Assembly (NCBI RefSeq): GCF_018388445.1
Contig: NZ_CP074405.1
Span: 1-64,000, forward strand
Source: Cellulomonas wangleii
Lineage (GTDB): Bacteria; Actinomycetota; Actinomycetes; Actinomycetales; Cellulomonadaceae
Length of the DNA: 64,000 nucleotides
Direction of reading: 5' to 3'
Part shown: one piece after another, positions 1 to 64,000 of the stretch
Layout of the letters: each line of letters begins with the position of its first letter
Position numbering within the stretch: position 1 is the stretch's first letter
The notes under the pieces: generated by a model
What the model saw: the letters and a program-made list of their open reading frames with translations, nothing else
What the model was told of the DNA's origin: nothing
Databases searched by the model: none
Made by a program: the position numbers and the translations under genes

Positions 1-27
1 TGTCGCGTCTCTCACCCGGTCGCGCGC

Positions 28-56
28 TTCTGCGCTCCGCCGTGTGGCCGTAGCAT
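28..56 (+). promoter_or_regulatory. probable dnaA promoter
   Basis: TTCTGC (28-33) and TAGCAT (51-56) are separated by 17 nt, the spacing of a vegetative sigma-70-type promoter, and lie about 220 bp upstream of the dnaA start. The -10 fits the actinobacterial TANNNT pattern; the -35 is only a fair match. Two DnaA boxes lie downstream in the presumed leader. No gene is seen between 1 and 274; the neighbouring rpmH expected upstream of dnaA lies off the left edge. Confidence 0.45.
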
Positions 57-199
57 CGGCACGTCGCGCCTCCACGGGTGACACCGGGCCCGACCTGACG
101 CGCCCCGACGGCGCGGCTCGCCCGGCGGCGATGCCCCCCGCAGGCGCGGCGACGCACCGGCGGCTGCACCTCGGACGACCCTCCACCCGCGCGCACAGG

Positions 200-220
200 T
201 GTGGACAACTATGTGGACGA
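200..220. promoter_or_regulatory. two DnaA boxes in dnaA leader
   Basis: TGTGGACAA (200-208) is an exact reverse complement of the actinobacterial DnaA box TTGTCCACA, and TGTGGACGA (212-220) differs at one base. The pair sits 55-75 bp upstream of the dnaA start, where DnaA binding would allow autorepression, as known for dnaA in many bacteria. Regulation is inferred; the boxes are seen. Confidence 0.6.
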
Positions 221-274
221 CGGTCGCCCGTGCGACACTCAGCCCGCCCGCAGGACCGATCACGAGGTAGGACG

Positions 275-1822
275 TTGTCACAGGACGAAGAGCCGGCCCG
301 CCTCTGGGGGCACGTGGTCGCCAGCCTCGAGGCGAGCCCCGACATCACCCCGCGGCAGCTGGCGTTCGTCCGTCTCGCGCACCCCCTGGGGCTGCTCGAC
401 GGCACCATGCTCCTGGCCGTCGGCAACGACCTGACCAAGGAGTACCTCGAGTCGCGTGTCCGCGCCGAGGTCACGCAGGCGCTGACGGAGGCCCTCGGTC
501 GGGAGGCGCGGTTCGCCATCACGGTCGACCCCGAGGTCGCCGACGACGTGCCCCCCGCGCTGCGCGTCGTGCCGCCCGCACAGGCGACCGGCGGGTACGA
601 GCGCAACGGCGAGGTGCGGCCGGACCTCGCGCTGGTCACGTCGCACGGCTTCGGCCGGGACGACACGACCCAGGACGAGGCTCCCCCGCGCGACGACGCG
701 CCGGACCGCGATCAGCACCGCGAGACCCGTCCCGCCCTGCGCGCCGTCGACGGCGACGGCCCCTCGCCTCGCCGCGGTCTCTCGGAGCCCGCGCGGCTGA
801 ACCCCAAGTACCTGTTCGAGACCTTCGTCATCGGCTCGTCCAACCGCTTCGCGCACGCGGCCGCCGTCGCCGTCGCCGAGGCACCGGCCAAGGCGTACAA
901 CCCGCTGTTCATCTACGGCGACTCGGGGCTGGGCAAGACCCACCTGCTGCACGCGATCGGGCACTACGCGCAGAACCTCTACCCCACCGTGCGGGTGCGG
1001 TACGTGAACTCGGAGGAGTTCACCAACGACTTCATCAACTCCATCGGCGAGGGCAAGGCCGGCGCGTTCCAGCGCCGCTACCGCGAGGTCGACGTCCTGC
1101 TCATCGACGACATCCAGTTCCTGCAGGGCAAGGAACAGACGATGGAGGAGTTCTTCCACACGTTCAACACGCTCCACAACGCGAGCAAGCAGGTCGTCAT
1201 CACCTCCGACGTCCCGCCCAAGCAGCTCAACGGGTTCGAGGACCGGATGCGGTCCCGGTTCGAGTGGGGCCTGATCACCGACGTGCAGCCGCCGGACCTC
1301 GAGACCCGCATCGCGATCCTGCGCAAGAAGGCCGCGAGCGAGCGGCTGCAGGCGCCGGACGACGTGCTGGAGTACATCGCGTCGCGGATCTCGACCAACA
1401 TCCGCGAGCTCGAGGGTGCCCTCATCCGCGTCACCGCGTTCGCCAACCTGAACCGGCAGCTGGTCGACGTGTCGCTCGCGGAGATCGTCCTGAAGGACCT
1501 CATCACCGACGACCAGACGCAGGAGATCACCGCCACGACGGTCATCGGCCAGACGGCGGCGTACTTCGGCCTGTCGATCGAGGACCTGTGCGGCTCGAGC
1601 CGATCGCGCGTGCTGGTCACCGCGCGGCAGATCGCCATGTACCTGTGCCGGGAGCTCACGGACCTGTCCCTGCCGAAGATCGGACAGGCCTTCGGCGGGC
1701 GGGACCACACCACGGTCATGCACGCGAACCGGAAGATCCGCGAGCTCATGGCCGAGCGCCGCTCGATCTACAACCAGGTCACGGAGCTGACCAACCGCAT
1801 CAAGCAGCAGCACCGCGGCTGA
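275..1822 (+). CDS. dnaA: chromosomal replication initiator DnaA
   Basis: Initiator ATPase that binds oriC and opens the duplex for loading of the replicative helicase. The 515-residue product has an N-terminal DnaB/DnaA-interaction domain, an acidic variable linker (about residues 95-170), an AAA+ core with Walker A GDSGLGKTH near residue 214 and Walker B LLIDDIQF near 274, and the C-terminal DNA-binding signature GGRDHTTVMHA near 474. The open frame extends back to position 44, but the TTG at 275 is preferred: it follows GAGG at 264-267 and gives the usual N-terminus (MSQDEEPARLW). Two DnaA boxes lie just upstream, and the 1.2-kb oriC spacer and dnaN follow. Family assignment is certain; the start is likely. 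Confidence 0.97.
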   Translation: MSQDEEPARLWGHVVASLEASPDITPRQLAFVRLAHPLGLLDGTMLLAVGNDLTKEYLESRVRAEVTQALTEALGREARFAITVDPEVADDVPPALRVVPPAQATGGYERNGEVRPDLALVTSHGFGRDDTTQDEAPPRDDAPDRDQHRETRPALRAVDGDGPSPRRGLSEPARLNPKYLFETFVIGSSNRFAHAAAVAVAEAPAKAYNPLFIYGDSGLGKTHLLHAIGHYAQNLYPTVRVRYVNSEEFTNDFINSIGEGKAGAFQRRYREVDVLLIDDIQFLQGKEQTMEEFFHTFNTLHNASKQVVITSDVPPKQLNGFEDRMRSRFEWGLITDVQPPDLETRIAILRKKAASERLQAPDDVLEYIASRISTNIRELEGALIRVTAFANLNRQLVDVSLAEIVLKDLITDDQTQEITATTVIGQTAAYFGLSIEDLCGSSRSRVLVTARQIAMYLCRELTDLSLPKIGQAFGGRDHTTVMHANRKIRELMAERRSIYNQVTELTNRIKQQHRG

Positions 1823-2002
1823 CGCCCTCGGACGGCACGCAGGGGCGCCCGCCGGCGGTACCGCCCGTGCGTCCTCGCGGCCGTGCCCCACGGTCAACTC
1901 CTGAGGGCATGCTCCGGGTGGGTCCTGACGGCCCTGCTCAGGTGGACCCCGCCGGCCTGCCCCGGTGGCTCCTGGCACCCGCCCACGGGGTCCTGGTGGT
2001 CG

Positions 2003-2070
2003 CCCTGACGAGTCCCTCCGACCAGCCCTGACGAGCCCTTCCGACCAGCCCTGACGAGCCCCTGCCGGCC
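2003..2070. repeat. 23-bp tandem repeat, about 2.9 copies
   Basis: A unit beginning CCCTGACGAG is repeated at 2003, 2026 and 2049. The first two copies differ at two positions; the third diverges after about 14 bases. It lies in the dnaA-dnaN spacer, before the DnaA-box cluster. Function is unknown; it could be an origin-associated iteron or simple slippage. Confidence 0.7.
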
Positions 2071-2334
2071 TGCCCGTGCTGGTCGTCAGCGACCCACGGG
2101 CCAGCCCGCAGCTCTTCGGGCGAACGGCACGGCATCCCGCGAGGCTCCCGCCACGACGCGCCGGACTCCCCCGCGGCCACCGGCGCGGTGACGCCGGTCA
2201 CCCCGCCGGGCGGCCCGGGCGCGCACCCGACGCCGAGCACCGGAGCCCGACCCGGGACGACGCCTCCGCACGACACGTCCCCACCTGGGGACGAGATGGT
2301 CGGACTGTCCGTTTCTCTCCACCGGTGATCCGGG

Positions 2335-2797
2335 TTGTCCACAGGTTTGCCCACCGCCTGGGGACATTTGTGAAGCAGTTCACCCGGACGCCCACGAGCC
2401 TGTGGACAACTGACCTGCTGCGCGAGTCCCTAGCCCTCTGAACTGCACAAACGTTCCGACGAGCCGGCCCGGCGACCACGGCGCGCATGTCATGCGGACC
2501 CGTCTGGACCGCGCGTCCATGAGAGGACTCTCACCACCAAACCCGGACAAGTGTCTTGACGGGGCTGTGGACATGCGGGTGAAACACGCATGGGACGAAT
2601 GTTCACACCTGTGTACACACCTGTGGACGACGGTGGACGACACCCACAAGACCTGTGGACCCGGGGGTGCCCGTCGGTGGACACGGATCGACGACTTCGG
2701 GGGCGTCCACCCCCGTCCACCGCGGCAGCGTCCTGCGTCCCCACTCGCCGCACAAGACGATATGCCTTCTGACCTGCATGAAGACGCGTCGTCCACA
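2335..2797. other. oriC: chromosomal replication origin oriC
   Basis: The 1,230-bp gap between dnaA (ends 1822) and dnaN (starts 3053) has no convincing gene and carries the DnaA-box cluster. Boxes on both strands: TTGTCCACA 2335-2343 (exact), TGTGGACAA 2401-2409 (exact, inverted), TGTGGACAT 2566-2574, TGTGGACGA 2622-2630, TGTGGACCC 2654-2662 and TCGTCCACA 2789-2797 (one or two mismatches), plus further GGTGGAC half-boxes. The stretch is lower in GC than the rest of the window, with CACACCTGTGTACACACC at 2604-2621 a candidate unwinding segment. Position between dnaA and dnaN is the standard actinobacterial location. The exact unwinding element is not resolved. Confidence 0.9.
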
Positions 2798-3052
2798 TGA
2801 TCAACACCCCCGATGACGACGACGACCCATTCACCAGGAAGAGATCCACACACCGACGTGGGGTGCGCTGGTGCGACGGCCGGGGCCCGGCCGGGACGCC
2901 AGGAAGAACCGACCACCTCGCACGGTGTACCCGGCGTCGGACGTGTCGCGTAGTCTTCGGCTCAGCCCCACCAGCGCCCGCCGTCGTGCCCGCCCGTGCC
3001 TCTCGGCACGCCGCGCACGAGCCGGACGGGCCGGACGACGAGAAGGTGATGC

Positions 3053-4183
3053 ATGAGGTTCCGCGTCGATCGTGACGTGCTCGCCGATGCCGTCACGTGG
3101 ACCGCACGCAGCCTGCCGACCCGCCCGCCGGTCCCCGTCCTGGCGGGCGTGCGCATCGAGGCGGACACCACCGGCACGATCCAGCTCTCGAGCTTCGACT
3201 ACGAGGTCTCGGCCCGTGCGCAGCTCCCGGCGGACGTGAGCGAGCCGGGCACCGTCCTCGTCTCCGGGCGTCTGCTCGCCGAGATCTCGCGCTCCCTGCC
3301 GGCCAAGCCGGTGGACGTCGTCCTCGACGGCACGAAGGTGCAGGTCACGTGCGGTGCGAGCCGGTTCACGCTGCTGACGATGCCCGTCGAGGACTACCCC
3401 AACCTGCCGGTGATGCCGGAGGTCACGGGCACCGTCGACGGTGACGAGCTGACGCACGCCGTCGCGCAGGTGTCCGTGGCGGCCAGCCGGGACGACACCC
3501 TGCCGCTGCTCACCGGTGTGCGCGTGGAGATCGAGGGCGAGAAGGTCACGCTGCTGGCGACCGACCGCTACCGCCTCGCGCTGCGCGAGATGACGTGGAA
3601 GCCCACCAACCCGGGCGTCGAGGCCGTCGCCCTGGTGCGGGCGCGCACGCTGTCGGACGCCGCCAAGTCGCTCGGCGGCTCGGGCTCGGTGTCGGTGGCG
3701 CTGTCCACCGGCGGCGGTGTCGACCTCATCGGGTTCGAGGCCGGCGGTCGGCAGACCACCAGCCTGCTGGTCGACGGCGACTACCCGCCCGTGCGCCGGC
3801 TGTTCCCGGACGAGACCCCCATCCACGCCATCGTCAACACGCAGGCGCTCGCCGAGGCCGCCAAGCGCGTCGCCCTCGTGGCCGAGCGCAACACGCCCAT
3901 CCGGCTGACGTTCAGCGAGGGGCAGGTCGTGCTCGACGCCGGGCAGGGTGACGACGCGCAGGCGTCGGAGGCCCTCGAGGCCGTCCTCGTCGGCGACGAC
4001 ATCTCGGTGGCGTTCAACCCACAGTTCCTGGCCGACGGCCTGGGCGCCCTGGACACGACGTTCGTCCGGATGTCGTTCACGCACCCGAACAAGCCCGTCG
4101 AGTTCACGGGCCAGGAGTCGCTGGAGAGCGACGACCGCAAGGACTACCGCTACCTGCTGGTGCCGATCCGCTTCTCGAGCTGA
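3053..4183 (+). CDS. dnaN: DNA polymerase III sliding clamp, beta subunit
   Basis: Ring-shaped processivity clamp that tethers the replicative polymerase. The 376-residue product starts MRFRVDRDVLADAV, typical of actinobacterial DnaN, and contains three consecutive clamp folds: the middle domain begins near residue 128 and the last near 255. It ends YRYLLVPIRFSS, matching the conserved clamp C-terminus around the peptide-binding groove. ATG at 3053 follows AGAAGG at 3041-3046. The gene follows oriC and precedes gnd by 77 bp. Confidence 0.97.
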   Translation: MRFRVDRDVLADAVTWTARSLPTRPPVPVLAGVRIEADTTGTIQLSSFDYEVSARAQLPADVSEPGTVLVSGRLLAEISRSLPAKPVDVVLDGTKVQVTCGASRFTLLTMPVEDYPNLPVMPEVTGTVDGDELTHAVAQVSVAASRDDTLPLLTGVRVEIEGEKVTLLATDRYRLALREMTWKPTNPGVEAVALVRARTLSDAAKSLGGSGSVSVALSTGGGVDLIGFEAGGRQTTSLLVDGDYPPVRRLFPDETPIHAIVNTQALAEAAKRVALVAERNTPIRLTFSEGQVVLDAGQGDDAQASEALEAVLVGDDISVAFNPQFLADGLGALDTTFVRMSFTHPNKPVEFTGQESLESDDRKDYRYLLVPIRFSS

Positions 4184-4260
4184 CCCCCGCGCGGCGGGGC
4201 CGTGTGTACGGCACAGTGACCGGGTCGGGCCCGGACGGGGCCCGCGGAGAGGGGCGAGGC

Positions 4261-5190
4261 ATGCACATCGGTCTGGTCGGGCTGGGCAAGATGGGCGCGA
4301 ACATGCGCCAGCGCATCCGGGAGGCGGGGCTCGAGGTCACGGGCTTCGACCGCAACCCCGAGGTGAGCGACGTGCCCACGCTGGAGGCCATGGTCGAGGC
4401 GCTGCCCGCCGGTGAGCGGGTCGTGTGGGTCATGGTGCCCTCGGGGCCGATCACCGACGCTGTGGTCCAGGACCTGGCGGGACTCCTGACCGCCGGTGAC
4501 CTGGTGATCGACGGGGGCAACTCGTACTACCAGGACGACGAGCCCCACGCGGCGCTGCTGGCCGAGCGGGGTATCGGCTTCATCGACGCCGGGGTGTCGG
4601 GCGGCATCTGGGGCCTGGAGAACGGCTACGGCCTCATGGTCGGTGGCGCGTCGCGGGACGTCGAGCGGGCCATGCCGGTGTTCGACGCGCTGCGCCCCCC
4701 GGGGGAGCGCGCCGACGGGTTCGTGCACGCGGGCCCCGTGGGTGCCGGGCACTACGCGAAGATGGTCCACAACGGCATCGAGTACGGGCTGATGCAGGCG
4801 TACGCCGAGGGCTACGAGCTCCTCGCGGCGAAGGACCTCGTCACGGACGTGCCCGCGACGATGCGGGCCTGGTCGACCGGCACGGTCGTGCGGTCCTGGC
4901 TGCTGGACCTGCTGGTGCAGGCGCTCGAGGAGGACCCGAAGTTCGGGGCGATCGACGACTGGGTCGAGGACTCGGGCGAGGGCCGGTGGACCGTCGACGA
5001 GGCGATCGACCTGGCCGTCCCGGCCCCGGTCATCTCGGCCGCGCTGTTCGCGCGCTTCTCCTCCCGGCAGGGCGAGTCGCCGGCCATGAAGGCCGTCGCG
5101 GCGCTGCGGCAGCAGTTCGGCGGCCACGCGGTGCGAGCCGCCGGCGCCGCGACCGTGACCCCGTCGGCACCGCCCACGTCGGAGGCCTGA
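4261..5190 (+). CDS. gnd: 6-phosphogluconate dehydrogenase, short (YqeC-type)
   Basis: Oxidises and decarboxylates 6-phosphogluconate to ribulose 5-phosphate with NAD(P)+. The 309-residue product belongs to the short class (about 300 residues, against about 470 for the long form). It has an N-terminal Rossmann motif GLVGLGKMG at residues 3-11, the GGNSYYQDD substrate loop near residue 85, and the catalytic [10 protein letters not shown] segment near residue 168. ATG at 4261 follows a GAGAGGGG ribosome site. Position between dnaN and recF is a recurrent actinobacterial arrangement, also seen in Streptomyces. Cofactor preference cannot be read with certainty. Confidence 0.93.
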
Positions 5191-5195
5191 GCCGC

Positions 5196-6392
5196 GTGTA
5201 CGTCGCGCACCTGTCCCTCACCGACTTCCGGTCGTACCCGCAGGTCGAGCTCCCGCTCGACCCGGGCATCACCGCGCTCGTCGGCCCGAACGGGCAGGGC
5301 AAGACGAACCTCGTCGAGGCCATCGGGTACGTCGCGACGCTCGGCAGCCACCGGGTGCCGTCCGACGCCGCGCTGGTCCGGGCCGGGACGAACCGTGCGG
5401 TCGTGCGCGCCAAGGTCGTCCGGGAGGAGCGTGCGACGCTCGTCGAGGTCGAGATCACGCCCGGCAAGGCGAACCGGGCCCGGGTCAACGGCGGCTCCCC
5501 CGGCCGGGCCCGCGACGTGCTCGGCATCCTGCGGACCGTCCTGTTCGCCCCCGAGGACCTCGCCCTGGTCAAGGGTGACCCGGACGGGCGCCGCCGGTTC
5601 CTCGACGACCTGCTGGTGCAGCTCACCCCGCGCATCGCCGGTGTCCTGAGCGACTACGAGCGCGTCCTGCGGCAGCGGTCGGCCCTGCTGAAGTCCGCGG
5701 CGGCGGCGACGCGGGCACGGTCGGGGGCGGACCTGCGCACGCTCGACGTCTGGGACGCCAAGCTCGCGCAGACCGGCGCCCAGGTGGTCGTCGCGCGCCA
5801 GGCACTGGTGGCAGCCCTGCGACCGCGCGCCGCGGAGTCGTACCACCAGGTCAGCGCCGGTCAGGGCGAGCTGGGGCTGACGTACCGCTCCTCCCTCGAC
5901 GCGGCGCTGGGGCAGGCGGACGACGAGCCCGCCGTCGCACCGGGCGCTGGCGTCGAGGTGGTCGAGGCACGGCTGCTCGAGGCGATGGGTCGGCTGCGGA
6001 GCAAGGAGATCGAGCGGGGTGTGTGCCTCGTCGGTCCCCACCGCGACGACCTGCACCTCACCCTCGGCGACCTGCCGGCCAAGGGGTACGCGAGCCACGG
6101 CGAGTCGTGGTCGGTCGCCCTCGCGCTGCGGCTCGCGTCGTACGCGCTGCTGACGCACGGTGTCGACGACGCGGGCGCGTGGGCGGCCGACTGGGGGCCG
6201 GACGGTGAGCCGGTGCTGATCCTCGACGACGTGTTCGCCGAGCTCGACACGCGCCGGCGGGAGCGCCTGGCCGAGCTGGTGGCGCCCGCGCGGCAGGTGC
6301 TGGTGACGGCGGCGGTGCCGCAGGACGTCCCCGAGCCGCTGGCCGGGGCGCGGGTGGACGTCATGGCCGGTGAGGTGGCGCGTGCCCGCTGA
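5196..6392 (+). CDS. recF: DNA replication/repair protein RecF
   Basis: SMC-like ATPase that helps load RecA at gapped DNA. The 398-residue product has Walker [10 protein letters not shown] near residue 30, and a C-terminal Walker [12 protein letters not shown] near residue 340. The GTG at 5196 gives the standard start [14 protein letters not shown]; it lies 10 nt after GGAGG at 5181-5185, which is inside the 3' end of gnd, so the two genes are probably co-transcribed. The open frame extends further upstream inside gnd but lacks a better start. It overlaps dciA at its 3' end. Confidence 0.95.
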
Positions 6393-7017
6393 CCGCCGCC
6401 CCGGCGCCGGGCGCGCACCCGGTGCAGCCGCGGCACCCGGGGCACCCGCGCGGCCCGGCGGGACGTCGGACGACGACACCCTCCTGCCTGCGCCGATGGG
6501 CGTCCCCGACGGCGTCCCGGTCTCCGAGCTGGTGAATCTGACGCCCCCGGAGCAGGTGGTGCGCGCGGCGCTCGCCCGGGCGAAGCAGGCCGCTCGGGCC
6601 CGCGGCCTGCGGCCGGGGGTGGTCCGCAGCAGGCCGGTGAGCAGCGGCTCCGCCCCCGGGGCGCGCGACCCGCAGCCCTTGTCGGTCTCGGCGGGCCTGC
6701 TCGCGCGGGACCTGGGCTGGGAGCCCGGCCTGGTGGTGGGCGACCTGGTGCACCGGTGGGCGCAGATCGTCGGCCCGCAGATCGCCGACCACTGCGAGTA
6801 CGTGTCCTTCACGTCCGGGCTGCTGACGGTGCGCGCGTCGTCGACGGCGTGGGCGGCGAACCTGCGGCTGCTGGCACCGGCCATGCTCGCGCGGTTCGAC
6901 GAGGCCCTCGGCGAGGGCGTCGTGGTGCAGGTGGACGTCCTGGGACCGGTGGGGCACGGCTTCGGGCGCGGTCCGCGCCGGGTCGCGGGCCGAGGTCCGC
7001 GGGACACGTACGGCTGA
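6382..7017 (+). CDS. dciA: DciA-type helicase loader/operator (DUF721)
   Basis: Member of the DUF721/DciA family, which replaces DnaC in many bacteria by helping the DnaB helicase load. The 211-residue protein has a proline/glycine-rich N-terminus and a conserved core that starts near residue 100 ([22 protein letters not shown]) and includes [14 protein letters not shown]. The GTG at 6382 overlaps the recF stop by 11 nt and has GGTGAGG 7 nt upstream; an upstream GTG at 6370 is the alternative. The recF-dciA-gyrB order matches Mycobacterium tuberculosis Rv0003-Rv0005. Confidence 0.88.
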
Positions 7018-7079
7018 CGTCCTCCCCCCGGGTGGCGCCGCCGCGCGCCCGACCTGCCCAGGATCGGGCGTCCACCGGG

Positions 7080-9305
<2,226 letters not shown>

Positions 9306-9369
9306 CGCGGGCGCCGGCGACCCCGGCGCGCGCGACCGAGCTGGTACCGACGACTGGAGTGACCCGCAC

Positions 9370-11964
9370 GTGACCGAGACCCCGGGCGAGATCGAGCACG
9401 GCCGCATCGACCAGGTGGACCTGCAGCTCGAGATGCAGCGTTCCTACCTGGACTACGCGATGGCCGTCATCGTCGGCCGCGCGCTGCCGGACGTCCGCGA
9501 CGGCCTCAAGCCGGTGCACCGACGCGTGATCTACGCGATGTACGACGGCGGCTACCGGCCGGACCGGCAGTTCTCCAAGTGCAGCCGCGTCGTCGGCGAC
9601 GTCATGGGCAAGTACCACCCGCACGGCGACACGGCGATCTACGACGCCCTCGTGCGCCTGGTGCAGGACTGGTCGCTGCGCTACCCGCTGGTGTCCGGCC
9701 AAGGCAACTTCGGCTCCCCCGGTGACGACCCGGCGGCCGCGCCCCGGTACACCGAGTGCAAGATGGCGCCGCTGGCCATGGAGATGGTCCGCGACATCGA
9801 CGAGGACGCCGTCGACTTCCAGGACAACTACGACGGCCACACGCAGGAGCCGGCTGTCCTGCCGTCGCGCTTCCCGAACCTGCTGGTCAACGGCTCGGCC
9901 GGCATCGCCGTCGGTATGGCGACAAACATCCCGCCGCACAACCTGCGCGAGGTCGCCGCGGGTGTGCAGTGGCACCTGGACCACCCGGAGGCCTCGAAGG
10001 AGGAGCTCCTCGACGCGCTCATGGCGCGGATCAAGGGCCCCGACTTCCCGACCGCCGCGACGATCCTGGGTCGCCGGGGCATCGAGGACGCGTACCGCAC
10101 GGGTCGTGGCTCGATCACGATGCGCGCGGTCGTGCAGGTCGAGGAGATCCAGGGCCGCCAGTGCCTGGTCGTCACCGAGCTCCCCTACCAGGTGAACCCG
10201 GACACCCTGGCGAAGAAGATCGCCGACCTCGTCAAGGAGAACCGCGTCCAGGGCATCGCGGACATCCGCGACGAGACCTCGGGCCGCGCCGGCCAGCGCC
10301 TCGTCATCGTGCTCAAGCGCGACGCCGTCGCCAAGGTCGTGCTGAACAACCTGTACAAGCACACGCAGCTGCAGGACACGTTCGGCGCGAACATGCTCGC
10401 GCTGGTCGACGGGGTCCCGCGCACGCTCAGCCTCGACGCGTTCGTCCGGCACTGGACGACGCACCAGATCGACGTCATCCAGCGCCGCACGCGGTACCGG
10501 CTGGCGCAGGCCGAGTCGCGCATCCACATCTACCGCGGCTACCTCAAGGCGCTCGACGCCCTCGACGAGGTCATCGCGCTCATCCGGCGCTCCCCCGACG
10601 CGGAGGAGGCCCGCACGGGCCTCATGGAGCTGCTCGAGATCGACGAGGAGCAGGCCCAGGCCATCCTCAACCTGCAGCTGCGCCGCCTGGCCGCCCTGCA
10701 GCGCCAGGAGATCCTCGAGGAGTACGCCAAGCTCGAGGCGATCATCACCGAGCTCAACGAGATCCTGGGCTCGCCGGAGCGGCAGCGGCAGATCGTCAGC
10801 GAGGAGCTCGACACGATCGTCGAGAAGTTCGGCGACGAGCGACGCACGCACATCCTGCCGTTCGACGGTGACGTGTCGATCGAGGACCTGATCGCCGAGG
10901 AGGACGTGGTCGTCACGATCACGCGCGGCGGCTACGCCAAGCGCACCCGCGTGGACGCGTACCGCGCGCAGCGTCGCGGCGGCAAGGGCGTGCGCGGCGC
11001 GCAGCTGCGCGAGGACGACATCGTCGACCACTTCTTCGTCACCACGACGCACCGCTGGCTGCTGTTCTTCACGAACCTCGGCCGGGTGTACCGCGCCAAG
11101 GCGTACGAGCTGCCCGAGGCCGGGCGTGACGCCAAGGGTCAGCACGTCGCCAACCTGCTGGCCTTCCAGCCGGGCGAGAAGATCGCCCAGGTGCTGGACC
11201 TCAAGGACTACGAGCAGGCCGAGCACCTCGTCCTGGCCACCAAGCGCGGCCTGGTGAAGAAGACGCGACTGACGGAGTACGACTCCAACCGCAGCGGCGG
11301 CGTCATCGCGATCAACCTGCGCGAGGACGAGGAGGGTCGCACCGACGAGCTCGTGGCCGCTCGCCTGGTCGACTCCAGCCAGGACGTCATCCTCGTCTCG
11401 CGGCTCGGGCAGTCGGTGCGCTTCACCGCGTCCGACGAGGCCCTGCGTCCCATGGGCCGCGCCACCAGCGGCGTCACGGGCATGAAGTTCCGGGACGACG
11501 ACGACCTGCTCGCGATGGACGTCGTGCGTGAGGACGCCTACCTGTTCACGGTCACCGAGGGCGGCATCGCCAAGCGCACGGCCCTGACGGTCGAGAACTA
11601 CCGTCAGCAGGGCCGCGGGGGTCTGGGCATCAAGGTGGCCAACCTGCCCGAGGCGAACGGGGAGCTCGTCGGCGCCCTCGTGACGGACGAGGACGACGAG
11701 GTGCTGGTCATCATGGAGCGCGGCAAGATCGTGCGGTCCTCCACCTCGGAGGTCAACGCGACCGGTCGCACGACCCAGGGCGTCATCTTCGCCAAGCCGG
11801 ACGCCAACGACCGGATCATCGCCGTCGCCCGGAACAGCGAACGACACCTCGACGACGATGGCGGTACCGTGGGCGAGAACGTGCTCAACCACGACGCACC
11901 CGACGTACCGGACCCGGACGGATCGGTGCCTGACGGCGGCGACCGACCCGCGGAGGACGCATGA
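9370..11964 (+). CDS. gyrA: DNA gyrase subunit A
   Basis: DNA-cleaving subunit of gyrase. The 864-residue product has the breakage-reunion domain with catalytic Tyr at about residue 127 (APRYTECK), followed by six beta-pinwheel blades containing the GyrA box QRRGGKG near residue 536. In the quinolone-determining region the sequence is [12 protein letters not shown]: the residue matching E. coli Ser83 is Thr (residue 88) and the Asp87 equivalent is Asp 92. The start is GTG at 9370. The stop overlaps the next gene by 4 nt (ATGA), so the two are translationally coupled. Confidence 0.97.
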
Positions 11965-12953
11965 GTGACACGCCCCCCTCGATCCCCCCGCGCAAGCGCC
12001 CGACCCCCCCGATGAACGGCGGGGGCAGCGCGTCCGGCGAGGGCGGGGCCGTGCAGTCGGCCGAGCACGAGGCCGGCGGCAGCTCGTGGGCGTCGTTCGG
12101 CGGCCCGACCGCCTCCGCTCCCCCGACCTACACCGTCGACGTGCGCGGCTCCGGGTCGTCGTCGGGCCGGACGACGTCCCCCGCGGGCCCGCGTACCGCC
12201 GAGCGTCCGCCGGCCGAGTCGTCCGCCGAGCGGCCGACGGCCGAGCGAGCAGCGGCCGACCGGACGGAGCCGCGCCCTGCGCCCGCGACCACCGCGCCCG
12301 CGACCACCGCGCCCGCGGACGGGAGCGATCCCGACGACGCCGCGTCGCCGTTGGTGACGGCCGTCGACGCGACGACCGTGTGGCTGAAGAAGGCGGCCGG
12401 AGCCACCGGTTCGGGTCTCTCGAGGGCGTACTCTCAGCTGACCCGCCCCCGCACCGAGGACGACCACATGACCACGACGCCGACGACCACCGGTGCCGCG
12501 ACCACCGAGCGCCCCGCGCCGCGGTCGACGGCTCCCGTCACGGGGGCGACCGCCCGTCCGGCCACCGGCCGGATCCCGAGCGTGGGCGGCGGCCCGCGCC
12601 GCGTCCGCCTCGCGGTGTCCCGCGTGGACCCCTGGTCGGTCATGAAGCTGTCGTTCCTTCTGTCCGTGGCGGTCGGCATCATGATCGTCGTGGCGGCCGT
12701 CGTCGTGTGGTTCACGCTGGACGGGCTGCAGGTCTTCGCACGCGTGGACGATCTCGTCCGGCAGGTCGTCGGGCAGGACAGCCCGCTGGACGTCATGGCC
12801 TACGTGTCGTTCGAGAAGACCGTCTCCGCGGCCACGCTGGTCGCCGTGATCGACGTCTTCCTGCTGACGGCCCTGGCGACGATCGGCGCGTTCCTCTACA
12901 ACATCGTGGCGGCGCTGGTCGGTGGCGTGCACGTGACGATGACCGACGAGTGA
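11961..12953 (+). CDS. DUF3566 membrane protein
   Basis: Conserved actinobacterial protein of unknown function, nearly always found right after gyrA. The 330-residue product has a long low-complexity cytoplasmic N-terminus rich in Pro, Ala, Thr and Arg (about residues 1-210) and a C-terminal DUF3566 domain with two hydrophobic segments, near residues 228-252 and 289-320. The ATG overlaps the gyrA stop (ATGA). The tandem [11 protein letters not shown] stretch near residue 112 suggests an expandable linker. The family is often associated with cell-envelope or division functions, but none can be assigned from sequence. Confidence 0.88.
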
Positions 12954-12994
12954 CCCGGCCGGGACGCCCCGGCAGCACGACGCAGCCCGCCGGT

Positions 12995-13024
12995 TTGGGC
13001 GCGGCGGCCCGCCTGGGGTAGTCT
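12995..13024 (+). promoter_or_regulatory. probable tRNA-Ile promoter
   Basis: TTGGGC (12995-13000) and TAGTCT (13019-13024) are spaced by 18 nt and lie about 60 bp before the tRNA-Ile gene. The -10 is strong, the -35 partial. Confidence 0.45.
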
Positions 13025-13084
13025 CGACCGTCGCGCCCACCGGTGCGGATCCCTCACGGGATTCGACCGGCGGTCGTGTCTCAC

Positions 13085-13158
13085 GGGCCTATAGCTCAGA
13101 CGGTTAGAGCGCTTCCCTGATAAGGAAGAGGTCACAGGTTCAAGTCCTGTTAGGCCCA
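13085..13158 (+). tRNA. tRNA-Ile (GAT)
   Basis: A 74-nt cloverleaf: acceptor arm GGGCCTA (13085-13091) pairs with TAGGCCC (13151-13157), discriminator A at 13158. The anticodon loop CTGATAA gives anticodon GAT, and the T-arm carries GTTCAAGTC. CCA is not encoded. It lies downstream of the gyrA/DUF3566 unit, the usual place in actinobacteria. Confidence 0.97.
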
Positions 13159-13218
13159 CGCTGCAGGTTCGGTCGTCGTCCCACGGACTGCCGGCACCCA
13201 CCCGAGACGGGGGAACCG

Positions 13219-13338
13219 ATGAAGAAGCTCCTGCTCCTGGCCGCTGTCGCGGCCGTCGGCTACGTCGCCTGGCAGAAGTACGCGCAGGACCGCGACGAGC
13301 GCGACCTGTGGGCCGAGGTCACCGACACCTTCGAGTGA
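13219..13338 (+). CDS. DLW-39 family small protein
   Basis: A 39-residue protein, too short for routine ORF calling. It starts MKKLLLLAAVAAVGYVAWQK, a single hydrophobic segment (about residues 3-18), followed by a charged tail with the motif RDLWAEVTD that names the DLW-39 family. Members are exactly about 39 residues long and sit between the tRNA-Ile and tRNA-Ala genes after gyrA in actinobacteria, as here. ATG at 13219 follows GAGACGGGGG. Function is unknown; it is probably a membrane-anchored peptide. Confidence 0.85.
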   Translation: MKKLLLLAAVAAVGYVAWQKYAQDRDERDLWAEVTDTFE

Positions 13339-13354
13339 GCGGCGGCCCGCACCC

Positions 13355-13427
13355 GGGGCCATGGCGCAATTGGTAGCGCACCTGCTTTGCAAGCAGGGGG
13401 TTAGGGGTTCGAGTCCCCTTGGCTCCA
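13355..13427 (+). tRNA. tRNA-Ala (TGC)
   Basis: A 73-nt cloverleaf: acceptor GGGGCCA (13355-13361) pairs with TGGCTCC (13420-13426) with one G-U pair; discriminator A at 13427. The anticodon loop TTTGCAA gives anticodon TGC, and the T-arm carries GTTCGAGTC. CCA is not encoded. Confidence 0.97.
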
Positions 13428-13434
13428 CACCCGC

Positions 13435-13467
13435 GAACGGCGCAGGACCTCGTGTCCTGCGCCGTTC
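13435..13467 (+). terminator. strong hairpin after tRNA-Ala
   Basis: A perfect 14-bp stem (GAACGGCGCAGGAC with GTCCTGCGCCGTTC) closes a 5-nt loop, 8 nt after the tRNA. There is no T-tract, which is common for actinobacterial terminators. It separates the rightward origin block from the leftward gene that ends at 13541. Confidence 0.8.
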
Positions 13468-13540
13468 GGCGTTCCCGTGGCCGTCGTCGTCGTCCGAGGA
13501 CGGGAGGGCCGCAGGACAGGAGCGTCGGACGCCGGGACCG

Positions 13541-14008
13541 TCACTCGACGGGGAACGTCGCCCAGATGTTCTTGGTCATGTCCGTCTCGTACCAGCCGAC
13601 CTCGAGCGAGAGCCGGCGGGCCAGGTGCAGGCCCAGTCCCCCGGCGCCGGTGATGCGGGCACCGGCGTAGACCGGCGCGGACTCCGGGTCGTGGTCGGCG
13701 ACGTCGAGCATCCACTGGTCGTCGGTGCGCGACAGGGCGACGGTCGTCGGCGGCAGGGCGTGGGTCAGCGCGTTCGCGGCGAGCTCGGTGGCGATGAGCA
13801 CGAGCTTGTCGGGCGTCGCCTCCAGGTCCTGCCGGGCCGCGCCGGTGCCGGCACCGATCTCGTCCGCCAACTGGTGCCGCAGGGTGCGCAGCTGCGCGGT
13901 GGACGCCAGCTCCCAGTGCCGGACGGGTGCGAACCCCTCGGGGGGACGGCTGACGGGCAGGCCCGCGTCCACGTCGATGAGCTCGAGCTGTTCCTGGCTG
14001 CCGGTCAT
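13541..14008 (-). CDS. anti-sigma-factor-like ATP-binding protein (RsbW/SpoIIAB-type)
   Basis: A 155-residue single-domain histidine-kinase-like ATPase (HATPase_c). The N-box is LIATELAANALTHA (about residues 78-91) and the G2-like motif GAGGLGLHLARRL lies near residue 125. Proteins of this size without a sensor or phosphotransfer domain usually are serine kinases that bind sigma factors or phosphorylate anti-anti-sigma proteins. No sigma factor or STAS partner is adjacent, so the target is unknown. ATG at 14008 follows GGGGAGG. Confidence 0.75.
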   Translation of the reverse strand: MTGSQEQLELIDVDAGLPVSRPPEGFAPVRHWELASTAQLRTLRHQLADEIGAGTGAARQDLEATPDKLVLIATELAANALTHALPPTTVALSRTDDQWMLDVADHDPESAPVYAGARITGAGGLGLHLARRLSLEVGWYETDMTKNIWATFPVE

Positions 14009-14214
14009 GCCGCCTCCCCCGCGTCGTCAGGCGATGAGCCTCACAGGCCGCGGGCGATCGCGCACGTCGAGAGGCCGCGTGGCGACGAGGCCGGCGCCCC
14101 GAAATCGAGAGGCGCCGGGTCGCACGGACGGGCATCCTTCCGCTGGCCCCGTGCACGACCCGTCCGGGCGCCCCACCCGGCGGACGCCGGACGACGCCCC
14201 GGAAGGGGGATGTC

Positions 14215-14376
14215 ATGACCAGCACCTTCCCGGTCACGCTGCGCGGCGCCGCCGCCCCCACCCTCATGTGGGCGCACGAGCACGACGTGGAGCCGGCGGC
14301 GCTGCAGCAGCTGCGCACGATCGCCGCACTCCCCTGGGTTCACGGGGTGCGCGTCATGCCCGACGTCCACCTGGGC
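14215..14376 (+). pseudogene. rtcB: rtcB 5' part, interrupted
   Basis: The first 54 codons of an RtcB-family RNA ligase, which joins 2',3'-cyclic-phosphate and 5'-OH RNA ends with GTP and Mn2+. The reading frame is intact (MTSTFPVTLRG through MPDVHLG) and has a ribosome site GGAAGGGGG, but then runs directly into inserted DNA at 14377. The missing continuation (KGATVGSVIAM...) resumes at 16286. The frame stays open into the recombinase fragment, so a 225-residue RtcB-recombinase chimera could be translated up to 14892. The gene is inactive unless the insertion is removed. Confidence 0.9.
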
Positions 14377-14377
14377 A

Positions 14378-14388
14378 TTATCTGGACA
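14378..14388 (+). repeat. left inverted repeat of rtcB element
   Basis: TTATCTGGACA, one base after the last rtcB codon before the insertion. It is the exact inverse complement of 16270-16280 and is read in frame from RtcB into the recombinase fragment. Confidence 0.85.
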
Positions 14389-15203
14389 GATGCCGGTAGG
14401 GACGGCAGTCCTCGACTGCGGATTCCCGCAGGCAAGACGCGAAAAGAGCGCAGCATCCCGCTGCACCCCGACGCGGCCGACGCGATTCGAGAGCTCCGGG
14501 CGATCCGTGCAGGCGACCACGACCGGGGCATCATCGATCGCGTCACCGAGCGACGCACGCGATACCTGTTCATGAGCAAGGGCCGGCACATCTCCAGGTC
14601 GCACCTCTTCGACAAGCCGCTACAGCTGGTGTGTGAGTACGCCGGCCTGCTGACGGTCGAGGGCGGGAAGCTGGTCACGGCCCATCGGTTCCGCCACACC
14701 CTCGGGACGGAGCTGGTCGAGGTCGGAGCCCGATTCCAGACTGTGATGGCAGTACTCGGCCACGACTCAGCGGACATGACCTTGACGTACGCGCAGGTCA
14801 GCGACCCGACGGTGAAGGCGGACTACGAGAAGGCCGTAGAGGCGGGCTCGATCGCGGGCCCCGCCGCGGCAGCGATCCGCGACAAGCGCTGAGCCAGCGC
14901 GAGGTCTCGTGGCTCCAGTCGAACTTCTTCAAGACTGAGCTCGAGCTCGGCGCATGCATCCGCCTGCCGGAGGAGGGCCCCTGTGAGTGCGAGATCTTCT
15001 TCACGTGCGGCAAGTTCTTCACGACTGAGGAGCACGCTCCACGTCTCCGCTCACGTTGGCACAAGGAGGAGCGCCTGATCGATGACGCGCGCGAGCGGGG
15101 TTGGGCGCGCGAGGTGGAACGGCACGAGGCGGTGCAGAGGCGGATTGAAGCGCTCCTCAGCGACCTCGGCCAGACGCTCGACGGACCCCAGGATGAGTGC
15201 TGA
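14389..15203 (+). pseudogene. tyrosine recombinase/integrase, truncated and frameshifted
   Basis: Catalytic half of a tyrosine recombinase. Visible are the beta-hairpin lysine (GKTRKERSIPL), box II HRFRH, LGHDS and the tyrosine nucleophile in LTYAQ. The N-terminal DNA-binding domain and the first catalytic Arg are missing: the sequence starts right behind the left end of the element. The frame closes at 14892, but the homologous tail continues in another frame from about 14889 to a stop at 15201 (SWLQSNFFKTELELG, then a cysteine cluster CIRLPEEGPCECEIFFTC, then REVERHEAVQRRIEALL). Such Cys-rich tails occur in transposon-type integrases. Both defects argue that it is inactive. Confidence 0.85.
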
Positions 15204-15280
15204 GCCCCCGAGAAACATCGGCACCCGCCCCGGGCGAGGGCGATCGCCACACGCAGCCTGCGATCCGGCTACCGTGGAGC

Positions 15281-16162
15281 GTGCACGAGACCCAGCCAGA
15301 CTTCCCGATCTGGGGCGACATCGTCTGGCTGACTCCCGAACAGGGCGGTCGTGAGTCCGGCCCTCCGCCTACACCCTGGGACAGGTACTACCACGCCACC
15401 GCGTTCGTCCCGCCACAGACGAGTTCCAGCGGCCTGGCGTCGATCAGTCTGCACGTCTCGGTACGGGACGCGTGGACCTCGCACGCGAAGGCGAGGTGGC
15501 TGGTTCCCCCTGGTCCCGTCGTTGACGAAGGCTCGGTGATCATGGTCACCGAGGGCCCGAGAACGGTCGCCGTCTTCGCTGTCACCCACGTCGAGCGCGG
15601 ACAAGGTCATGCCGATCTCCCCAGGCCACCGCTCTCGGGCCAGGCCATCGCCGAGATCGAGGCCCGAGCGGGAGCCGCAACTCGCGGACCGTGGCGGTCG
15701 TTCGTGGAAGGTCGGGACCATCTTGCCGGGGACAGTTTCGTGATGACCGGCACGGAGAAGGATCGCGGACCGGACATCTACCTGACATGGGATCCCCTGG
15801 TGTCGGAGGAACAGCGCCTCGCCGACCAGGACTTCATCGCCCACGCGCGGCAGGACGTCACCGCCCTCGCCATGGACCTCCGAGAACTGCGCGTGTGGCA
15901 CGAGCTCGAGGAAGTCGACGAGGAAATCGAAGAGCCCGCCGTGGCGGGCGACCTCCCCGACGGATACCAGCAGCCATCTGTTGCCTACGTCGTTCAGACC
16001 GACCCGTCGCAGCCCGAGTCATACCAGCTTGGCGGGTTCACCAGCGAACGAGAAGCTCTCAAAGCCCTGTACGAGGCGCGACGCGACCGCCCATCGGAGA
16101 GCTGGGTCATCAACATGATCACGGTGTGGGATCGGTTCACGGACTACAGATCAGAGTCCTGA
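15281..16162 (+). CDS. hypothetical protein, cargo of the rtcB element
   Basis: A 293-residue acidic, soluble protein not assigned to any function. The N-terminal part (IWGDIVWLTPEQGG, residues 9-22; about 10-110 overall) looks like one compact domain; the middle is charged and ends in an acidic helix (HELEEVDEEIEEP), and a C-terminal part contains QLGGFTSEREALKAL. No signal peptide or membrane segment. It is the only intact gene in the element. The GTG at 15281 is chosen because conservation-like sequence begins there; an upstream GTG at 15197 overlaps the recombinase end. Codon use has more A/T third positions than the core genes, fitting transfer. Could be accessory to transposition or unrelated cargo. 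Confidence 0.6.
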   Translation: MHETQPDFPIWGDIVWLTPEQGGRESGPPPTPWDRYYHATAFVPPQTSSSGLASISLHVSVRDAWTSHAKARWLVPPGPVVDEGSVIMVTEGPRTVAVFAVTHVERGQGHADLPRPPLSGQAIAEIEARAGAATRGPWRSFVEGRDHLAGDSFVMTGTEKDRGPDIYLTWDPLVSEEQRLADQDFIAHARQDVTALAMDLRELRVWHELEEVDEEIEEPAVAGDLPDGYQQPSVAYVVQTDPSQPESYQLGGFTSEREALKALYEARRDRPSESWVINMITVWDRFTDYRSES

Positions 16163-16269
16163 CCGCTTCTTCGAGCTCGTCTCGGCAGACACATCCGATG
16201 GCATCGAGACAGGGCGTTCGGTTGGAGATGCAGTAGGTCGCGAAGACGCGTTCCTCAGCCCTTGCGGCT

Positions 16270-16280
16270 TGTCCAGATAA
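16270..16280 (-). repeat. right inverted repeat of rtcB element
   Basis: TGTCCAGATAA, exact inverse complement of 14378-14388. It is followed by CTACT and then the resumed rtcB codons at 16286. Confidence 0.85.
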
Positions 16281-16285
16281 CTACT

Positions 16286-17350
16286 AAGGGCGCGACCGTC
16301 GGCTCCGTCATCGCGATGCGCGACGCGGTGTCCCCCAACGCCGTCGGTGTCGACATCGGCTGCGGCATGATCGGCGTGCGGACGTCCCTGACCGCCGAGG
16401 ACCTCCCGGACGACCTGCACGCGTTGCGCAGCGCCGTGGAGTCTCGCATCCCCGTCGGGTTCCGCTCGCACGACGAGGCGGTCGACCTGCGCAGGCTGCG
16501 GCCGATCGGCGCGCACGCGCGGACGGCCGAGGCGCTGCGGGGCGCGGACGCCTTCTGGGCCCGGTTCGGTGCTCTCACCCCGCGGGTGCGGGACCTGGAG
16601 GGGCGGGCGCGGCGCCAGCTCGGCACGCTGGGCGGCGGCAACCACTTCCTCGAGGTCTGCCTCGACGACGACGGGACGGTGTGGCTGCAGCTGCACTCCG
16701 GGTCGCGCAACATCGGCAAGTCCCTCGCCGAGGTGCACGTGGCGGTCGCCAAGTCGCTGCCGCACAACGCGGGCCTGGTGGACCGGGACCTGGCCGTCCT
16801 GCTGGCGGGGACGCCGGAGATGGACGCCTACCTCGAGGACCTGTCGTGGGCGCAGGAGTACGCGGCCCGGTCCCGGGCCGTGATGATGACGCTCTTCGTG
16901 GACGCGGTGCGTGCCGCCTTCGGCGACCGTGAGGTGGCGTTCGAGGAGGTGGCGAACGTGCACCACAACTACGTCACGACCGAGCGCATCGACGGTGCCG
17001 AGCTCGTGGTGACCCGCAAGGGCGCCATCCGGGCCGGTGCGGGCGACCTCGGGCTCATCCCCGGGTCGATGGGCACGGGGTCGTACATCGTGCGCGGACT
17101 GGGCAACCCCGCGTCGTACTGGTCGGCGTCGCACGGCGCCGGCCGGCGGATGTCCCGTGCCGCGGCCCGGCGGACGTTCACCGTGGAGGACCTCGCGGCG
17201 CAGACCGCCGGCGTCGAGTGCCGCAAGGACGCCGGGGTCGTCGACGAGATCCCCGGCGCCTACAAGGACCTGGACGAGGTGATCGCGGCGCAGGCCGACC
17301 TCGTGGAGGTGGTCGCACGACTCCGCACCATCGTGTGCGTGAAGGGCTGA
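16286..17350 (+). pseudogene. rtcB: rtcB 3' part, interrupted
   Basis: The remaining 354 codons of RtcB, starting KGATVGSVIAM. All recognisable active-site segments are intact: VDIGCGM (Mn-binding Cys), GGGNHF, HSGSRNIG, the NVHHNY metal ligands, and the SHGAGRRMSR segment with the guanylylated-His motif. Together with the 54 codons upstream it would make a normal 408-residue enzyme. No decay is visible in this part, so the insertion is probably recent. As it stands there is no proper start codon or ribosome site at 16286. Confidence 0.9.
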
Positions 17351-17406
17351 CCTGCGACGACGCCTCCTCGGCGGCCCCGGAGACCCCGGGGTCGCCGAGG
17401 CGGTGC

Positions 17407-17434
17407 TGGACATCCGCCCGATCTCGTGTAGAGT
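17407..17434 (+). promoter_or_regulatory. promoter upstream of cspA leader
   Basis: TGGACA (17407-17412) and TAGAGT (17429-17434) with 16-nt spacing form a good vegetative promoter. Transcription would start near 17441, giving a leader of about 480 nt before cspA. Confidence 0.55.
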
Positions 17435-17440
17435 CGTCGA

Positions 17441-17921
17441 AGCGTTCTGCCGCGCGAACACATCCGCGGCGCACTTCGGTACCTCAGCATCGAAGCGAGG
17501 ACCGCACGCATCCGGCAGCAGAGGCTGTCGGCGAGGATCTCCGGCCACCGGGCGCGGAGCGGAAGCAGAGAACATCACACACACCACCTTCGAGCACCGG
17601 CCGACCGTTGCTGCGGTCACCGTGAGCTCAGGATCGGACGCCGTCTGGCGCTCCGTCGACGCCGACCTGTGGGTCGGGACCGTCGACGGCGAGTACGCCG
17701 GGCTCATCGTCCGTACCCCCGACGGGTTCCACACCCACGACCGCTGGACGCGGCCCGTGGGTGTCGCCCCGACGTTCGACCGTGCGACGTGCCTCCTGGC
17801 ACCGGCCCGCACGAGCTCACCCCGAGCGCGTCGTACGTCGACCCTTCACCGTCTGCGCCCCTCGGGGCGCGGCAACCGGCGCCGCACCAGCGCGCCGGCA
17901 GACCGAACGAGAGAAGACATC
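17441..17921 (+). other. long cspA leader with in-frame upstream ORF
   Basis: The 481 bases between the promoter and cspA contain no stop in the cspA frame (open from 17403). A GTG at 17623 begins a plausible small domain ([20 protein letters not shown], then [16 protein letters not shown]) of about 60 residues; after that the translation becomes Arg/Ser-rich and unlike protein. Options are a separate small protein whose stop was lost by a frameshift, an N-terminally extended cold-shock protein, or a regulatory leader. Long structured leaders are known for cold-shock genes. No RNA family could be assigned. Confidence 0.4.
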
Positions 17922-18128
17922 ATGGCCACCGGCACCGTCAAGTGGTTCAACGCGGAGAAGGGCTTCGGCTTCATCGCTCCGTCCGACGGCTCCGCCGACG
18001 TTTTCGCGCACTTCAGCGCGATCGTCTCGACGGGCGGCTTCCGCACGCTCGAGGAGAACCAGCAGGTCGAGTTCGAGGTCACCCAGGGCCCCAAGGGCCT
18101 GCAGGCGTCGGACATCCGACCGCTCTGA
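17922..18128 (+). CDS. cspA: cold-shock protein
   Basis: A 68-residue single cold-shock domain that binds single-stranded nucleic acid and acts as an RNA chaperone. RNP1 KGFGFI (residues 15-20) and RNP2 VFAHF (27-31) are intact, and the length is typical for actinobacterial CspA. ATG at 17922 follows GAGAGAAG at 17909-17916. A hairpin terminator follows 13 nt after the stop. The frame is open upstream (see the leader entry). Confidence 0.95.
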
Positions 18129-18140
18129 CCCGAGCTCCCC

Positions 18141-18177
18141 ACGAAGGCCGCACCGCGACTCGCTGTGCGGCCTTCGT
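18141..18177 (+). terminator. cspA terminator
   Basis: A perfect 13-bp stem (ACGAAGGCCGCAC with GTGCGGCCTTCGT) and an 11-nt loop, just behind the cspA stop. Confidence 0.8.
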
Positions 18178-18282
18178 CGTCCCCGGGCGCCCGTCGCGCC
18201 TCCCCCGGCCGCTCATCCGCCGTCCCGGGCGCCACGAGGGCGCCCGAGGGCCTTCCCGGCGCCCTGGGCGGGGGTACGGCCG

Positions 18283-18849
18283 TCAGAAGCCGGTGCGTCG
18301 GGCGCGTGCCACGAGGTCCGTCAGCACCTCGGGGCTGTAGACCGGGACCGGGCCGTCGGTCACCGGGCCCTCCTCCAGGGTCGACCACTGCCAGTGCGGC
18401 ATGACCTGGGTCGCGGCGGCGTCGGCGTCGTCCAGGCGCAGGTCGAGCAGCACGGCGTAGCGGTACCCGAAGCGCTGCTGCACCGACCGGGCGGCCGCGA
18501 GGTTCGCCGTCCCCGCCGTGGCCGCCGCGGCGTCGGCCGTCAGCTCGACCAGCAGCAGGTTGTGCTCCGGCCCCAGCCGGCCACGCCGGTGGACGATGAG
18601 GTGCGGCGGACGGAGCGTGACACCGTCGAACCGGACCGAGTCCTCCAGCACCATGCCGGACCGGTCGTAGTCGGCGTCGAGGTCCCACCTGCCCTCGATG
18701 GTGCCGCGCAGGGCCCAGCCGAGGTGGAACGAGATGGTCCGCTCGGAGGGCCGGCTGGTGCCGGCCGAGGGCGCGAGCAGCGTCCACTCGTCCACCAGCG
18801 TGGTCGTGAGCGCGATGCGCACGCGGGACTGCAGGTCGGCGAGGAGCAT
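18283..18849 (-). CDS. hypothetical protein
   Basis: A 188-residue soluble protein that I do not recognise. It has no signal peptide or membrane segment. Its middle (WDLDADYDRSGMVLEDSVRF) and the HNLLLVELTADAA segment suggest a mixed alpha/beta fold; the latter resembles proteins that hold a (P)D-x-Exk-like core, but no catalytic set is convincing. A -10 hexamer TAGCGT lies exactly 6 nt before the ATG at 18849, so the transcript is probably leaderless. Confidence 0.65.
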   Translation of the reverse strand: MLLADLQSRVRIALTTTLVDEWTLLAPSAGTSRPSERTISFHLGWALRGTIEGRWDLDADYDRSGMVLEDSVRFDGVTLRPPHLIVHRRGRLGPEHNLLLVELTADAAAATAGTANLAAARSVQQRFGYRYAVLLDLRLDDADAAATQVMPHWQWSTLEEGPVTDGPVPVYSPEVLTDLVARARRTGF

Positions 18850-18974
18850 GGCCGGACGCTACTCCCGTGATGTCGGCCGCGACAGGGACCTGTGTCACGG
18901 CAAGGTAAACACACCGCCTGCTCCGCGTCTGCGCCGTGTCGGTCCCCGGTCAACAGGGTCGGCCTCCGGCGGGC

Positions 18975-19709
18975 TCAGCCGGAGAGCCCGAGCTGCGACC
19001 GCACCGGGCCCAGGCCCTCGATGCGGATCTCGGGTCGCAGGTGGTCCGGCCGGGCGTCCCAGTCGGCGCGGTCCAGCACGTACAGCTGGCTGTCGACCGG
19101 GCCACCCTCACGGGCCTGGTGCAGGATCCCGTTGGGCCGGTACCCGATCTTGCGGCTGACGCCCGACGAGCCCGGGTTGTCGACGAACGCGGAGCTCGTC
19201 GCGTACCGCGCGTCCAGACCCTCGAACAGCAGGTGCAGGACCATCAGGCGCATGCGGGTGCCGACACCGCCGTGCTGGTGCCGCAGACCGAGCCACGACC
19301 CCGTCTCGGCGCTACGGGCCACCAGGTAGTCCTTCGCGTACAGGCCCTGGGTGCCCAGCGGCTCGCCGTCCCGCACGACCGCCAGCTCGATCGCCCAGTC
19401 GGAGGGCGCGGTGCGCTCGCGCAGCCCCCACTGGTACGTCATGACGCTGCGGGCCACCTGCACCGGTGTCCCGCGCGTCCACGGGACCAGGAACGGCATG
19501 TAGTCCGGCTGGTGCACGCCCTGGGCGGCCAGCCGGGCCAGGTCGAGCAGCATGCGGTCGTCCGGCGCCCGCAGCTCCAGGTCGCCGCAGACGACCCGCA
19601 GGCCGGTCAGGGGCCAGATGTCGACGTCGGACAGGACGGCGGCGTCCGTGCTCGAGGGGGTCGTCGCGGGCGGCGTCTGCGGGGATGCGGGCGGGGCCGT
19701 GTCGGTCAC
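18975..19709 (-). CDS. GNAT-family N-acetyltransferase
   Basis: A 244-residue acetyltransferase of the GNAT superfamily, RimJ/RimL-like. After a Ser/Thr/Pro-rich N-terminus (to about residue 30) come ELAVVRDGEPLGTQGLYAKD (strands 2-4), the acetyl-CoA loop region GLRHQHGGVGTRMRLMVLHL near residue 148, and ATSSAFVDNPGSSGVSRKIGY, where the Asn-x-x-S-x-x-V pattern is typical. The substrate is unknown. GTG at 19709 is the first start in frame before the domain; the open frame runs on upstream only as a shadow of the cellulase gene. Confidence 0.8.
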   Translation of the reverse strand: MTDTAPPASPQTPPATTPSSTDAAVLSDVDIWPLTGLRVVCGDLELRAPDDRMLLDLARLAAQGVHQPDYMPFLVPWTRGTPVQVARSVMTYQWGLRERTAPSDWAIELAVVRDGEPLGTQGLYAKDYLVARSAETGSWLGLRHQHGGVGTRMRLMVLHLLFEGLDARYATSSAFVDNPGSSGVSRKIGYRPNGILHQAREGGPVDSQLYVLDRADWDARPDHLRPEIRIEGLGPVRSQLGLSG

Positions 19710-19806
19710 CCCCGCAGGCTCCCGGTCCGCGCGCCCGCGGTCAACTCCCGGACCTGCACCCGTCCCGTCGAGCGGCCGCTGCCACCCGGTCGCCCTCCGA
19801 CGGGCG

Positions 19807-19838
19807 ACGAGGGCGTCGCGCACGCGCGACGCCCTCGT
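19807..19838. terminator. inverted repeat between GNAT and cellulase genes
   Basis: A perfect 14-bp stem (ACGAGGGCGTCGCG with CGCGACGCCCTCGT) with a 4-nt loop. Second hairpin in the 254-bp gap; it may back up the cellulase terminator. Otherwise the gap holds no gene. Confidence 0.6.
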
Positions 19839-19914
19839 GCGGCGTCCGGCTGCCCCCGCGGCGGACGCCCGGCCCGGACGGGCGGATACGGGCCGCCCGC
19901 CCGGGGGTTGGATC

Positions 19915-19957
19915 GGTCCCGGTCCGGCGACGTCGGGGGTCGAGCCGGACCGGGACC
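19915..19957 (-). terminator. cellulase terminator
   Basis: A perfect 14-bp stem (GGTCCCGGTCCGGC with GCCGGACCGGGACC) and a 15-nt loop, starting 6 bp beyond the cellulase stop. Confidence 0.75.
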
Positions 19958-19963
19958 CGTCTG

Positions 19964-22603
<2,640 letters not shown>

Positions 22604-23482
22604 TCAGGACGCGGGCGTCGTGCCCTCGTCGGGCGTGGTGCCGTCCGGCGTCTTCGGGGTGGAGCGGCGCGTGGCCTTGCGGGCCGTCTCCTGCGCCGCG
22701 TCGCGGGCCTCCTTGGCCTTGTCGCCCAGCTCCTCGGTCGCGTGGCCCACGGCCTCGGCGGCCTTGCCGACCGCGTCGCGGCTCTTGGCCACGGCCGTGC
22801 CGGCGGCCTCGCCCACCGCGTCGGCGGCGTCGCCCACCGCGTCCGTCAGGTCACCGGCCGCCGTCTGCGCGCGGGCGCGCAGCGACTCGCTGCCCAGGGA
22901 GTCCGCCGGCTCCCACGGCTCGGCCCACGGGTCCGTGGTCGAGCGCGAGCGGAGCCACGCGAACAGCGCGGCACCCGCGCCGGTCAGACCCGCCACGACC
23001 CAGAACACCTTGGCGCCGGAGCGCTTGTGCTCGGCCTTGGCCGCCTCCTTGGCGGCCTTCCGCGCGGCCTTGGCGATCTTCTTGGAGTGCTTGCCCGCGG
23101 ACGTGGCCGCGACGTCCGCAGCCTGCCCCACCTGGGCGCCCGCCTTCACCGCGGCCTCGTTCATCGCTGCGACGAGCTTGGGGATCAGCTCGTCGACCAG
23201 CTTGTCGTGGGCGGTGTCGATCGCCGGGGTCGCCTTCTGCGCGACCTTCTCCACCTGCGGGGCGGCCGTCTTCACGCTCTCGCGGTACAGGTGCTCCACC
23301 TGCGGCACGAGCCACGCGACGAAGGCCTCGACCTTGGGGGTCGTCCAGTCCTTCGCCTGGCCTGCCGCGTCACTCGCCCGGGCGGCGCCGTGCTTGGCGC
23401 CGTCGGCCAGGGTCGCGCCGAGGCCCGCTGCTTGGCCCTTCAGGCGTTCGGTGTCGACGTCGATCTTCGGACGGTGGGTCAT
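22604..23482 (-). CDS. Ala/Lys-rich helical membrane-anchored protein
   Basis: A 292-residue protein of low complexity and unknown role. Most of it is predicted amphipathic helix made of A/K/E/D repeats, with a strongly basic stretch (SKKIAKAARKAAKEAAKAE, around residue 135), one hydrophobic segment (VFWVVAGLTGAGAALFAWL near 155-175), then a C-terminal repeated AVGDAADAVGEAAGTAVAKS region resembling LEA or histone-H1-like tails. It could be a nucleoid- or envelope-associated stress protein. ATG at 23482 follows GGGAGTGG. A terminator follows. Divergent from the cyclophilin gene across a 193-bp gap. Confidence 0.75.
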   Translation of the reverse strand: MTHRPKIDVDTERLKGQAAGLGATLADGAKHGAARASDAAGQAKDWTTPKVEAFVAWLVPQVEHLYRESVKTAAPQVEKVAQKATPAIDTAHDKLVDELIPKLVAAMNEAAVKAGAQVGQAADVAATSAGKHSKKIAKAARKAAKEAAKAEHKRSGAKVFWVVAGLTGAGAALFAWLRSRSTTDPWAEPWEPADSLGSESLRARAQTAAGDLTDAVGDAADAVGEAAGTAVAKSRDAVGKAAEAVGHATEELGDKAKEARDAAQETARKATRRSTPKTPDGTTPDEGTTPAS

Positions 23483-23675
23483 CTGCCACTCCCGCGCTGT
23501 CTCGGCTGTCTCGGCTAGGTGGTGCTGGGGTCTTCTCGAGCGGTGGCTCGACGCTGTGACCTCACACTCTGCCACCGCTCGCGCCGTCGTGCCCGACGCA
23601 CAGGGGTGGTTCGGCCGTTGCGATCGACCCGACCGTCCGCGGTGCGACGTCGGCGACGGGTGCCAGACTGGACCC

Positions 23676-24215
23676 ATGTTCGCCACCATCCACACGTCCG
23701 CCGGTGACATCCGGGTCGAGCTGTTCGAGAACCACGCGCCGCGCACCGTCGAGAACTTCGTCGGGCTGGCCAAGGGCACCATCGAGTGGACCGACCCCAG
23801 CACCGGCGCGCCCCGTACCGACCCGCTGTACTCCGGCGTCGTCTTCCACCGCGTCATCCCGGACTTCATGATCCAGGGCGGCGACCCGCTCGGGAACGGC
23901 CGCGGCGGCCCGGGCTACCAGTTCGACGACGAGATCCACCCCGAGCTCACGTTCTCCGAGCCCTACCTGCTCGCCATGGCCAACGCCGGCAAGCGCCTCG
24001 ACCCGGTCACGGGCAAGGTCGGCGGCACCAACGGGTCGCAGTTCTTCATCTCCGTGGCGCCCACCACGTGGCTCAACGGCAAGCACACGATCTTCGGCAA
24101 GGTCGTGGACGACGAGAGCCGCAAGGTGGTCGACGCGATCGCCGCGACGCCCACGCGTCCCGGTGACCGCCCCGTCCAGGACGTGACCATCACGTCCATC
24201 ACGGTGGAGGACTGA
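23676..24215 (+). CDS. ppiA: peptidyl-prolyl cis-trans isomerase, cyclophilin type
   Basis: A 179-residue cytosolic cyclophilin that accelerates proline isomerisation. The core FHRVIPDFMIQGGDP (near residue 60) holds the catalytic Arg, and NGSQFFISV and LNGKHTIFGKV complete the active site. No signal peptide. The -10 hexamer CAGACT ends 6 nt before the ATG at 23676, so the mRNA is probably leaderless. The rhomboid gene begins 17 bp after the stop and is likely co-transcribed. Confidence 0.95.
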   Translation: MFATIHTSAGDIRVELFENHAPRTVENFVGLAKGTIEWTDPSTGAPRTDPLYSGVVFHRVIPDFMIQGGDPLGNGRGGPGYQFDDEIHPELTFSEPYLLAMANAGKRLDPVTGKVGGTNGSQFFISVAPTTWLNGKHTIFGKVVDDESRKVVDAIAATPTRPGDRPVQDVTITSITVED

Positions 24216-24232
24216 CCATCAGCGGTCCCGAC

Positions 24233-25111
24233 GTGCCGGGCGGCCCCCCCGCGGGGCCGCCCGGCGTGCCCGGCGGTGCGGCCGAGCAGGTTCCCGTGTG
24301 CCCGCGGCACCCCGACCGCGTCTCCTACGTGCGGTGCCAGCGCTGCGGCCGGCCCGCGTGCCCCGAGTGCCAGCGGCCGGCCCCGGTCGGCATCCACTGC
24401 GTCGACTGCGTCGCGGAGGCGGCACGGACCGCCCGCGAGGGGCGCACCGTGTTCGGCGGCCGCGTGCGCGCCGGGCGGCCCGTCGTCACGCTGACCCTCA
24501 TCGGGCTGTGCGCCGTGTCCTACGTGCTCCAGCTCGCGGTGCCCGGGTGGACGTCGCAGTGGGCGTTCAGCCCGCTGGCCGGCGCCTTCGAGCCGTGGCG
24601 GTTCCTCACCGCGGCGTTCCTGCACTCGCCGGGCCAGGTCTTCCACATCCTGTTCAACATGCTCGCGCTGTGGATGATCGGGCCGTACCTGGAGAGCACG
24701 CTCGGGCGCGCGCGGTTCGCCGTGCTGTACCTGATGAGCGCCCTCGGCGGGTCCGTGGCCGCCGTGCTGCTCGCGACCGCCACCGACAGCTGGACCACGG
24801 CGATGGTCGGTGCCTCGGGTGCCGTCTTCGGACTGTTCGGCGCCGTGCTCGTGGTGCTGCGGCGCCTGGGCCGTGACGCCGGGCCCATCATCGGGATCCT
24901 CGTCCTCAACGGCGTGCTGGGGTTCGTGCTGCCCAACATCGCCTGGCAGGCGCACCTGGGCGGACTCGTCGTGGGGGCCGCGCTGGGTGCGGCCTTCGCC
25001 TACGCCCCGCGCGAGCGGCGGGCCCTGGTCGGCTGGGCCGCACCCGTCGCGGTCCTCGTCCTGCTCCTCGGGGCCACGTGGGCGACGTACGCGTCCGTCG
25101 GCCTCGTCTGA
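24233..25111 (+). CDS. rhomboid-family intramembrane serine protease
   Basis: A 292-residue membrane protease with an N-terminal zinc-finger-like segment (CPRHPDRVSYVRCQRCGRPA, then CPECQ and CVDC, residues 22-62) of B-box type. Six hydrophobic segments follow from residue 83. The catalytic Ser is in GASGAVFGLFG (near 195) and the His in WQAHLGGLVVG (near 241); FNMLALWMIGPYLE carries the usual Asn in the oxyanion region. Substrate unknown. GTG at 24233 has only a weak ribosome site; translation may depend on the ppiA gene just upstream. Confidence 0.92.
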   Translation: MPGGPPAGPPGVPGGAAEQVPVCPRHPDRVSYVRCQRCGRPACPECQRPAPVGIHCVDCVAEAARTAREGRTVFGGRVRAGRPVVTLTLIGLCAVSYVLQLAVPGWTSQWAFSPLAGAFEPWRFLTAAFLHSPGQVFHILFNMLALWMIGPYLESTLGRARFAVLYLMSALGGSVAAVLLATATDSWTTAMVGASGAVFGLFGAVLVVLRRLGRDAGPIIGILVLNGVLGFVLPNIAWQAHLGGLVVGAALGAAFAYAPRERRALVGWAAPVAVLVLLLGATWATYASVGLV

Positions 25112-25146
25112 CCTGCTGACGCACCCTCCCCAGCGTTACTCACAGC

Positions 25147-25223
25147 TGTGGAACTACACCGATGTAGTTCTCCACAGGTATGTGCACCGCCTGTGGATGA
25201 CCAACGGCGCGGGTTGTGGACAG
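25147..25223. promoter_or_regulatory. DnaA-box-like cluster and hairpin
   Basis: In the 167-bp gap between the convergent rhomboid and crgA genes are TGTGGAACT (25147), TTCTCCACA (25168-25176), TGTGGATGA (25192-25200) and TGTGGACAG (25215-25223), three of them one or two mismatches from the DnaA box. The first two also form the arms of an imperfect hairpin (25147-25176, 12 bp, 2-nt bulge, CCGA loop), which could be a bidirectional terminator. A DnaA-titration role is possible but only inferred. Confidence 0.45.
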
Positions 25224-25278
25224 GGCTGTGGGCGCGTGACGCGCGCTCAGCCCTGTCCCCGCGGGAAGAAGGTGCTGC

Positions 25279-25527
25279 TCAGCGCCAGCGCGTCAGCATG
25301 CCGAAGCCCACGATGATGATCGCGAAGCCGACGGCGAGGTTCCACTGACCGATGGGCAGCGGGTACGCGGCACCGGGGGAGAGGTACGTGACGACCAGCC
25401 ACAGCAGGCCGAAGATCATCAGGCCCAGCGACACCGGCAGGAACCAGCGGGGCAGGGGCTTGGGCGCGGCGGCCTTGGCCGGCGGCGGGGTGTAGGTCGC
25501 CTTCTTGCGCGACTTCGACTCGGGCAC
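25279..25527 (-). CDS. crgA: cell division protein CrgA
   Basis: An 82-residue actinobacterial divisome protein that helps recruit FtsI/penicillin-binding proteins and coordinates septation. A basic, proline-rich cytoplasmic N-terminus (PESKSRKKATYTPPP) precedes two membrane segments (about residues 30-50 and 60-77) with the conserved WNLAVGFAIIIVGFG. GTG at 25527 follows AGGAG. CrgA genes usually lie beside the pkn/rodA/pbpA cluster near oriC, as here. Confidence 0.93.
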   Translation of the reverse strand: MPESKSRKKATYTPPPAKAAAPKPLPRWFLPVSLGLMIFGLLWLVVTYLSPGAAYPLPIGQWNLAVGFAIIIVGFGMLTRWR

Positions 25528-25717
25528 GGGCGGGCTCCTGTCTGCGACGGTGCGATGAGCAGGTGGGAACCGACACCACCGGGCGGATCTGGACGGTGGG
25601 CCGTCCGAGTGCCCGATGTCGTCGACCTGCGGACCGGTGTCGGCGTGCCGCCGAACGTGACCTAGCGTAGTGCCGTCGTCCCGCCGCACGTGCGGGGACC
25701 CTGCGGAGGGAGACGCC

Positions 25718-26572
25718 GTGACCGAGACCGCCGGTGCCCGGGCGCGCGCCCGACGGCCCGGCCTGGGCCGCGGCGCCGTCGCCGTGGGTCTCGTCCTCGG
25801 GCTGTCCGGCCTCCTGTTCACCGTCAACGCCCGCAGCGCCGGCACGGACGAGGCGCGCCACCCGCAGGACCTGCGCGAGCTGACGCAGAAGCAGGCCGCC
25901 ACCGTACAGCGCCTGTCCGGCGAGGTCGACACGCTGCGGGCCGAGGTGGAGGCACTCACCGCCGAGCAGAACGCCCTCGCGGGCAGGCCGGCCCTCACCC
26001 CCACGGCGGGTGACCTCGTGGCGGGTGGCTCGGTGCCGGTCAGCGGACCGGGCCTCGTCATCTCCCTGGACGACGCCCCGGTGGACTCCCGGCGCGACGA
26101 CGTCCGACCGGACCTGCTCGTGGTGCACCAGCAGGACATCCAGGCCGTCATGAACGCCCTGTGGGCGGGTGGCGCCGAGGCGATGGGCCTGATGGACCAG
26201 CGGGTGGTGTCCACGACCGGCGTGCAGTGCCAGGGCAACGTCCTGCGCCTGCACGGCCGCATGTACTCGCCGCCGTTCGTCATCACGGCCGTGGGCGACC
26301 CCGAGCAGCTGCGTGCCGCGCTCGCCGCGGACGAGGACGTCCGCACCTACGTGCGGCAGGCCGGTGAGCTCAACCTGGGCTGGGACCTCGAGGAACGGAG
26401 CGAGGTCGAGCTGCCTGCCTACTCCGGCGCGACCGAGCTGGGCTGGGCGCGCGTGCCGGACGACGTCGAGGTGCTGCCCGGCGTGCCCGCGGCGGCACCG
26501 GCGGACGAGGACGCCCCCACGGCGAGCGCCCGGCCGAGCGGCCCGCGGACGACCGAGGAGGGCCACCTGTGA
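25718..26572 (+). CDS. DUF881 family protein
   Basis: A 284-residue single-pass membrane protein: hydrophobic segment at about residues 19-40, a coiled-coil stretch (DLRELTQKQAATVQRLSGEV, about 50-85), then the DUF881 domain with GPGLVISLDDAP, DLLVVHQQDIQAVMNALWAGGAEA and the cysteine-containing CQGNVLRLHGRMYSPPFVITAVGD. DUF881 proteins commonly sit in division or sortase gene neighbourhoods; the biochemical role is unknown. GTG at 25718 follows GCGGAGGGAG. Its stop overlaps the sortase start (GTGA). Confidence 0.9.
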   Translation: MTETAGARARARRPGLGRGAVAVGLVLGLSGLLFTVNARSAGTDEARHPQDLRELTQKQAATVQRLSGEVDTLRAEVEALTAEQNALAGRPALTPTAGDLVAGGSVPVSGPGLVISLDDAPVDSRRDDVRPDLLVVHQQDIQAVMNALWAGGAEAMGLMDQRVVSTTGVQCQGNVLRLHGRMYSPPFVITAVGDPEQLRAALAADEDVRTYVRQAGELNLGWDLEERSEVELPAYSGATELGWARVPDDVEVLPGVPAAAPADEDAPTASARPSGPRTTEEGHL

Positions 26573-27345
26573 CCCGGTCCGCCACGACGGAGCGGGCACC
26601 CGCACACGTCCGCGCGACACGTCCGCGCACCGCTGCCGGGTTCTTCTATGGCGCCGTGGGTGTCCTCGGCGAGCTGCTCATCACCCTGGGTGTGCTGCTG
26701 CTGGGGTTCCTGGTGTGGCAGCTGTGGTGGACGGACGTCGAGGGCGACGCCGTGCAGGCGGAGATCGTCCGGGACCTCGACTTCGCCCCGCCCGCCGCGG
26801 CGGTCGACGACGACAGCGGGATCGCCGAGCCGCGACGCGACGAGCCGCCGGTGATCGAGGAGCCCGCGCACGCGGTCTCGTTCGCCACGCTCCAGGTGCC
26901 GCGCTGGGCCGGGGAGCCCGAGCGCCCGATCTCGCAGGGGACCGACCGGCCCACGGTGCTGGACGTGCTGGGCATCGGGCACTACCCCGGCACCGCGATG
27001 CCGGGGGGAGTGGGCAACTTCGCGCTCGCCGGGCACCGGGTGACGTACGGCAAGCCGTTCAACCGCATCGAGGAGCTGCAGCTCGGCGACCCGCTCGTCG
27101 TCCGCACGGCCGACACCTGGTACGTGTACCGGGTCACGGGCACCGAGGTCGTCCTGCCGCCCGACGTGCGGGTCATCGCGCCCGTGCCCAACGAGCCCGG
27201 CGTCGAGCCGACGGAGCGGTACATCACGCTCACCACGTGCCACCCCATGTTCTCCGCGCGCGAGCGGTTCATCGTGCACGGCGTGCTCGACTACTGGGCC
27301 CCCGTGTCGTCCGGCACCCCCGCCGAGCTGCTGGGGACGCCGTGA
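26569..27345 (+). CDS. srtE: class E sortase
   Basis: A 258-residue membrane-anchored transpeptidase that links surface proteins to peptidoglycan; class E is the housekeeping type of high-GC actinobacteria and usually recognises LAXTG. Membrane segment at about residues 30-52. Catalytic residues are His in LAGHRVTYG (near 157), Cys in LTTCHPMFS (near 224) and Arg in RERFIVHG (near 232). GTG at 26569 overlaps the DUF881 stop by 4 nt. A small membrane protein gene follows 43 bp downstream. Confidence 0.94.
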   Translation: MTRSATTERAPAHVRATRPRTAAGFFYGAVGVLGELLITLGVLLLGFLVWQLWWTDVEGDAVQAEIVRDLDFAPPAAAVDDDSGIAEPRRDEPPVIEEPAHAVSFATLQVPRWAGEPERPISQGTDRPTVLDVLGIGHYPGTAMPGGVGNFALAGHRVTYGKPFNRIEELQLGDPLVVRTADTWYVYRVTGTEVVLPPDVRVIAPVPNEPGVEPTERYITLTTCHPMFSARERFIVHGVLDYWAPVSSGTPAELLGTP

Positions 27346-27388
27346 CCGGCAGGCGGGACCGGGCTGGGCGCACGACGACGGGAGGCTC

Positions 27389-27553
27389 ATGATGTACGGA
27401 TGGTTGTGGCGGCACCTGCCGGGCCCGGTGCCCGTGCGCGTGGTCCTCGCGGCCGTGCTCGCCGCGGCGGTGCTCGCGGCGTGCTTCCTGTGGCTGTACC
27501 CCGCGGTCGCGCCGTACATGCCCTTCAACGAGACCACGGTGGGTGAGGGATGA
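27389..27553 (+). CDS. small membrane protein
   Basis: A 54-residue protein with one hydrophobic segment (VPVRVVLAAVLAAAVLAACF, about residues 16-35) and a short C-terminal tail (YPAVAPYMPFNETTVGEG). Two ATG codons in tandem (27389, 27392) follow GGGAGG. The stop overlaps the start of the next gene (ATGA). Small proteins of this kind recur between sortase and pabA genes in actinobacteria; function unknown. Confidence 0.7.
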   Translation: MMYGWLWRHLPGPVPVRVVLAAVLAAAVLAACFLWLYPAVAPYMPFNETTVGEG

Positions 27554-28173
27554 CGCGGATCCTCGTCGTCGACAACTACGACTCGTTCGTCTACACGATC
27601 GTCGGCTACCTCGACCAGCTCGGGGCGAAGCCGGAGGTCGTGCGCAACGACGCCGTGCCGCCCGCCGCGGAACGCGCCGGGTACGACGGCGTCCTCGTGT
27701 CCCCGGGCCCCGGCGCACCCGCCGACGCCGGTGCGAGCACCCAGGTCATCCGGGACTGCGCGACGTCGGGCACGCCCATGCTCGGCGTGTGCCTGGGCCA
27801 CCAGGCCCTCGGTGAGGTCTTCGGCGGCACCGTGACGCACGCCCCGGAGCTCATGCACGGCAAGACGAGCCAGGTCGAGCACGACGGTCAGGGCGTGCTC
27901 GCCGGGCTGCCCGTCCCGTTCACCGCGACGCGCTACCACTCGCTCGCGGTCGTGGACGGCACGTTCTCCGACGAGCTGGTGGTCACGGCCCGCGCGAACG
28001 GCATCATCATGGGCCTGCAGCACCGGGACCTGCCCCTGCACGGCGTGCAGTTCCACCCCGAGTCCGTGCTCACCGAGGGCGGGCACCGGCTGCTGGCCAA
28101 CTGGCTGGAGGTCTGCGGGGCACGGGACGCCGTCGAGCGGTCGCAGGGGCTGCACCCGCTCGTCCGCCTCTGA
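27550..28173 (+). CDS. pabA: aminodeoxychorismate/anthranilate synthase glutaminase subunit
   Basis: Class I glutamine amidotransferase of 207 residues that supplies ammonia to chorismate-using enzymes of folate or tryptophan synthesis. Motifs are DNYDSFVYTIV at the N-terminus, SPGPGAP near residue 50, the nucleophile Cys in GVCLGHQALGE (near 81), and the His/Glu pair in GVQFHPESVLT (near 168). No synthase partner is adjacent, and position next to pknB is typical of actinobacteria, so PabA/TrpG cannot be told apart. ATG overlaps the preceding stop. Confidence 0.9.
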   Translation: MTRILVVDNYDSFVYTIVGYLDQLGAKPEVVRNDAVPPAAERAGYDGVLVSPGPGAPADAGASTQVIRDCATSGTPMLGVCLGHQALGEVFGGTVTHAPELMHGKTSQVEHDGQGVLAGLPVPFTATRYHSLAVVDGTFSDELVVTARANGIIMGLQHRDLPLHGVQFHPESVLTEGGHRLLANWLEVCGARDAVERSQGLHPLVRL

Positions 28174-28216
28174 TCCACCGGGTCACCCGCGCCACGCGTG
28201 CGCGGATCCCGACGGA

Positions 28217-28252
28217 CGGACGCCCCCCGACCCTGAGGTCGGGGGGCGTCCG
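28217..28252. terminator. bidirectional terminator between pabA and pknB
   Basis: A perfect 16-bp stem around CGCCCCCCGACC with a 4-nt loop (CTGA), midway between the two convergent genes. Confidence 0.85.
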
Positions 28253-28260
28253 CGTCGCTG

Positions 28261-30260
<2,000 letters not shown>

Positions 30261-30261
<1 letters not shown>

Positions 30262-31643
30262 TAGGAGTCCTTCACTTCCGTCGGTCGGGGCGCACCGGTT
30301 CGTGCCAGGGCCCCGTCTGCCGGGGCGGGGAGGCCGCCGCGGCTCGGTTCTGCGGCGATCATCCCACCCGGTGGGCCGCCACGAGGGTACTCGGCGGTCA
30401 CCGCGCGCCCTGCCGGTTCCTGCGGGCCGGCCCCGAGCAGCCGGTCCGCCAGCGCCGCCCCGAGCAGTGCGACCAGCACGAGCACGAGCGCGACCAGCGG
30501 CAGGCGCAGGCGCCGGACCCAGCCGGAGGCGCTCGCCAGGACACCGTCGAGCGGGCCGTCGGACGGTGCTTCACGGCGACCACGTCGGGTGCCGTCGTCA
30601 GCGGGTGCGGCACGCCCGGCGCGCTCGCGCCGGGACGGCGGGTACGACGGCGGCGCGGCCTCGGTGCGCGCGGCCTCCCTGCCCGCACCGGGGCGCGTGG
30701 TGCCGCCGACGGGTGCGGGCCGGGAGGCCGCGTCCGGCGACGTGCGCGGGCCGGTGGCGCCACGGCGGTCCTCACGGGCCCGGTCCGGCTTGCTGACCAG
30801 AACGGCCACGCCGGACGGCGGCGTCTGCGGCAGAAGCCGGTCGAGCAGCCCCGCGAGCTCCTCGCCCGACGCCGGGCGCTCGGAGGGCTCCTTGGACAGC
30901 AGGCGCAGCACGAGCGCCGCCAGCTTGCGGTCCACGGACGCCGGCAGCGGCGGCACGGGGTCGTTGACGTGGGCAACGGCGATGTCGACGGCCGTGGGAC
31001 CGGTGAAGGGGCGGCGGCCGGCCAGCGCCTCGTACGCCACCACACCCAGGGAGTACAGGTCGGACAGCGGGGTCGCGGGGCGGCCCACGGCCTGCTCGGG
31101 GGAGAGGTACTGGGCCGTGCCCATCACCATGCCGGTGGCCGTCATGGTCTTCTGGTCGGCGGCGAGCGACACCCCGAAGTCGGTGATCTTCACCCGTCCG
31201 GACCGCGCGAGCAGCACGTTGCCGGGCTTGACGTCCCGGTGCACGACGCCGGCCTGGTGCGCGGCGTGCAGCCCGCGGGCGGTCTGGGCGAGGATCGGCA
31301 GCAGCCGTCGGGGCGGGAGCACGGGCTCCCGCTCGAGCAGGTCGGACAGCGGCTCGCCCACGACGAGCTCCATGACGAGGTACGCGGAGCCCTCCTGCTC
31401 GCCGTAGTCGAACAGCGCGGCGATGTGCGGGTGGTGCAGGGCGGCGGAGTTGCGCGCTTCTGTGCGGAACCGCTCCAGGAACCCGGCGTCCCCGGCGAAC
31501 TCGTTGCGCAGCACCTTGACGGCGACCGCACGCGCCAGGGCGTCGTCGTTGGCCTCCCACACCTCGCCCATGCCGCCCACGGCGATGCGGCGCAGCAGCC
31601 GGTAGCGGCCACCGCCCAGCGCGACACCCGGAGCCGTCCTCAT
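30261..31643 (-). CDS. pknA: Ser/Thr protein kinase PknA
   Basis: Second kinase of the cluster, 460 residues, without extracellular sensor. The kinase domain has AVGGMGEVW near residue 20, the ATP-binding Lys in AVKVLRNEF near 44, HRDVKPGNV near 134 and DFGVS near 152. A long basic, proline-rich linker leads to a single membrane helix (about 374-397) and a short outer tail. ATG at 31643 overlaps the pbpA stop (ATGA). In mycobacteria PknA and PknB phosphorylate division and wall-synthesis proteins including FhaA, RodA partners and CrgA-associated factors. Confidence 0.94.
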
Positions 31644-33091
31644 GAGGCCAGCACCGCCTGGATGACGGCGCGGGCGATCGGTGCGGCGACCGCCCCGCCG
31701 GTCGCCTCGTTGCCCAGGCTGCCGCCGTTCTCCACGATCACCGCGACCGCGACACGCGGTGCGTCGGCGGGGGCGAAGGCGGTGAACCACGCGTGCGGCG
31801 GCTGCCCCTCGACGGTCTGGGCCGTGCCGGTCTTGCCCGCGACCTGCACACCGTCGATGCGGGCGGAGCGTCCGGTGCCGGACTCGACCACACCCACCAT
31901 CATCTGCGTCAGGGCGCTCGCGGTCGACGCCGACACGGCGTCGGAGAGCGCCTCGGGCTTGGTCTGCGACACCACGGTGAGGTCGGCGGCGCGGACGGTG
32001 TCGACCAGGTACGGCGTCATGACGCGCCCGCCGTTGGCGATCCCGGACGCCACCATGGCCATCTGCAGCGGCGTCGCCTGCACGTCCCGCTGCCCGATCG
32101 CGGACTGCGCCAGCATCGCCGGGTCCAGGCCGTCGGGGAACACGGACTCGACCACGGGCATCGGCACGGTCAGCGAGTCGTCGAGGAACCCGAAGCGCTC
32201 GGACTGCTCGCGCAGCGCGTCCTCCCCGAGCGTCAGGCCGAGGCTCGCGAAGGCGGTGTTGCAGGAGATGCGCAGCGCCTCCGCGAGGCTCACCTGGTCG
32301 GCGCCGCAGCTGCTGCCGCCGAAGTTGCTGATCGTGGCCGAGGTCTGGGGGAGCGCGAGCTCGGTGGGCGACGGGACCAGGGTGTCCGCGGTGTACTGCC
32401 CGGACTCCAGGGCGGCCGCGGCCGTGACCAGCTTGAACGTGGACCCGGGCGCGAATCGCTCCTGGGTGCCCTTGGAGCGCAGCGGGTTGCCCGGGGCCGC
32501 CTCGAGCGCGCGGTACTGCGCGGCGGCCTCCGTCGTGGAGTGCACCGCCAGGGCGTTGGGGTCGAACCCGGGGGTGGACACCAGCGCGAGGATCCGCCCC
32601 GTGCTCGGCTCGAGGGCCACGACCGCGCCCTCCTGGTTCCCCAGGCCGTCCCACGCCGCCTGCTGGGCCGCGGGCACGATGGTCGTCTCGACCGCGGCGC
32701 CCTCGGGCCGCCGGCCCGTGAGCAGGTCGCGGATGCGCGTGAAGAAGAGCTGGTCCGACCGGCCCGTGAGCTGGTCGTTCTCGGCCTCCTCGAGCTGCGT
32801 GCGGCCGTTGGCGATCGAGTAGAACCCGGTGACGGCCGAGTACACGGCGCCCTTCGGGTACTCCCGCTGGTAGCCGAAGGGGTCGTCGACCGGCACCGAC
32901 ACGGCGATGGCCTCACCGCCGGCGACGATCGGGCCGCGCGCGTTGCCGTGCTCCCGGTACAGGGTCCGCACGTTGCGGCCGTCGGTGTTGAGGGACTCGG
33001 CCTGGAAGAACTGGACCCACGACGCCGCGCCCATGAGGGCCACGAACATCACGAGCGTCAGGGTCGCGAGACGGCGCAGCGGGGTGTTCAC
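31640..33091 (-). CDS. pbpA: penicillin-binding protein PbpA (class B transpeptidase)
   Basis: Periplasmic D,D-transpeptidase of 483 residues that cross-links peptidoglycan in partnership with RodA. A signal anchor spans about residues 8-28. Catalytic motifs are SxxK in PGSTFKL (near 217), SCN in RISCNTAF (near 278) and KTG in AGKTGTAQ (near 419). GTG at 33091; it overlaps rodA and pknA by 4 nt at each end, so all are translated as one unit. Confidence 0.95.
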   Translation of the reverse strand: MNTPLRRLATLTLVMFVALMGAASWVQFFQAESLNTDGRNVRTLYREHGNARGPIVAGGEAIAVSVPVDDPFGYQREYPKGAVYSAVTGFYSIANGRTQLEEAENDQLTGRSDQLFFTRIRDLLTGRRPEGAAVETTIVPAAQQAAWDGLGNQEGAVVALEPSTGRILALVSTPGFDPNALAVHSTTEAAAQYRALEAAPGNPLRSKGTQERFAPGSTFKLVTAAAALESGQYTADTLVPSPTELALPQTSATISNFGGSSCGADQVSLAEALRISCNTAFASLGLTLGEDALREQSERFGFLDDSLTVPMPVVESVFPDGLDPAMLAQSAIGQRDVQATPLQMAMVASGIANGGRVMTPYLVDTVRAADLTVVSQTKPEALSDAVSASTASALTQMMVGVVESGTGRSARIDGVQVAGKTGTAQTVEGQPPHAWFTAFAPADAPRVAVAVIVENGGSLGNEATGGAVAAPIARAVIQAVLAS

Positions 33092-34650
33092 CGGTCCTCA
33101 CCTCCCAGCAGCTCGGTCGGGTTGTCGTCAGGTGCGGGGCCGTCGGTCCCGTCGTCCCGGGTGGGCGTCGACGTGCGCAGCGGCGCACCGCCGGCGTCCG
33201 CGGCCGGGGCGCCGGGGCGGGCCGTGGAGCGTCCGTTGCCGGCGGGGCGCGAGCGTCCGGGACCGGCCACCGGGATGCCGATGTCCGGCGTGGCGATCGC
33301 GCGGACCGCGGGCACGGGACGTCGTGCCTCGTCCGAGATGCGCAGCAGCAGCGCGGCGATCATCCAGTTGGCGACCAGCGAGGACCCCCCGTACGCCAGG
33401 AAGGGCGTGGTCAGGCCGGTCAGCGGGATGAGCCGGGTCACGCCGCCGACGACGACGAACAGCTGGAACGCGATGACGAAGGACAGGCCGCCGGCGAGCA
33501 GCTTGCCGAAGCCGTCGCGCACGCCGATCGCCGTGCGCAGGCCGCGCTCCACCAGGATCGTGTACAGCAGCAGGATCGCGATGAGCCCGGTCAGCCCCAG
33601 CTCCTCGCCGAGCGACGCGACGATGAAGTCGGAGTAGGCGAACGGGACCAGGTCGGGGCGGCCCTGCCCCAGGCCGGTGCCGAACAGGCCGCCGCTGGCC
33701 ATGCCGAACAGCCCGGCCACGAGCTGGCCCGAGCCGCCGGGCGACCGGTTGTAGATCTCGGGGTCCAGGGCGTGCAGCCACACGTCGAACCGTGCGCCCA
33801 CGTGGCCGAACGCGGTCGCCGCGACCGCGGCGCCGCCGACGAACAGCAGCAGGCCGATGACGATCCAGGACGTGCGCTCCGTGGCCAGGTACAGCACGGC
33901 CACGAACAGCCCGAAGAACAGCAGCGACGTGCCGAGGTCGCGCTGCAGCACGAGGACCGCGAGCGACGCGGCCCAGACCACCAGGATCGGGCCCAGGTCG
34001 CGGGCGCGCGGCAGCTGCAGGCCCACGACACGCTTGCCGGCCAGGGCGAGCGTGTCGCGGTGGGTCACCAGGTACCCGGCGAAGAACACCGCCAGCGCGA
34101 TCTTGGCGAACTCCGCCGGCTGCATGCCGACCGGCCCCACGCGCACCCAGATGCGGGCGCCGTTGATGGTCTGTCCCAGCCCTGGGACCAGGGGCAGCAC
34201 GATGAGCACCAGACCGACGACCATGGCCGTGTACGTGTACCGGCGCAGGGTGCGGTGGTCGCGCAGCACCAGCAGCACGACGATCGCCAGGGCGACCGAG
34301 ATGGCGGTCCACGCGAGCTGGCGGTCGGCGATGTCCGCGTCGGCACGGCCTCGCGCCGCGTACGCGATGGAGATGCGGTAGATCATCGCCAGGCCGATGC
34401 CGTTGAGCGCCACCACCACCGGCAGGATCACCGGGTCGGCGTACGGGGCGCGCAGGCGCAGCACCACGTGCACGACGAACGCGAGCACGGTGGTGCCCGC
34501 GGCGTAGGCGATGACGTGGGGCGGTACCGAGCCGGTGGCACCCAGGCCGGTCAGCACGTACCCGGCGATGCCGATGCCGAGCGCCGGGACGAGCAGCAGC
34601 AGCTCGGTGCCACGCCCGGGGCGGACGCGGTGCGGCTGGACGCTGGCCAT
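33088..34650 (-). CDS. rodA: FtsW/RodA/SpoVE-family glycosyltransferase
   Basis: SEDS-family peptidoglycan polymerase of 520 residues with about 12 membrane segments and a long hydrophilic C-terminal tail (from about residue 450). Family motifs include GLGQTINGARIWV, PAEFAKIALAVFFAGYL, LQRDLGTSLLFFGLF with the catalytic-type Asp, and the conserved TGLTTPFLAYGGSSLVANW near the end. Pairing with PbpA identifies it as RodA. ATG at 34650 overlaps the phosphatase stop. Confidence 0.95.
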   Translation of the reverse strand: MASVQPHRVRPGRGTELLLLVPALGIGIAGYVLTGLGATGSVPPHVIAYAAGTTVLAFVVHVVLRLRAPYADPVILPVVVALNGIGLAMIYRISIAYAARGRADADIADRQLAWTAISVALAIVVLLVLRDHRTLRRYTYTAMVVGLVLIVLPLVPGLGQTINGARIWVRVGPVGMQPAEFAKIALAVFFAGYLVTHRDTLALAGKRVVGLQLPRARDLGPILVVWAASLAVLVLQRDLGTSLLFFGLFVAVLYLATERTSWIVIGLLLFVGGAAVAATAFGHVGARFDVWLHALDPEIYNRSPGGSGQLVAGLFGMASGGLFGTGLGQGRPDLVPFAYSDFIVASLGEELGLTGLIAILLLYTILVERGLRTAIGVRDGFGKLLAGGLSFVIAFQLFVVVGGVTRLIPLTGLTTPFLAYGGSSLVANWMIAALLLRISDEARRPVPAVRAIATPDIGIPVAGPGRSRPAGNGRSTARPGAPAADAGGAPLRTSTPTRDDGTDGPAPDDNPTELLGGEDR

Positions 34651-36083
34651 CACAGCGCGGGTGCGACCGCTGCCGGGCCGCCGGACGGTGCACCCGCCGC
34701 GGGGGCGGGCTCGACGGGGGGCGGGATCACGGGCTCGGTCGCGGGCGCCGGCAGCGTCTGCTCGGGGGCGGGGGCGGGGGTCAGGGAGGGGACGGGCGTG
34801 GGCGTCGGCAGCACGACGTCGTCGGTGAGCATCTCCACCAGGCGTCGCGCCTGGTCCAGCGAGGGGGCGGAGATCGTCTTCTCGACGCGCTCGCGCAGGT
34901 AGGCGGGCAGGTCGTCGACCTGGACGTCGGAGGTCTCGACGACGGACGCGAGCTCGAGCGGGCCGAGGGACTGCGGGATCCCGCGAAACACGGTGACCCG
35001 ACCGTCGGACGTGCCGACGAAGTACTGCGTCTGCGTCCAGGCGTACCCACCCACCAGGGCGGCGACCACCGCGACCCCGACGGCGACCCACGTGAGCAGC
35101 AGACCACGTCGGCGCGGCGCGGGCGCCAGCGGCTCGTCGCCGTCGTCCGGGGCGGACGCCGTGGCGACCTTCGCGTCCTCGTCGTCGTCCTCGGCGCCGT
35201 CCTGCGGGTCCGACGCGCCGGTGCGGGCGCGCCGGGACAGCGACGCCGCACGCGCGGCCGGGCCGTCCACCGCGGCCGACGGCCGCTTGCGGCTCAGGGC
35301 CGCGGCACCGACGACGACGCTGGCGGTGGAGGGCATGGCGCCGTCCGGCAGGTCGTCGAGCTCGACGACGTCGGCCAGCACCACCGTGACGTTGTCGGGT
35401 CCGCCGGCCCGCAGCGCGAGCTGCACCAGGCGGTCGGCGCACGCGTCGACGTCCTCGATGTCCGCGAGGGTCTCCGCGATCGTCTCGGCCGAGACGTACC
35501 CCGACAGCCCGTCGGAGCACAGCAGCCAGCGGTCCCCGGGCCGCGCCTCGCGCACCGACAGGTCGGCCGTGAGGTCGGTGTCGAAGTCGCCCAGCACCCG
35601 CATGACGACGGAGCGCTGCGGGTGGTGCTCGGCCTCCTCGGGCGTGATGCGCCCGGTGTCGACGAGGTGCTGCACGAACGTGTGGTCGGTGGTGACCTGC
35701 GTGAGCGTGCCGTCGCGGAACAGGTACCCGCGCGAGTCGCCCAGGTGCACCATCGCGAGCTTGTTGCCCGCGCGCAGGATCGCCGTGACGGTGGTGCCCA
35801 TGCCGGCCAGGTCCGGCTCGGCGTCGCTGCGGGAGATGATCTCGGACCGCGCGTCGTCCAGGGCCGTCTCGAGCTCGTCGAGGGCGTCGTCGGGGCCGTG
35901 CGACTCACCGTCGAGCGGGGCCATGGCCGCGACCGCGACCGACGAGGCGACGTCGCCCCCGGCGTGGCCGCCCATGCCGTCGGCGACGACGAGCAGGTGC
36001 GGGCCCGCGTACGCGGAGTCCTGGTTGTCGGAGCGCACGAGCCCCACGTCGGAGCGCGCGGCGTAGCGCAGGGCGACCGTCAC
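34650..36083 (-). CDS. pstP: PP2C-type Ser/Thr phosphatase PstP
   Basis: Metal-dependent phosphatase of 477 residues that reverses PknA/PknB phosphorylation. The catalytic domain (about residues 1-235) has RSDNQDSAY, VVADGMGGHAGGDVAS, HLGDSRGYL and GGPDNVTVVLAD, all metal-binding positions intact. An acidic linker, one membrane helix (about 326-345) and an outer domain ending in a proline-rich tail follow. GTG at 36083; the FHA gene ends 4 nt upstream. Confidence 0.95.
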   Translation of the reverse strand: MTVALRYAARSDVGLVRSDNQDSAYAGPHLLVVADGMGGHAGGDVASSVAVAAMAPLDGESHGPDDALDELETALDDARSEIISRSDAEPDLAGMGTTVTAILRAGNKLAMVHLGDSRGYLFRDGTLTQVTTDHTFVQHLVDTGRITPEEAEHHPQRSVVMRVLGDFDTDLTADLSVREARPGDRWLLCSDGLSGYVSAETIAETLADIEDVDACADRLVQLALRAGGPDNVTVVLADVVELDDLPDGAMPSTASVVVGAAALSRKRPSAAVDGPAARAASLSRRARTGASDPQDGAEDDDEDAKVATASAPDDGDEPLAPAPRRRGLLLTWVAVGVAVVAALVGGYAWTQTQYFVGTSDGRVTVFRGIPQSLGPLELASVVETSDVQVDDLPAYLRERVEKTISAPSLDQARRLVEMLTDDVVLPTPTPVPSLTPAPAPEQTLPAPATEPVIPPPVEPAPAAGAPSGGPAAVAPAL

Positions 36084-36087
36084 GCCG

Positions 36088-36588
36088 TCACCTCTGCAGC
36101 TCGAGCAGGCTCTGCCCGACGCGGATCGGCGTGCCGGTGGGCACGGGCGTGGGCTGCTCGACGCGCGACTCGCCGACGAACGTGCCGTTCGTGGACCCGA
36201 GGTCCTCGACGAACCAGCGGTCGCCCTGCGGGAAGATCCGCGCGTGCCGCGACGAGGAGTAGTCGTCGTCGAGGACCAGCGTGCAGCTGGGAGCCCGACC
36301 GACCAGCACCGCGGAGGAGCCGAGGGGGAGCGTGGTGCCGCGCAGCGGGCCCTCGGTCACCACGAGCCGGGTGGGGCCGCCGCTGGTGCGCGGGCGTCGC
36401 GGCGCGCGCGGCGCCTCGCCGGCGGGGACGGGTGCCTCGGCGGGCGCACCCTTGCCGGGGGCGCGACGTCGGTCGATGATCCGCGTGCCGTACAGGTCCC
36501 GGCGCAGCACCGTGATGGCGGACAGGACGAGGAACCACAGCAGCGCGAGGTACCCCAGGCGCAGCAGGGTGATCGTGAGCTCACTCAT
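36088..36588 (-). CDS. fhaB: FHA-domain membrane protein FhaB (FipA)
   Basis: A 166-residue protein with one N-terminal membrane segment (about residues 7-28), a basic linker and a C-terminal FHA domain that binds phosphothreonine (VGRAPSCTLVLDDDYSSSRHARI, then DLGSTNGTFV). In mycobacteria the orthologue FipA links the kinases to FtsZ/FtsQ and division. ATG at 36588. Confidence 0.93.
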   Translation of the reverse strand: MSELTITLLRLGYLALLWFLVLSAITVLRRDLYGTRIIDRRRAPGKGAPAEAPVPAGEAPRAPRRPRTSGGPTRLVVTEGPLRGTTLPLGSSAVLVGRAPSCTLVLDDDYSSSRHARIFPQGDRWFVEDLGSTNGTFVGESRVEQPTPVPTGTPIRVGQSLLELQR

Positions 36589-36597
36589 GCCGCGGCA

Positions 36598-37305
36598 TCA
36601 CTCGTCCACGTCCGCGTCGCCCCCGGTCCAGAAGAGGATCCGGGTCCGGCCGATGGTCAGCGTGTTGCCGTCCAGCAGCGTCGCCGCGGGCACCTGGTGC
36701 CCCTCGACGAACAGTCCGTTGGTGGAGCCCATGTCGCTGGCGACGACCCCGTCCGGGGTGACCCGGATCTCGAGGTGCCGCCGGGACACACCCGGGTCGT
36801 CGACGATGATGTCGGCCTCCGAGCCGCGGCCGATGACCGTGACCGGGCCCGTGAGGATGTAGCGCTGACCGTCGATGTCGATCAGCGGGTGCCGCGGGCT
36901 GGGTGCCGCGTTGGTCGCCGGTGCCACCGGGCCGCGCACGGTCGCGCTGTGGACCGCGAACCGGCCGGCGTCCTGCTCCGTGTTCTCACTGAACGAGACG
37001 GTGACGGGGCCGACGAACGCGTAGTGCTGGCTCGCGGCGTGCTCCGTGACGTTGGCGGCCAGCTCCTCCGCGAGGGCCTCCGCACCCCAGGCCTCGACCT
37101 GGTCGTAGTCCGGCGTGGACAGCTCGATGGTGAACTCGTTGGGCACCACGGTGCGGTCACGGCCGACGACGGCGGCGCGGTCGTCGATCTCGCGGCGCAG
37201 CGCGTCGGCCAGCTCGATCGGCTTGACCTCGCTGCGGAAGGCCCGGGCGAACGCGTTGTTCACCACGCGCTCCACGCCGTTCTCGAACTTGTCGAGGAAC
37301 CCCAC
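36598..37305 (-). CDS. fhaA: FHA-domain protein FhaA (DUF3662 + FHA)
   Basis: A 235-residue cytoplasmic protein. The N-terminal DUF3662 domain starts GFLDKFENGVERVVNNAF and runs to about residue 125; the C-terminal FHA domain has GRGSEADIIVDDPGVSRRHLE and DMGSTNGLFV. It is shorter than the mycobacterial protein, which has a long repetitive linker between the two domains. FhaA binds phosphorylated MurJ/MviN to limit wall synthesis in mycobacteria. The GTG at 37305 is 5 nt after GGGAGG; a GTG at 37311 overlaps that site and is less likely. First gene of the leftward cluster. Confidence 0.93.
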   Translation of the reverse strand: MGFLDKFENGVERVVNNAFARAFRSEVKPIELADALRREIDDRAAVVGRDRTVVPNEFTIELSTPDYDQVEAWGAEALAEELAANVTEHAASQHYAFVGPVTVSFSENTEQDAGRFAVHSATVRGPVAPATNAAPSPRHPLIDIDGQRYILTGPVTVIGRGSEADIIVDDPGVSRRHLEIRVTPDGVVASDMGSTNGLFVEGHQVPAATLLDGNTLTIGRTRILFWTGGDADVDE

Positions 37306-37665
37306 GTCCACCTCCCTCCCGCCTCGGGCGGGCCGGTCGCCCGTCCCACCTGCCCTCGGTCCGTCCGCGCGGTGCGACGACGATCCGCGTCGATGGTATC
37401 CGTGCGGCGGCCTGGACGGGTGCCTGGGAGGGTGAACGGTGTACGCCGTGCGGTGTGGGCGGGTCGGGAGGGCTGACAGTGGACCGGTGGCGGCAGGCGT
37501 GCCGGTGCCGCCTCCGGTGGTCGCTGTGGGGGAAGGCCCGAGGGAGGGCGGGGGTTGGCAGAGGCGGCGTGGTTGCACGGGTCGGTGGCCGTGGGACAGG
37601 GCCCTCACCGCCCGTCGCGGGCAGTGTTTTTGACGGGGCCCTCGACGTGCTAACTTTGGCGGCGC
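37306..37665. other. gap between fhaA and tRNA-Leu
   Basis: 360 bp with no convincing gene. It must hold the leftward promoter of the fhaA-pknB cluster and does hold the tRNA-Leu promoter at its right end. Open frames here are GC-rich shadows lacking ribosome sites. Confidence 0.5.
37630..37656 (+). promoter_or_regulatory. tRNA-Leu promoter
   Basis: TTGACG (37630-37635) and TAACTT (37651-37656) are spaced 15 nt (16 if the -35 is read one base earlier as TTTGAC). The predicted start lies within a few bases of the tRNA 5' end. Confidence 0.55.
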
Positions 37666-37748
37666 GCGCGAGTGGCGGAACGGCAGACGCGCTGGCTTCA
37701 GGTGCCAGTGTCCGAAAGGGCGTGCGGGTTCAAATCCCGCCTCGCGCA
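37666..37748 (+). tRNA. tRNA-Leu (CAG)
   Basis: An 83-nt class II tRNA: acceptor GCGCGAG (37666-37672) pairs with CTCGCGC (37741-37747), discriminator A at 37748. The anticodon loop TTCAGGT gives anticodon CAG, a variable arm follows, and the T-arm carries GTTCAAATC. CCA is not encoded. Accessory DNA begins directly behind it. Confidence 0.96.
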
Positions 37749-37752
37749 CAGA

Positions 37753-37772
37753 CAGTGGGCTCTTGGGACAAC
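37753..37772 (+). repeat. left copy of 20-bp inverted repeat at tRNA-Leu island
   Basis: CAGTGGGCTCTTGGGACAAC, 5 nt behind the tRNA-Leu. It matches the inverse complement of 41166-41185 at 18 of 20 positions. The copies bracket 3.4 kb of accessory-looking DNA. Confidence 0.6.
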
Positions 37773-37792
37773 CAAGGCCCGGCAGTCCGGAC

Positions 37793-37825
37793 AACTCCCG
37801 GCAGGACGAGATCCTGCCGGGAGTT
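37793..37825 (+). terminator. hairpin behind tRNA-Leu
   Basis: A perfect 14-bp stem (AACTCCCGGCAGGA with TCCTGCCGGGAGTT) with a 5-nt loop and TCT after it. It lies inside the bracketed segment, so it may be native to the island or the original tRNA terminator. Confidence 0.75.
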
Positions 37826-37857
37826 TCTGGTTCCAGGGCCGAGTCGGCGACTTGGTG

Positions 37858-37873
37858 AGCACGCTAGCGTGCT
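37858..37873. promoter_or_regulatory. perfect 16-bp palindrome
   Basis: AGCACGCTAGCGTGCT is its own inverse complement and is followed by lower-GC sequence (ATTACCTGCTCTTTACGC). It looks like the operator of a dimeric repressor. No matching regulator gene is nearby; similar palindromes occur in front of transfer regulators on actinobacterial plasmids, but that link is a guess. Confidence 0.5.
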
Positions 37874-37922
37874 ATTACCTGCTCTTTACGCTGTGGAGCC
37901 GGCGTCGAGCGCGGATGGGCGC

Positions 37923-38033
37923 ATGCCGACCAGCCCGGTCACCGTGGTGGTGCCGGGCTGGCTGAGGTTCCGTGGAGTTCGGTGGCGCCTCGTGCGTCAG
38001 GCGGCCGTGGGTGGCCTCTGCTTCGCGGAGTAG
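37923..38033 (+). CDS. possible 36-residue protein
   Basis: A short frame reading MPTSPVTVVVPGWLRFRG and ending VGGLCFAE. Third-codon positions are mostly G/C. The ATG has no clear ribosome site. It may be a relic small protein of a former integrative element; not recognised. Confidence 0.3.
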   Translation: MPTSPVTVVVPGWLRFRGVRWRLVRQAAVGGLCFAE

Positions 38034-38180
38034 TAGGCCTCGTGGAACGCGCGCTTCCGTGTGCTCAACGTGCGAGACGTCCCGAGTCGGTTCTGGGGCA
38101 TTCCGTACAGTCCGGACCCGATGACTCGCCCGTCGCCGGGTGCGACCCGGCGCGAGGGCGCTAGGCGAGGGGGCCACGAG

Positions 38181-38460
38181 ATGACGATGACCACGGACGC
38201 GAGCGCGAGTTCTTCGCGCCTGCCGAGCAGGAGCGGGTCATGTCCGTCGCGCGCAAGACGATGGCTCTTCTCGAGGCGCTGATGACGGTCGCCGGCGCCC
38301 GCGAGGGTGCTGTCCGCCAGTGGGCCGACGACGTCCAGCGGTCGCGGCAGATCTCGCAGAGCCTGGGTGGTGCCCAGTCGCAGGACTGGTATCCGGCCAG
38401 GGACGGCACCCAGGCCGCGTTCGGATACGACGCGATCCTCAGCGCCCGCCGTCACTCATC
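38181..38460 (+). pseudogene. frameshifted fragment of an unknown gene
   Basis: An ATG at 38181 behind GCGAGGGGG opens a frame reading MTMTTDASAS; after about ten codons the plausible coding sequence continues in another frame (REFFAPAEQERVMSVARKT from about 38205, then ALLEALMTVAGAREGAVRQW). The continuation has strong codon bias to about 38460 and then loses it. A single-base deletion near 38208 would explain this. Product unknown. The rest of 37749-38552 holds no clear gene. Confidence 0.35.
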
Positions 38461-38552
38461 CCTCGTCCTCGCCTCCGCGTGTGTCCCCGCGTGCCTTCGC
38501 ATGCCGGCATCGCCGCCCGAACCCTCCCGTGCCAGTCCGTCAGGAGCGCGCC

Positions 38553-39671
38553 ATGCCCACAATGTCCGGCCACCTTCCCGCTCCCGCGACCGGGGCCCGC
38601 CCGGTGTCGCCCGGCGGGCACGTCACCTCGGCAACCATGCTCGGCCACACCGTGCTGCTCGACCACGCCGTTCCCGAGGTCGACGCGCTCCTGCGTGCCG
38701 AGCTCGGGGCCTACTTCGGCATCGACGCACAGCTGCCCGAGCCCCTCGTGCCGCTCGCGAGAGTTTCCGTCGAGGTGTCCGCCGAGGCCGGTGACCGGTG
38801 GCGTACCTCGCGCGGTGACGCGGGCCGCCCGATCCTTCTCCACTCCGGCAGCCACGCGTACGACGTCCGTCGCGGTGTTCGCCACGAGCACGACGGCGTG
38901 GTCGTCGTGGAGTCGGTCGACACCGGCTCGTGCGTGGTGTCCGACGTGGCCGCACGCACAGTCCACGTCGTCAACGGCGACCCGGCAGCCGCTGCCAGCG
39001 ACGTGCGCCGTGTGGTGCGCGACCTGCTCTTCCTGCCGTGGCTCGAGGCGCACGGCGGCGTCGTGGTACACGCTGCGGCGGTCGTCGGAGCCGACGGCAG
39101 CGGGACGCTCGTCGTGGGCGATCGCGGCGCAGGCAAGACCTCGGTGTTCATGGCGGCTGCGCTGGACGGCGCCCGCGAGGCGCTCTCCTGTGAGCGCATC
39201 GTTCTGCTGCCCACACCCGACGGTCTGCGGATGCTGGCGTGTCCGGAGAAGATCAGCACGTTCCCGGGCACGCTGCGCGCCTTCCCGCAGACCGAGCACC
39301 TTGCAGGACCGCGCTCTGCCGACACCGAGTGGTCCCGGCCGGGCAAGCGGCGCATCGCCTGGCAGGACATGTTCGCCTGCCTCGGCTTCACCCCGGCCCA
39401 GCGTCCCGTGTACCTCGACCGCGTGGTCTTTCCCACCTGGGAGCCCGCAGGGAGGCCGGCGCGCCGGCTGGACCGCACGCAGACCTGGTTCCGGCTACTG
39501 GACCAGACCGTCACGGGGCGCAGCGTCGAACGCCCCGACTGGCTCGGTTGGTTTGCGCCCGCGCACACCGACGAGACCCTCTGGGCCGCCTCGGCCGCTC
39601 CGGCGTGGGCGGCGACATGGTCCGACCTCGACTCGGCCGCCGCGCTCACCCGCGGCGCACTGGACGACTGA
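38553..39671 (+). CDS. HPr-kinase/phosphorylase-like ATPase
   Basis: A 372-residue soluble protein with a central P-loop GDRGAGKTS (near residue 190) preceded by HGGVVVHAAAVVG, the pattern of HprK-related kinases found in biosynthetic and RiPP clusters. The N-terminal 150 residues (LLDHAVPEVDALLRAELG) and the C-terminal part (FPTWEPAGRPARRLDRTQTW) are not recognised. It is not the classical carbon-regulation HprK: the HPr-binding signature is missing. ATG at 38553 follows CAGGAG. The DAHP synthase gene begins 34 bp downstream, so the two are one transcript. Confidence 0.65.
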   Translation: MPTMSGHLPAPATGARPVSPGGHVTSATMLGHTVLLDHAVPEVDALLRAELGAYFGIDAQLPEPLVPLARVSVEVSAEAGDRWRTSRGDAGRPILLHSGSHAYDVRRGVRHEHDGVVVVESVDTGSCVVSDVAARTVHVVNGDPAAAASDVRRVVRDLLFLPWLEAHGGVVVHAAAVVGADGSGTLVVGDRGAGKTSVFMAAALDGAREALSCERIVLLPTPDGLRMLACPEKISTFPGTLRAFPQTEHLAGPRSADTEWSRPGKRRIAWQDMFACLGFTPAQRPVYLDRVVFPTWEPAGRPARRLDRTQTWFRLLDQTVTGRSVERPDWLGWFAPAHTDETLWAASAAPAWAATWSDLDSAAALTRGALDD

Positions 39672-39705
39672 GCACACACCTCCACTGCGAGAGAGAACGA
39701 GACCG

Positions 39706-41106
39706 ATGACGAACACCGCCGAAGTGACCGACACCAACACTGACGCCGGCGCCCCCTGGACGAGCGACGCGTGGCGCACGCGACCGGTCGCGCAGGCTGT
39801 CGACTGGCCGGACGAAGCGCAGGCACAGCGGGCGCTCGAGCAGCTCCGCAAGCTTCCGCCGCTGATCTTCGCGGGCGAGGCACGTGCGCTGCAGAGCCAG
39901 TTGGCCGACGTCACCCGCGGCGCGGCGTTCGTCCTTCTCGCGGGCGACTGCGCCGAGTCGTTCGACGAGGTGTCGGCCGACCGCATCCGCGACCAGCTCA
40001 AGATCATCCTGCAGATGTCCCTGGTCCTCACTCACGGCGCCGGGCTCCCGGTGGTGAAGATCGGCCGGATGGCGGGGCAGCTAGCCAAGCCGCGCTCGGC
40101 GCCCACCGAGATCGTCAACGGGGTCGAGCTCCAATCGCTCCGCGGTCACCTCCTCAACGCCGAGAACGAGGACCCGGACTCGCGCCGCCTCGATCCCCGC
40201 CGGCTGGTCCAGGGCTACCACCACTCGGCGATCGTGCTGAACCTCGTGCGCGCGTTCACCAGCGGCGGATTCGCCGACCTGCGGGAGGTGCACCGCTGGA
40301 ACCAGAGCTTCATCGCCGAAAGCCCTTCGGGTCAGCGGTACGAGATGCTGGCCGCCGAGATCGACCGCGCCGTCGAGTTCCTCCACGCGTGCGGCGTGCG
40401 CGACGACAACGACGAGCTCTCGCGCACGGCGTTCTACACCGCACACGAGGCGCTCGTCCTGGACTACGAGTCGGGTCTGACGCGACGCGAGGCCGCAACG
40501 GGCGAGTGGTACGACTGCTCGGCACACCTGCTGTGGATCGGCGAGCGCACGCGAGCGCTCGACGGCGCGCACATGGACTTCGTCAGGGGTATCCGTAACC
40601 CGATCGGCGTGAAGATCAGCGACGACTGCAGCCCTGAAGAGCTGCTGCAGATCTGCACCATGCTCAACCCCGAGCGCATCCCCGGTCGGCTGACGCTGAT
40701 GATCCGCATGGGTGCTCGCGTGATCGACCGAGCACTGCCCGCGCTGGTCCAGGCCGTCGTCGACGCGGGGCACCCCGTCGCGTGGGTCAGCGACCCGATG
40801 CACGGCAACACGCGCACGACCGCGAGCGGCGTGAAGACGAGGTCGTTCGAGGACGTCAGCTCCGAATTCCTGTCGTTCGTGCGGATCGTGTCCGAAGCGG
40901 GTGCGTGGCCCGGCGGCATCCACCTCGAGCTGACCCCCGACGACGTCACGGAATGCACGGGCGGAAGCTGGCTGCTCGACGAGGACGAGCTAGGGCGCAA
41001 CTACACAAGCCTCTGCGACCCGCGCCTGAACGGGCGCCAGGGGCTCGATCTGGCATTTCTCGCGGCCGAGGCGCTGCGCGACGCCCGGACGCGTTTGGCG
41101 CGCTGA
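39706..41106 (+). CDS. class II 3-deoxy-7-phosphoheptulonate (DAHP) synthase
   Basis: First enzyme of the shikimate pathway: condenses phosphoenolpyruvate with erythrose 4-phosphate. The 466-residue product is a full class II (plant/actinobacterial) enzyme, with the metal Cys in LLAGDCAESF, KIGRMAGQLAKPRS, ISDDCSPEELLQI, and WVSDPMHGNTR near the C-terminus, then GGIHLELTPDDVTEC. Placement next to the HprK-like gene, away from other aro genes and in accessory DNA, suggests a second, specialised-metabolism copy feeding an aromatic product. ATG at 39706 follows GAGAGAACGAG. A terminator lies 115 bp behind. Confidence 0.92.
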   Translation: MTNTAEVTDTNTDAGAPWTSDAWRTRPVAQAVDWPDEAQAQRALEQLRKLPPLIFAGEARALQSQLADVTRGAAFVLLAGDCAESFDEVSADRIRDQLKIILQMSLVLTHGAGLPVVKIGRMAGQLAKPRSAPTEIVNGVELQSLRGHLLNAENEDPDSRRLDPRRLVQGYHHSAIVLNLVRAFTSGGFADLREVHRWNQSFIAESPSGQRYEMLAAEIDRAVEFLHACGVRDDNDELSRTAFYTAHEALVLDYESGLTRREAATGEWYDCSAHLLWIGERTRALDGAHMDFVRGIRNPIGVKISDDCSPEELLQICTMLNPERIPGRLTLMIRMGARVIDRALPALVQAVVDAGHPVAWVSDPMHGNTRTTASGVKTRSFEDVSSEFLSFVRIVSEAGAWPGGIHLELTPDDVTECTGGSWLLDEDELGRNYTSLCDPRLNGRQGLDLAFLAAEALRDARTRLAR

Positions 41107-41165
41107 TGCGACGCTCGTCGGAGTAGGACGGACGGTCCGCAGCGCTCGACCAGCTGTCCCAGCGA

Positions 41166-41185
41166 GTTGTCCCAAGACCCCACAG
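41166..41185 (-). repeat. right copy of 20-bp inverted repeat at tRNA-Leu island
   Basis: GTTGTCCCAAGACCCCACAG, inverse complement of 37753-37772 with two mismatches. A related GTCCCAGC motif lies just inside (41157-41164), as seen in some transposon ends with internal repeats. Confidence 0.6.
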
Positions 41186-41220
41186 TGAGGTGGTTCCGGA
41201 AGGAACCGCTCGAGCAGTAC

Positions 41221-41258
41221 CGAAGCTCCCGGTCAGGGTTCTCTGACCGGGAGCTTCG
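41221..41258 (+). terminator. terminator behind the DAHP synthase unit
   Basis: A perfect 16-bp stem (CGAAGCTCCCGGTCAG with CTGACCGGGAGCTTCG) and a 6-nt loop. It resembles in size and sequence the hairpin behind tRNA-Leu at 37793. Confidence 0.8.
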
Positions 41259-41469
41259 TGGTTTCCGGGGGTGCATGGGGCTGCTCTGGGGTGCTCGCGA
41301 CGCGGCCCGGCGGTGGCCGGGCGAACAGGTGTGGACTCTCAGGCGGTCACCCGCGGCACGGGCGCGACGCCGGCCTCTGGTCGAGGGGTACGCCGGTCGA
41401 GCGGTTCGGGCGACGGTTCTTCTCCGAGCTCGACCTGCCAGGGGTCGGGCTGGAGGTGGTCGTCCGGGC

Positions 41470-42339
41470 TCACAGGGCCGGAGCCGGCGTGCCCAGGAGC
41501 TCCAGCAGGCCCAGGGCTGCGTCACGCATGCGGTGGTCGACGTCGTGGGTCGGGTCCCACGAGGCGACGGTCGCCGACGCGAGCGGGAGTCGCGTGACGG
41601 CGTCGAGCACCGTGGCGCGCACCTCGTCGGGCGTGAGGCCACCCGGCGCGGCGTAGGAGTTCGCCGGTGGGAGGGACGTGTCGTGCACGTCGAGGTCGAC
41701 GTGCACGTGCACCGCGTCCGCGTGCGCGACCACCCGGTCGAGCACGCTCCCCGCCCGCCCCGCCCGGACGTCGGCCACGGTCAACCACGTCGGTCCGGGG
41801 CCGTCAAGGAGCCGGCGCTCGGCCTCGTCGAGCTGGTGGCCGCCGACGAGCACCGTGCGGTCGTCGGGCGACGGCGCGTACCCGGGCACGCTCGCGGCGA
41901 GTCCTTGCCAGCACCGGCCCGTGGTCATCGCCAGGCTCATGCCGTCGAAGAACCCGCTCGCCGACGTCGCGGGCGTCTGCAGGTCGCCGTGGGCGTCGAG
42001 CCACAGGACCGCCACGCGCCGCTCGGGCGCGAGGGCACGCAGGCCGGCGACGACCCCGAGCGTCACCCCGCAGTTGCCTGCGAGCACCACCGGCAGGTGG
42101 CCGGCGTGGGCGGCGACGTCCTGCGCGACGAGCCGCATCACCTCGGTGCCCGCGGCGGCCTCGACGATCGGACCGGGGCCGGCCGCGAGCTGGACGCGCC
42201 CGTGGTCGACGACGGCACCGTGGTGGGCCAGCCGCTGCGCAGCACCTGCGGCGACGAGGGCGGGCGGGCCGGCACCGTGGCGCACGTCCCGGCAGCCCGA
42301 GTCGTAGGGGACCTCCAGCAGGCGGATCCGGGCGGGCAC
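41470..42339 (-). CDS. arginase/agmatinase-family protein
   Basis: A 289-residue ureohydrolase-fold protein. Metal motifs are WLDAHGDLQTP (Asp-His-Asp) and VHVDLDVHD, but the first motif, usually GGDHS or GGNH, reads LAGNCGVTLG, so the first metal ligand His is replaced by Cys. Such GNC variants form a subgroup of unknown substrate in actinobacteria; true arginase activity is doubtful. The GTG at 42339 is chosen because a -10 hexamer CATAGT lies 7 nt before it (leaderless); an upstream GTG at 42363 extends the frame. Confidence 0.75.
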   Translation of the reverse strand: MPARIRLLEVPYDSGCRDVRHGAGPPALVAAGAAQRLAHHGAVVDHGRVQLAAGPGPIVEAAAGTEVMRLVAQDVAAHAGHLPVVLAGNCGVTLGVVAGLRALAPERRVAVLWLDAHGDLQTPATSASGFFDGMSLAMTTGRCWQGLAASVPGYAPSPDDRTVLVGGHQLDEAERRLLDGPGPTWLTVADVRAGRAGSVLDRVVAHADAVHVHVDLDVHDTSLPPANSYAAPGGLTPDEVRATVLDAVTRLPLASATVASWDPTHDVDHRMRDAALGLLELLGTPAPAL

Positions 42340-42484
42340 GGCGTCCACTATGCCCGTGGGCACGCGGCGCTGGCCACTGGTTCAACGAGACAGGAGGTGG
42401 TGACGCCTGTCGGCATCGGTCGCCGCCAGGGTGATGTCGCATTCTCGCCAGACGCACGTCGCCGACGGGCACAAGACTGGCGAT

Positions 42485-43951
42485 GTGCACCAGGACACCG
42501 AGCGCTGCATCCGCGCCGTGCAGTCGAGGGACAGCCGGTTCGACGGCTGGTTCTTCACCGCCGTCCTGAGCACGGGCATCTACTGCCGGCCGAGCTGCCC
42601 GGTGCCACCTCCCAAGGTCGTGAACATGCGGTTCATGCCGACCTCGGCCGCGGCCCAGCAGGCCGGGTTCCGGGCGTGCAAACGGTGCCGCCCGGACGCC
42701 AGCCCCGGCTCGCCGGAGTGGAACCAGCGGGCCGACCTGACGGCGCGGGCCATGCGGCTCATCGCCGACGGCGTGGTCGACCGGTCGGGGGTCTCCGGGC
42801 TCGCCTCGCGACTCGGGTACAGCGTGCGACAGGTCGAACGGCACCTGCGCGAGGAGCTGGGGACGGGCCCTCTCGCCCTCGCTCGCGCGCAGCGGGCGCA
42901 GACGGCGCGCCTCCTGCTGGAGGGCACAGGGCTGCCGATGGCTGACGTGGCGTTCGCCGCCGGCTTCTCCAGCGTCCGGTCGTTCAACGACACCGTGCGC
43001 GAGGTCTTCGCGCTGGCCCCCACCGAGCTGCGCCGTCGCGGCGCGGGCAGCGAGCTCGCCGCACCCGGGGTGCTGACCGTGCGGTTGCCCTTCCGTGAGC
43101 CGCTGTGCCCGGACAACCTCTTCGGCCACCTCGTCGAGACGGCGGTGCCCGGTGTGGAGGAGTGGCGTGACGGCGCGTTCCGTTGCTCCTTGCGGCTCGG
43201 GACCGGGCACGCGATCGCCTCCCTGCGTCCGATGCCGCAGCACGTCGTCTGCGAGCTCGTCCTCAGCGACCTGCGCCACCTGTCGACGGCGATCGCGCGC
43301 TGCCGCCGCCTGCTCGACCTCGACGCCGACCCCGTGGCCGTCGACGACGCCCTGCGTGCCGACCCGGTCCTGCAGCCCCTCGTCGACGCGGCACCCGGCC
43401 GCCGCGTGCCGCGCACGACCGACCCGGAGGGCTTCGCCGTGCGGGCCGTGCTGGGCCAGCAGGTCTCGACGGCCGCCGCGCGCACCCACGCGGCCCGGTT
43501 GGTCGTCGCGCACGGAACCCCGATCGACGATCCCCACGGCGGCCTGACCCACCTGTTCCCGGAGCCGTCGAGCCTTGCTTCGCTCGACCCGGCCCGTCTG
43601 GCGTTCCCGACGTCCCGACGCCACGCCGTCCTGCGGCTCGTCGAGGCGCTCGCCGACGGCAGCGTCGACCTCGGAGCGGGCGGCGACTGGCAGGAGGCGC
43701 GCGCCCGCCTGGCGGCGCTGCCGGGGATCGGGCCCTGGACTGTGGAGATGATCGCGATGCGGGCGCTCGGCGACCCCGACGCGTTCGTGCCGTCCGACCT
43801 CGGGGTGCGCGCAGCGGCGCAGCGGCTGGGCCTTCCCTCGACCCCTGGCGCCCTCACGCGGCGCGGCGCCCCGTGGCGACCGTGGCGGGCGTACGCGGTC
43901 CAGTACCTGTGGGCCGTCGGTGACCACCCCGTCAACCAGATGCCCTCGTGA
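42485..43951 (+). CDS. Ada-like regulator fused to AlkA DNA glycosylase
   Basis: Repair protein of 488 residues combining three parts: an Ada-type zinc domain that takes methyl groups from phosphotriesters (TGIYCRPSCP and CKRCRPD cysteines, to about residue 75), an AraC-type helix-turn-helix (SGLASRLGYSVRQVERHL, DVAFAAGFSSVRSFNDTV, to about 185), and an AlkA N-terminal plus HhH-GPD glycosylase domain (LPGIGPWTVEMIAMRAL and catalytic Asp in PSDLGVRAA) that removes alkylated bases. No O6-methylguanine transferase domain is present. GTG at 42485 has AAGACT 6 nt before it; ATG at 42434 is the alternative. Confidence 0.9.
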   Translation: MHQDTERCIRAVQSRDSRFDGWFFTAVLSTGIYCRPSCPVPPPKVVNMRFMPTSAAAQQAGFRACKRCRPDASPGSPEWNQRADLTARAMRLIADGVVDRSGVSGLASRLGYSVRQVERHLREELGTGPLALARAQRAQTARLLLEGTGLPMADVAFAAGFSSVRSFNDTVREVFALAPTELRRRGAGSELAAPGVLTVRLPFREPLCPDNLFGHLVETAVPGVEEWRDGAFRCSLRLGTGHAIASLRPMPQHVVCELVLSDLRHLSTAIARCRRLLDLDADPVAVDDALRADPVLQPLVDAAPGRRVPRTTDPEGFAVRAVLGQQVSTAAARTHAARLVVAHGTPIDDPHGGLTHLFPEPSSLASLDPARLAFPTSRRHAVLRLVEALADGSVDLGAGGDWQEARARLAALPGIGPWTVEMIAMRALGDPDAFVPSDLGVRAAAQRLGLPSTPGALTRRGAPWRPWRAYAVQYLWAVGDHPVNQMPS

Positions 43952-44013
43952 GCCGGCACCCGATCGCGGCCAGGAGACCCGATGAAACGCTCACGGACAC
44001 CGAGGAGAACGCC

Positions 44014-44865
44014 ATGACCACCACGACCGACCGTGCACCGGCATCGGCCGCCGAGCGTGCACAGCGATTCCGGGACCTGCACGACCGGCTCCTCGTCCTG
44101 CCCAACGCCTGGGACGCCTGCAGCGCGGCGATCGTCGTAGCCGCCGGCGCCGCCGCGGTGGCGACGACGAGCGGAGGTGTCGCCTGGTCGCTGGGACGCG
44201 GCGACGGCGAGCTGCTCACCCGGGAGGAGACGGCCGAGGTCGTGCGCCGCATCGCGCAGGCGGTCGACGTGCCGGTGACCGCCGACGTCGAGGGTGGCTA
44301 CGGGCCCGCACCCGAGGACGTCGCACGCACGGTCGGGCTCGTGGTGTCCGCCGGTGCCGTCGGGGTGAACGTCGAGGACCTCGACCCCGGGGCGGGGTCG
44401 CTCCACCCGGTGGACGCGCAGGTCGCACGGATCGCGGCCGCGCGCGAGGCCGCTGCCGCCGCCGGGCTCCCGGGGATCGTCGTCAACGCCCGCACCGACG
44501 TCCACCTGCGCGGCGTCGGCGCGGCGGACACACGGCTCGACGAGACCGTCGAACGGGCGCGTCGGTACGTCGCGGCCGGCGCCGACTGCGTCTTCGTCCC
44601 GGGCCTGCTCGACCTGCCCGAGCTGGAGACGCTCGCACGGGCCGTCCCCGCGCCGATCAACGCCATGGCGGTGCCGGGCGGCCCCTCCGTCGCTGCACTC
44701 GCCGCGGCGGGTGTCCGCCGGGTCAGCGTCGGCACGGCCCTGGCCGAAGCCGCCTACACGACGGCGCGCGCGGCTGCCACGGCGTTCCTGCAGGACGGCG
44801 AGCTCCCGGTCGCGGGGGACGCGCTGGACTACGGCGCGCTCCAGGCGCTGAGCGCGCGCGGCTGA
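44014..44865 (+). CDS. isocitrate lyase/PEP mutase family protein
   Basis: A 283-residue TIM-barrel protein of the ICL/PEP-mutase superfamily, in the short subgroup (oxaloacetate decarboxylase/carboxyvinyl-phosphonate-like). Visible are LPNAWDACSA at the N-terminus, ADVEGGYG with the metal-binding acidic residues, GVNVEDL, and VNARTDVHL. The KKCGH-type catalytic Cys loop of true isocitrate lyase is absent. Substrate unknown. ATG at 44014 follows GAGGAGAAC; the gene lies 62 bp behind the Ada/AlkA gene, so co-transcription is possible. Confidence 0.8.
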   Translation: MTTTTDRAPASAAERAQRFRDLHDRLLVLPNAWDACSAAIVVAAGAAAVATTSGGVAWSLGRGDGELLTREETAEVVRRIAQAVDVPVTADVEGGYGPAPEDVARTVGLVVSAGAVGVNVEDLDPGAGSLHPVDAQVARIAAAREAAAAAGLPGIVVNARTDVHLRGVGAADTRLDETVERARRYVAAGADCVFVPGLLDLPELETLARAVPAPINAMAVPGGPSVAALAAAGVRRVSVGTALAEAAYTTARAAATAFLQDGELPVAGDALDYGALQALSARG

Positions 44866-44956
44866 CGAGAGGTCCTTCGTGCCGTACCGGCACGTCGACG
44901 ACCGTCCGGCGCGGCCGGGCGGTCAGGCGTCCAGGGGCAGGGGCAAGGCGAAGGCC

Positions 44957-44991
44957 CCGGTGGTGAAGCGGCTCCACCGCGTCACCACCGG
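44957..44991. terminator. hairpin between PEP-mutase-like gene and aceB
   Basis: A 10-bp stem (CCGGTGGTGA with TCACCACCGG) and a 15-nt loop, between two convergent genes. Confidence 0.5.
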
Positions 44992-45042
44992 AGGCCCTCG
45001 CGCCCGGGCTGCCCGACCGAACGCCCGGATCGGCCGCCCTCG

Positions 45043-46710
<1,668 letters not shown>

Positions 46711-46795
46711 GACGTTCTCCTGGTTCGTGATCAGCGTGAGGGGACCTCTGCGGGAGGGCCGAGCGGCGTGCCGCGAGAGGGTCGGGCCGGGCGGG

Positions 46796-48151
46796 TCAGT
46801 GGCGGAACTGGGCCGTCTCGGTGGAGCCGGCCAGCGCGAGGGTGGCGCTGTCGGGGCTGATCGCGGTGGCGACCTGGTCGAAGTAGCCCGTGCCGACCTC
46901 CCGCTGGTGGCGGGTCGCGGTGTAGCCGTCGGCCTCGGCGGCGAGCTCGGCCGTCTGCAGGTCGACGTAGGCGCTCATGCCGCGCTCGGCGTAGCCGCGG
47001 GCGAGCGTGAACATCGACTCGTTGAGGGCGTGGAAGCCGGCGAGGGTGATGAACTGGAACGCGTACCCGTGGGCCGCCAGCTCGCGCTGGAACCGGGCGA
47101 TCTGCGCGTCGTCGAGGTGCGCGCGCCAGTTGAACGACGGCGAGCAGTTGTAGGCGAGGAGCTTGCCGGGGAACGCCTCGTGGATCCGCTCGGCGAACTC
47201 GACGGCCAGCGCGACGTCCGGCGTCGCCGTCTCGACCCAGATGAGGTCGGCGTGCGGTGCGTACGCCTGCGCCCGTGCGACCACCGCGTCGAGGCCCGGG
47301 CGGACCCGGAAGTACCCCTCGGCGGTGCGCTCGCCCGTGAGGAACTCCTGGTCGCGCTCGTCGACGTCCGACGTCAGCAGGTCCGCACCGAGGGAGTCGG
47401 TGCGGGCGACGACGACCGTCGGGGCGCCGGCCACGTCGGCCGCGAGCCGTGCCGCGGACAGCGTGCGCACGTGCTGCGACGTCGGGACCAGGACCTTGCC
47501 GCCCAGGTGGCCGCACTTCTTCTCCGCGGCGAGCTGGTCCTCCCAGTGCACGCCCGCGGCACCGGCGGCGATCATCGCGTGCATCAGCTCGTACGCGTTG
47601 AGCGGGCCACCGAACCCGGCCTCGGCGTCGGCGACGATCGGCGCGAGCCAGTCACGCGTCGGCGTGCCGTTCTCGGCGACGTCGATCTGGTCCGCCCGCA
47701 GCAGCGCGTTGTTGATGCGCCGCACGACGGCCGGCACGGAGTTGGCCGGGTAGAGCGACTGGTCGGGGTACGTCTGGCCCGACAGGTTCGCGTCGGCGGC
47801 GACCTGCCAGCCGGACAGGTAGATCGCCTCGAGCCCCGCGCGGACCTGCTGGACGGCCTGGTTGCCCGTCAGCGCGCCGAGCGCCGGCACGTGCGTGCGG
47901 GTGTGCAGCAGCTCCCACAGCCGCTCGGCGCCGCGCCGGGCCAGCGTGGGGTCCTCGCGGACCGAGCCGCGCAGCCGCACGACGTCGGCACCGGTGTGCC
48001 GGCGCTCGATGCCGGCCCAGCGCGGGTCGGTGCGCCACTCGTGCTCGAGCTCCTCGGCGGTGCGGGTCTGCGCGCCGGGGCGGACGTCGACCGCACCCGC
48101 GACGGCGGCGGGGGCCTGCAGGTCGTCCAGCGGGGTGGTGGGAGCGGTCAT
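46796..48151 (-). CDS. aceA: isocitrate lyase
   Basis: First glyoxylate-shunt enzyme: splits isocitrate into glyoxylate and succinate. The 451-residue product has the catalytic [11 protein letters not shown] motif near residue 212, the metal site ADAEAGFGG near 175, and SPSFNWR near 346. ATG at 48151 follows GAGAGG. Two inverted repeats (48261-48284 and 48329-48350) lie in the gap to the divergent ramB-like regulator gene. Confidence 0.96.
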
Positions 48152-48260
48152 CGTCGTGCCTCTCGCGTCGTGCGTGGCCCCGGAGGGCGTCCGGGGGGAG
48201 CCGGTCGGCGTCCCACGACCAACGTGCCCGCTCGGCGAGGGCCGTGGGGCGGTCGCGGCT

Positions 48261-48284
48261 GCGGAAGATCGGGGACTCTTCCGC
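48261..48284. promoter_or_regulatory. candidate RamB operator 1
   Basis: GCGGAAGA and TCTTCCGC form a perfect 8-bp inverted repeat with an 8-nt spacer (TCGGGGAC). It lies 110-133 bp upstream of aceA in the shared aceA/ramB region. Confidence 0.6.
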
Positions 48285-48328
48285 GGCGCGCAACAGGCCG
48301 GGTCGTCGCACCGCTCGAACGAGCCGAT

Positions 48329-48350
48329 GTGAAGAGTGACGGTTCTTCAC
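48329..48350. promoter_or_regulatory. candidate RamB operator 2
   Basis: GTGAAGA and TCTTCAC form a perfect 7-bp inverted repeat, again with an 8-nt spacer. The core GAAGA-N8-TCTTC is the same as in operator 1, 67 bp away centre to centre. A half-site (GCGGAAGA) follows at 48371-48378. Confidence 0.6.
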
Positions 48351-48470
48351 AGGGAATCGACCGGTTCGCCGCGGAAGATCGACGCATCCGTGCACGTCAG
48401 CCGATCAACGACGGAAGGATCTCGATGCTTCTCCTGGACGGGACCGTTCCCACGGTGTGACGCTGACACG

Positions 48471-50114
48471 GTGACGACGACGGCACCCCGGCCCCCGGAC
48501 CCCCGACGCGCGATCGACCCTGCGGCCGGTCGCGTCGCGGCCTCGAGGGCCGCGTCGGCCTCCCGCGCGCCCGGGGGAGGGGTGGGACGCCCGAGGCCTG
48601 CCGAGCCCGGTACGTCTCGCGGCAGGACTGCGGACGCCGGTACCGACCCGGTCTCCCGCGGGTCCGGGGACGGGGGCGGCGCGACCGTCGACACCCTGGT
48701 CCTGGGCCGCCTCGTGCGTCACCTGCGCACCGCGCGTGGCATGACGCTCGACGACCTCGGGCGCGCGATCGGGCGGGCGCCGTCGCAGGTGTCGATGCTG
48801 GAGAACGGGCACCGCGAGCCCAAGCTGTCGCTGCTGGCGCAGGTGGCCGAGGCGCTCGGCGTCCCGCTGCGGGACCTGCTCAGCCCCGAGCCCCCCACGC
48901 GCCGTGCCGCGCTCGAGGTGCAGCTGGAGCGGGCGCAGCGTGGCCCGCTGTTCGCCAGCCTCGGCATGCCGACGGTGAAGGTGGGTCGCTCGCTGCCGTC
49001 CGACGCGCTCGAGGCGCTCGTCGCGCTGCAGGACCAGGTGCAGCGGCTGCTGACGGAGAACGCGGCCACGCCCGAGGAGGCGCGGCGCGCGAACGCCGAG
49101 CTGCGGTCCCGGATGCGCGCGCAGGACAACTACTTCCCCGCGCTCGAGGAGCACGCGCGGACCCTGCTGGACGCCGTCGGGCACCACGGTGGCCCGCTGT
49201 CGCAGCGCGCGACGGCGGAGATCGCGGCGCACCTCGGCTTCACGCTGCACTACGTCGCCGACCTGCCGCACTCGACGCGCACGGTCACGGACCTCGCGCA
49301 CGGGCGCATCTACCTGCCGCAGACCGGTGCCGCGCACAACGACTCACGCTCGCCGCTGCTGCAGGCCGTCGCGTCGCACGTGCTGGGGCACTCTGAGCCC
49401 GTCGACTACGCGGACTTCCTGCGCCAGCGGGTGGAGGCGAACTACCTGGCCGCGGCGCTGATGATCCCCGAGGCGTCGGCCGTGGCGTTCCTCGGCGACG
49501 CCAAGGCCGAGCGGCGGCTGTCGGTGGAGGACCTGCGCGACACCTACGCCGTGCCGTACGAGACGGCGGCCCACCGCTTCACCAACCTCGCCACGCGGCA
49601 CCTGCAGATCCCGGTGCACTTCATGAAGGTCCACGAGGGCGGCACGCTGCACAAGGCGTACGAGAACGACGGCGTCGTGTTCCCGTCGGACCCCCTGGGG
49701 GCGATCGAGGGGCAGCCCGTGTGCCGGCAGTGGACGGCGCGCGTGGTGTTCACGCTCGACGACCGGTTCAGCCCGTACTACCAGTACACGGACACGTCGT
49801 CGGGCACGTTCTGGTGCACGTCGCGCGTGCAGGGGTCATCCCAGGGTGCCTTCTCCGTGAGCGTCGGGACGCCCTTCGCGCACGTCCGCTGGTTCCGGGG
49901 GCGCGAGACGACGGAGCGCTCGGCGTCGCGCTGCCCGGACGCGTCGTGCTGCCGGGAGGCGCCGCGCGCACTCGCGAGCCGCTGGGAGGACCAGGCGTTC
50001 CCGAGCGCCCGGCCGCACGCGTCGCTGCTGGCCGCGCTGCCGGTGGGCGTGTTCCCCGGCGTGGACCAGACCGAGGTCTACGAGTTCCTCGAGCGGCACG
50101 CGCCTCGGTCCTAG
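48471..50114 (+). CDS. ramB: RamB-type XRE-family regulator of acetate metabolism
   Basis: A 547-residue transcription factor. After a disordered N-terminus (about residues 1-75) comes an XRE helix-turn-helix ([20 protein letters not shown], then [13 protein letters not shown]), then an ImmA/IrrE-like domain whose HExxH motif is altered (SHVLGHSEP), and the C-terminal DUF2083 domain ([20 protein letters not shown]; cysteines CPDASCC) typical of RamB and other short-chain fatty-acid regulators. Divergent position to aceA supports control of the glyoxylate genes. GTG at 48471 is the first start behind the operators; the true start could be further in. The stop overlaps that of pckG. Confidence 0.88.
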
Positions 50115-51937
50115 GCCCGCCAGAGGCGCTGCTCGACATCGGTCAGCGCGTCCCGCACCGCGGCCGGCACACGCTCGCCCACCTCGTCGAACCAGGCGGC
50201 GGTCCGCGCCACCTCCTGCCGCCAGGCGTCCGTCGGCACGTCCAGCAGCGCCGCGAGCTCGCCGTCGCCGACGTCCGTCCCGGTGACGTCGAGCGCCCCC
50301 GGAGCGGGCACCAGGCCGACGGGCGTGTCGACCGCGGCCGACGACCCGTCGAGCCGTCCCAGCGCCCACGCCAGCACGCGGACGTTGTCCCCGAACCCCG
50401 GCCACAGGTACCGCCCGTCGGCGTCGGTGCGGAACCAGTTGACGCAGAACACCGCCGGCGCGCCGACCCCCAGCCGCTCGCCGACGCGCAGCCAGTGCGC
50501 CCAGTGGTCGGCCACGTGGTACCCGCAGAACGGCAGCATGGCGAACGGGTCGCGCCGCAGCTCCCCGACCGTCCCCTCGGCGGCCGCGGTCTGCTCGGAG
50601 GACACGGTCGCGCCCAGCAGCACGCCGTGCGCCCAGTCGCGCGCCTGCACCACCAGGGGCACGGTCGACGGACGACGACCGCCGAACAGGATCGCGTCGA
50701 CGGGCACGCCCTCGGGGTCGTCCCAGTCGGGGGCGATCGTCGGGCAGCGGTCCGCGCGCACCGTGAACCGGGAGTTGGGGTGGGCGGCGGGGCGGTCCGC
50801 GTCGGGCGTCCAGTCCTGGCCCCGCCAGTCGACGAGGTGGGCCGGCGGCTCGTCCGTCAGGCCCTCCCACCACACGTCGCCGTCGTCGGTCAGCGCGACG
50901 TTCGTGAAGATCGTGTCGCTCGCGACCATCTCGACCGCGGCGGGGTTGGTGCGCGGCCCCGTGCCGGGGGCGACGCCGAAGAACCCGGCCTCGGGGTTGA
51001 TGGCCCGCAGCCGCCCGTCGGGACCCGGCCGCATCCACGCGATGTCGTCACCGATCGTCTGCGCCGTCCAGCCGGGCAGCGTCGGGCTGAGCATCGCCAG
51101 GTTCGTCTTGCCGCACGCCGACGGGAAGGCCGCGGCGACGTGGAACGCGCGGCCCTGCGGGGACGTCAGCCGTAGCAGCAGCATGTGCTCCGCGAGCCAG
51201 CCCCCGTCGCGCCCCATGACGGACGCGATCCGCAGGGCGAAGCACTTCTTGCCCAGCAGCGCGTTGCCGCCGTACCCCGAGCCGTACGACCAGATCTCGC
51301 GGGTCTCGGGGAAGTGCACGACGTACTTGGTCGGGTTGCACGGCCACGTCACGTCGTCGGCGTCGCCCGGTGCGAGGGGCGCGCCGACGCTGTGGACGGC
51401 CGGGACGAACGCGCCGTCGGACCCGAGGTGCTCGAGCACGGCGGTCCCCACGCGGGTCATCAGGTGCATGCTCACCACGACGTACGGGGAGTCGGTCAGC
51501 TCGACGCCGTACTCGGCGAGCGGTGAGCCGACCGCACCCATCGCGAACGGCACGACGTACATCGTGCGGCCGCGCATCGAGCCGGCGAACACGTCACGCA
51601 GCTCGGTGCGCATCGCCGCGGGGTCGCGCCAGTTGTTCGTCGGACCGGCGTCGGCCTCGTGCTGCGAGCAGATGAAGGTGCGGCTCTCGACGCGCGCCAC
51701 GTCGTCCGGCGCGGAGCGCGCGAGGAAGCTGCGGGGACGACGCTGCGGGTCCAGCCGCACGAAGGTGCCCTGCGCGACGAGCAGCTCGCACAGCCGCGCG
51801 TACTCCTCGGGTGAGCCGTCGCACCAGACGACCTCGTCGGGCTGCGTCAGCTCCGCCGTCGCCGCGACCCAGGCGCGCAGGTCCGCGTGGGTCGTCGGGG
51901 CGCCGGTCGCCGTGGCCGGGGTGTCGAGCGTCGTCAT
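50111..51937 (-). CDS. pckG: phosphoenolpyruvate carboxykinase (GTP)
   Basis: Converts oxaloacetate to phosphoenolpyruvate, the committing step of gluconeogenesis from acetate. The 608-residue length and the P-loop [12 protein letters not shown] (near residue 276) with the mobile Cys mark the GTP-dependent class; [17 protein letters not shown] and [10 protein letters not shown] also fit. ATG at 51937 follows GGGAGG. It is convergent with ramB, their stop codons sharing the tetranucleotide CTAG at 50111-50114, with no terminator between. Confidence 0.96.
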
Positions 51938-52063
51938 CGTCCGTCCCTCCCGTGCGGCACGGCGTCACCGCCGTGGCGCGTGGTCCGTGCACCTGCGGCA
52001 CCGCACCGGAGCCGCATCTCCACCGTGGACCTGCACGAGCGCCGCGGCGAGCCGCGCGCGGGA

Positions 52064-52081
52064 GAAGTTCGGGGGATCTTC
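52064..52081. promoter_or_regulatory. candidate RamB operator 3, upstream of pckG
   Basis: GAAGT-N8-TCTTC, one mismatch from the GAAGA-N8-TCTTC form in front of aceA; the spacer TCGGGGGA is nearly that of operator 1. It lies about 127 bp upstream of the pckG start. The rest of the 319-bp gap 51938-52256 has no gene. Confidence 0.5.
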
Positions 52082-52256
52082 CTGGTGACGGAAGAGGTTG
52101 CAGCGGTCGCGCCCAGGCCGCGTGGAGCCGGTCCTGACGGCAGGCGTGCGGACCTGCTCGAGACGGAAAGGGACACGACGCGCGCGCGGACCCTGGTGGG
52201 CGACCCGGCTCCTGCCCGACCGTGCCGTGGTCACCGCGTCACACGGCGACCACCGC

Positions 52257-52850
52257 TCATCCCTGCAGGCGGCGACGGAGCTCGTCGTAGGTCGCCCGCA
52301 GGCGTGTGTCGTACCCACCGTCCTCGTCGAGGTCCTCGTCGTCCTCGAGGTAGGGGTCGCGGTCCTCGGCGGCGGCCAGCTGCGCCAGCGCCGCCCGCTC
52401 CTCCGCCTCGGGGTCGAAGTGGAGCGCCTCGATGAGGATGTCCGTGAGGTCCAGGGTCTGGGTGCCGTCCTGCGCGACCCGCACCGGGCAGACGGCACCG
52501 CGCACGTGGTGGTCGAACTCGTCGAGCAGCGGGGTCTGGCCGGGCCGGACCGTCAGCGTGACGGTCGGCGGCGGCTCCGTCAGCACCGCCAGCTCGGCGG
52601 CCGAGAGCGCGCGGATCTCCTCGAGCTCGGCGACGTCGACCGCGCTGCGCGGGAACAGCTGCCCGACCGTGAGGTCGGGGCGTGTGATCGCCAGGGTCGA
52701 GAGGCGGGACGCGGCCCGGGCCAGCCGGTCCGCGTGCTGGGCGAGCGCGCCGATCGTGAACTCGTCGGGCACGGTGCCGACGTGCAGCGTCCACGCGGAG
52801 ATGGCTTCGTCGATCGTCGCGATGATGTCCCGGGCCCTGTACTCGTCCAC
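52257..52850 (-). CDS. hypothetical acidic protein
   Basis: A 197-residue soluble protein of unknown function. Helical N-terminal part (YRARDIIATIDEAISAWTLH), a region with RPGQTPLLDEFDHHVRGAVC, and a very acidic tail (DRDPYLEDDEDLDEDGGYD). No membrane segment or known motif. GTG at 52850 follows GGAGG by 6 nt, which decides the start over the longer frame to 52949. Confidence 0.7.
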   Translation of the reverse strand: MDEYRARDIIATIDEAISAWTLHVGTVPDEFTIGALAQHADRLARAASRLSTLAITRPDLTVGQLFPRSAVDVAELEEIRALSAAELAVLTEPPPTVTLTVRPGQTPLLDEFDHHVRGAVCPVRVAQDGTQTLDLTDILIEALHFDPEAEERAALAQLAAAEDRDPYLEDDEDLDEDGGYDTRLRATYDELRRRLQG

Positions 52851-53026
52851 GTCGTCCTCCGTCGGATCGTCCACGTCCTGCCAGCAGCGGCACCCGACGG
52901 CCCGTTCAGGACCGCGGTCATCCGTACGGCGCAGGCACGCGGACGGCACGGCCGACCCGCCTCACCGCACCTCGCCCGTTCGGGCGACGACGGCTGCCGG
53001 CAGACGGCACGGGGCCAGGACGAGAG

Positions 53027-53560
53027 TCAGCGATCCGCGGCCGGGTCGAGCGCCTGGAACATGGCGTGGTCCTGCCAGCGGCCCGCGATCCTCAGGTACT
53101 GCGGCGCGGTGCCGTAGCGGACGAAGCCGTTGCGGGCGAGCACCCGCTGCGACGCGACGTTGTGCAGGAGCGTCTCGGCCTGCACGCGGTGCAGGCCGAG
53201 GTCGCGGAACGCGACGTCGAGCAGCTCCCCGACCGCCGCCGTCGCCAGGCCCCGGCCGTTGTGCGCCGAGGCCACCCAGTAGCTCAGGGCGCACGACTGC
53301 AGGGCTCCCCGGACCACGCCGGTCAGGGCGATCCGCCCGACCACGGACCCCTCGTCGACGATCACGTGCACCCGGCCGAGACCGTCGCGCTGCATCGCCA
53401 GGGCGTCGCGGACCGCCTCCCGCTGCCCGTCGAGAGAGAAGAAGGACTCGTCACGGATCGGGTCCCACGGCGCGAGGAACGCCCTGTCGACGCGCAGCAG
53501 GTCCACGAGCGCCGGCGCGTCGTCGAGCTCGATCGGGCGGGTCACGACGGTCGCGGGCAC
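53027..53560 (-). CDS. GNAT acetyltransferase, RimJ-like
   Basis: A 177-residue GNAT acetyltransferase of the ribosomal-protein-serine/alanine type. VIVDEGSVVGRIALTGVV, the CoA-binding YWVASAHNGRGLATAAVGEL (near residue 95) and HNVASQRVLARNGFVRYG fit the RimJ/RimL pattern. Substrate unknown. The GTG at 53560 has a weak -10 (CATCAT) 6 nt upstream. Confidence 0.82.
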   Translation of the reverse strand: MPATVVTRPIELDDAPALVDLLRVDRAFLAPWDPIRDESFFSLDGQREAVRDALAMQRDGLGRVHVIVDEGSVVGRIALTGVVRGALQSCALSYWVASAHNGRGLATAAVGELLDVAFRDLGLHRVQAETLLHNVASQRVLARNGFVRYGTAPQYLRIAGRWQDHAMFQALDPAADR

Positions 53561-53743
53561 GTCGCCATGATGGCGGACGTGCCCGCGGCGTGGCGGCCCG
53601 CGAGCGTCCCCGCGCCCGACCTGACGGTCCTGCGGCGCGCGGGACCGTCGGCGTGCGGGTGGAGCACCGGGCCGTCCGTTCCCCGCCGGCGCGGACGCGG
53701 GTAGCGTGGGGTGATCCGCTGCGCCGACCCGGGGGGAGCGCTC

Positions 53744-54304
53744 GTGACCGACCTCGACCTGGACCTCGACGAGGACCTCGAGCGTCCCGTCGTGACGCGC
53801 CGCCCCGCGGGGCCGCCGCCCCCGCTGTTCCAGCCGCTGTCCGCCACCGTGCGCTACCCGCCGGGGCCGGTGCCGGACGTCGAGGACGACGTGCCGCAGC
53901 CCGCCGCGACGCCGCGTCGCTGGGGCGCGCTCGTGCGGCAGCTGTTCGCACCGCGGACGTCCGTCGCCGCACGCCCGGTGACGGACGCGGGGCCGGCGCT
54001 GCGCACGCGGGCGTTCGTCCTGCGCGGGCGGGTCATGCTGCCCGTGGGTCCGTGGCCGCGCTCGCGGGTGGTCGCCGGGCTGCTCGGCGTCCTGCTCGGC
54101 GCGACGGGTCTGCACGCGGTCTACCTGGGCCACCGGCGCCGCGGCCTGCTCATGCTGGCGACCGCGGTGGTCGGTGGGGTGCTCACGCTCGGTCTGGCCA
54201 CCCTCGCGATGGGTGTGTGGGGATTCACCGAAGGGCTGCTCGTGCTGTGCGCCCGGCGCGGCCGGTTCGCGCACGACGCCTGGGGTCGGCCGCTGCGCGG
54301 CTGA
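53744..54304 (+). CDS. TM2-domain membrane protein
   Basis: A 186-residue protein with an acidic, then proline-rich cytoplasmic N-terminus (about 1-95) and a C-terminal TM2 domain of two membrane helices joined by a short turn: VVAGLLGVLLGATGLHAVYLGHRRRG and LLMLATAVVGGVLTLGLATLA. The Gly-x-H-x-x-Y-L-G core is the TM2 signature. Function unknown. GTG at 53744 follows GGGGGGAG; TAGCGT at 53702-53707 may be its -10. Confidence 0.85.
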   Translation: MTDLDLDLDEDLERPVVTRRPAGPPPPLFQPLSATVRYPPGPVPDVEDDVPQPAATPRRWGALVRQLFAPRTSVAARPVTDAGPALRTRAFVLRGRVMLPVGPWPRSRVVAGLLGVLLGATGLHAVYLGHRRRGLLMLATAVVGGVLTLGLATLAMGVWGFTEGLLVLCARRGRFAHDAWGRPLRG

Positions 54305-54342
54305 GGCACGGGCCGCTGCGGTGGCCGGAACGCGCCGCCGCG

Positions 54343-54927
54343 TCAGCCTGGCGTCGCGGCGAGCAGGTCGAGATGCCGGCGCAGCACGGCCCGGCACCGT
54401 TCGCCCGTGACGGCGTCGGGCCGGACCGCCGCGTGCACCGCGAGACCGTCGACCACCGCGTGCAGCCGGTCCGCCTCCAGGTCCACGTCCACCCGCCCTG
54501 CGGCGATCTCCTCGACCCAGTGCCGGCACCCGGCGCGGACCAGGTCGTGGTTCTGCTCGGCGCACGCGCGCAGCGACGGGTCGACCAGTGCGCGGGCGGT
54601 GAACGCCGTCCAGACCTCGTTCTCGGCGCGGCGCTCGTCGTCGAGGGGGAGCAGCTCGAGCAGGTGCCGCTCGGCCGCGTCGAGCGGATCACCGGACGCG
54701 TCCTGCGCCGCGACGCGGGCGGTGACCCGCTCGACGACCTGCGCCATGGCGAACACGAGCAGCTCGCCCTGCGTGGCGAACATGTGGCGCAGCGACCCGG
54801 CCGACAGTCCGGCCTCGGCGGCGACGTTGCGCACCGACGCGTTCTCCAGCCCGTCGCGGCGGATCACCCGCCAGGTCGCGTCGGCGATCTCGCGGCGTCG
54901 GGCGTCGGCGTCCAGGAGTCGGGGCAC
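54343..54927 (-). CDS. TetR-family regulator
   Basis: A 194-residue repressor. The N-terminal helix-turn-helix is ENASVRNVAAEAGLSAGSLRHMF (about residues 29-51), preceded by the usual RRREIADATWRVI helix; the C-terminal part (AERHLLELLPLDDERRAEN) is an all-helical ligand domain. GTG at 54927 has TATAAC exactly 6 nt upstream, indicating a leaderless mRNA. Two matching operators lie in the 71-bp gap to the divergent membrane protein gene. Confidence 0.9.
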   Translation of the reverse strand: MPRLLDADARRREIADATWRVIRRDGLENASVRNVAAEAGLSAGSLRHMFATQGELLVFAMAQVVERVTARVAAQDASGDPLDAAERHLLELLPLDDERRAENEVWTAFTARALVDPSLRACAEQNHDLVRAGCRHWVEEIAAGRVDVDLEADRLHAVVDGLAVHAAVRPDAVTGERCRAVLRRHLDLLAATPG

Positions 54928-54937
54928 CTCGTCGTTA

Positions 54938-54982
54938 TAGCACAGTCGTGCTAATCTCTCGGGAACTAGCACGGTCGTACTA
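54938..54982. promoter_or_regulatory. two TetR operators in divergent promoter
   Basis: TAGCACAGTCGTGCTA (54938-54953) is a perfect 6-bp inverted repeat with a 4-nt spacer; TAGCACGGTCGTACTA (54967-54982) is the same with one arm mismatch. Centres are 29 bp apart. The first overlaps the TetR -10, fitting autorepression; the second fits control of the gene at 54999. Confidence 0.75.
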
Positions 54983-54998
54983 CATCAGGGGGCCCGCG

Positions 54999-56033
54999 AT
55001 GGCCACGACGACCACCCCACGCACCTCGCCCGGCCCGTGGGCCACCGTCCGGTGGCTCGCCCGGCACCGCAGCGTGCAGGTGACTGCGGCGCTGTGGCTC
55101 GCGGGCAACGCCGTCGTGCTGCTGCTGGCGGGACGGACCCTGCCGTTCGACTGGCCCGCGCTGCCGGGCTCGGCCGTCGACCAGCTCGTCGGTGCCGACG
55201 TCGCGATGCTGAGCGTCCTGGCCCTCATGGCCCTGACGTGCCTGCTGACCCGGCGGCGGGTGCGGCCCGACGTCGCCGCCCGCGCGCCGGACGTCGCGAC
55301 GGCGCGCCGCGAGACCGTCCTGCTCCTGGCCTGGGCGGCGCTCGGCCTGCTCGGCGGGTTCGTGCTGGGCCCGCTCCTGGGGTGGCACCCGATCGGCCTG
55401 CACCTCGCCGGGTCCGTGGTCGGGACGCACGACCACGTGGCCCCCGCCGAGGCGGCCACGTGGGCCGTCTACAACCTCGTCGTCTACGCGATCGTGCCGC
55501 TCGCCGTCTTCCGCCGCCGGTACTCGGCCGCGCAGCTGAACCTCGTCTCCACCGACCGCCGCGGTGACGTGCGGCTGATCCTCGTCGTCCTCGTCGCGGA
55601 GTCCGCGATCCAGGTCGCGACCCTCGCCACGGTGGTCGGCCGGCTGTCGACGCACCAGTACCTCGTCGGCGTCCCGGTGACCTTCCTGCTCTACCTCGCC
55701 GGCACCGGCCTGCCGATCATGGTGCTGGTCCACGCGCTGCTGGTGCCGCGGCTGCTCCGGCTCACCGGCTCGACGCCCGCCACGGTGGTGCTCGGCGGCG
55801 TCCTCTACACGGCGCTGCACGCCTGGGACGCCTGGACGGTCCTCACGACGCCCACCGACGCGGTGCTGTCGGTCGTCTTCCTGTGCTTCGTCTACCTCGC
55901 CCCCGGGATGATGAAGACCCTGCTCACCGTCCGGACGGGGAACGCGTGGGTGCACCTGTGGGCGTACCACGCGCTCGCGCCGCACACCCTGATCGACAGC
56001 CCGCACGTGGTCGAGATCTTCAGGATCCGTTGA
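54999..56033 (+). CDS. polytopic membrane protein under TetR control
   Basis: A 344-residue protein with about eight hydrophobic segments, for example QVTAALWLAGNAVVLLLAG, ETVLLLAWAALGLLGGFVLG and TVVLGGVLYTALHAW, and conserved-looking His residues in GTHDHV and WAYHALAPHTLID. It has the look of a membrane-embedded CPBP-like protein but lacks the EExxxR motif, so the family is left open. ATG at 54999 follows CATCAGGGGG. Convergent overlap of 14 nt with the next gene. Confidence 0.7.
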   Translation: MATTTTPRTSPGPWATVRWLARHRSVQVTAALWLAGNAVVLLLAGRTLPFDWPALPGSAVDQLVGADVAMLSVLALMALTCLLTRRRVRPDVAARAPDVATARRETVLLLAWAALGLLGGFVLGPLLGWHPIGLHLAGSVVGTHDHVAPAEAATWAVYNLVVYAIVPLAVFRRRYSAAQLNLVSTDRRGDVRLILVVLVAESAIQVATLATVVGRLSTHQYLVGVPVTFLLYLAGTGLPIMVLVHALLVPRLLRLTGSTPATVVLGGVLYTALHAWDAWTVLTTPTDAVLSVVFLCFVYLAPGMMKTLLTVRTGNAWVHLWAYHALAPHTLIDSPHVVEIFRIR

Positions 56034-56484
56034 CCGGGTGCCCGCCCGCGTCCCTGATCGGCGGGATCTCGGACTCGTCCCTGATCCGGGCGTGGGTGAG
56101 GTCGAAGCCCCGCAGGAGCGCCAGTGCGCGCTCGCTCACGCACAGGTACACCCTGCGCACGAGCGTGAAGTCGTCGGTGGGCGTGCCGACGGGCACCAGA
56201 CGGTGCCACGTCGGCATGTCCAGCCCGTCGGGATGCAGCTGGTCGAACACGTCGGAGGTGCTGACGCGTACGGGTGCGAGCTCCCACCCGGTCAGTGCGG
56301 ACGTCGACAGCGCCTGCGCGAGCCGGCCGCTCACGAGCCAGTACCCCGACGTCTGGACGATGTCGTCACCTCCCCAGTCGTCGAACTCGTAGGCGAGCTC
56401 ACCGAGCAGCTGGGGGTCACGGGTGATGTCGTAGTCGACTCCGGGACCGAGGTCGCCCTCGACAGCGGGGTGCAGCCAGTACAT
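56020..56484 (-). CDS. hypothetical protein, possibly immunity-like
   Basis: A 154-residue soluble acidic protein without known motif. FDDWGGDDIVQTSGYWLVSG and LTGWELAPVRVSTSDVF suggest a small alpha/beta fold similar in style to immunity proteins of polymorphic toxins; this is an impression only. ATG at 56484 follows GAGGGAG and comes 2 nt after the stop of an upstream frame (56487-56747). Confidence 0.55.
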   Translation of the reverse strand: MYWLHPAVEGDLGPGVDYDITRDPQLLGELAYEFDDWGGDDIVQTSGYWLVSGRLAQALSTSALTGWELAPVRVSTSDVFDQLHPDGLDMPTWHRLVPVGTPTDDFTLVRRVYLCVSERALALLRGFDLTHARIRDESEIPPIRDAGGHPVNGS

Positions 56485-56486
56485 CG

Positions 56487-56747
56487 TCAGCGCTCCCTCG
56501 GTCGGAACCGGTGGCCGAGCCGGTCCAGGCAGCCGACCAGCCCGGCACGGTCGGACAGCCGCAGGCGCCGCAGCGTCTCCTCGACCAGCAGGAACGCGGT
56601 CCTTGAGGCCAGGCCGCACCGTAGTGGTACCCGACCCGCTCCCGCGCACGCCGTCCACAGCCACCCGGCCCGTGGCACAGGCACGAGGTCCGACGCCCAC
56701 GGTCCCGGCTGGATGTGGGGGTGGGTCGTCCCCGGGATCGTCATCAC
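56487..56747 (-). pseudogene. possible C-terminal remnant of an unknown gene
   Basis: An 86-codon frame ending CGLASRTAFLLVEETLRRLR and RAGLVGCLDRLGHRFRPRER just 2 nt before the next gene. The last 45 codons look coding; the first 40 (PHIQPGPWASDLVPVPRAG) do not, and no ribosome site precedes them. It may be what is left of a gene once linked to the 154-residue protein. The rest of 56485-56829 is empty. Confidence 0.3.
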
Positions 56748-56829
56748 GGGGCTCGTCGACGCGTGGCTGGTGGTGGACCTGACAGGGCGCGCCGGCCGCG
56801 CCGCTGCGACGACCCTGGTGCTCAGCCGC

Positions 56830-57414
56830 TCACGACGGCTCCGCGACGACCCCGCCTGGAGCGCGCACCCGGCCGTCCCGGCCCCGCCGCAGCCGAGGCG
56901 CGAGCAGGTGCACCCCGACGACGGCCGCGACGGCGCCGCCCAGGGTGTTGAGCAGGACGTCGTCGACGGTGGAGTAGCGGCCCAGGCCGAGCACGTACTG
57001 GGCGGCCTCGACGGCGGCGGACGTCGCGGCGACGACGGCGGTGGTGCGCGGGACCGTGGCGAGGCGGGACGACACCACCGGCAGCAGCAGGCCGAGCCAG
57101 GACAGCAGGGCGAGGTTCCCGGCCACCTGCGCCCACGTCGTCGAGCTCACCCCCGCGGCCAGGGCCGAGCGCAGGGGCACCAGGTCGACGGCGCGGCCCT
57201 CGCCCGTGCCCAACGGGGTCAGGGTCGCGAACCCGGTGGCGACCGCGAGGACCACGAACACGGCGCGCGGCGCCACCCGTAGCAGGAACGACGACCACGT
57301 CCCCCCGCTGCGCACGTCGCGCACACCCAGGACGACGACGCCGAGGACGGCGAACGCCATCAGCACGTCGAGCACGACGAACCGGCCCGCGAAGGCCTCC
57401 AGGTAGTAGCGCAC
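56830..57414 (-). CDS. VanZ-family membrane protein
   Basis: A 194-residue protein with five hydrophobic segments and the VanZ pattern: TPLGTGEGRAVDLVPLRS, GNLALLSWLGLLLPVV, EAAQYVLGLGRYSTVDDVLLNTLGGAVA. VanZ proteins are linked to low-level teicoplanin resistance in enterococci; in most bacteria the role is unknown. GTG at 57414; ribosome site weak. Confidence 0.85.
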   Translation of the reverse strand: MRYYLEAFAGRFVVLDVLMAFAVLGVVVLGVRDVRSGGTWSSFLLRVAPRAVFVVLAVATGFATLTPLGTGEGRAVDLVPLRSALAAGVSSTTWAQVAGNLALLSWLGLLLPVVSSRLATVPRTTAVVAATSAAVEAAQYVLGLGRYSTVDDVLLNTLGGAVAAVVGVHLLAPRLRRGRDGRVRAPGGVVAEPS

Positions 57415-57868
57415 GGCGCGAGTCTGTCGTTCCAGGACGTCGGCCGTGACGACGGTGGCAGGACGTCCACACGATCTCCTCGTCGCCCCCCGTGGCTGAT
57501 CGCAGGACCGTCCGGGTGTCGTGACCCCGTGGTGCTTGCGGACGGACCCCGCGGGGAACGCGGCCGGTGCGGTCGTCGCGGAGGTCGGCTACTCCTGCAC
57601 CAAGGCGGGCGCCGGCGCCTCGGGCGCGTCAGCCGACAGGGTTGCCGTCCAGTCGCGCACCTCGACGAAGGAGGTCGGAGTCCCGGCCGGCGCGGTGACG
57701 TCCTCCGCCTACGACTCCCTCGGGGTTTCACGCCCGCCCAGCCGGGTGCGGGACGACGGCCCGGTCCTCGCGGGCCGAGCCGTCGTCGCCCCTCCGAACG
57801 CGGCGCACCGGGCGGCCGCGGCGGAAATCACGGTCCGGCCCTGCCGAGGCCAGGGCATCATGAGGCCC
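57415..57868. other. gap upstream of the ABC-F gene
   Basis: 454 bp without a supported gene. The ABC-F frame stays open upstream to 57521 and reads EVGYSCTKAGAGASGASADR in part, but it lacks family similarity and a ribosome site. Short GC-rich inverted repeats are present, such as GACGGCCCGG and its near-complement around 57754-57785. Confidence 0.4.
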
Positions 57869-59515
57869 ATGAGTGCGACCCTCCAGGCCAAGGGTGTGGC
57901 CGCGGCGTTCGGTGACCGCGAGCTGTTCTCGGACCTCGACCTCGTCGTCGCGCCCGGTGACGTCGTGGGGCTCGTCGGCCCCAACGGCGCCGGCAAGACG
58001 ACCCTCCTGCGCATCCTCGCCGGTCAGCGCGCCCCCGAGGCGGGCTCGATCGCGCTGTCGCCGCCGACGGCGCAGGTGGGGTACCTCGTGCAGGAGGTCG
58101 AGCGGCACCCCGACGAGACGGTCCGCGGCTTCCTCGAGCGGCGCACGGGCGTCGCCGACGCGCAGCAGGCGATGGACGCGGCGTCCGACGCGCTCGCGGC
58201 CGACGCCCCCGACGCGGCCGACGAGTTCACGCACGCGCTGGAGCGCTGGATGGCGCTCGGCGGCGCCGACCTCGACGCCCGGCTCGGCGTCGTCGCCGAC
58301 GACCTCGGGCTCGCGGTCGACCTGGACCTGCCGATGACGGCGCTGTCCGGCGGGCAGGCCGCGCGCGTGGGCCTGGCGGCGCTGCTGCTGTCCCGCTTCG
58401 ACCTGTACCTGCTCGACGAGCCGACCAACGACCTGGACGCTGACGGCCTGGACCGGCTCGAGGAGTTCGTCGCGCGTGCCCAGGCGCCGATCGTCGTCGT
58501 CAGCCACGACCGGGAGTTCCTGGCGCGGACCGTCACGACGGTCGTCGAGATCGACCGCAGCCTGCAGCGCGTCGCCACCTACGGCGGCTCGTACGACGCG
58601 TACCTGGAGGAGCGCTCGACGGCCCGCCGCCAGGCGCGCGAGGCGTACGAGGACTACGCCGGCCGCCGCGACGCGCTCGCGGGCCGGGCGCGGATGCAGC
58701 GCGCGTGGATGGAGAAGGGCGTGCGCAACGCGCGGCGCAAGGCCAGCGACAACGACAAGTTCGTCAAGCACCACCGTGGGGAGACGTCGGAGAAGCAGGC
58801 GTCCAAGGCACGCCAGACCGACCGCATGATCGAGCGGCTGGAGACGGTCGAGGAGCCGCGCAAGGAGTGGCAGCTGCGCATGAGCATCGCGACCGCGCCG
58901 CGGTCCGGGGCGGTCGTGGCCACCACGCGCGCGGCCGTGGTCCGGCGCGGCGACTTCGTCCTCGGGCCCGTCGACCTGCAGCTCGACTGGCAGGACCGCG
59001 TGGCGGTCACCGGCCCGAACGGGTCCGGCAAGTCCACGCTGCTGGCGCTGCTGCTGGGACGCGTCAGCCCCGACGAGGGATCCGCGGCGCTCGGCCCCGG
59101 CGTGCTCGTCGGTGAGGTCGACCAGGCGCGCGCCGCGTTCGAGGGCGACGAGCCGGTGGGGGAGGCGTTCGCCCGGCAGGTGCCGGACTGGACGACCGCC
59201 GACGTCCGGACGCTGCTGGCCAAGTTCGGTCTCGCCGGGCACCAGGTCGGGCGCCCGGCGGCGTCGCTCTCCCCCGGGGAGCGCACGCGCGCCGCGCTGG
59301 CGCTGCTGCAGGCCCGCGGCGTCAACCTCCTGGTCCTCGACGAGCCGACGAACCACCTGGACCTGCCGGCGATCGAGCAGCTCGAGCAGGCGATGGAGTC
59401 GTTCGACGGCACGATCCTGCTGGTCACGCACGACCGGCGGATGCTCGACACCGTGCGGCTCACGCGCCGGTGGCACGTCGAGGACGGTCAGGTGGCCGAG
59501 GTGCAGCCGGACTGA
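57869..59515 (+). CDS. ABC-F family ATPase
   Basis: A 548-residue protein of two ABC domains without membrane parts; ABC-F proteins act on the ribosome in translation or antibiotic protection. Walker A motifs GPNGAGKTT (near 37) and GPNGSGKST (near 382), signatures LSGGQ (near 160) and LSPGE (near 468), and Walker B LLDEPTND and VLDEPTNH are complete. The linker between domains is long and basic (ARRKASDNDKFVKHHRGE), as in housekeeping members rather than known resistance factors. ATG at 57869 gives the usual MSATLQAKG; an in-frame ATG at 57860 is possible. Confidence 0.92.
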   Translation: MSATLQAKGVAAAFGDRELFSDLDLVVAPGDVVGLVGPNGAGKTTLLRILAGQRAPEAGSIALSPPTAQVGYLVQEVERHPDETVRGFLERRTGVADAQQAMDAASDALAADAPDAADEFTHALERWMALGGADLDARLGVVADDLGLAVDLDLPMTALSGGQAARVGLAALLLSRFDLYLLDEPTNDLDADGLDRLEEFVARAQAPIVVVSHDREFLARTVTTVVEIDRSLQRVATYGGSYDAYLEERSTARRQAREAYEDYAGRRDALAGRARMQRAWMEKGVRNARRKASDNDKFVKHHRGETSEKQASKARQTDRMIERLETVEEPRKEWQLRMSIATAPRSGAVVATTRAAVVRRGDFVLGPVDLQLDWQDRVAVTGPNGSGKSTLLALLLGRVSPDEGSAALGPGVLVGEVDQARAAFEGDEPVGEAFARQVPDWTTADVRTLLAKFGLAGHQVGRPAASLSPGERTRAALALLQARGVNLLVLDEPTNHLDLPAIEQLEQAMESFDGTILLVTHDRRMLDTVRLTRRWHVEDGQVAEVQPD

Positions 59516-59548
59516 CCGGGTGTCGGTGGTCCGCGCGACGATCGCGAG

Positions 59549-60721
59549 ATGGGTGACGAGGACACCGCCGGTCCGGGTCGCGCCGGTCTCGCGGGGACGG
59601 TCGTCGAGCCGCTCGACGTGCGTGTGCCGCAACGCGTCCTCGACGACCTGCGCGACCGGCTGCGGCGCACCCGGTGGTCGGAGCAGGTGCTCGGCTCGGG
59701 CTGGGAGCGCGGTGTCCCCCTCGACGCGCTGCGACCGCTGGTCCAGCGGTGGGCGGACGCGTACGACTGGCGCGCCACCGAGGACCGGGTGCGGGCGGCG
59801 GGGGAGTGGACGACGGTCGTCGACGGGCAGCGCCTGCACCTGCTGCACGTGCGGTCCGCCGAACCCGGTGCGCTGCCGCTCCTCCTCACGCACGGATGGC
59901 CCGGAGGTGTCGTCGACCTGCTGCCGGTCCTCGGGCCGCTCACCGACCCGGCGCGGCACGGCGGCGACCCCGCCGACGCGTTCCACGTCGTCGCGCCCTC
60001 GGTGCCCGGTGCGGGCCGGTCGACGCCGCTGACACCCGGGTGGGACCACCAGCGGGTCGCGCGCGCCTGGGTCGAGCTCATGACCCGGCTCGGGTACGAC
60101 AGGTTCGGCGCGGCCGGGGGCGACACCGGGTCGGTGGTCTCACCGCTCGTGGGGGCGCTCGCGCCGGACCGCGTCGTCGGCGTGCACCTGCACGGCAACC
60201 TCGACGTCCCTGACCCGGTCGGTCCGCTCGGTGCGGCGGAGGCGGAGCGCCTCGCGTGGGCACGGCGTCGGGCCGCGGCGGACGGCGGGTACGCGGCGCT
60301 GCAGGCCACGCGGCCGCACACCCTGGGGCACGCGCTCTCGGACTCCCCGGTCGGGCAGCTCGCGTGGATCCTCGACAAGGTCCACGACTGGTCCGACCCG
60401 GCGCGCCCGCCGTTCGGCGACGTCGACCCGGGCGACGTGCTCGACCTCGCGACGTGGACGTGGGTGACCGGGACGTCGGCGACGGCGGCGAACCTCTACC
60501 TCGAGAACCGCCGAGCGGGCGCTCACCCGCCGGTGCGCAGCGCGGTGCCGACCGGTGTCGCGCTCTTCCCCACCGACCCGATGCTGCGGTCGGTCGCCGA
60601 GCGCCGGCACACCCTCGTCCACTGGACGGAGCACCCCCGTGGCAGCCACTTCGCGACGCTCGACGCGCCGGACCTGCTCGTCACCGACCTGCGGGCGTTC
60701 TACCGGTCGGTGCGGGACTGA
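59549..60721 (+). CDS. epoxide hydrolase (EHN-type alpha/beta hydrolase)
   Basis: A 390-residue enzyme that opens epoxides with water. The N-terminal EHN segment (VPQRVLDDLRDRLRRTRW) is followed by the alpha/beta-hydrolase fold: oxyanion motif THGWPGG (near 115), nucleophile Asp in GGDTGSVVS (near 191), and catalytic His in RGSHFATLDAP near the C-terminus. Substrate unknown. ATG at 59549 lies 33 bp behind the ABC-F gene. Confidence 0.9.
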   Translation: MGDEDTAGPGRAGLAGTVVEPLDVRVPQRVLDDLRDRLRRTRWSEQVLGSGWERGVPLDALRPLVQRWADAYDWRATEDRVRAAGEWTTVVDGQRLHLLHVRSAEPGALPLLLTHGWPGGVVDLLPVLGPLTDPARHGGDPADAFHVVAPSVPGAGRSTPLTPGWDHQRVARAWVELMTRLGYDRFGAAGGDTGSVVSPLVGALAPDRVVGVHLHGNLDVPDPVGPLGAAEAERLAWARRRAAADGGYAALQATRPHTLGHALSDSPVGQLAWILDKVHDWSDPARPPFGDVDPGDVLDLATWTWVTGTSATAANLYLENRRAGAHPPVRSAVPTGVALFPTDPMLRSVAERRHTLVHWTEHPRGSHFATLDAPDLLVTDLRAFYRSVRD

Positions 60722-60761
60722 GCCGCCCGTTCCCCGCCGTCCGGTGGCCGGTGGCCTGCTG

Positions 60762-61382
60762 TCAGCGCCGGTCGACCCACCGCTCGCCGACACGCTCGGG
60801 CACGACCCGGCCCGAGGTGAGCGCCGCGAGGGCGGCCACCAGCGCCTGCGGGTCCTCGACGCCCAGCAGCAGCCGGACGTCCTGCGCGTACGTGGCCTCG
60901 AGCACCTCGACACCCCGGGCACGCAGCTCGCCCTCGACACGCCCTGCCTCGGTGTGGTCGAGACGCACCGCCCACTCCTGGAGCAGCCGGCGCTCGAGCG
61001 TGCCGACCTCGGCCAGCCCCGCGGACACCGCGTCGCCGTACGCCCGCACCAGCCCGCCCGCGCCCAGCAGGATCCCGCCGAACCACCGCGTGACGACCAC
61101 CGCGACGTCGCTCACCCGGTGCCCGCGCAGCACCTCGAGCATCGGGGCGCCCGCGGTCCCGGCCGGCTCACCGTCGTCGGACGACCGCTGCAGCATCGCG
61201 TCCGGGCCGATGACGAACGCCGAGCAGTGGTGGCGCGCGTCCCAGTGGGTCTTGCGCATCTCCTCGACCAGCGCGCGTGCGTCGCTCTCCTGCTCGACCC
61301 GGCGCAGCGTGCACAGGAACCGGGAGCGCTTGATCTCGAGGGTCGCCTCGCCGTCGCGGGCGATCGTCAGGTAGGAGGGCAT
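60762..61382 (-). CDS. yigZ: YigZ/IMPACT (UPF0029) family protein
   Basis: A 206-residue protein of the YigZ/IMPACT family. The N-terminal UPF0029 domain has KKSRF-like EIKRSRFLCTL, HHCSAFVIG, SSDDGEPAGTAGAPML and VTRWFGGILLGAGGLVRAYG; the C-terminal DUF1949 ferredoxin-like domain follows from about residue 130. Role uncertain, linked to translation stress in eukaryotic relatives. ATG at 61382; the longer frame upstream is a shadow. Confidence 0.92.
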   Translation of the reverse strand: MPSYLTIARDGEATLEIKRSRFLCTLRRVEQESDARALVEEMRKTHWDARHHCSAFVIGPDAMLQRSSDDGEPAGTAGAPMLEVLRGHRVSDVAVVVTRWFGGILLGAGGLVRAYGDAVSAGLAEVGTLERRLLQEWAVRLDHTEAGRVEGELRARGVEVLEATYAQDVRLLLGVEDPQALVAALAALTSGRVVPERVGERWVDRR

Positions 61383-61487
61383 GGCACCACCCACGATGCC
61401 ATGCGGGCGAGCACCCGCCGCGGGACGGACCGCGGGTCGTCCGCGCGATCGACGCGGGTGCGGCTCGCCGCTGGCTAGCGTGACGGC

Positions 61488-62084
61488 ATGGACGACAGCA
61501 CACCTGGGACGACCGACCGGAACCGTGCCCGCGACGCCCTCGTGGCGGGGCTGACCACGACCGCCTACTACGCGGTGCCGGACGTCGTGAGCTCCCGCGC
61601 GGCGCGCTTCTGGCTGAAGACGGCCCTGCTGGGCCTGGGCATGACCACGATGGAGGCCATGCCCACCACGCGGGCGGGCTGGGAGGAGAAGCGCACGTCC
61701 TGGCGAGAGGCTCTCGCCGGCGTCTCGTCGCGGGACGGCGCGGGCGACGTGCTCGACGCCCACCCCCGCTCCGACGCCGACCCCGACGCCGCGGTGAGCG
61801 ACCCGTCCGACGCCGGGACCGCCGGCACCGACGTGCTGCCCGGCCACGAGGACGGCCTGACCGGCCGTCCCAGCGTGTCCCAGCGCGCCGCCGCGGTGGG
61901 CGTCGCGGCGGTGCTCGTGGTCGTCGCGACGGCCGGCACCGTCGCGTTCGAGCGCTGGGTCTACCGCCGGGGTCAGGCGCGCGCGGCGGCGGGCGTGCGG
62001 TTCGCCCACACCCGCACCGGGGTCGTCATGGGTGTGCTGGCCGCGGCGGGCGCGCTCGTCCCGGAGCCGTCCGAGCGCCGCTGA
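61488..62084 (+). CDS. hypothetical membrane protein
   Basis: A 198-residue protein: N-terminal helical part (RDALVAGLTTTAYYAVPDVV), an acidic, disordered centre (about 85-125), a membrane helix near 130-150 (VGVAAVLVVVATAGTVAFE) and a weaker hydrophobic stretch near the C-terminus. Not recognised. A -10 hexamer TAGCGT ends 6 nt before the ATG, so the mRNA is probably leaderless. Divergent from yigZ. Confidence 0.72.
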   Translation: MDDSTPGTTDRNRARDALVAGLTTTAYYAVPDVVSSRAARFWLKTALLGLGMTTMEAMPTTRAGWEEKRTSWREALAGVSSRDGAGDVLDAHPRSDADPDAAVSDPSDAGTAGTDVLPGHEDGLTGRPSVSQRAAAVGVAAVLVVVATAGTVAFERWVYRRGQARAAAGVRFAHTRTGVVMGVLAAAGALVPEPSERR

Positions 62085-62206
62085 GGCCGCTCGCCACGCC
62101 GGTGGGCGGATCCGCGGGACCGAGGACCCAGGCACCCGCTGCGACGACGCCGAAGACTTCGGGACGAGGCCACGGCACGTGGCCCGCGTCGAAAGGGAAG
62201 TGCGTC

Positions 62207-63202
62207 ATGAGCAGCGTCCTGGTCGTCGGAGGCTCCGGTCTCCTCGGCTTCCACACGGTCCTCGAGCTGGTCGCCCGCGGGCACCGCGTCACGAGCCTGT
62301 CGCTGCCGCCGGTCGCGACCGACATCACGTTCCCGGACGGCGTCCAGGCGCTGTGGGGCGACGTGGCGACGATGACGGACGACGAGCTGACGTCGCTGCT
62401 CACGGACATGGACGCGGTCGTCTACGCCGCGGGCGCCGACGAGCGCACGGTCCCGCCGGCCCCCGCCGCGCACTTCTTCCACGAGGCGAACGTCCGCCCG
62501 ACGCAGCGCATGGCCCGCCTCGCGCGCGCGGCGGGCGTCACGCGGTTCGTGCTGTTCGGCTCCTACACCGCCGAGTTCGCCGAGCGCTTCGACGACCTGG
62601 GCTACCGCACCCACAACGGCTACCCCCGCACCCGCCTGGCGCAGGAGGAGGCCGCGTACCTCGAGGGCGACGGCGCCATGGACGTCATGGTCCTGCGGCT
62701 GCCGTACATCTTCGGGCTCGTCGGGCAGCGCCGGCCCCTGTGGCAGTTCGTCCTCGACCGGGTGCAGGCGCCCGGGCCCGTCGCGGTCCTCGGTGGCTCG
62801 ACGTCGTCCGTCACCGTCCGGCAGGTCGCGCAGGCGGCCGTCGGTGCGATGGAGTCCGGCACGCACGGTGCCCGCTACGCGATCAACGGGTACGACCTGA
62901 CGTACGCCGAGCTGTACCGGCTGGCGTGCGAGGCGGTCGGCCGCGACCCGCAGGACGTCGTCGTCGTGCCGCTCGAGGCGATGCTGCCGTACGGCCCCCA
63001 GGCCGACGCGGCCGCCGCCGCGCAGGGCACGGAGCACGGCATCCACGTGGTCGACTCGCTGCGCTTCCAGGACCGCGACGCCGTGAGCGACATCGAGCCG
63101 ACGGCCTCCACGCTGGGCATGGAGCCCGACGACGTCGTGGCCGCGATCCGCGAGACGTTCCGCTGGTGCGTCGAGCACCCGGTGGCGACACCGGTCGGCT
63201 GA
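62207..63202 (+). CDS. NAD-dependent epimerase/dehydratase
   Basis: A 331-residue extended short-chain dehydrogenase/reductase. The Rossmann motif VGGSGLLGFHT is at residues 7-17; the YxxxK catalytic pair appears as YPRTR (near residue 141), Lys being replaced by Arg, so catalysis may be altered. VLRLPYIFGLVGQRRPLW fits the substrate side. Substrate unknown. ATG at 62207 follows GAAAGGGAAG. A terminator lies 12 bp behind the stop. Confidence 0.85.
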   Translation: MSSVLVVGGSGLLGFHTVLELVARGHRVTSLSLPPVATDITFPDGVQALWGDVATMTDDELTSLLTDMDAVVYAAGADERTVPPAPAAHFFHEANVRPTQRMARLARAAGVTRFVLFGSYTAEFAERFDDLGYRTHNGYPRTRLAQEEAAYLEGDGAMDVMVLRLPYIFGLVGQRRPLWQFVLDRVQAPGPVAVLGGSTSSVTVRQVAQAAVGAMESGTHGARYAINGYDLTYAELYRLACEAVGRDPQDVVVVPLEAMLPYGPQADAAAAAQGTEHGIHVVDSLRFQDRDAVSDIEPTASTLGMEPDDVVAAIRETFRWCVEHPVATPVG

Positions 63203-63214
63203 CCGGGCACGACG

Positions 63215-63255
63215 CGACGAGGCCGGCCCGCACCCCTCTGCGGCCGGCCTCGTCG
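63215..63255 (+). terminator. terminator behind the epimerase gene
   Basis: A perfect 14-bp stem (CGACGAGGCCGGCC with GGCCGGCCTCGTCG) and a 13-nt loop that can pair further (CGCA/TGCG). Confidence 0.85.
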
Positions 63256-63396
63256 TCGTGCCGGTGCGCGCGCCACCCGGCCCCGCGTGCGGTCCGGTTG
63301 CTCCGGTGGTGCACCTTCCCTCCGGAGGTGTCCGTTCCCTAGCCTGGCGAGGGGTCGCGACGACGCGACGGCCACCTCAGTCACCGGGGAGCGCGC

Positions 63397-64000
63397 ATGC
63401 CCGAGAGCCCGCAGGTCCACGCCACGTCCCGCCCCACCCCGCCCCCGGGCGGACCGGACCTGCGTCGGCGCACGTTCCTCGCGGTCGCCGGCGCGGCCGC
63501 CGCCGTCGTCGCCGGGGCCGGTGCGGCCGGCGCGCACGACGGGCGCGGGTGGGGACCGCGACCCCCGGTGCACCCCGGTCCGCCCCGGCACCACGGCGGC
63601 CCGGCGGGCGCCGAACGTGCGGCGGTCGCGTTCGTCCGGGCGGCCACGGACGCGTACCCGGACCTGAACACGGGCCCCCGGCTCGCGCAGAGCTACACCG
63701 ACGAGCTCGGCCTGTTCTCCACCGCGTTCGTCTACGACAACGCCCTGGCGGTCTGCGCCCTGCTCGCCGACGGGCGTCGCGGCAGCGTCGAGACCGCACG
63801 GGTGATCGGCGACGGCCTGCTCTTCGCGCAGGAGCACGACCCCGACCACGCGGACGGCCGCCTGCGGCAGGGCTACAACGTCGGCCCGTACACCTTCTAC
63901 GACGGCTCGCCCCAGCCCGACGGGTTCGTGCGCGCCGACGGTGCCGCGAACGTCGGCTGGCAGTTCGGGTTCCTCGGCACCGCGGTGGGGGACATGGCCT
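63397..64000 (+). CDS. Tat-exported protein, partial at right edge
   Basis: The first 201 codons of a secreted protein. A twin-arginine signal (DLRRRTFLAVAGAAAAVVAG, about residues 21-40) is followed by a Gly/Pro/His-rich linker (to about 67) and the start of a domain with SYTDELGLFSTAFVYDNALA and YNVGPYTFYDGSPQPDG, which resembles the first helices of an alpha/alpha-barrel glycosidase-like fold. The rest lies outside the window, so the family is open. ATG at 63397; a -10 TAGCCT lies upstream near 63340. Confidence 0.7.
   Translation, partial: MPESPQVHATSRPTPPPGGPDLRRRTFLAVAGAAAAVVAGAGAAGAHDGRGWGPRPPVHPGPPRHHGGPAGAERAAVAFVRAATDAYPDLNTGPRLAQSYTDELGLFSTAFVYDNALAVCALLADGRRGSVETARVIGDGLLFAQEHDPDHADGRLRQGYNVGPYTFYDGSPQPDGFVRADGAANVGWQFGFLGTAVGDMA

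Follow-up and report, generated by a model that had tools for sequence, protein, structure and literature searches.

A probable deletion derivative of a Tn554-related transposon interrupts the RNA-repair gene rtcB of Cellulomonas wangleii

Positions 14215–17350 of the window (the whole 64,000-nucleotide stretch analysed here) hold one rtcB gene, broken after codon 54 (...MPDVHLG / KGATVGSV...) by an element of 1,903 bp (14378–16280) whose terminal 11 bases, TTATCTGGACA, are exact inverted copies of each other (Table 1). The flanks match RtcB in both Pfam and NCBIfam, as profile matches at the level of the family, and scripted joining of the two yields a single frame with 0 inner stops. The left junction reads CACC-TGGGCA-element and the right junction element-CTACTA-AGGG; the native TGGGCA is kept on the left, CTACTA sits on the right, and no target duplication is present. 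A preliminary description of this DNA had reported a ~1.9-kb element with 11-bp inverted ends in rtcB, about six extra bases at its right junction, no target duplication and two undamaged gene parts that join into a perfect RtcB frame. All of these observations are confirmed, both gene parts being untouched in the sequence and in the joined frame.

Table 1 Features of the interrupted rtcB locus, in window positions.
Feature	Position	Strand	Basis
rtcB 5' part, codons 1–54 (...MPDVHLG)	14215..14376	+	sequence, ORF, profile match, relatives
Hybrid ORF, 225 aa: rtcB codons 1–54 in frame with tnpB remnant	14215..14892	+	ORF list, profile
Native target hexamer TGGGCA, adjoins tnpA-proximal end	14372..14377	+	TGGGCA or TCGGCA in 25/27 pattern matches, loci of relatives
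tnpA-proximal element end TTATCTGGACA	14378..14388	+	exact 11-mer
tnpB remnant, ~last 267 codons, one frameshift near 14888	14401..15203	+	profile and protein matches; start is where P0011 homology becomes clear
Cargo ORF, 293 aa (321 aa from earlier start)	15281..16162	+	ORF, structure model
Distal element end, inverted TTATCTGGACA	16270..16280	-	exact 11-mer; CTTGCG at same spacing as C. marina distal end
Foreign hexamer CTACTA, adjoins distal end	16281..16286	+	junction comparison
rtcB 3' part, codon 55 onward (KGATVGSV...)	16286..17350	+	sequence, profile match

In relatives, all 10 rtcB1-type loci (L014–L023) are uninterrupted at the insertion point. A pattern for the rtcB site gave 27 matches in loci L014–L042, with TCGGCA in 17, TGGGCA in 8 and other hexamers in 2, and CTACTA in none of them. 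The rtcB target core is CACC-NNNNNN-AGGG, formed by codons of the HLGKG motif, and CTACTA was probably carried over from a previous insertion site. The genome itself (one contig, 4.08 Mb) holds no second copy of the insert by DNA search and no other exact copy of the 11-bp ends, one place matching them with one mismatch; the interrupted gene is its only rtcB match.

Within the element lies a remnant of tnpB, which had previously been overlooked. It carries an integrase catalytic domain truncated on its N side (the Pfam profile starts at 55/172, and NCBIfam also matches), and it aligns with P0011, a full-length TnpB of 693 aa from a Cellulomonadaceae MAG, in two blocks in different frames, one of 166 aa at 93% identity and one of 104 aa at 99%. 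This remnant and CTACTA thus bear out the earlier expectation of a transposon of the tyrosine-recombinase kind carrying six bases like those of a coupling sequence. Missing from the element are tnpA and the N-terminal portion of tnpB, including the first catalytic-arginine region, and ~23 bases remain between its proximal edge and the deletion, just enough for the 11-bp end. A recombination-prone CTGGAC stretch within tnpB was considered as the deletion point and is no more than a suggestion, as the lengths do not fit. The in-frame fusion of rtcB codons 1–54 to the remnant is perhaps due to chance. A structure model of residues 8–106 of the cargo ORF resembles domain 3 of EF-Tu; for the cargo model (mean pLDDT 65), Foldseek returned no match at E ≤ 0.001. 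A comparably reduced, two-ended mini-element of 1,548 bp is seen in a Rhodospirillales MAG (L084, 8564–10111), where a single ORF (at most 438 aa) runs from a tnpA-like N-terminal part into a tnpB C-terminal part near the first codon of the window's remnant, which shows that such deletions recur.

The same site is occupied in a second species. In Cellulomonas marina CGMCC 4.6945 (G048, record NZ_FOKA01000024.1), open and overlapping tnpA (397 aa) and tnpB (687 aa) genes, both with Pfam Phage_integrase, adjoin the 3' part of rtcB2; the 5' part lies near the edge of another contig, so the element is known from two contig ends. Both rtcB2 pieces end in the exact 11-mer at a base position identical to that in the window, and the junctions read CACC-TAGATG-element and element-TCGGCA-AGGG. 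The foreign hexamer (CATCTA on the other strand) is therefore distal and the rtcB hexamer TCGGCA tnpA-proximal. For the window element we assign the left end as proximal and the right end as distal, because the tnpB remnant starts near the left end and points inward from it, and because CTTGCG lies at the same spacing in the right end and in the distal end of C. marina. The rule of a native proximal and a foreign distal hexamer thus holds in both, despite opposite orientations in rtcB. The first base distinguishes the native from the foreign hexamer in the window, and the sixth base does so in C. marina, which sets the replaced core at six bases. Since the two elements occupy different paralogs (~45–49% protein identity) in different orientations and with different foreign hexamers, we regard the insertions as independent, and since neither CTACTA nor CATCTA is of the rtcB type, the previous sites were probably not rtcB.

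We next consider how special the ends are. A count across 221 family genomes gives 7 exact copies of the 11-mer, compared with 3 for its reversed control: twice in the window's genome, twice in C. marina and three times singly in other genera, with no tnpA or tnpB nearby in the 3-kb loci around the single copies. Matches with up to two mismatches are not commoner than expected in C. marina (34 vs 49 for the reversed control), and only the two exact copies stand out. Among 51 loci from a scan of genome contigs, the 24 with TnpB identity of at least 34% (L062–L085) were taken for an end search; at the element edge, 10 show at least one exact 11-mer and 12 a variant with 1–2 changes, while L068 has no end with up to one mismatch and the sole match of L083 lies elsewhere in the locus. 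Five plasmid loci gave the exact 11-mer in 2, a variant in 2 and none in 1 (L170). We tabulated 16 two-ended elements including that of the window, with C. marina as the 17th; in 5 of the 15 others the hexamer is identical on both sides, which makes them silent on the hexamer rule. L074 has at its distal side the hexamer that its sister copies L073 and L077 have proximally, as carry-over predicts. L073, L074, L076 and L077 are 3,374-bp elements in Gemmobacter, Rhodobacter and Tabrizicola.

A DNA search with the insert in the 221 family genomes gave a long match in C. marina only, besides three short weak ones, and at E ≤ 1e-30 the TnpB protein matched in 4 of these genomes (the window's own, C. 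marina and two at 30% identity) and in 6 of 396 genomes of the order (the window's own and five at 28–32%). At E ≤ 1e-60, none of 398 genomes from another family of the order matched, in a search run without a positive control. Among the matches listed for the junction pattern in 394 genomes of the class, only the window was exact, the others having 1–2 mismatches.

Taken at the level of sequence, the insert very probably derives by deletion from a Tn554-related transposon with tandem tnpA and tnpB, which entered rtcB at a six-base core. In favour of this, four of the seven exact 11-mers in the 221 family genomes are the ends of the window and C. marina elements, and TTATCTGGACA-like ends, exact or with up to two changes, lie at the edge of 22 of the 24 tnpB loci; the identity of the remnant to P0011, the C. 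marina element, the hexamer rule common to both elements and the carry-over seen in L073, L074 and L077 point the same way. Against it count the spread of the C. marina element over two contigs; an orientation of the window element in its gene opposite to that in C. marina and in five methyltransferase cases described below; foreign hexamers that are not of the rtcB type; the five uninformative elements among 15; and a number of rtcB insertions by Tn554-related elements that stands at two.

The state of rtcB bears on the age of the insertion. Pairwise dN/dS between the window rtcB and seven close relatives is 0.08–0.14, compared with 0.05–0.15 among those relatives, and an excess of amino-acid changes in the window gene (7/22 unique codon changes vs 7/48 in the seven relatives) was non-significant (Fisher p 0.11). 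Both parts thus read as under purifying selection and the insertion looks recent, which bears out the preliminary description on this point. The gene is dispensable in the genus and often lost: 29 of 81 genomes have no rtcB match, G099 carries a frame change in rtcB, and a near relative, G094, with flanks 92–95% identical, has an internal rtcB deletion that starts ~12 bp from the window's insertion point. In G094 (L046, the region matching window 14365–17053) the middle of rtcB is gone and the 11-mer is absent from the genome; its deletion could have arisen with or without a prior insertion.

A further interruption of the gene is found in G025, where a different insert of ~19.9 kb breaks rtcB2 on contig 65 (L044/L045, about 1,920–21,820) at the GSGNHF codons and has a 9-bp direct repeat, AACCACTTC, at its boundaries. 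By eye, its ORFs resemble a type I restriction set, and two large neighbouring ORFs (734 and 496 aa) have no Pfam match. Set beside the Tn554-related cases, this insert makes rtcB a site for two types of element within a single genus.

The reduced state of the window element could have arisen where it now lies, with a complete tnpA/tnpB element entering rtcB, losing tnpA and most of tnpB in place and never moving as a mini-element; we take this to be a substantial possibility, if somewhat short of probable. The remnant is still 93–99% identical to P0011 with one frameshift, as young decay would have it, and the rtcB deletion of G094 lies close to the insertion point. On the other hand, the deletion stops just where the 11-bp proximal end is spared and leaves the rtcB parts intact, and L084 of the Rhodospirillales MAG is a second mini-element that retains its two ends and is deleted very close to that tnpB codon.

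The choice of target was examined through the other elements. In all five cases tested (L063, L067, L071, L075, L079), the gene interrupted on the distal side is a C5 cytosine methyltransferase, cut directly 3' of an RxR stretch that we take to be motif VIII; on the proximal side L075 again matches this family, L067 has no match, and L066 was grouped with these insertions by eye. In these five cases and in C. marina it is the N-part of the gene that lies towards the distal end, the window being the exception. L081 adjoins a DUF6915 stretch and L085 a ParB-like stretch, one side of each having been examined. In a tree of TnpB C-terminal parts with 29 rows, both rtcB rows fall within a clade of 13 (support 99/99), the window row adjoining P0011 and P0012 and the methyltransferase group lying elsewhere. 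Since the two rtcB rows do not pair as sisters and are the only rows of the 13 with a placed site, we limit rtcB targeting to these two, both of which share the rtcB position, and do not extend it to the clade. It is conceivable that rtcB is a secondary target, the main site being another gene and the two rtcB cases occasional landings, as the foreign hexamers and the placement of sites for only 2 of 13 clade rows would allow; we nevertheless consider this unlikely, as the same six bases were struck twice independently, in paralogs of ~45–49% identity and in opposite orientations.

The preliminary description had also raised regulated excision that would restore rtcB, and our results do not support it. 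Outside the insert, the genome holds no TnpB match at E ≤ 1e-30 and two partial TnpA matches (E 1.4e-14 and 3.7e-5), which we take to be putative Xer-type recombinases; with no more than these, the element should be stuck, and it looks immobile in its own genome with rtcB disrupted. Open rtcB parts under purifying selection and intact element ends would suit a switch that excises the element under some condition. However, the element keeps neither tnpA nor the N-terminal portion of tnpB and no cognate recombinase was found in the genome, strict excision would need to take out the foreign hexamer too, members of the genus can do without rtcB, and according to passages of PMC10214605 the best-studied related elements form circles but leave no empty site. 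We therefore hold such a switch to be very improbable. It is scarcely credible, despite the short ends and small size, that the insert is a DDE-type insertion sequence, full-sized or miniature, or what is left of a phage or plasmid, its inverted ends being due to chance, given the absence of target duplication, the tyrosine-recombinase remnant within, the lack of any TnpB relative in viral contigs, and the same ends on tnpA/tnpB elements, which refute this reading as far as the ends are concerned. The viral contigs also contained no exact circle junction.

The window element can be placed among known systems. Traits of Tn554-related transposons are present here, namely a six-base footprint with no target duplication, inverted terminal sequences (imperfect in general, with 11 bp exact at both ends in the window and C. 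marina) and target-site specificity, with the same rtcB position in both placeable clade members. Six-base coupling sequences are also a feature of Tn916-type conjugative transposons, which rely on one Int together with Xis and show little target specificity. TnpB-like proteins on Mammaliicoccus and Enterococcus plasmids, which we read as Tn554 elements, match at ~27% over residues 276–679. In Firmicutes, Tn554, Tn558, Tn559 and Tn6188 insert in radC at a conserved motif, as described in passages of PMC3788773, and share with the present elements a TnpA/TnpB pair, the absence of target duplication and the choice of a conserved motif in a conserved gene; they differ in their radC target, tnpC and resistance cargo. 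We do not file the window element as Tn554 itself, since its insertion is in rtcB, not radC.

Further counterparts are the Tn554-related actinobacterial transposons defined in 2012 by a long and a short tyrosine recombinase (Van Houdt et al., PMC3414803), in which an ordinary and an abnormally long recombinase stand in tandem as in C. marina. They keep both recombinases, whereas the window copy is reduced to a tnpB remnant. By the ORF list, no TnpC was recognised after tnpB in C. marina, and the Famint36/41 couples are listed without TnpC in PMC3414803, whose section 10 names neither terminal sequences nor target genes. The strand-biased circularizing elements SE-6283 and SE-6945 resemble the window and C. 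marina elements in their inverted ends, six-base spacer and hexamer placement, the target hexamer being intA-proximal and the carried hexamer at the other end, a rule that Tn554-related elements are stated to follow as well (passages of PMC10214605). They are, however, reported from Gammaproteobacteria, with ends of 13–19 bp and four core genes (intA, tfp, intB and srap), while tnpA and tnpB of C. marina overlap with no gene between them. We found no paper that joins Tn554 with rtcB; titles and abstract openings of the matches listed for rtcB with integration or attachment sites mention no insertion into the gene, and a term search of the main text of the GInt paper (PMC5385486) did not return rtcB.

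These elements seem to aim at rtcB and to leave a six-base footprint. In the mechanism that we propose, TnpA and TnpB would bind the rtcB site together with the 11-bp ends of a circularised element, strands would be exchanged six bases apart, and the target hexamer would stay tnpA-proximal while the hexamer of the previous site would end up distal. What we observe is the ends and hexamers, a remnant of tnpB, and one site occupied in two species; the circle, copying instead of cutting, and any recombinase provided in trans are inferred. On a wider view, about which we are almost evenly divided, Tn554-related elements with ends of the TTATCTGGACA type may constitute one large family of Actinobacteria and Alphaproteobacteria, using strand-biased copying, in which each lineage has its own dispensable target gene, aims at conserved catalytic-motif codons there (HLGKG of rtcB, RxR of cytosine methyltransferases, radC in Firmicutes) and spawns trans-mobilisable mini-elements, that of the window being aimed at rtcB.

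The machinery is known already; the rtcB target and the mini-element are new. An actinobacterial transposon class that section 10 of its 2012 description (PMC3414803) presents through its recombinases gains defined ends, a six-base core and target genes, and a link is drawn between it and the strand-biased elements of Gammaproteobacteria. It becomes testable how a tyrosine recombinase pair chooses its motif within conserved coding sequence, and whether movement is by copying or by cutting. The two insertions also show that an RNA-repair gene can act as a landing site.
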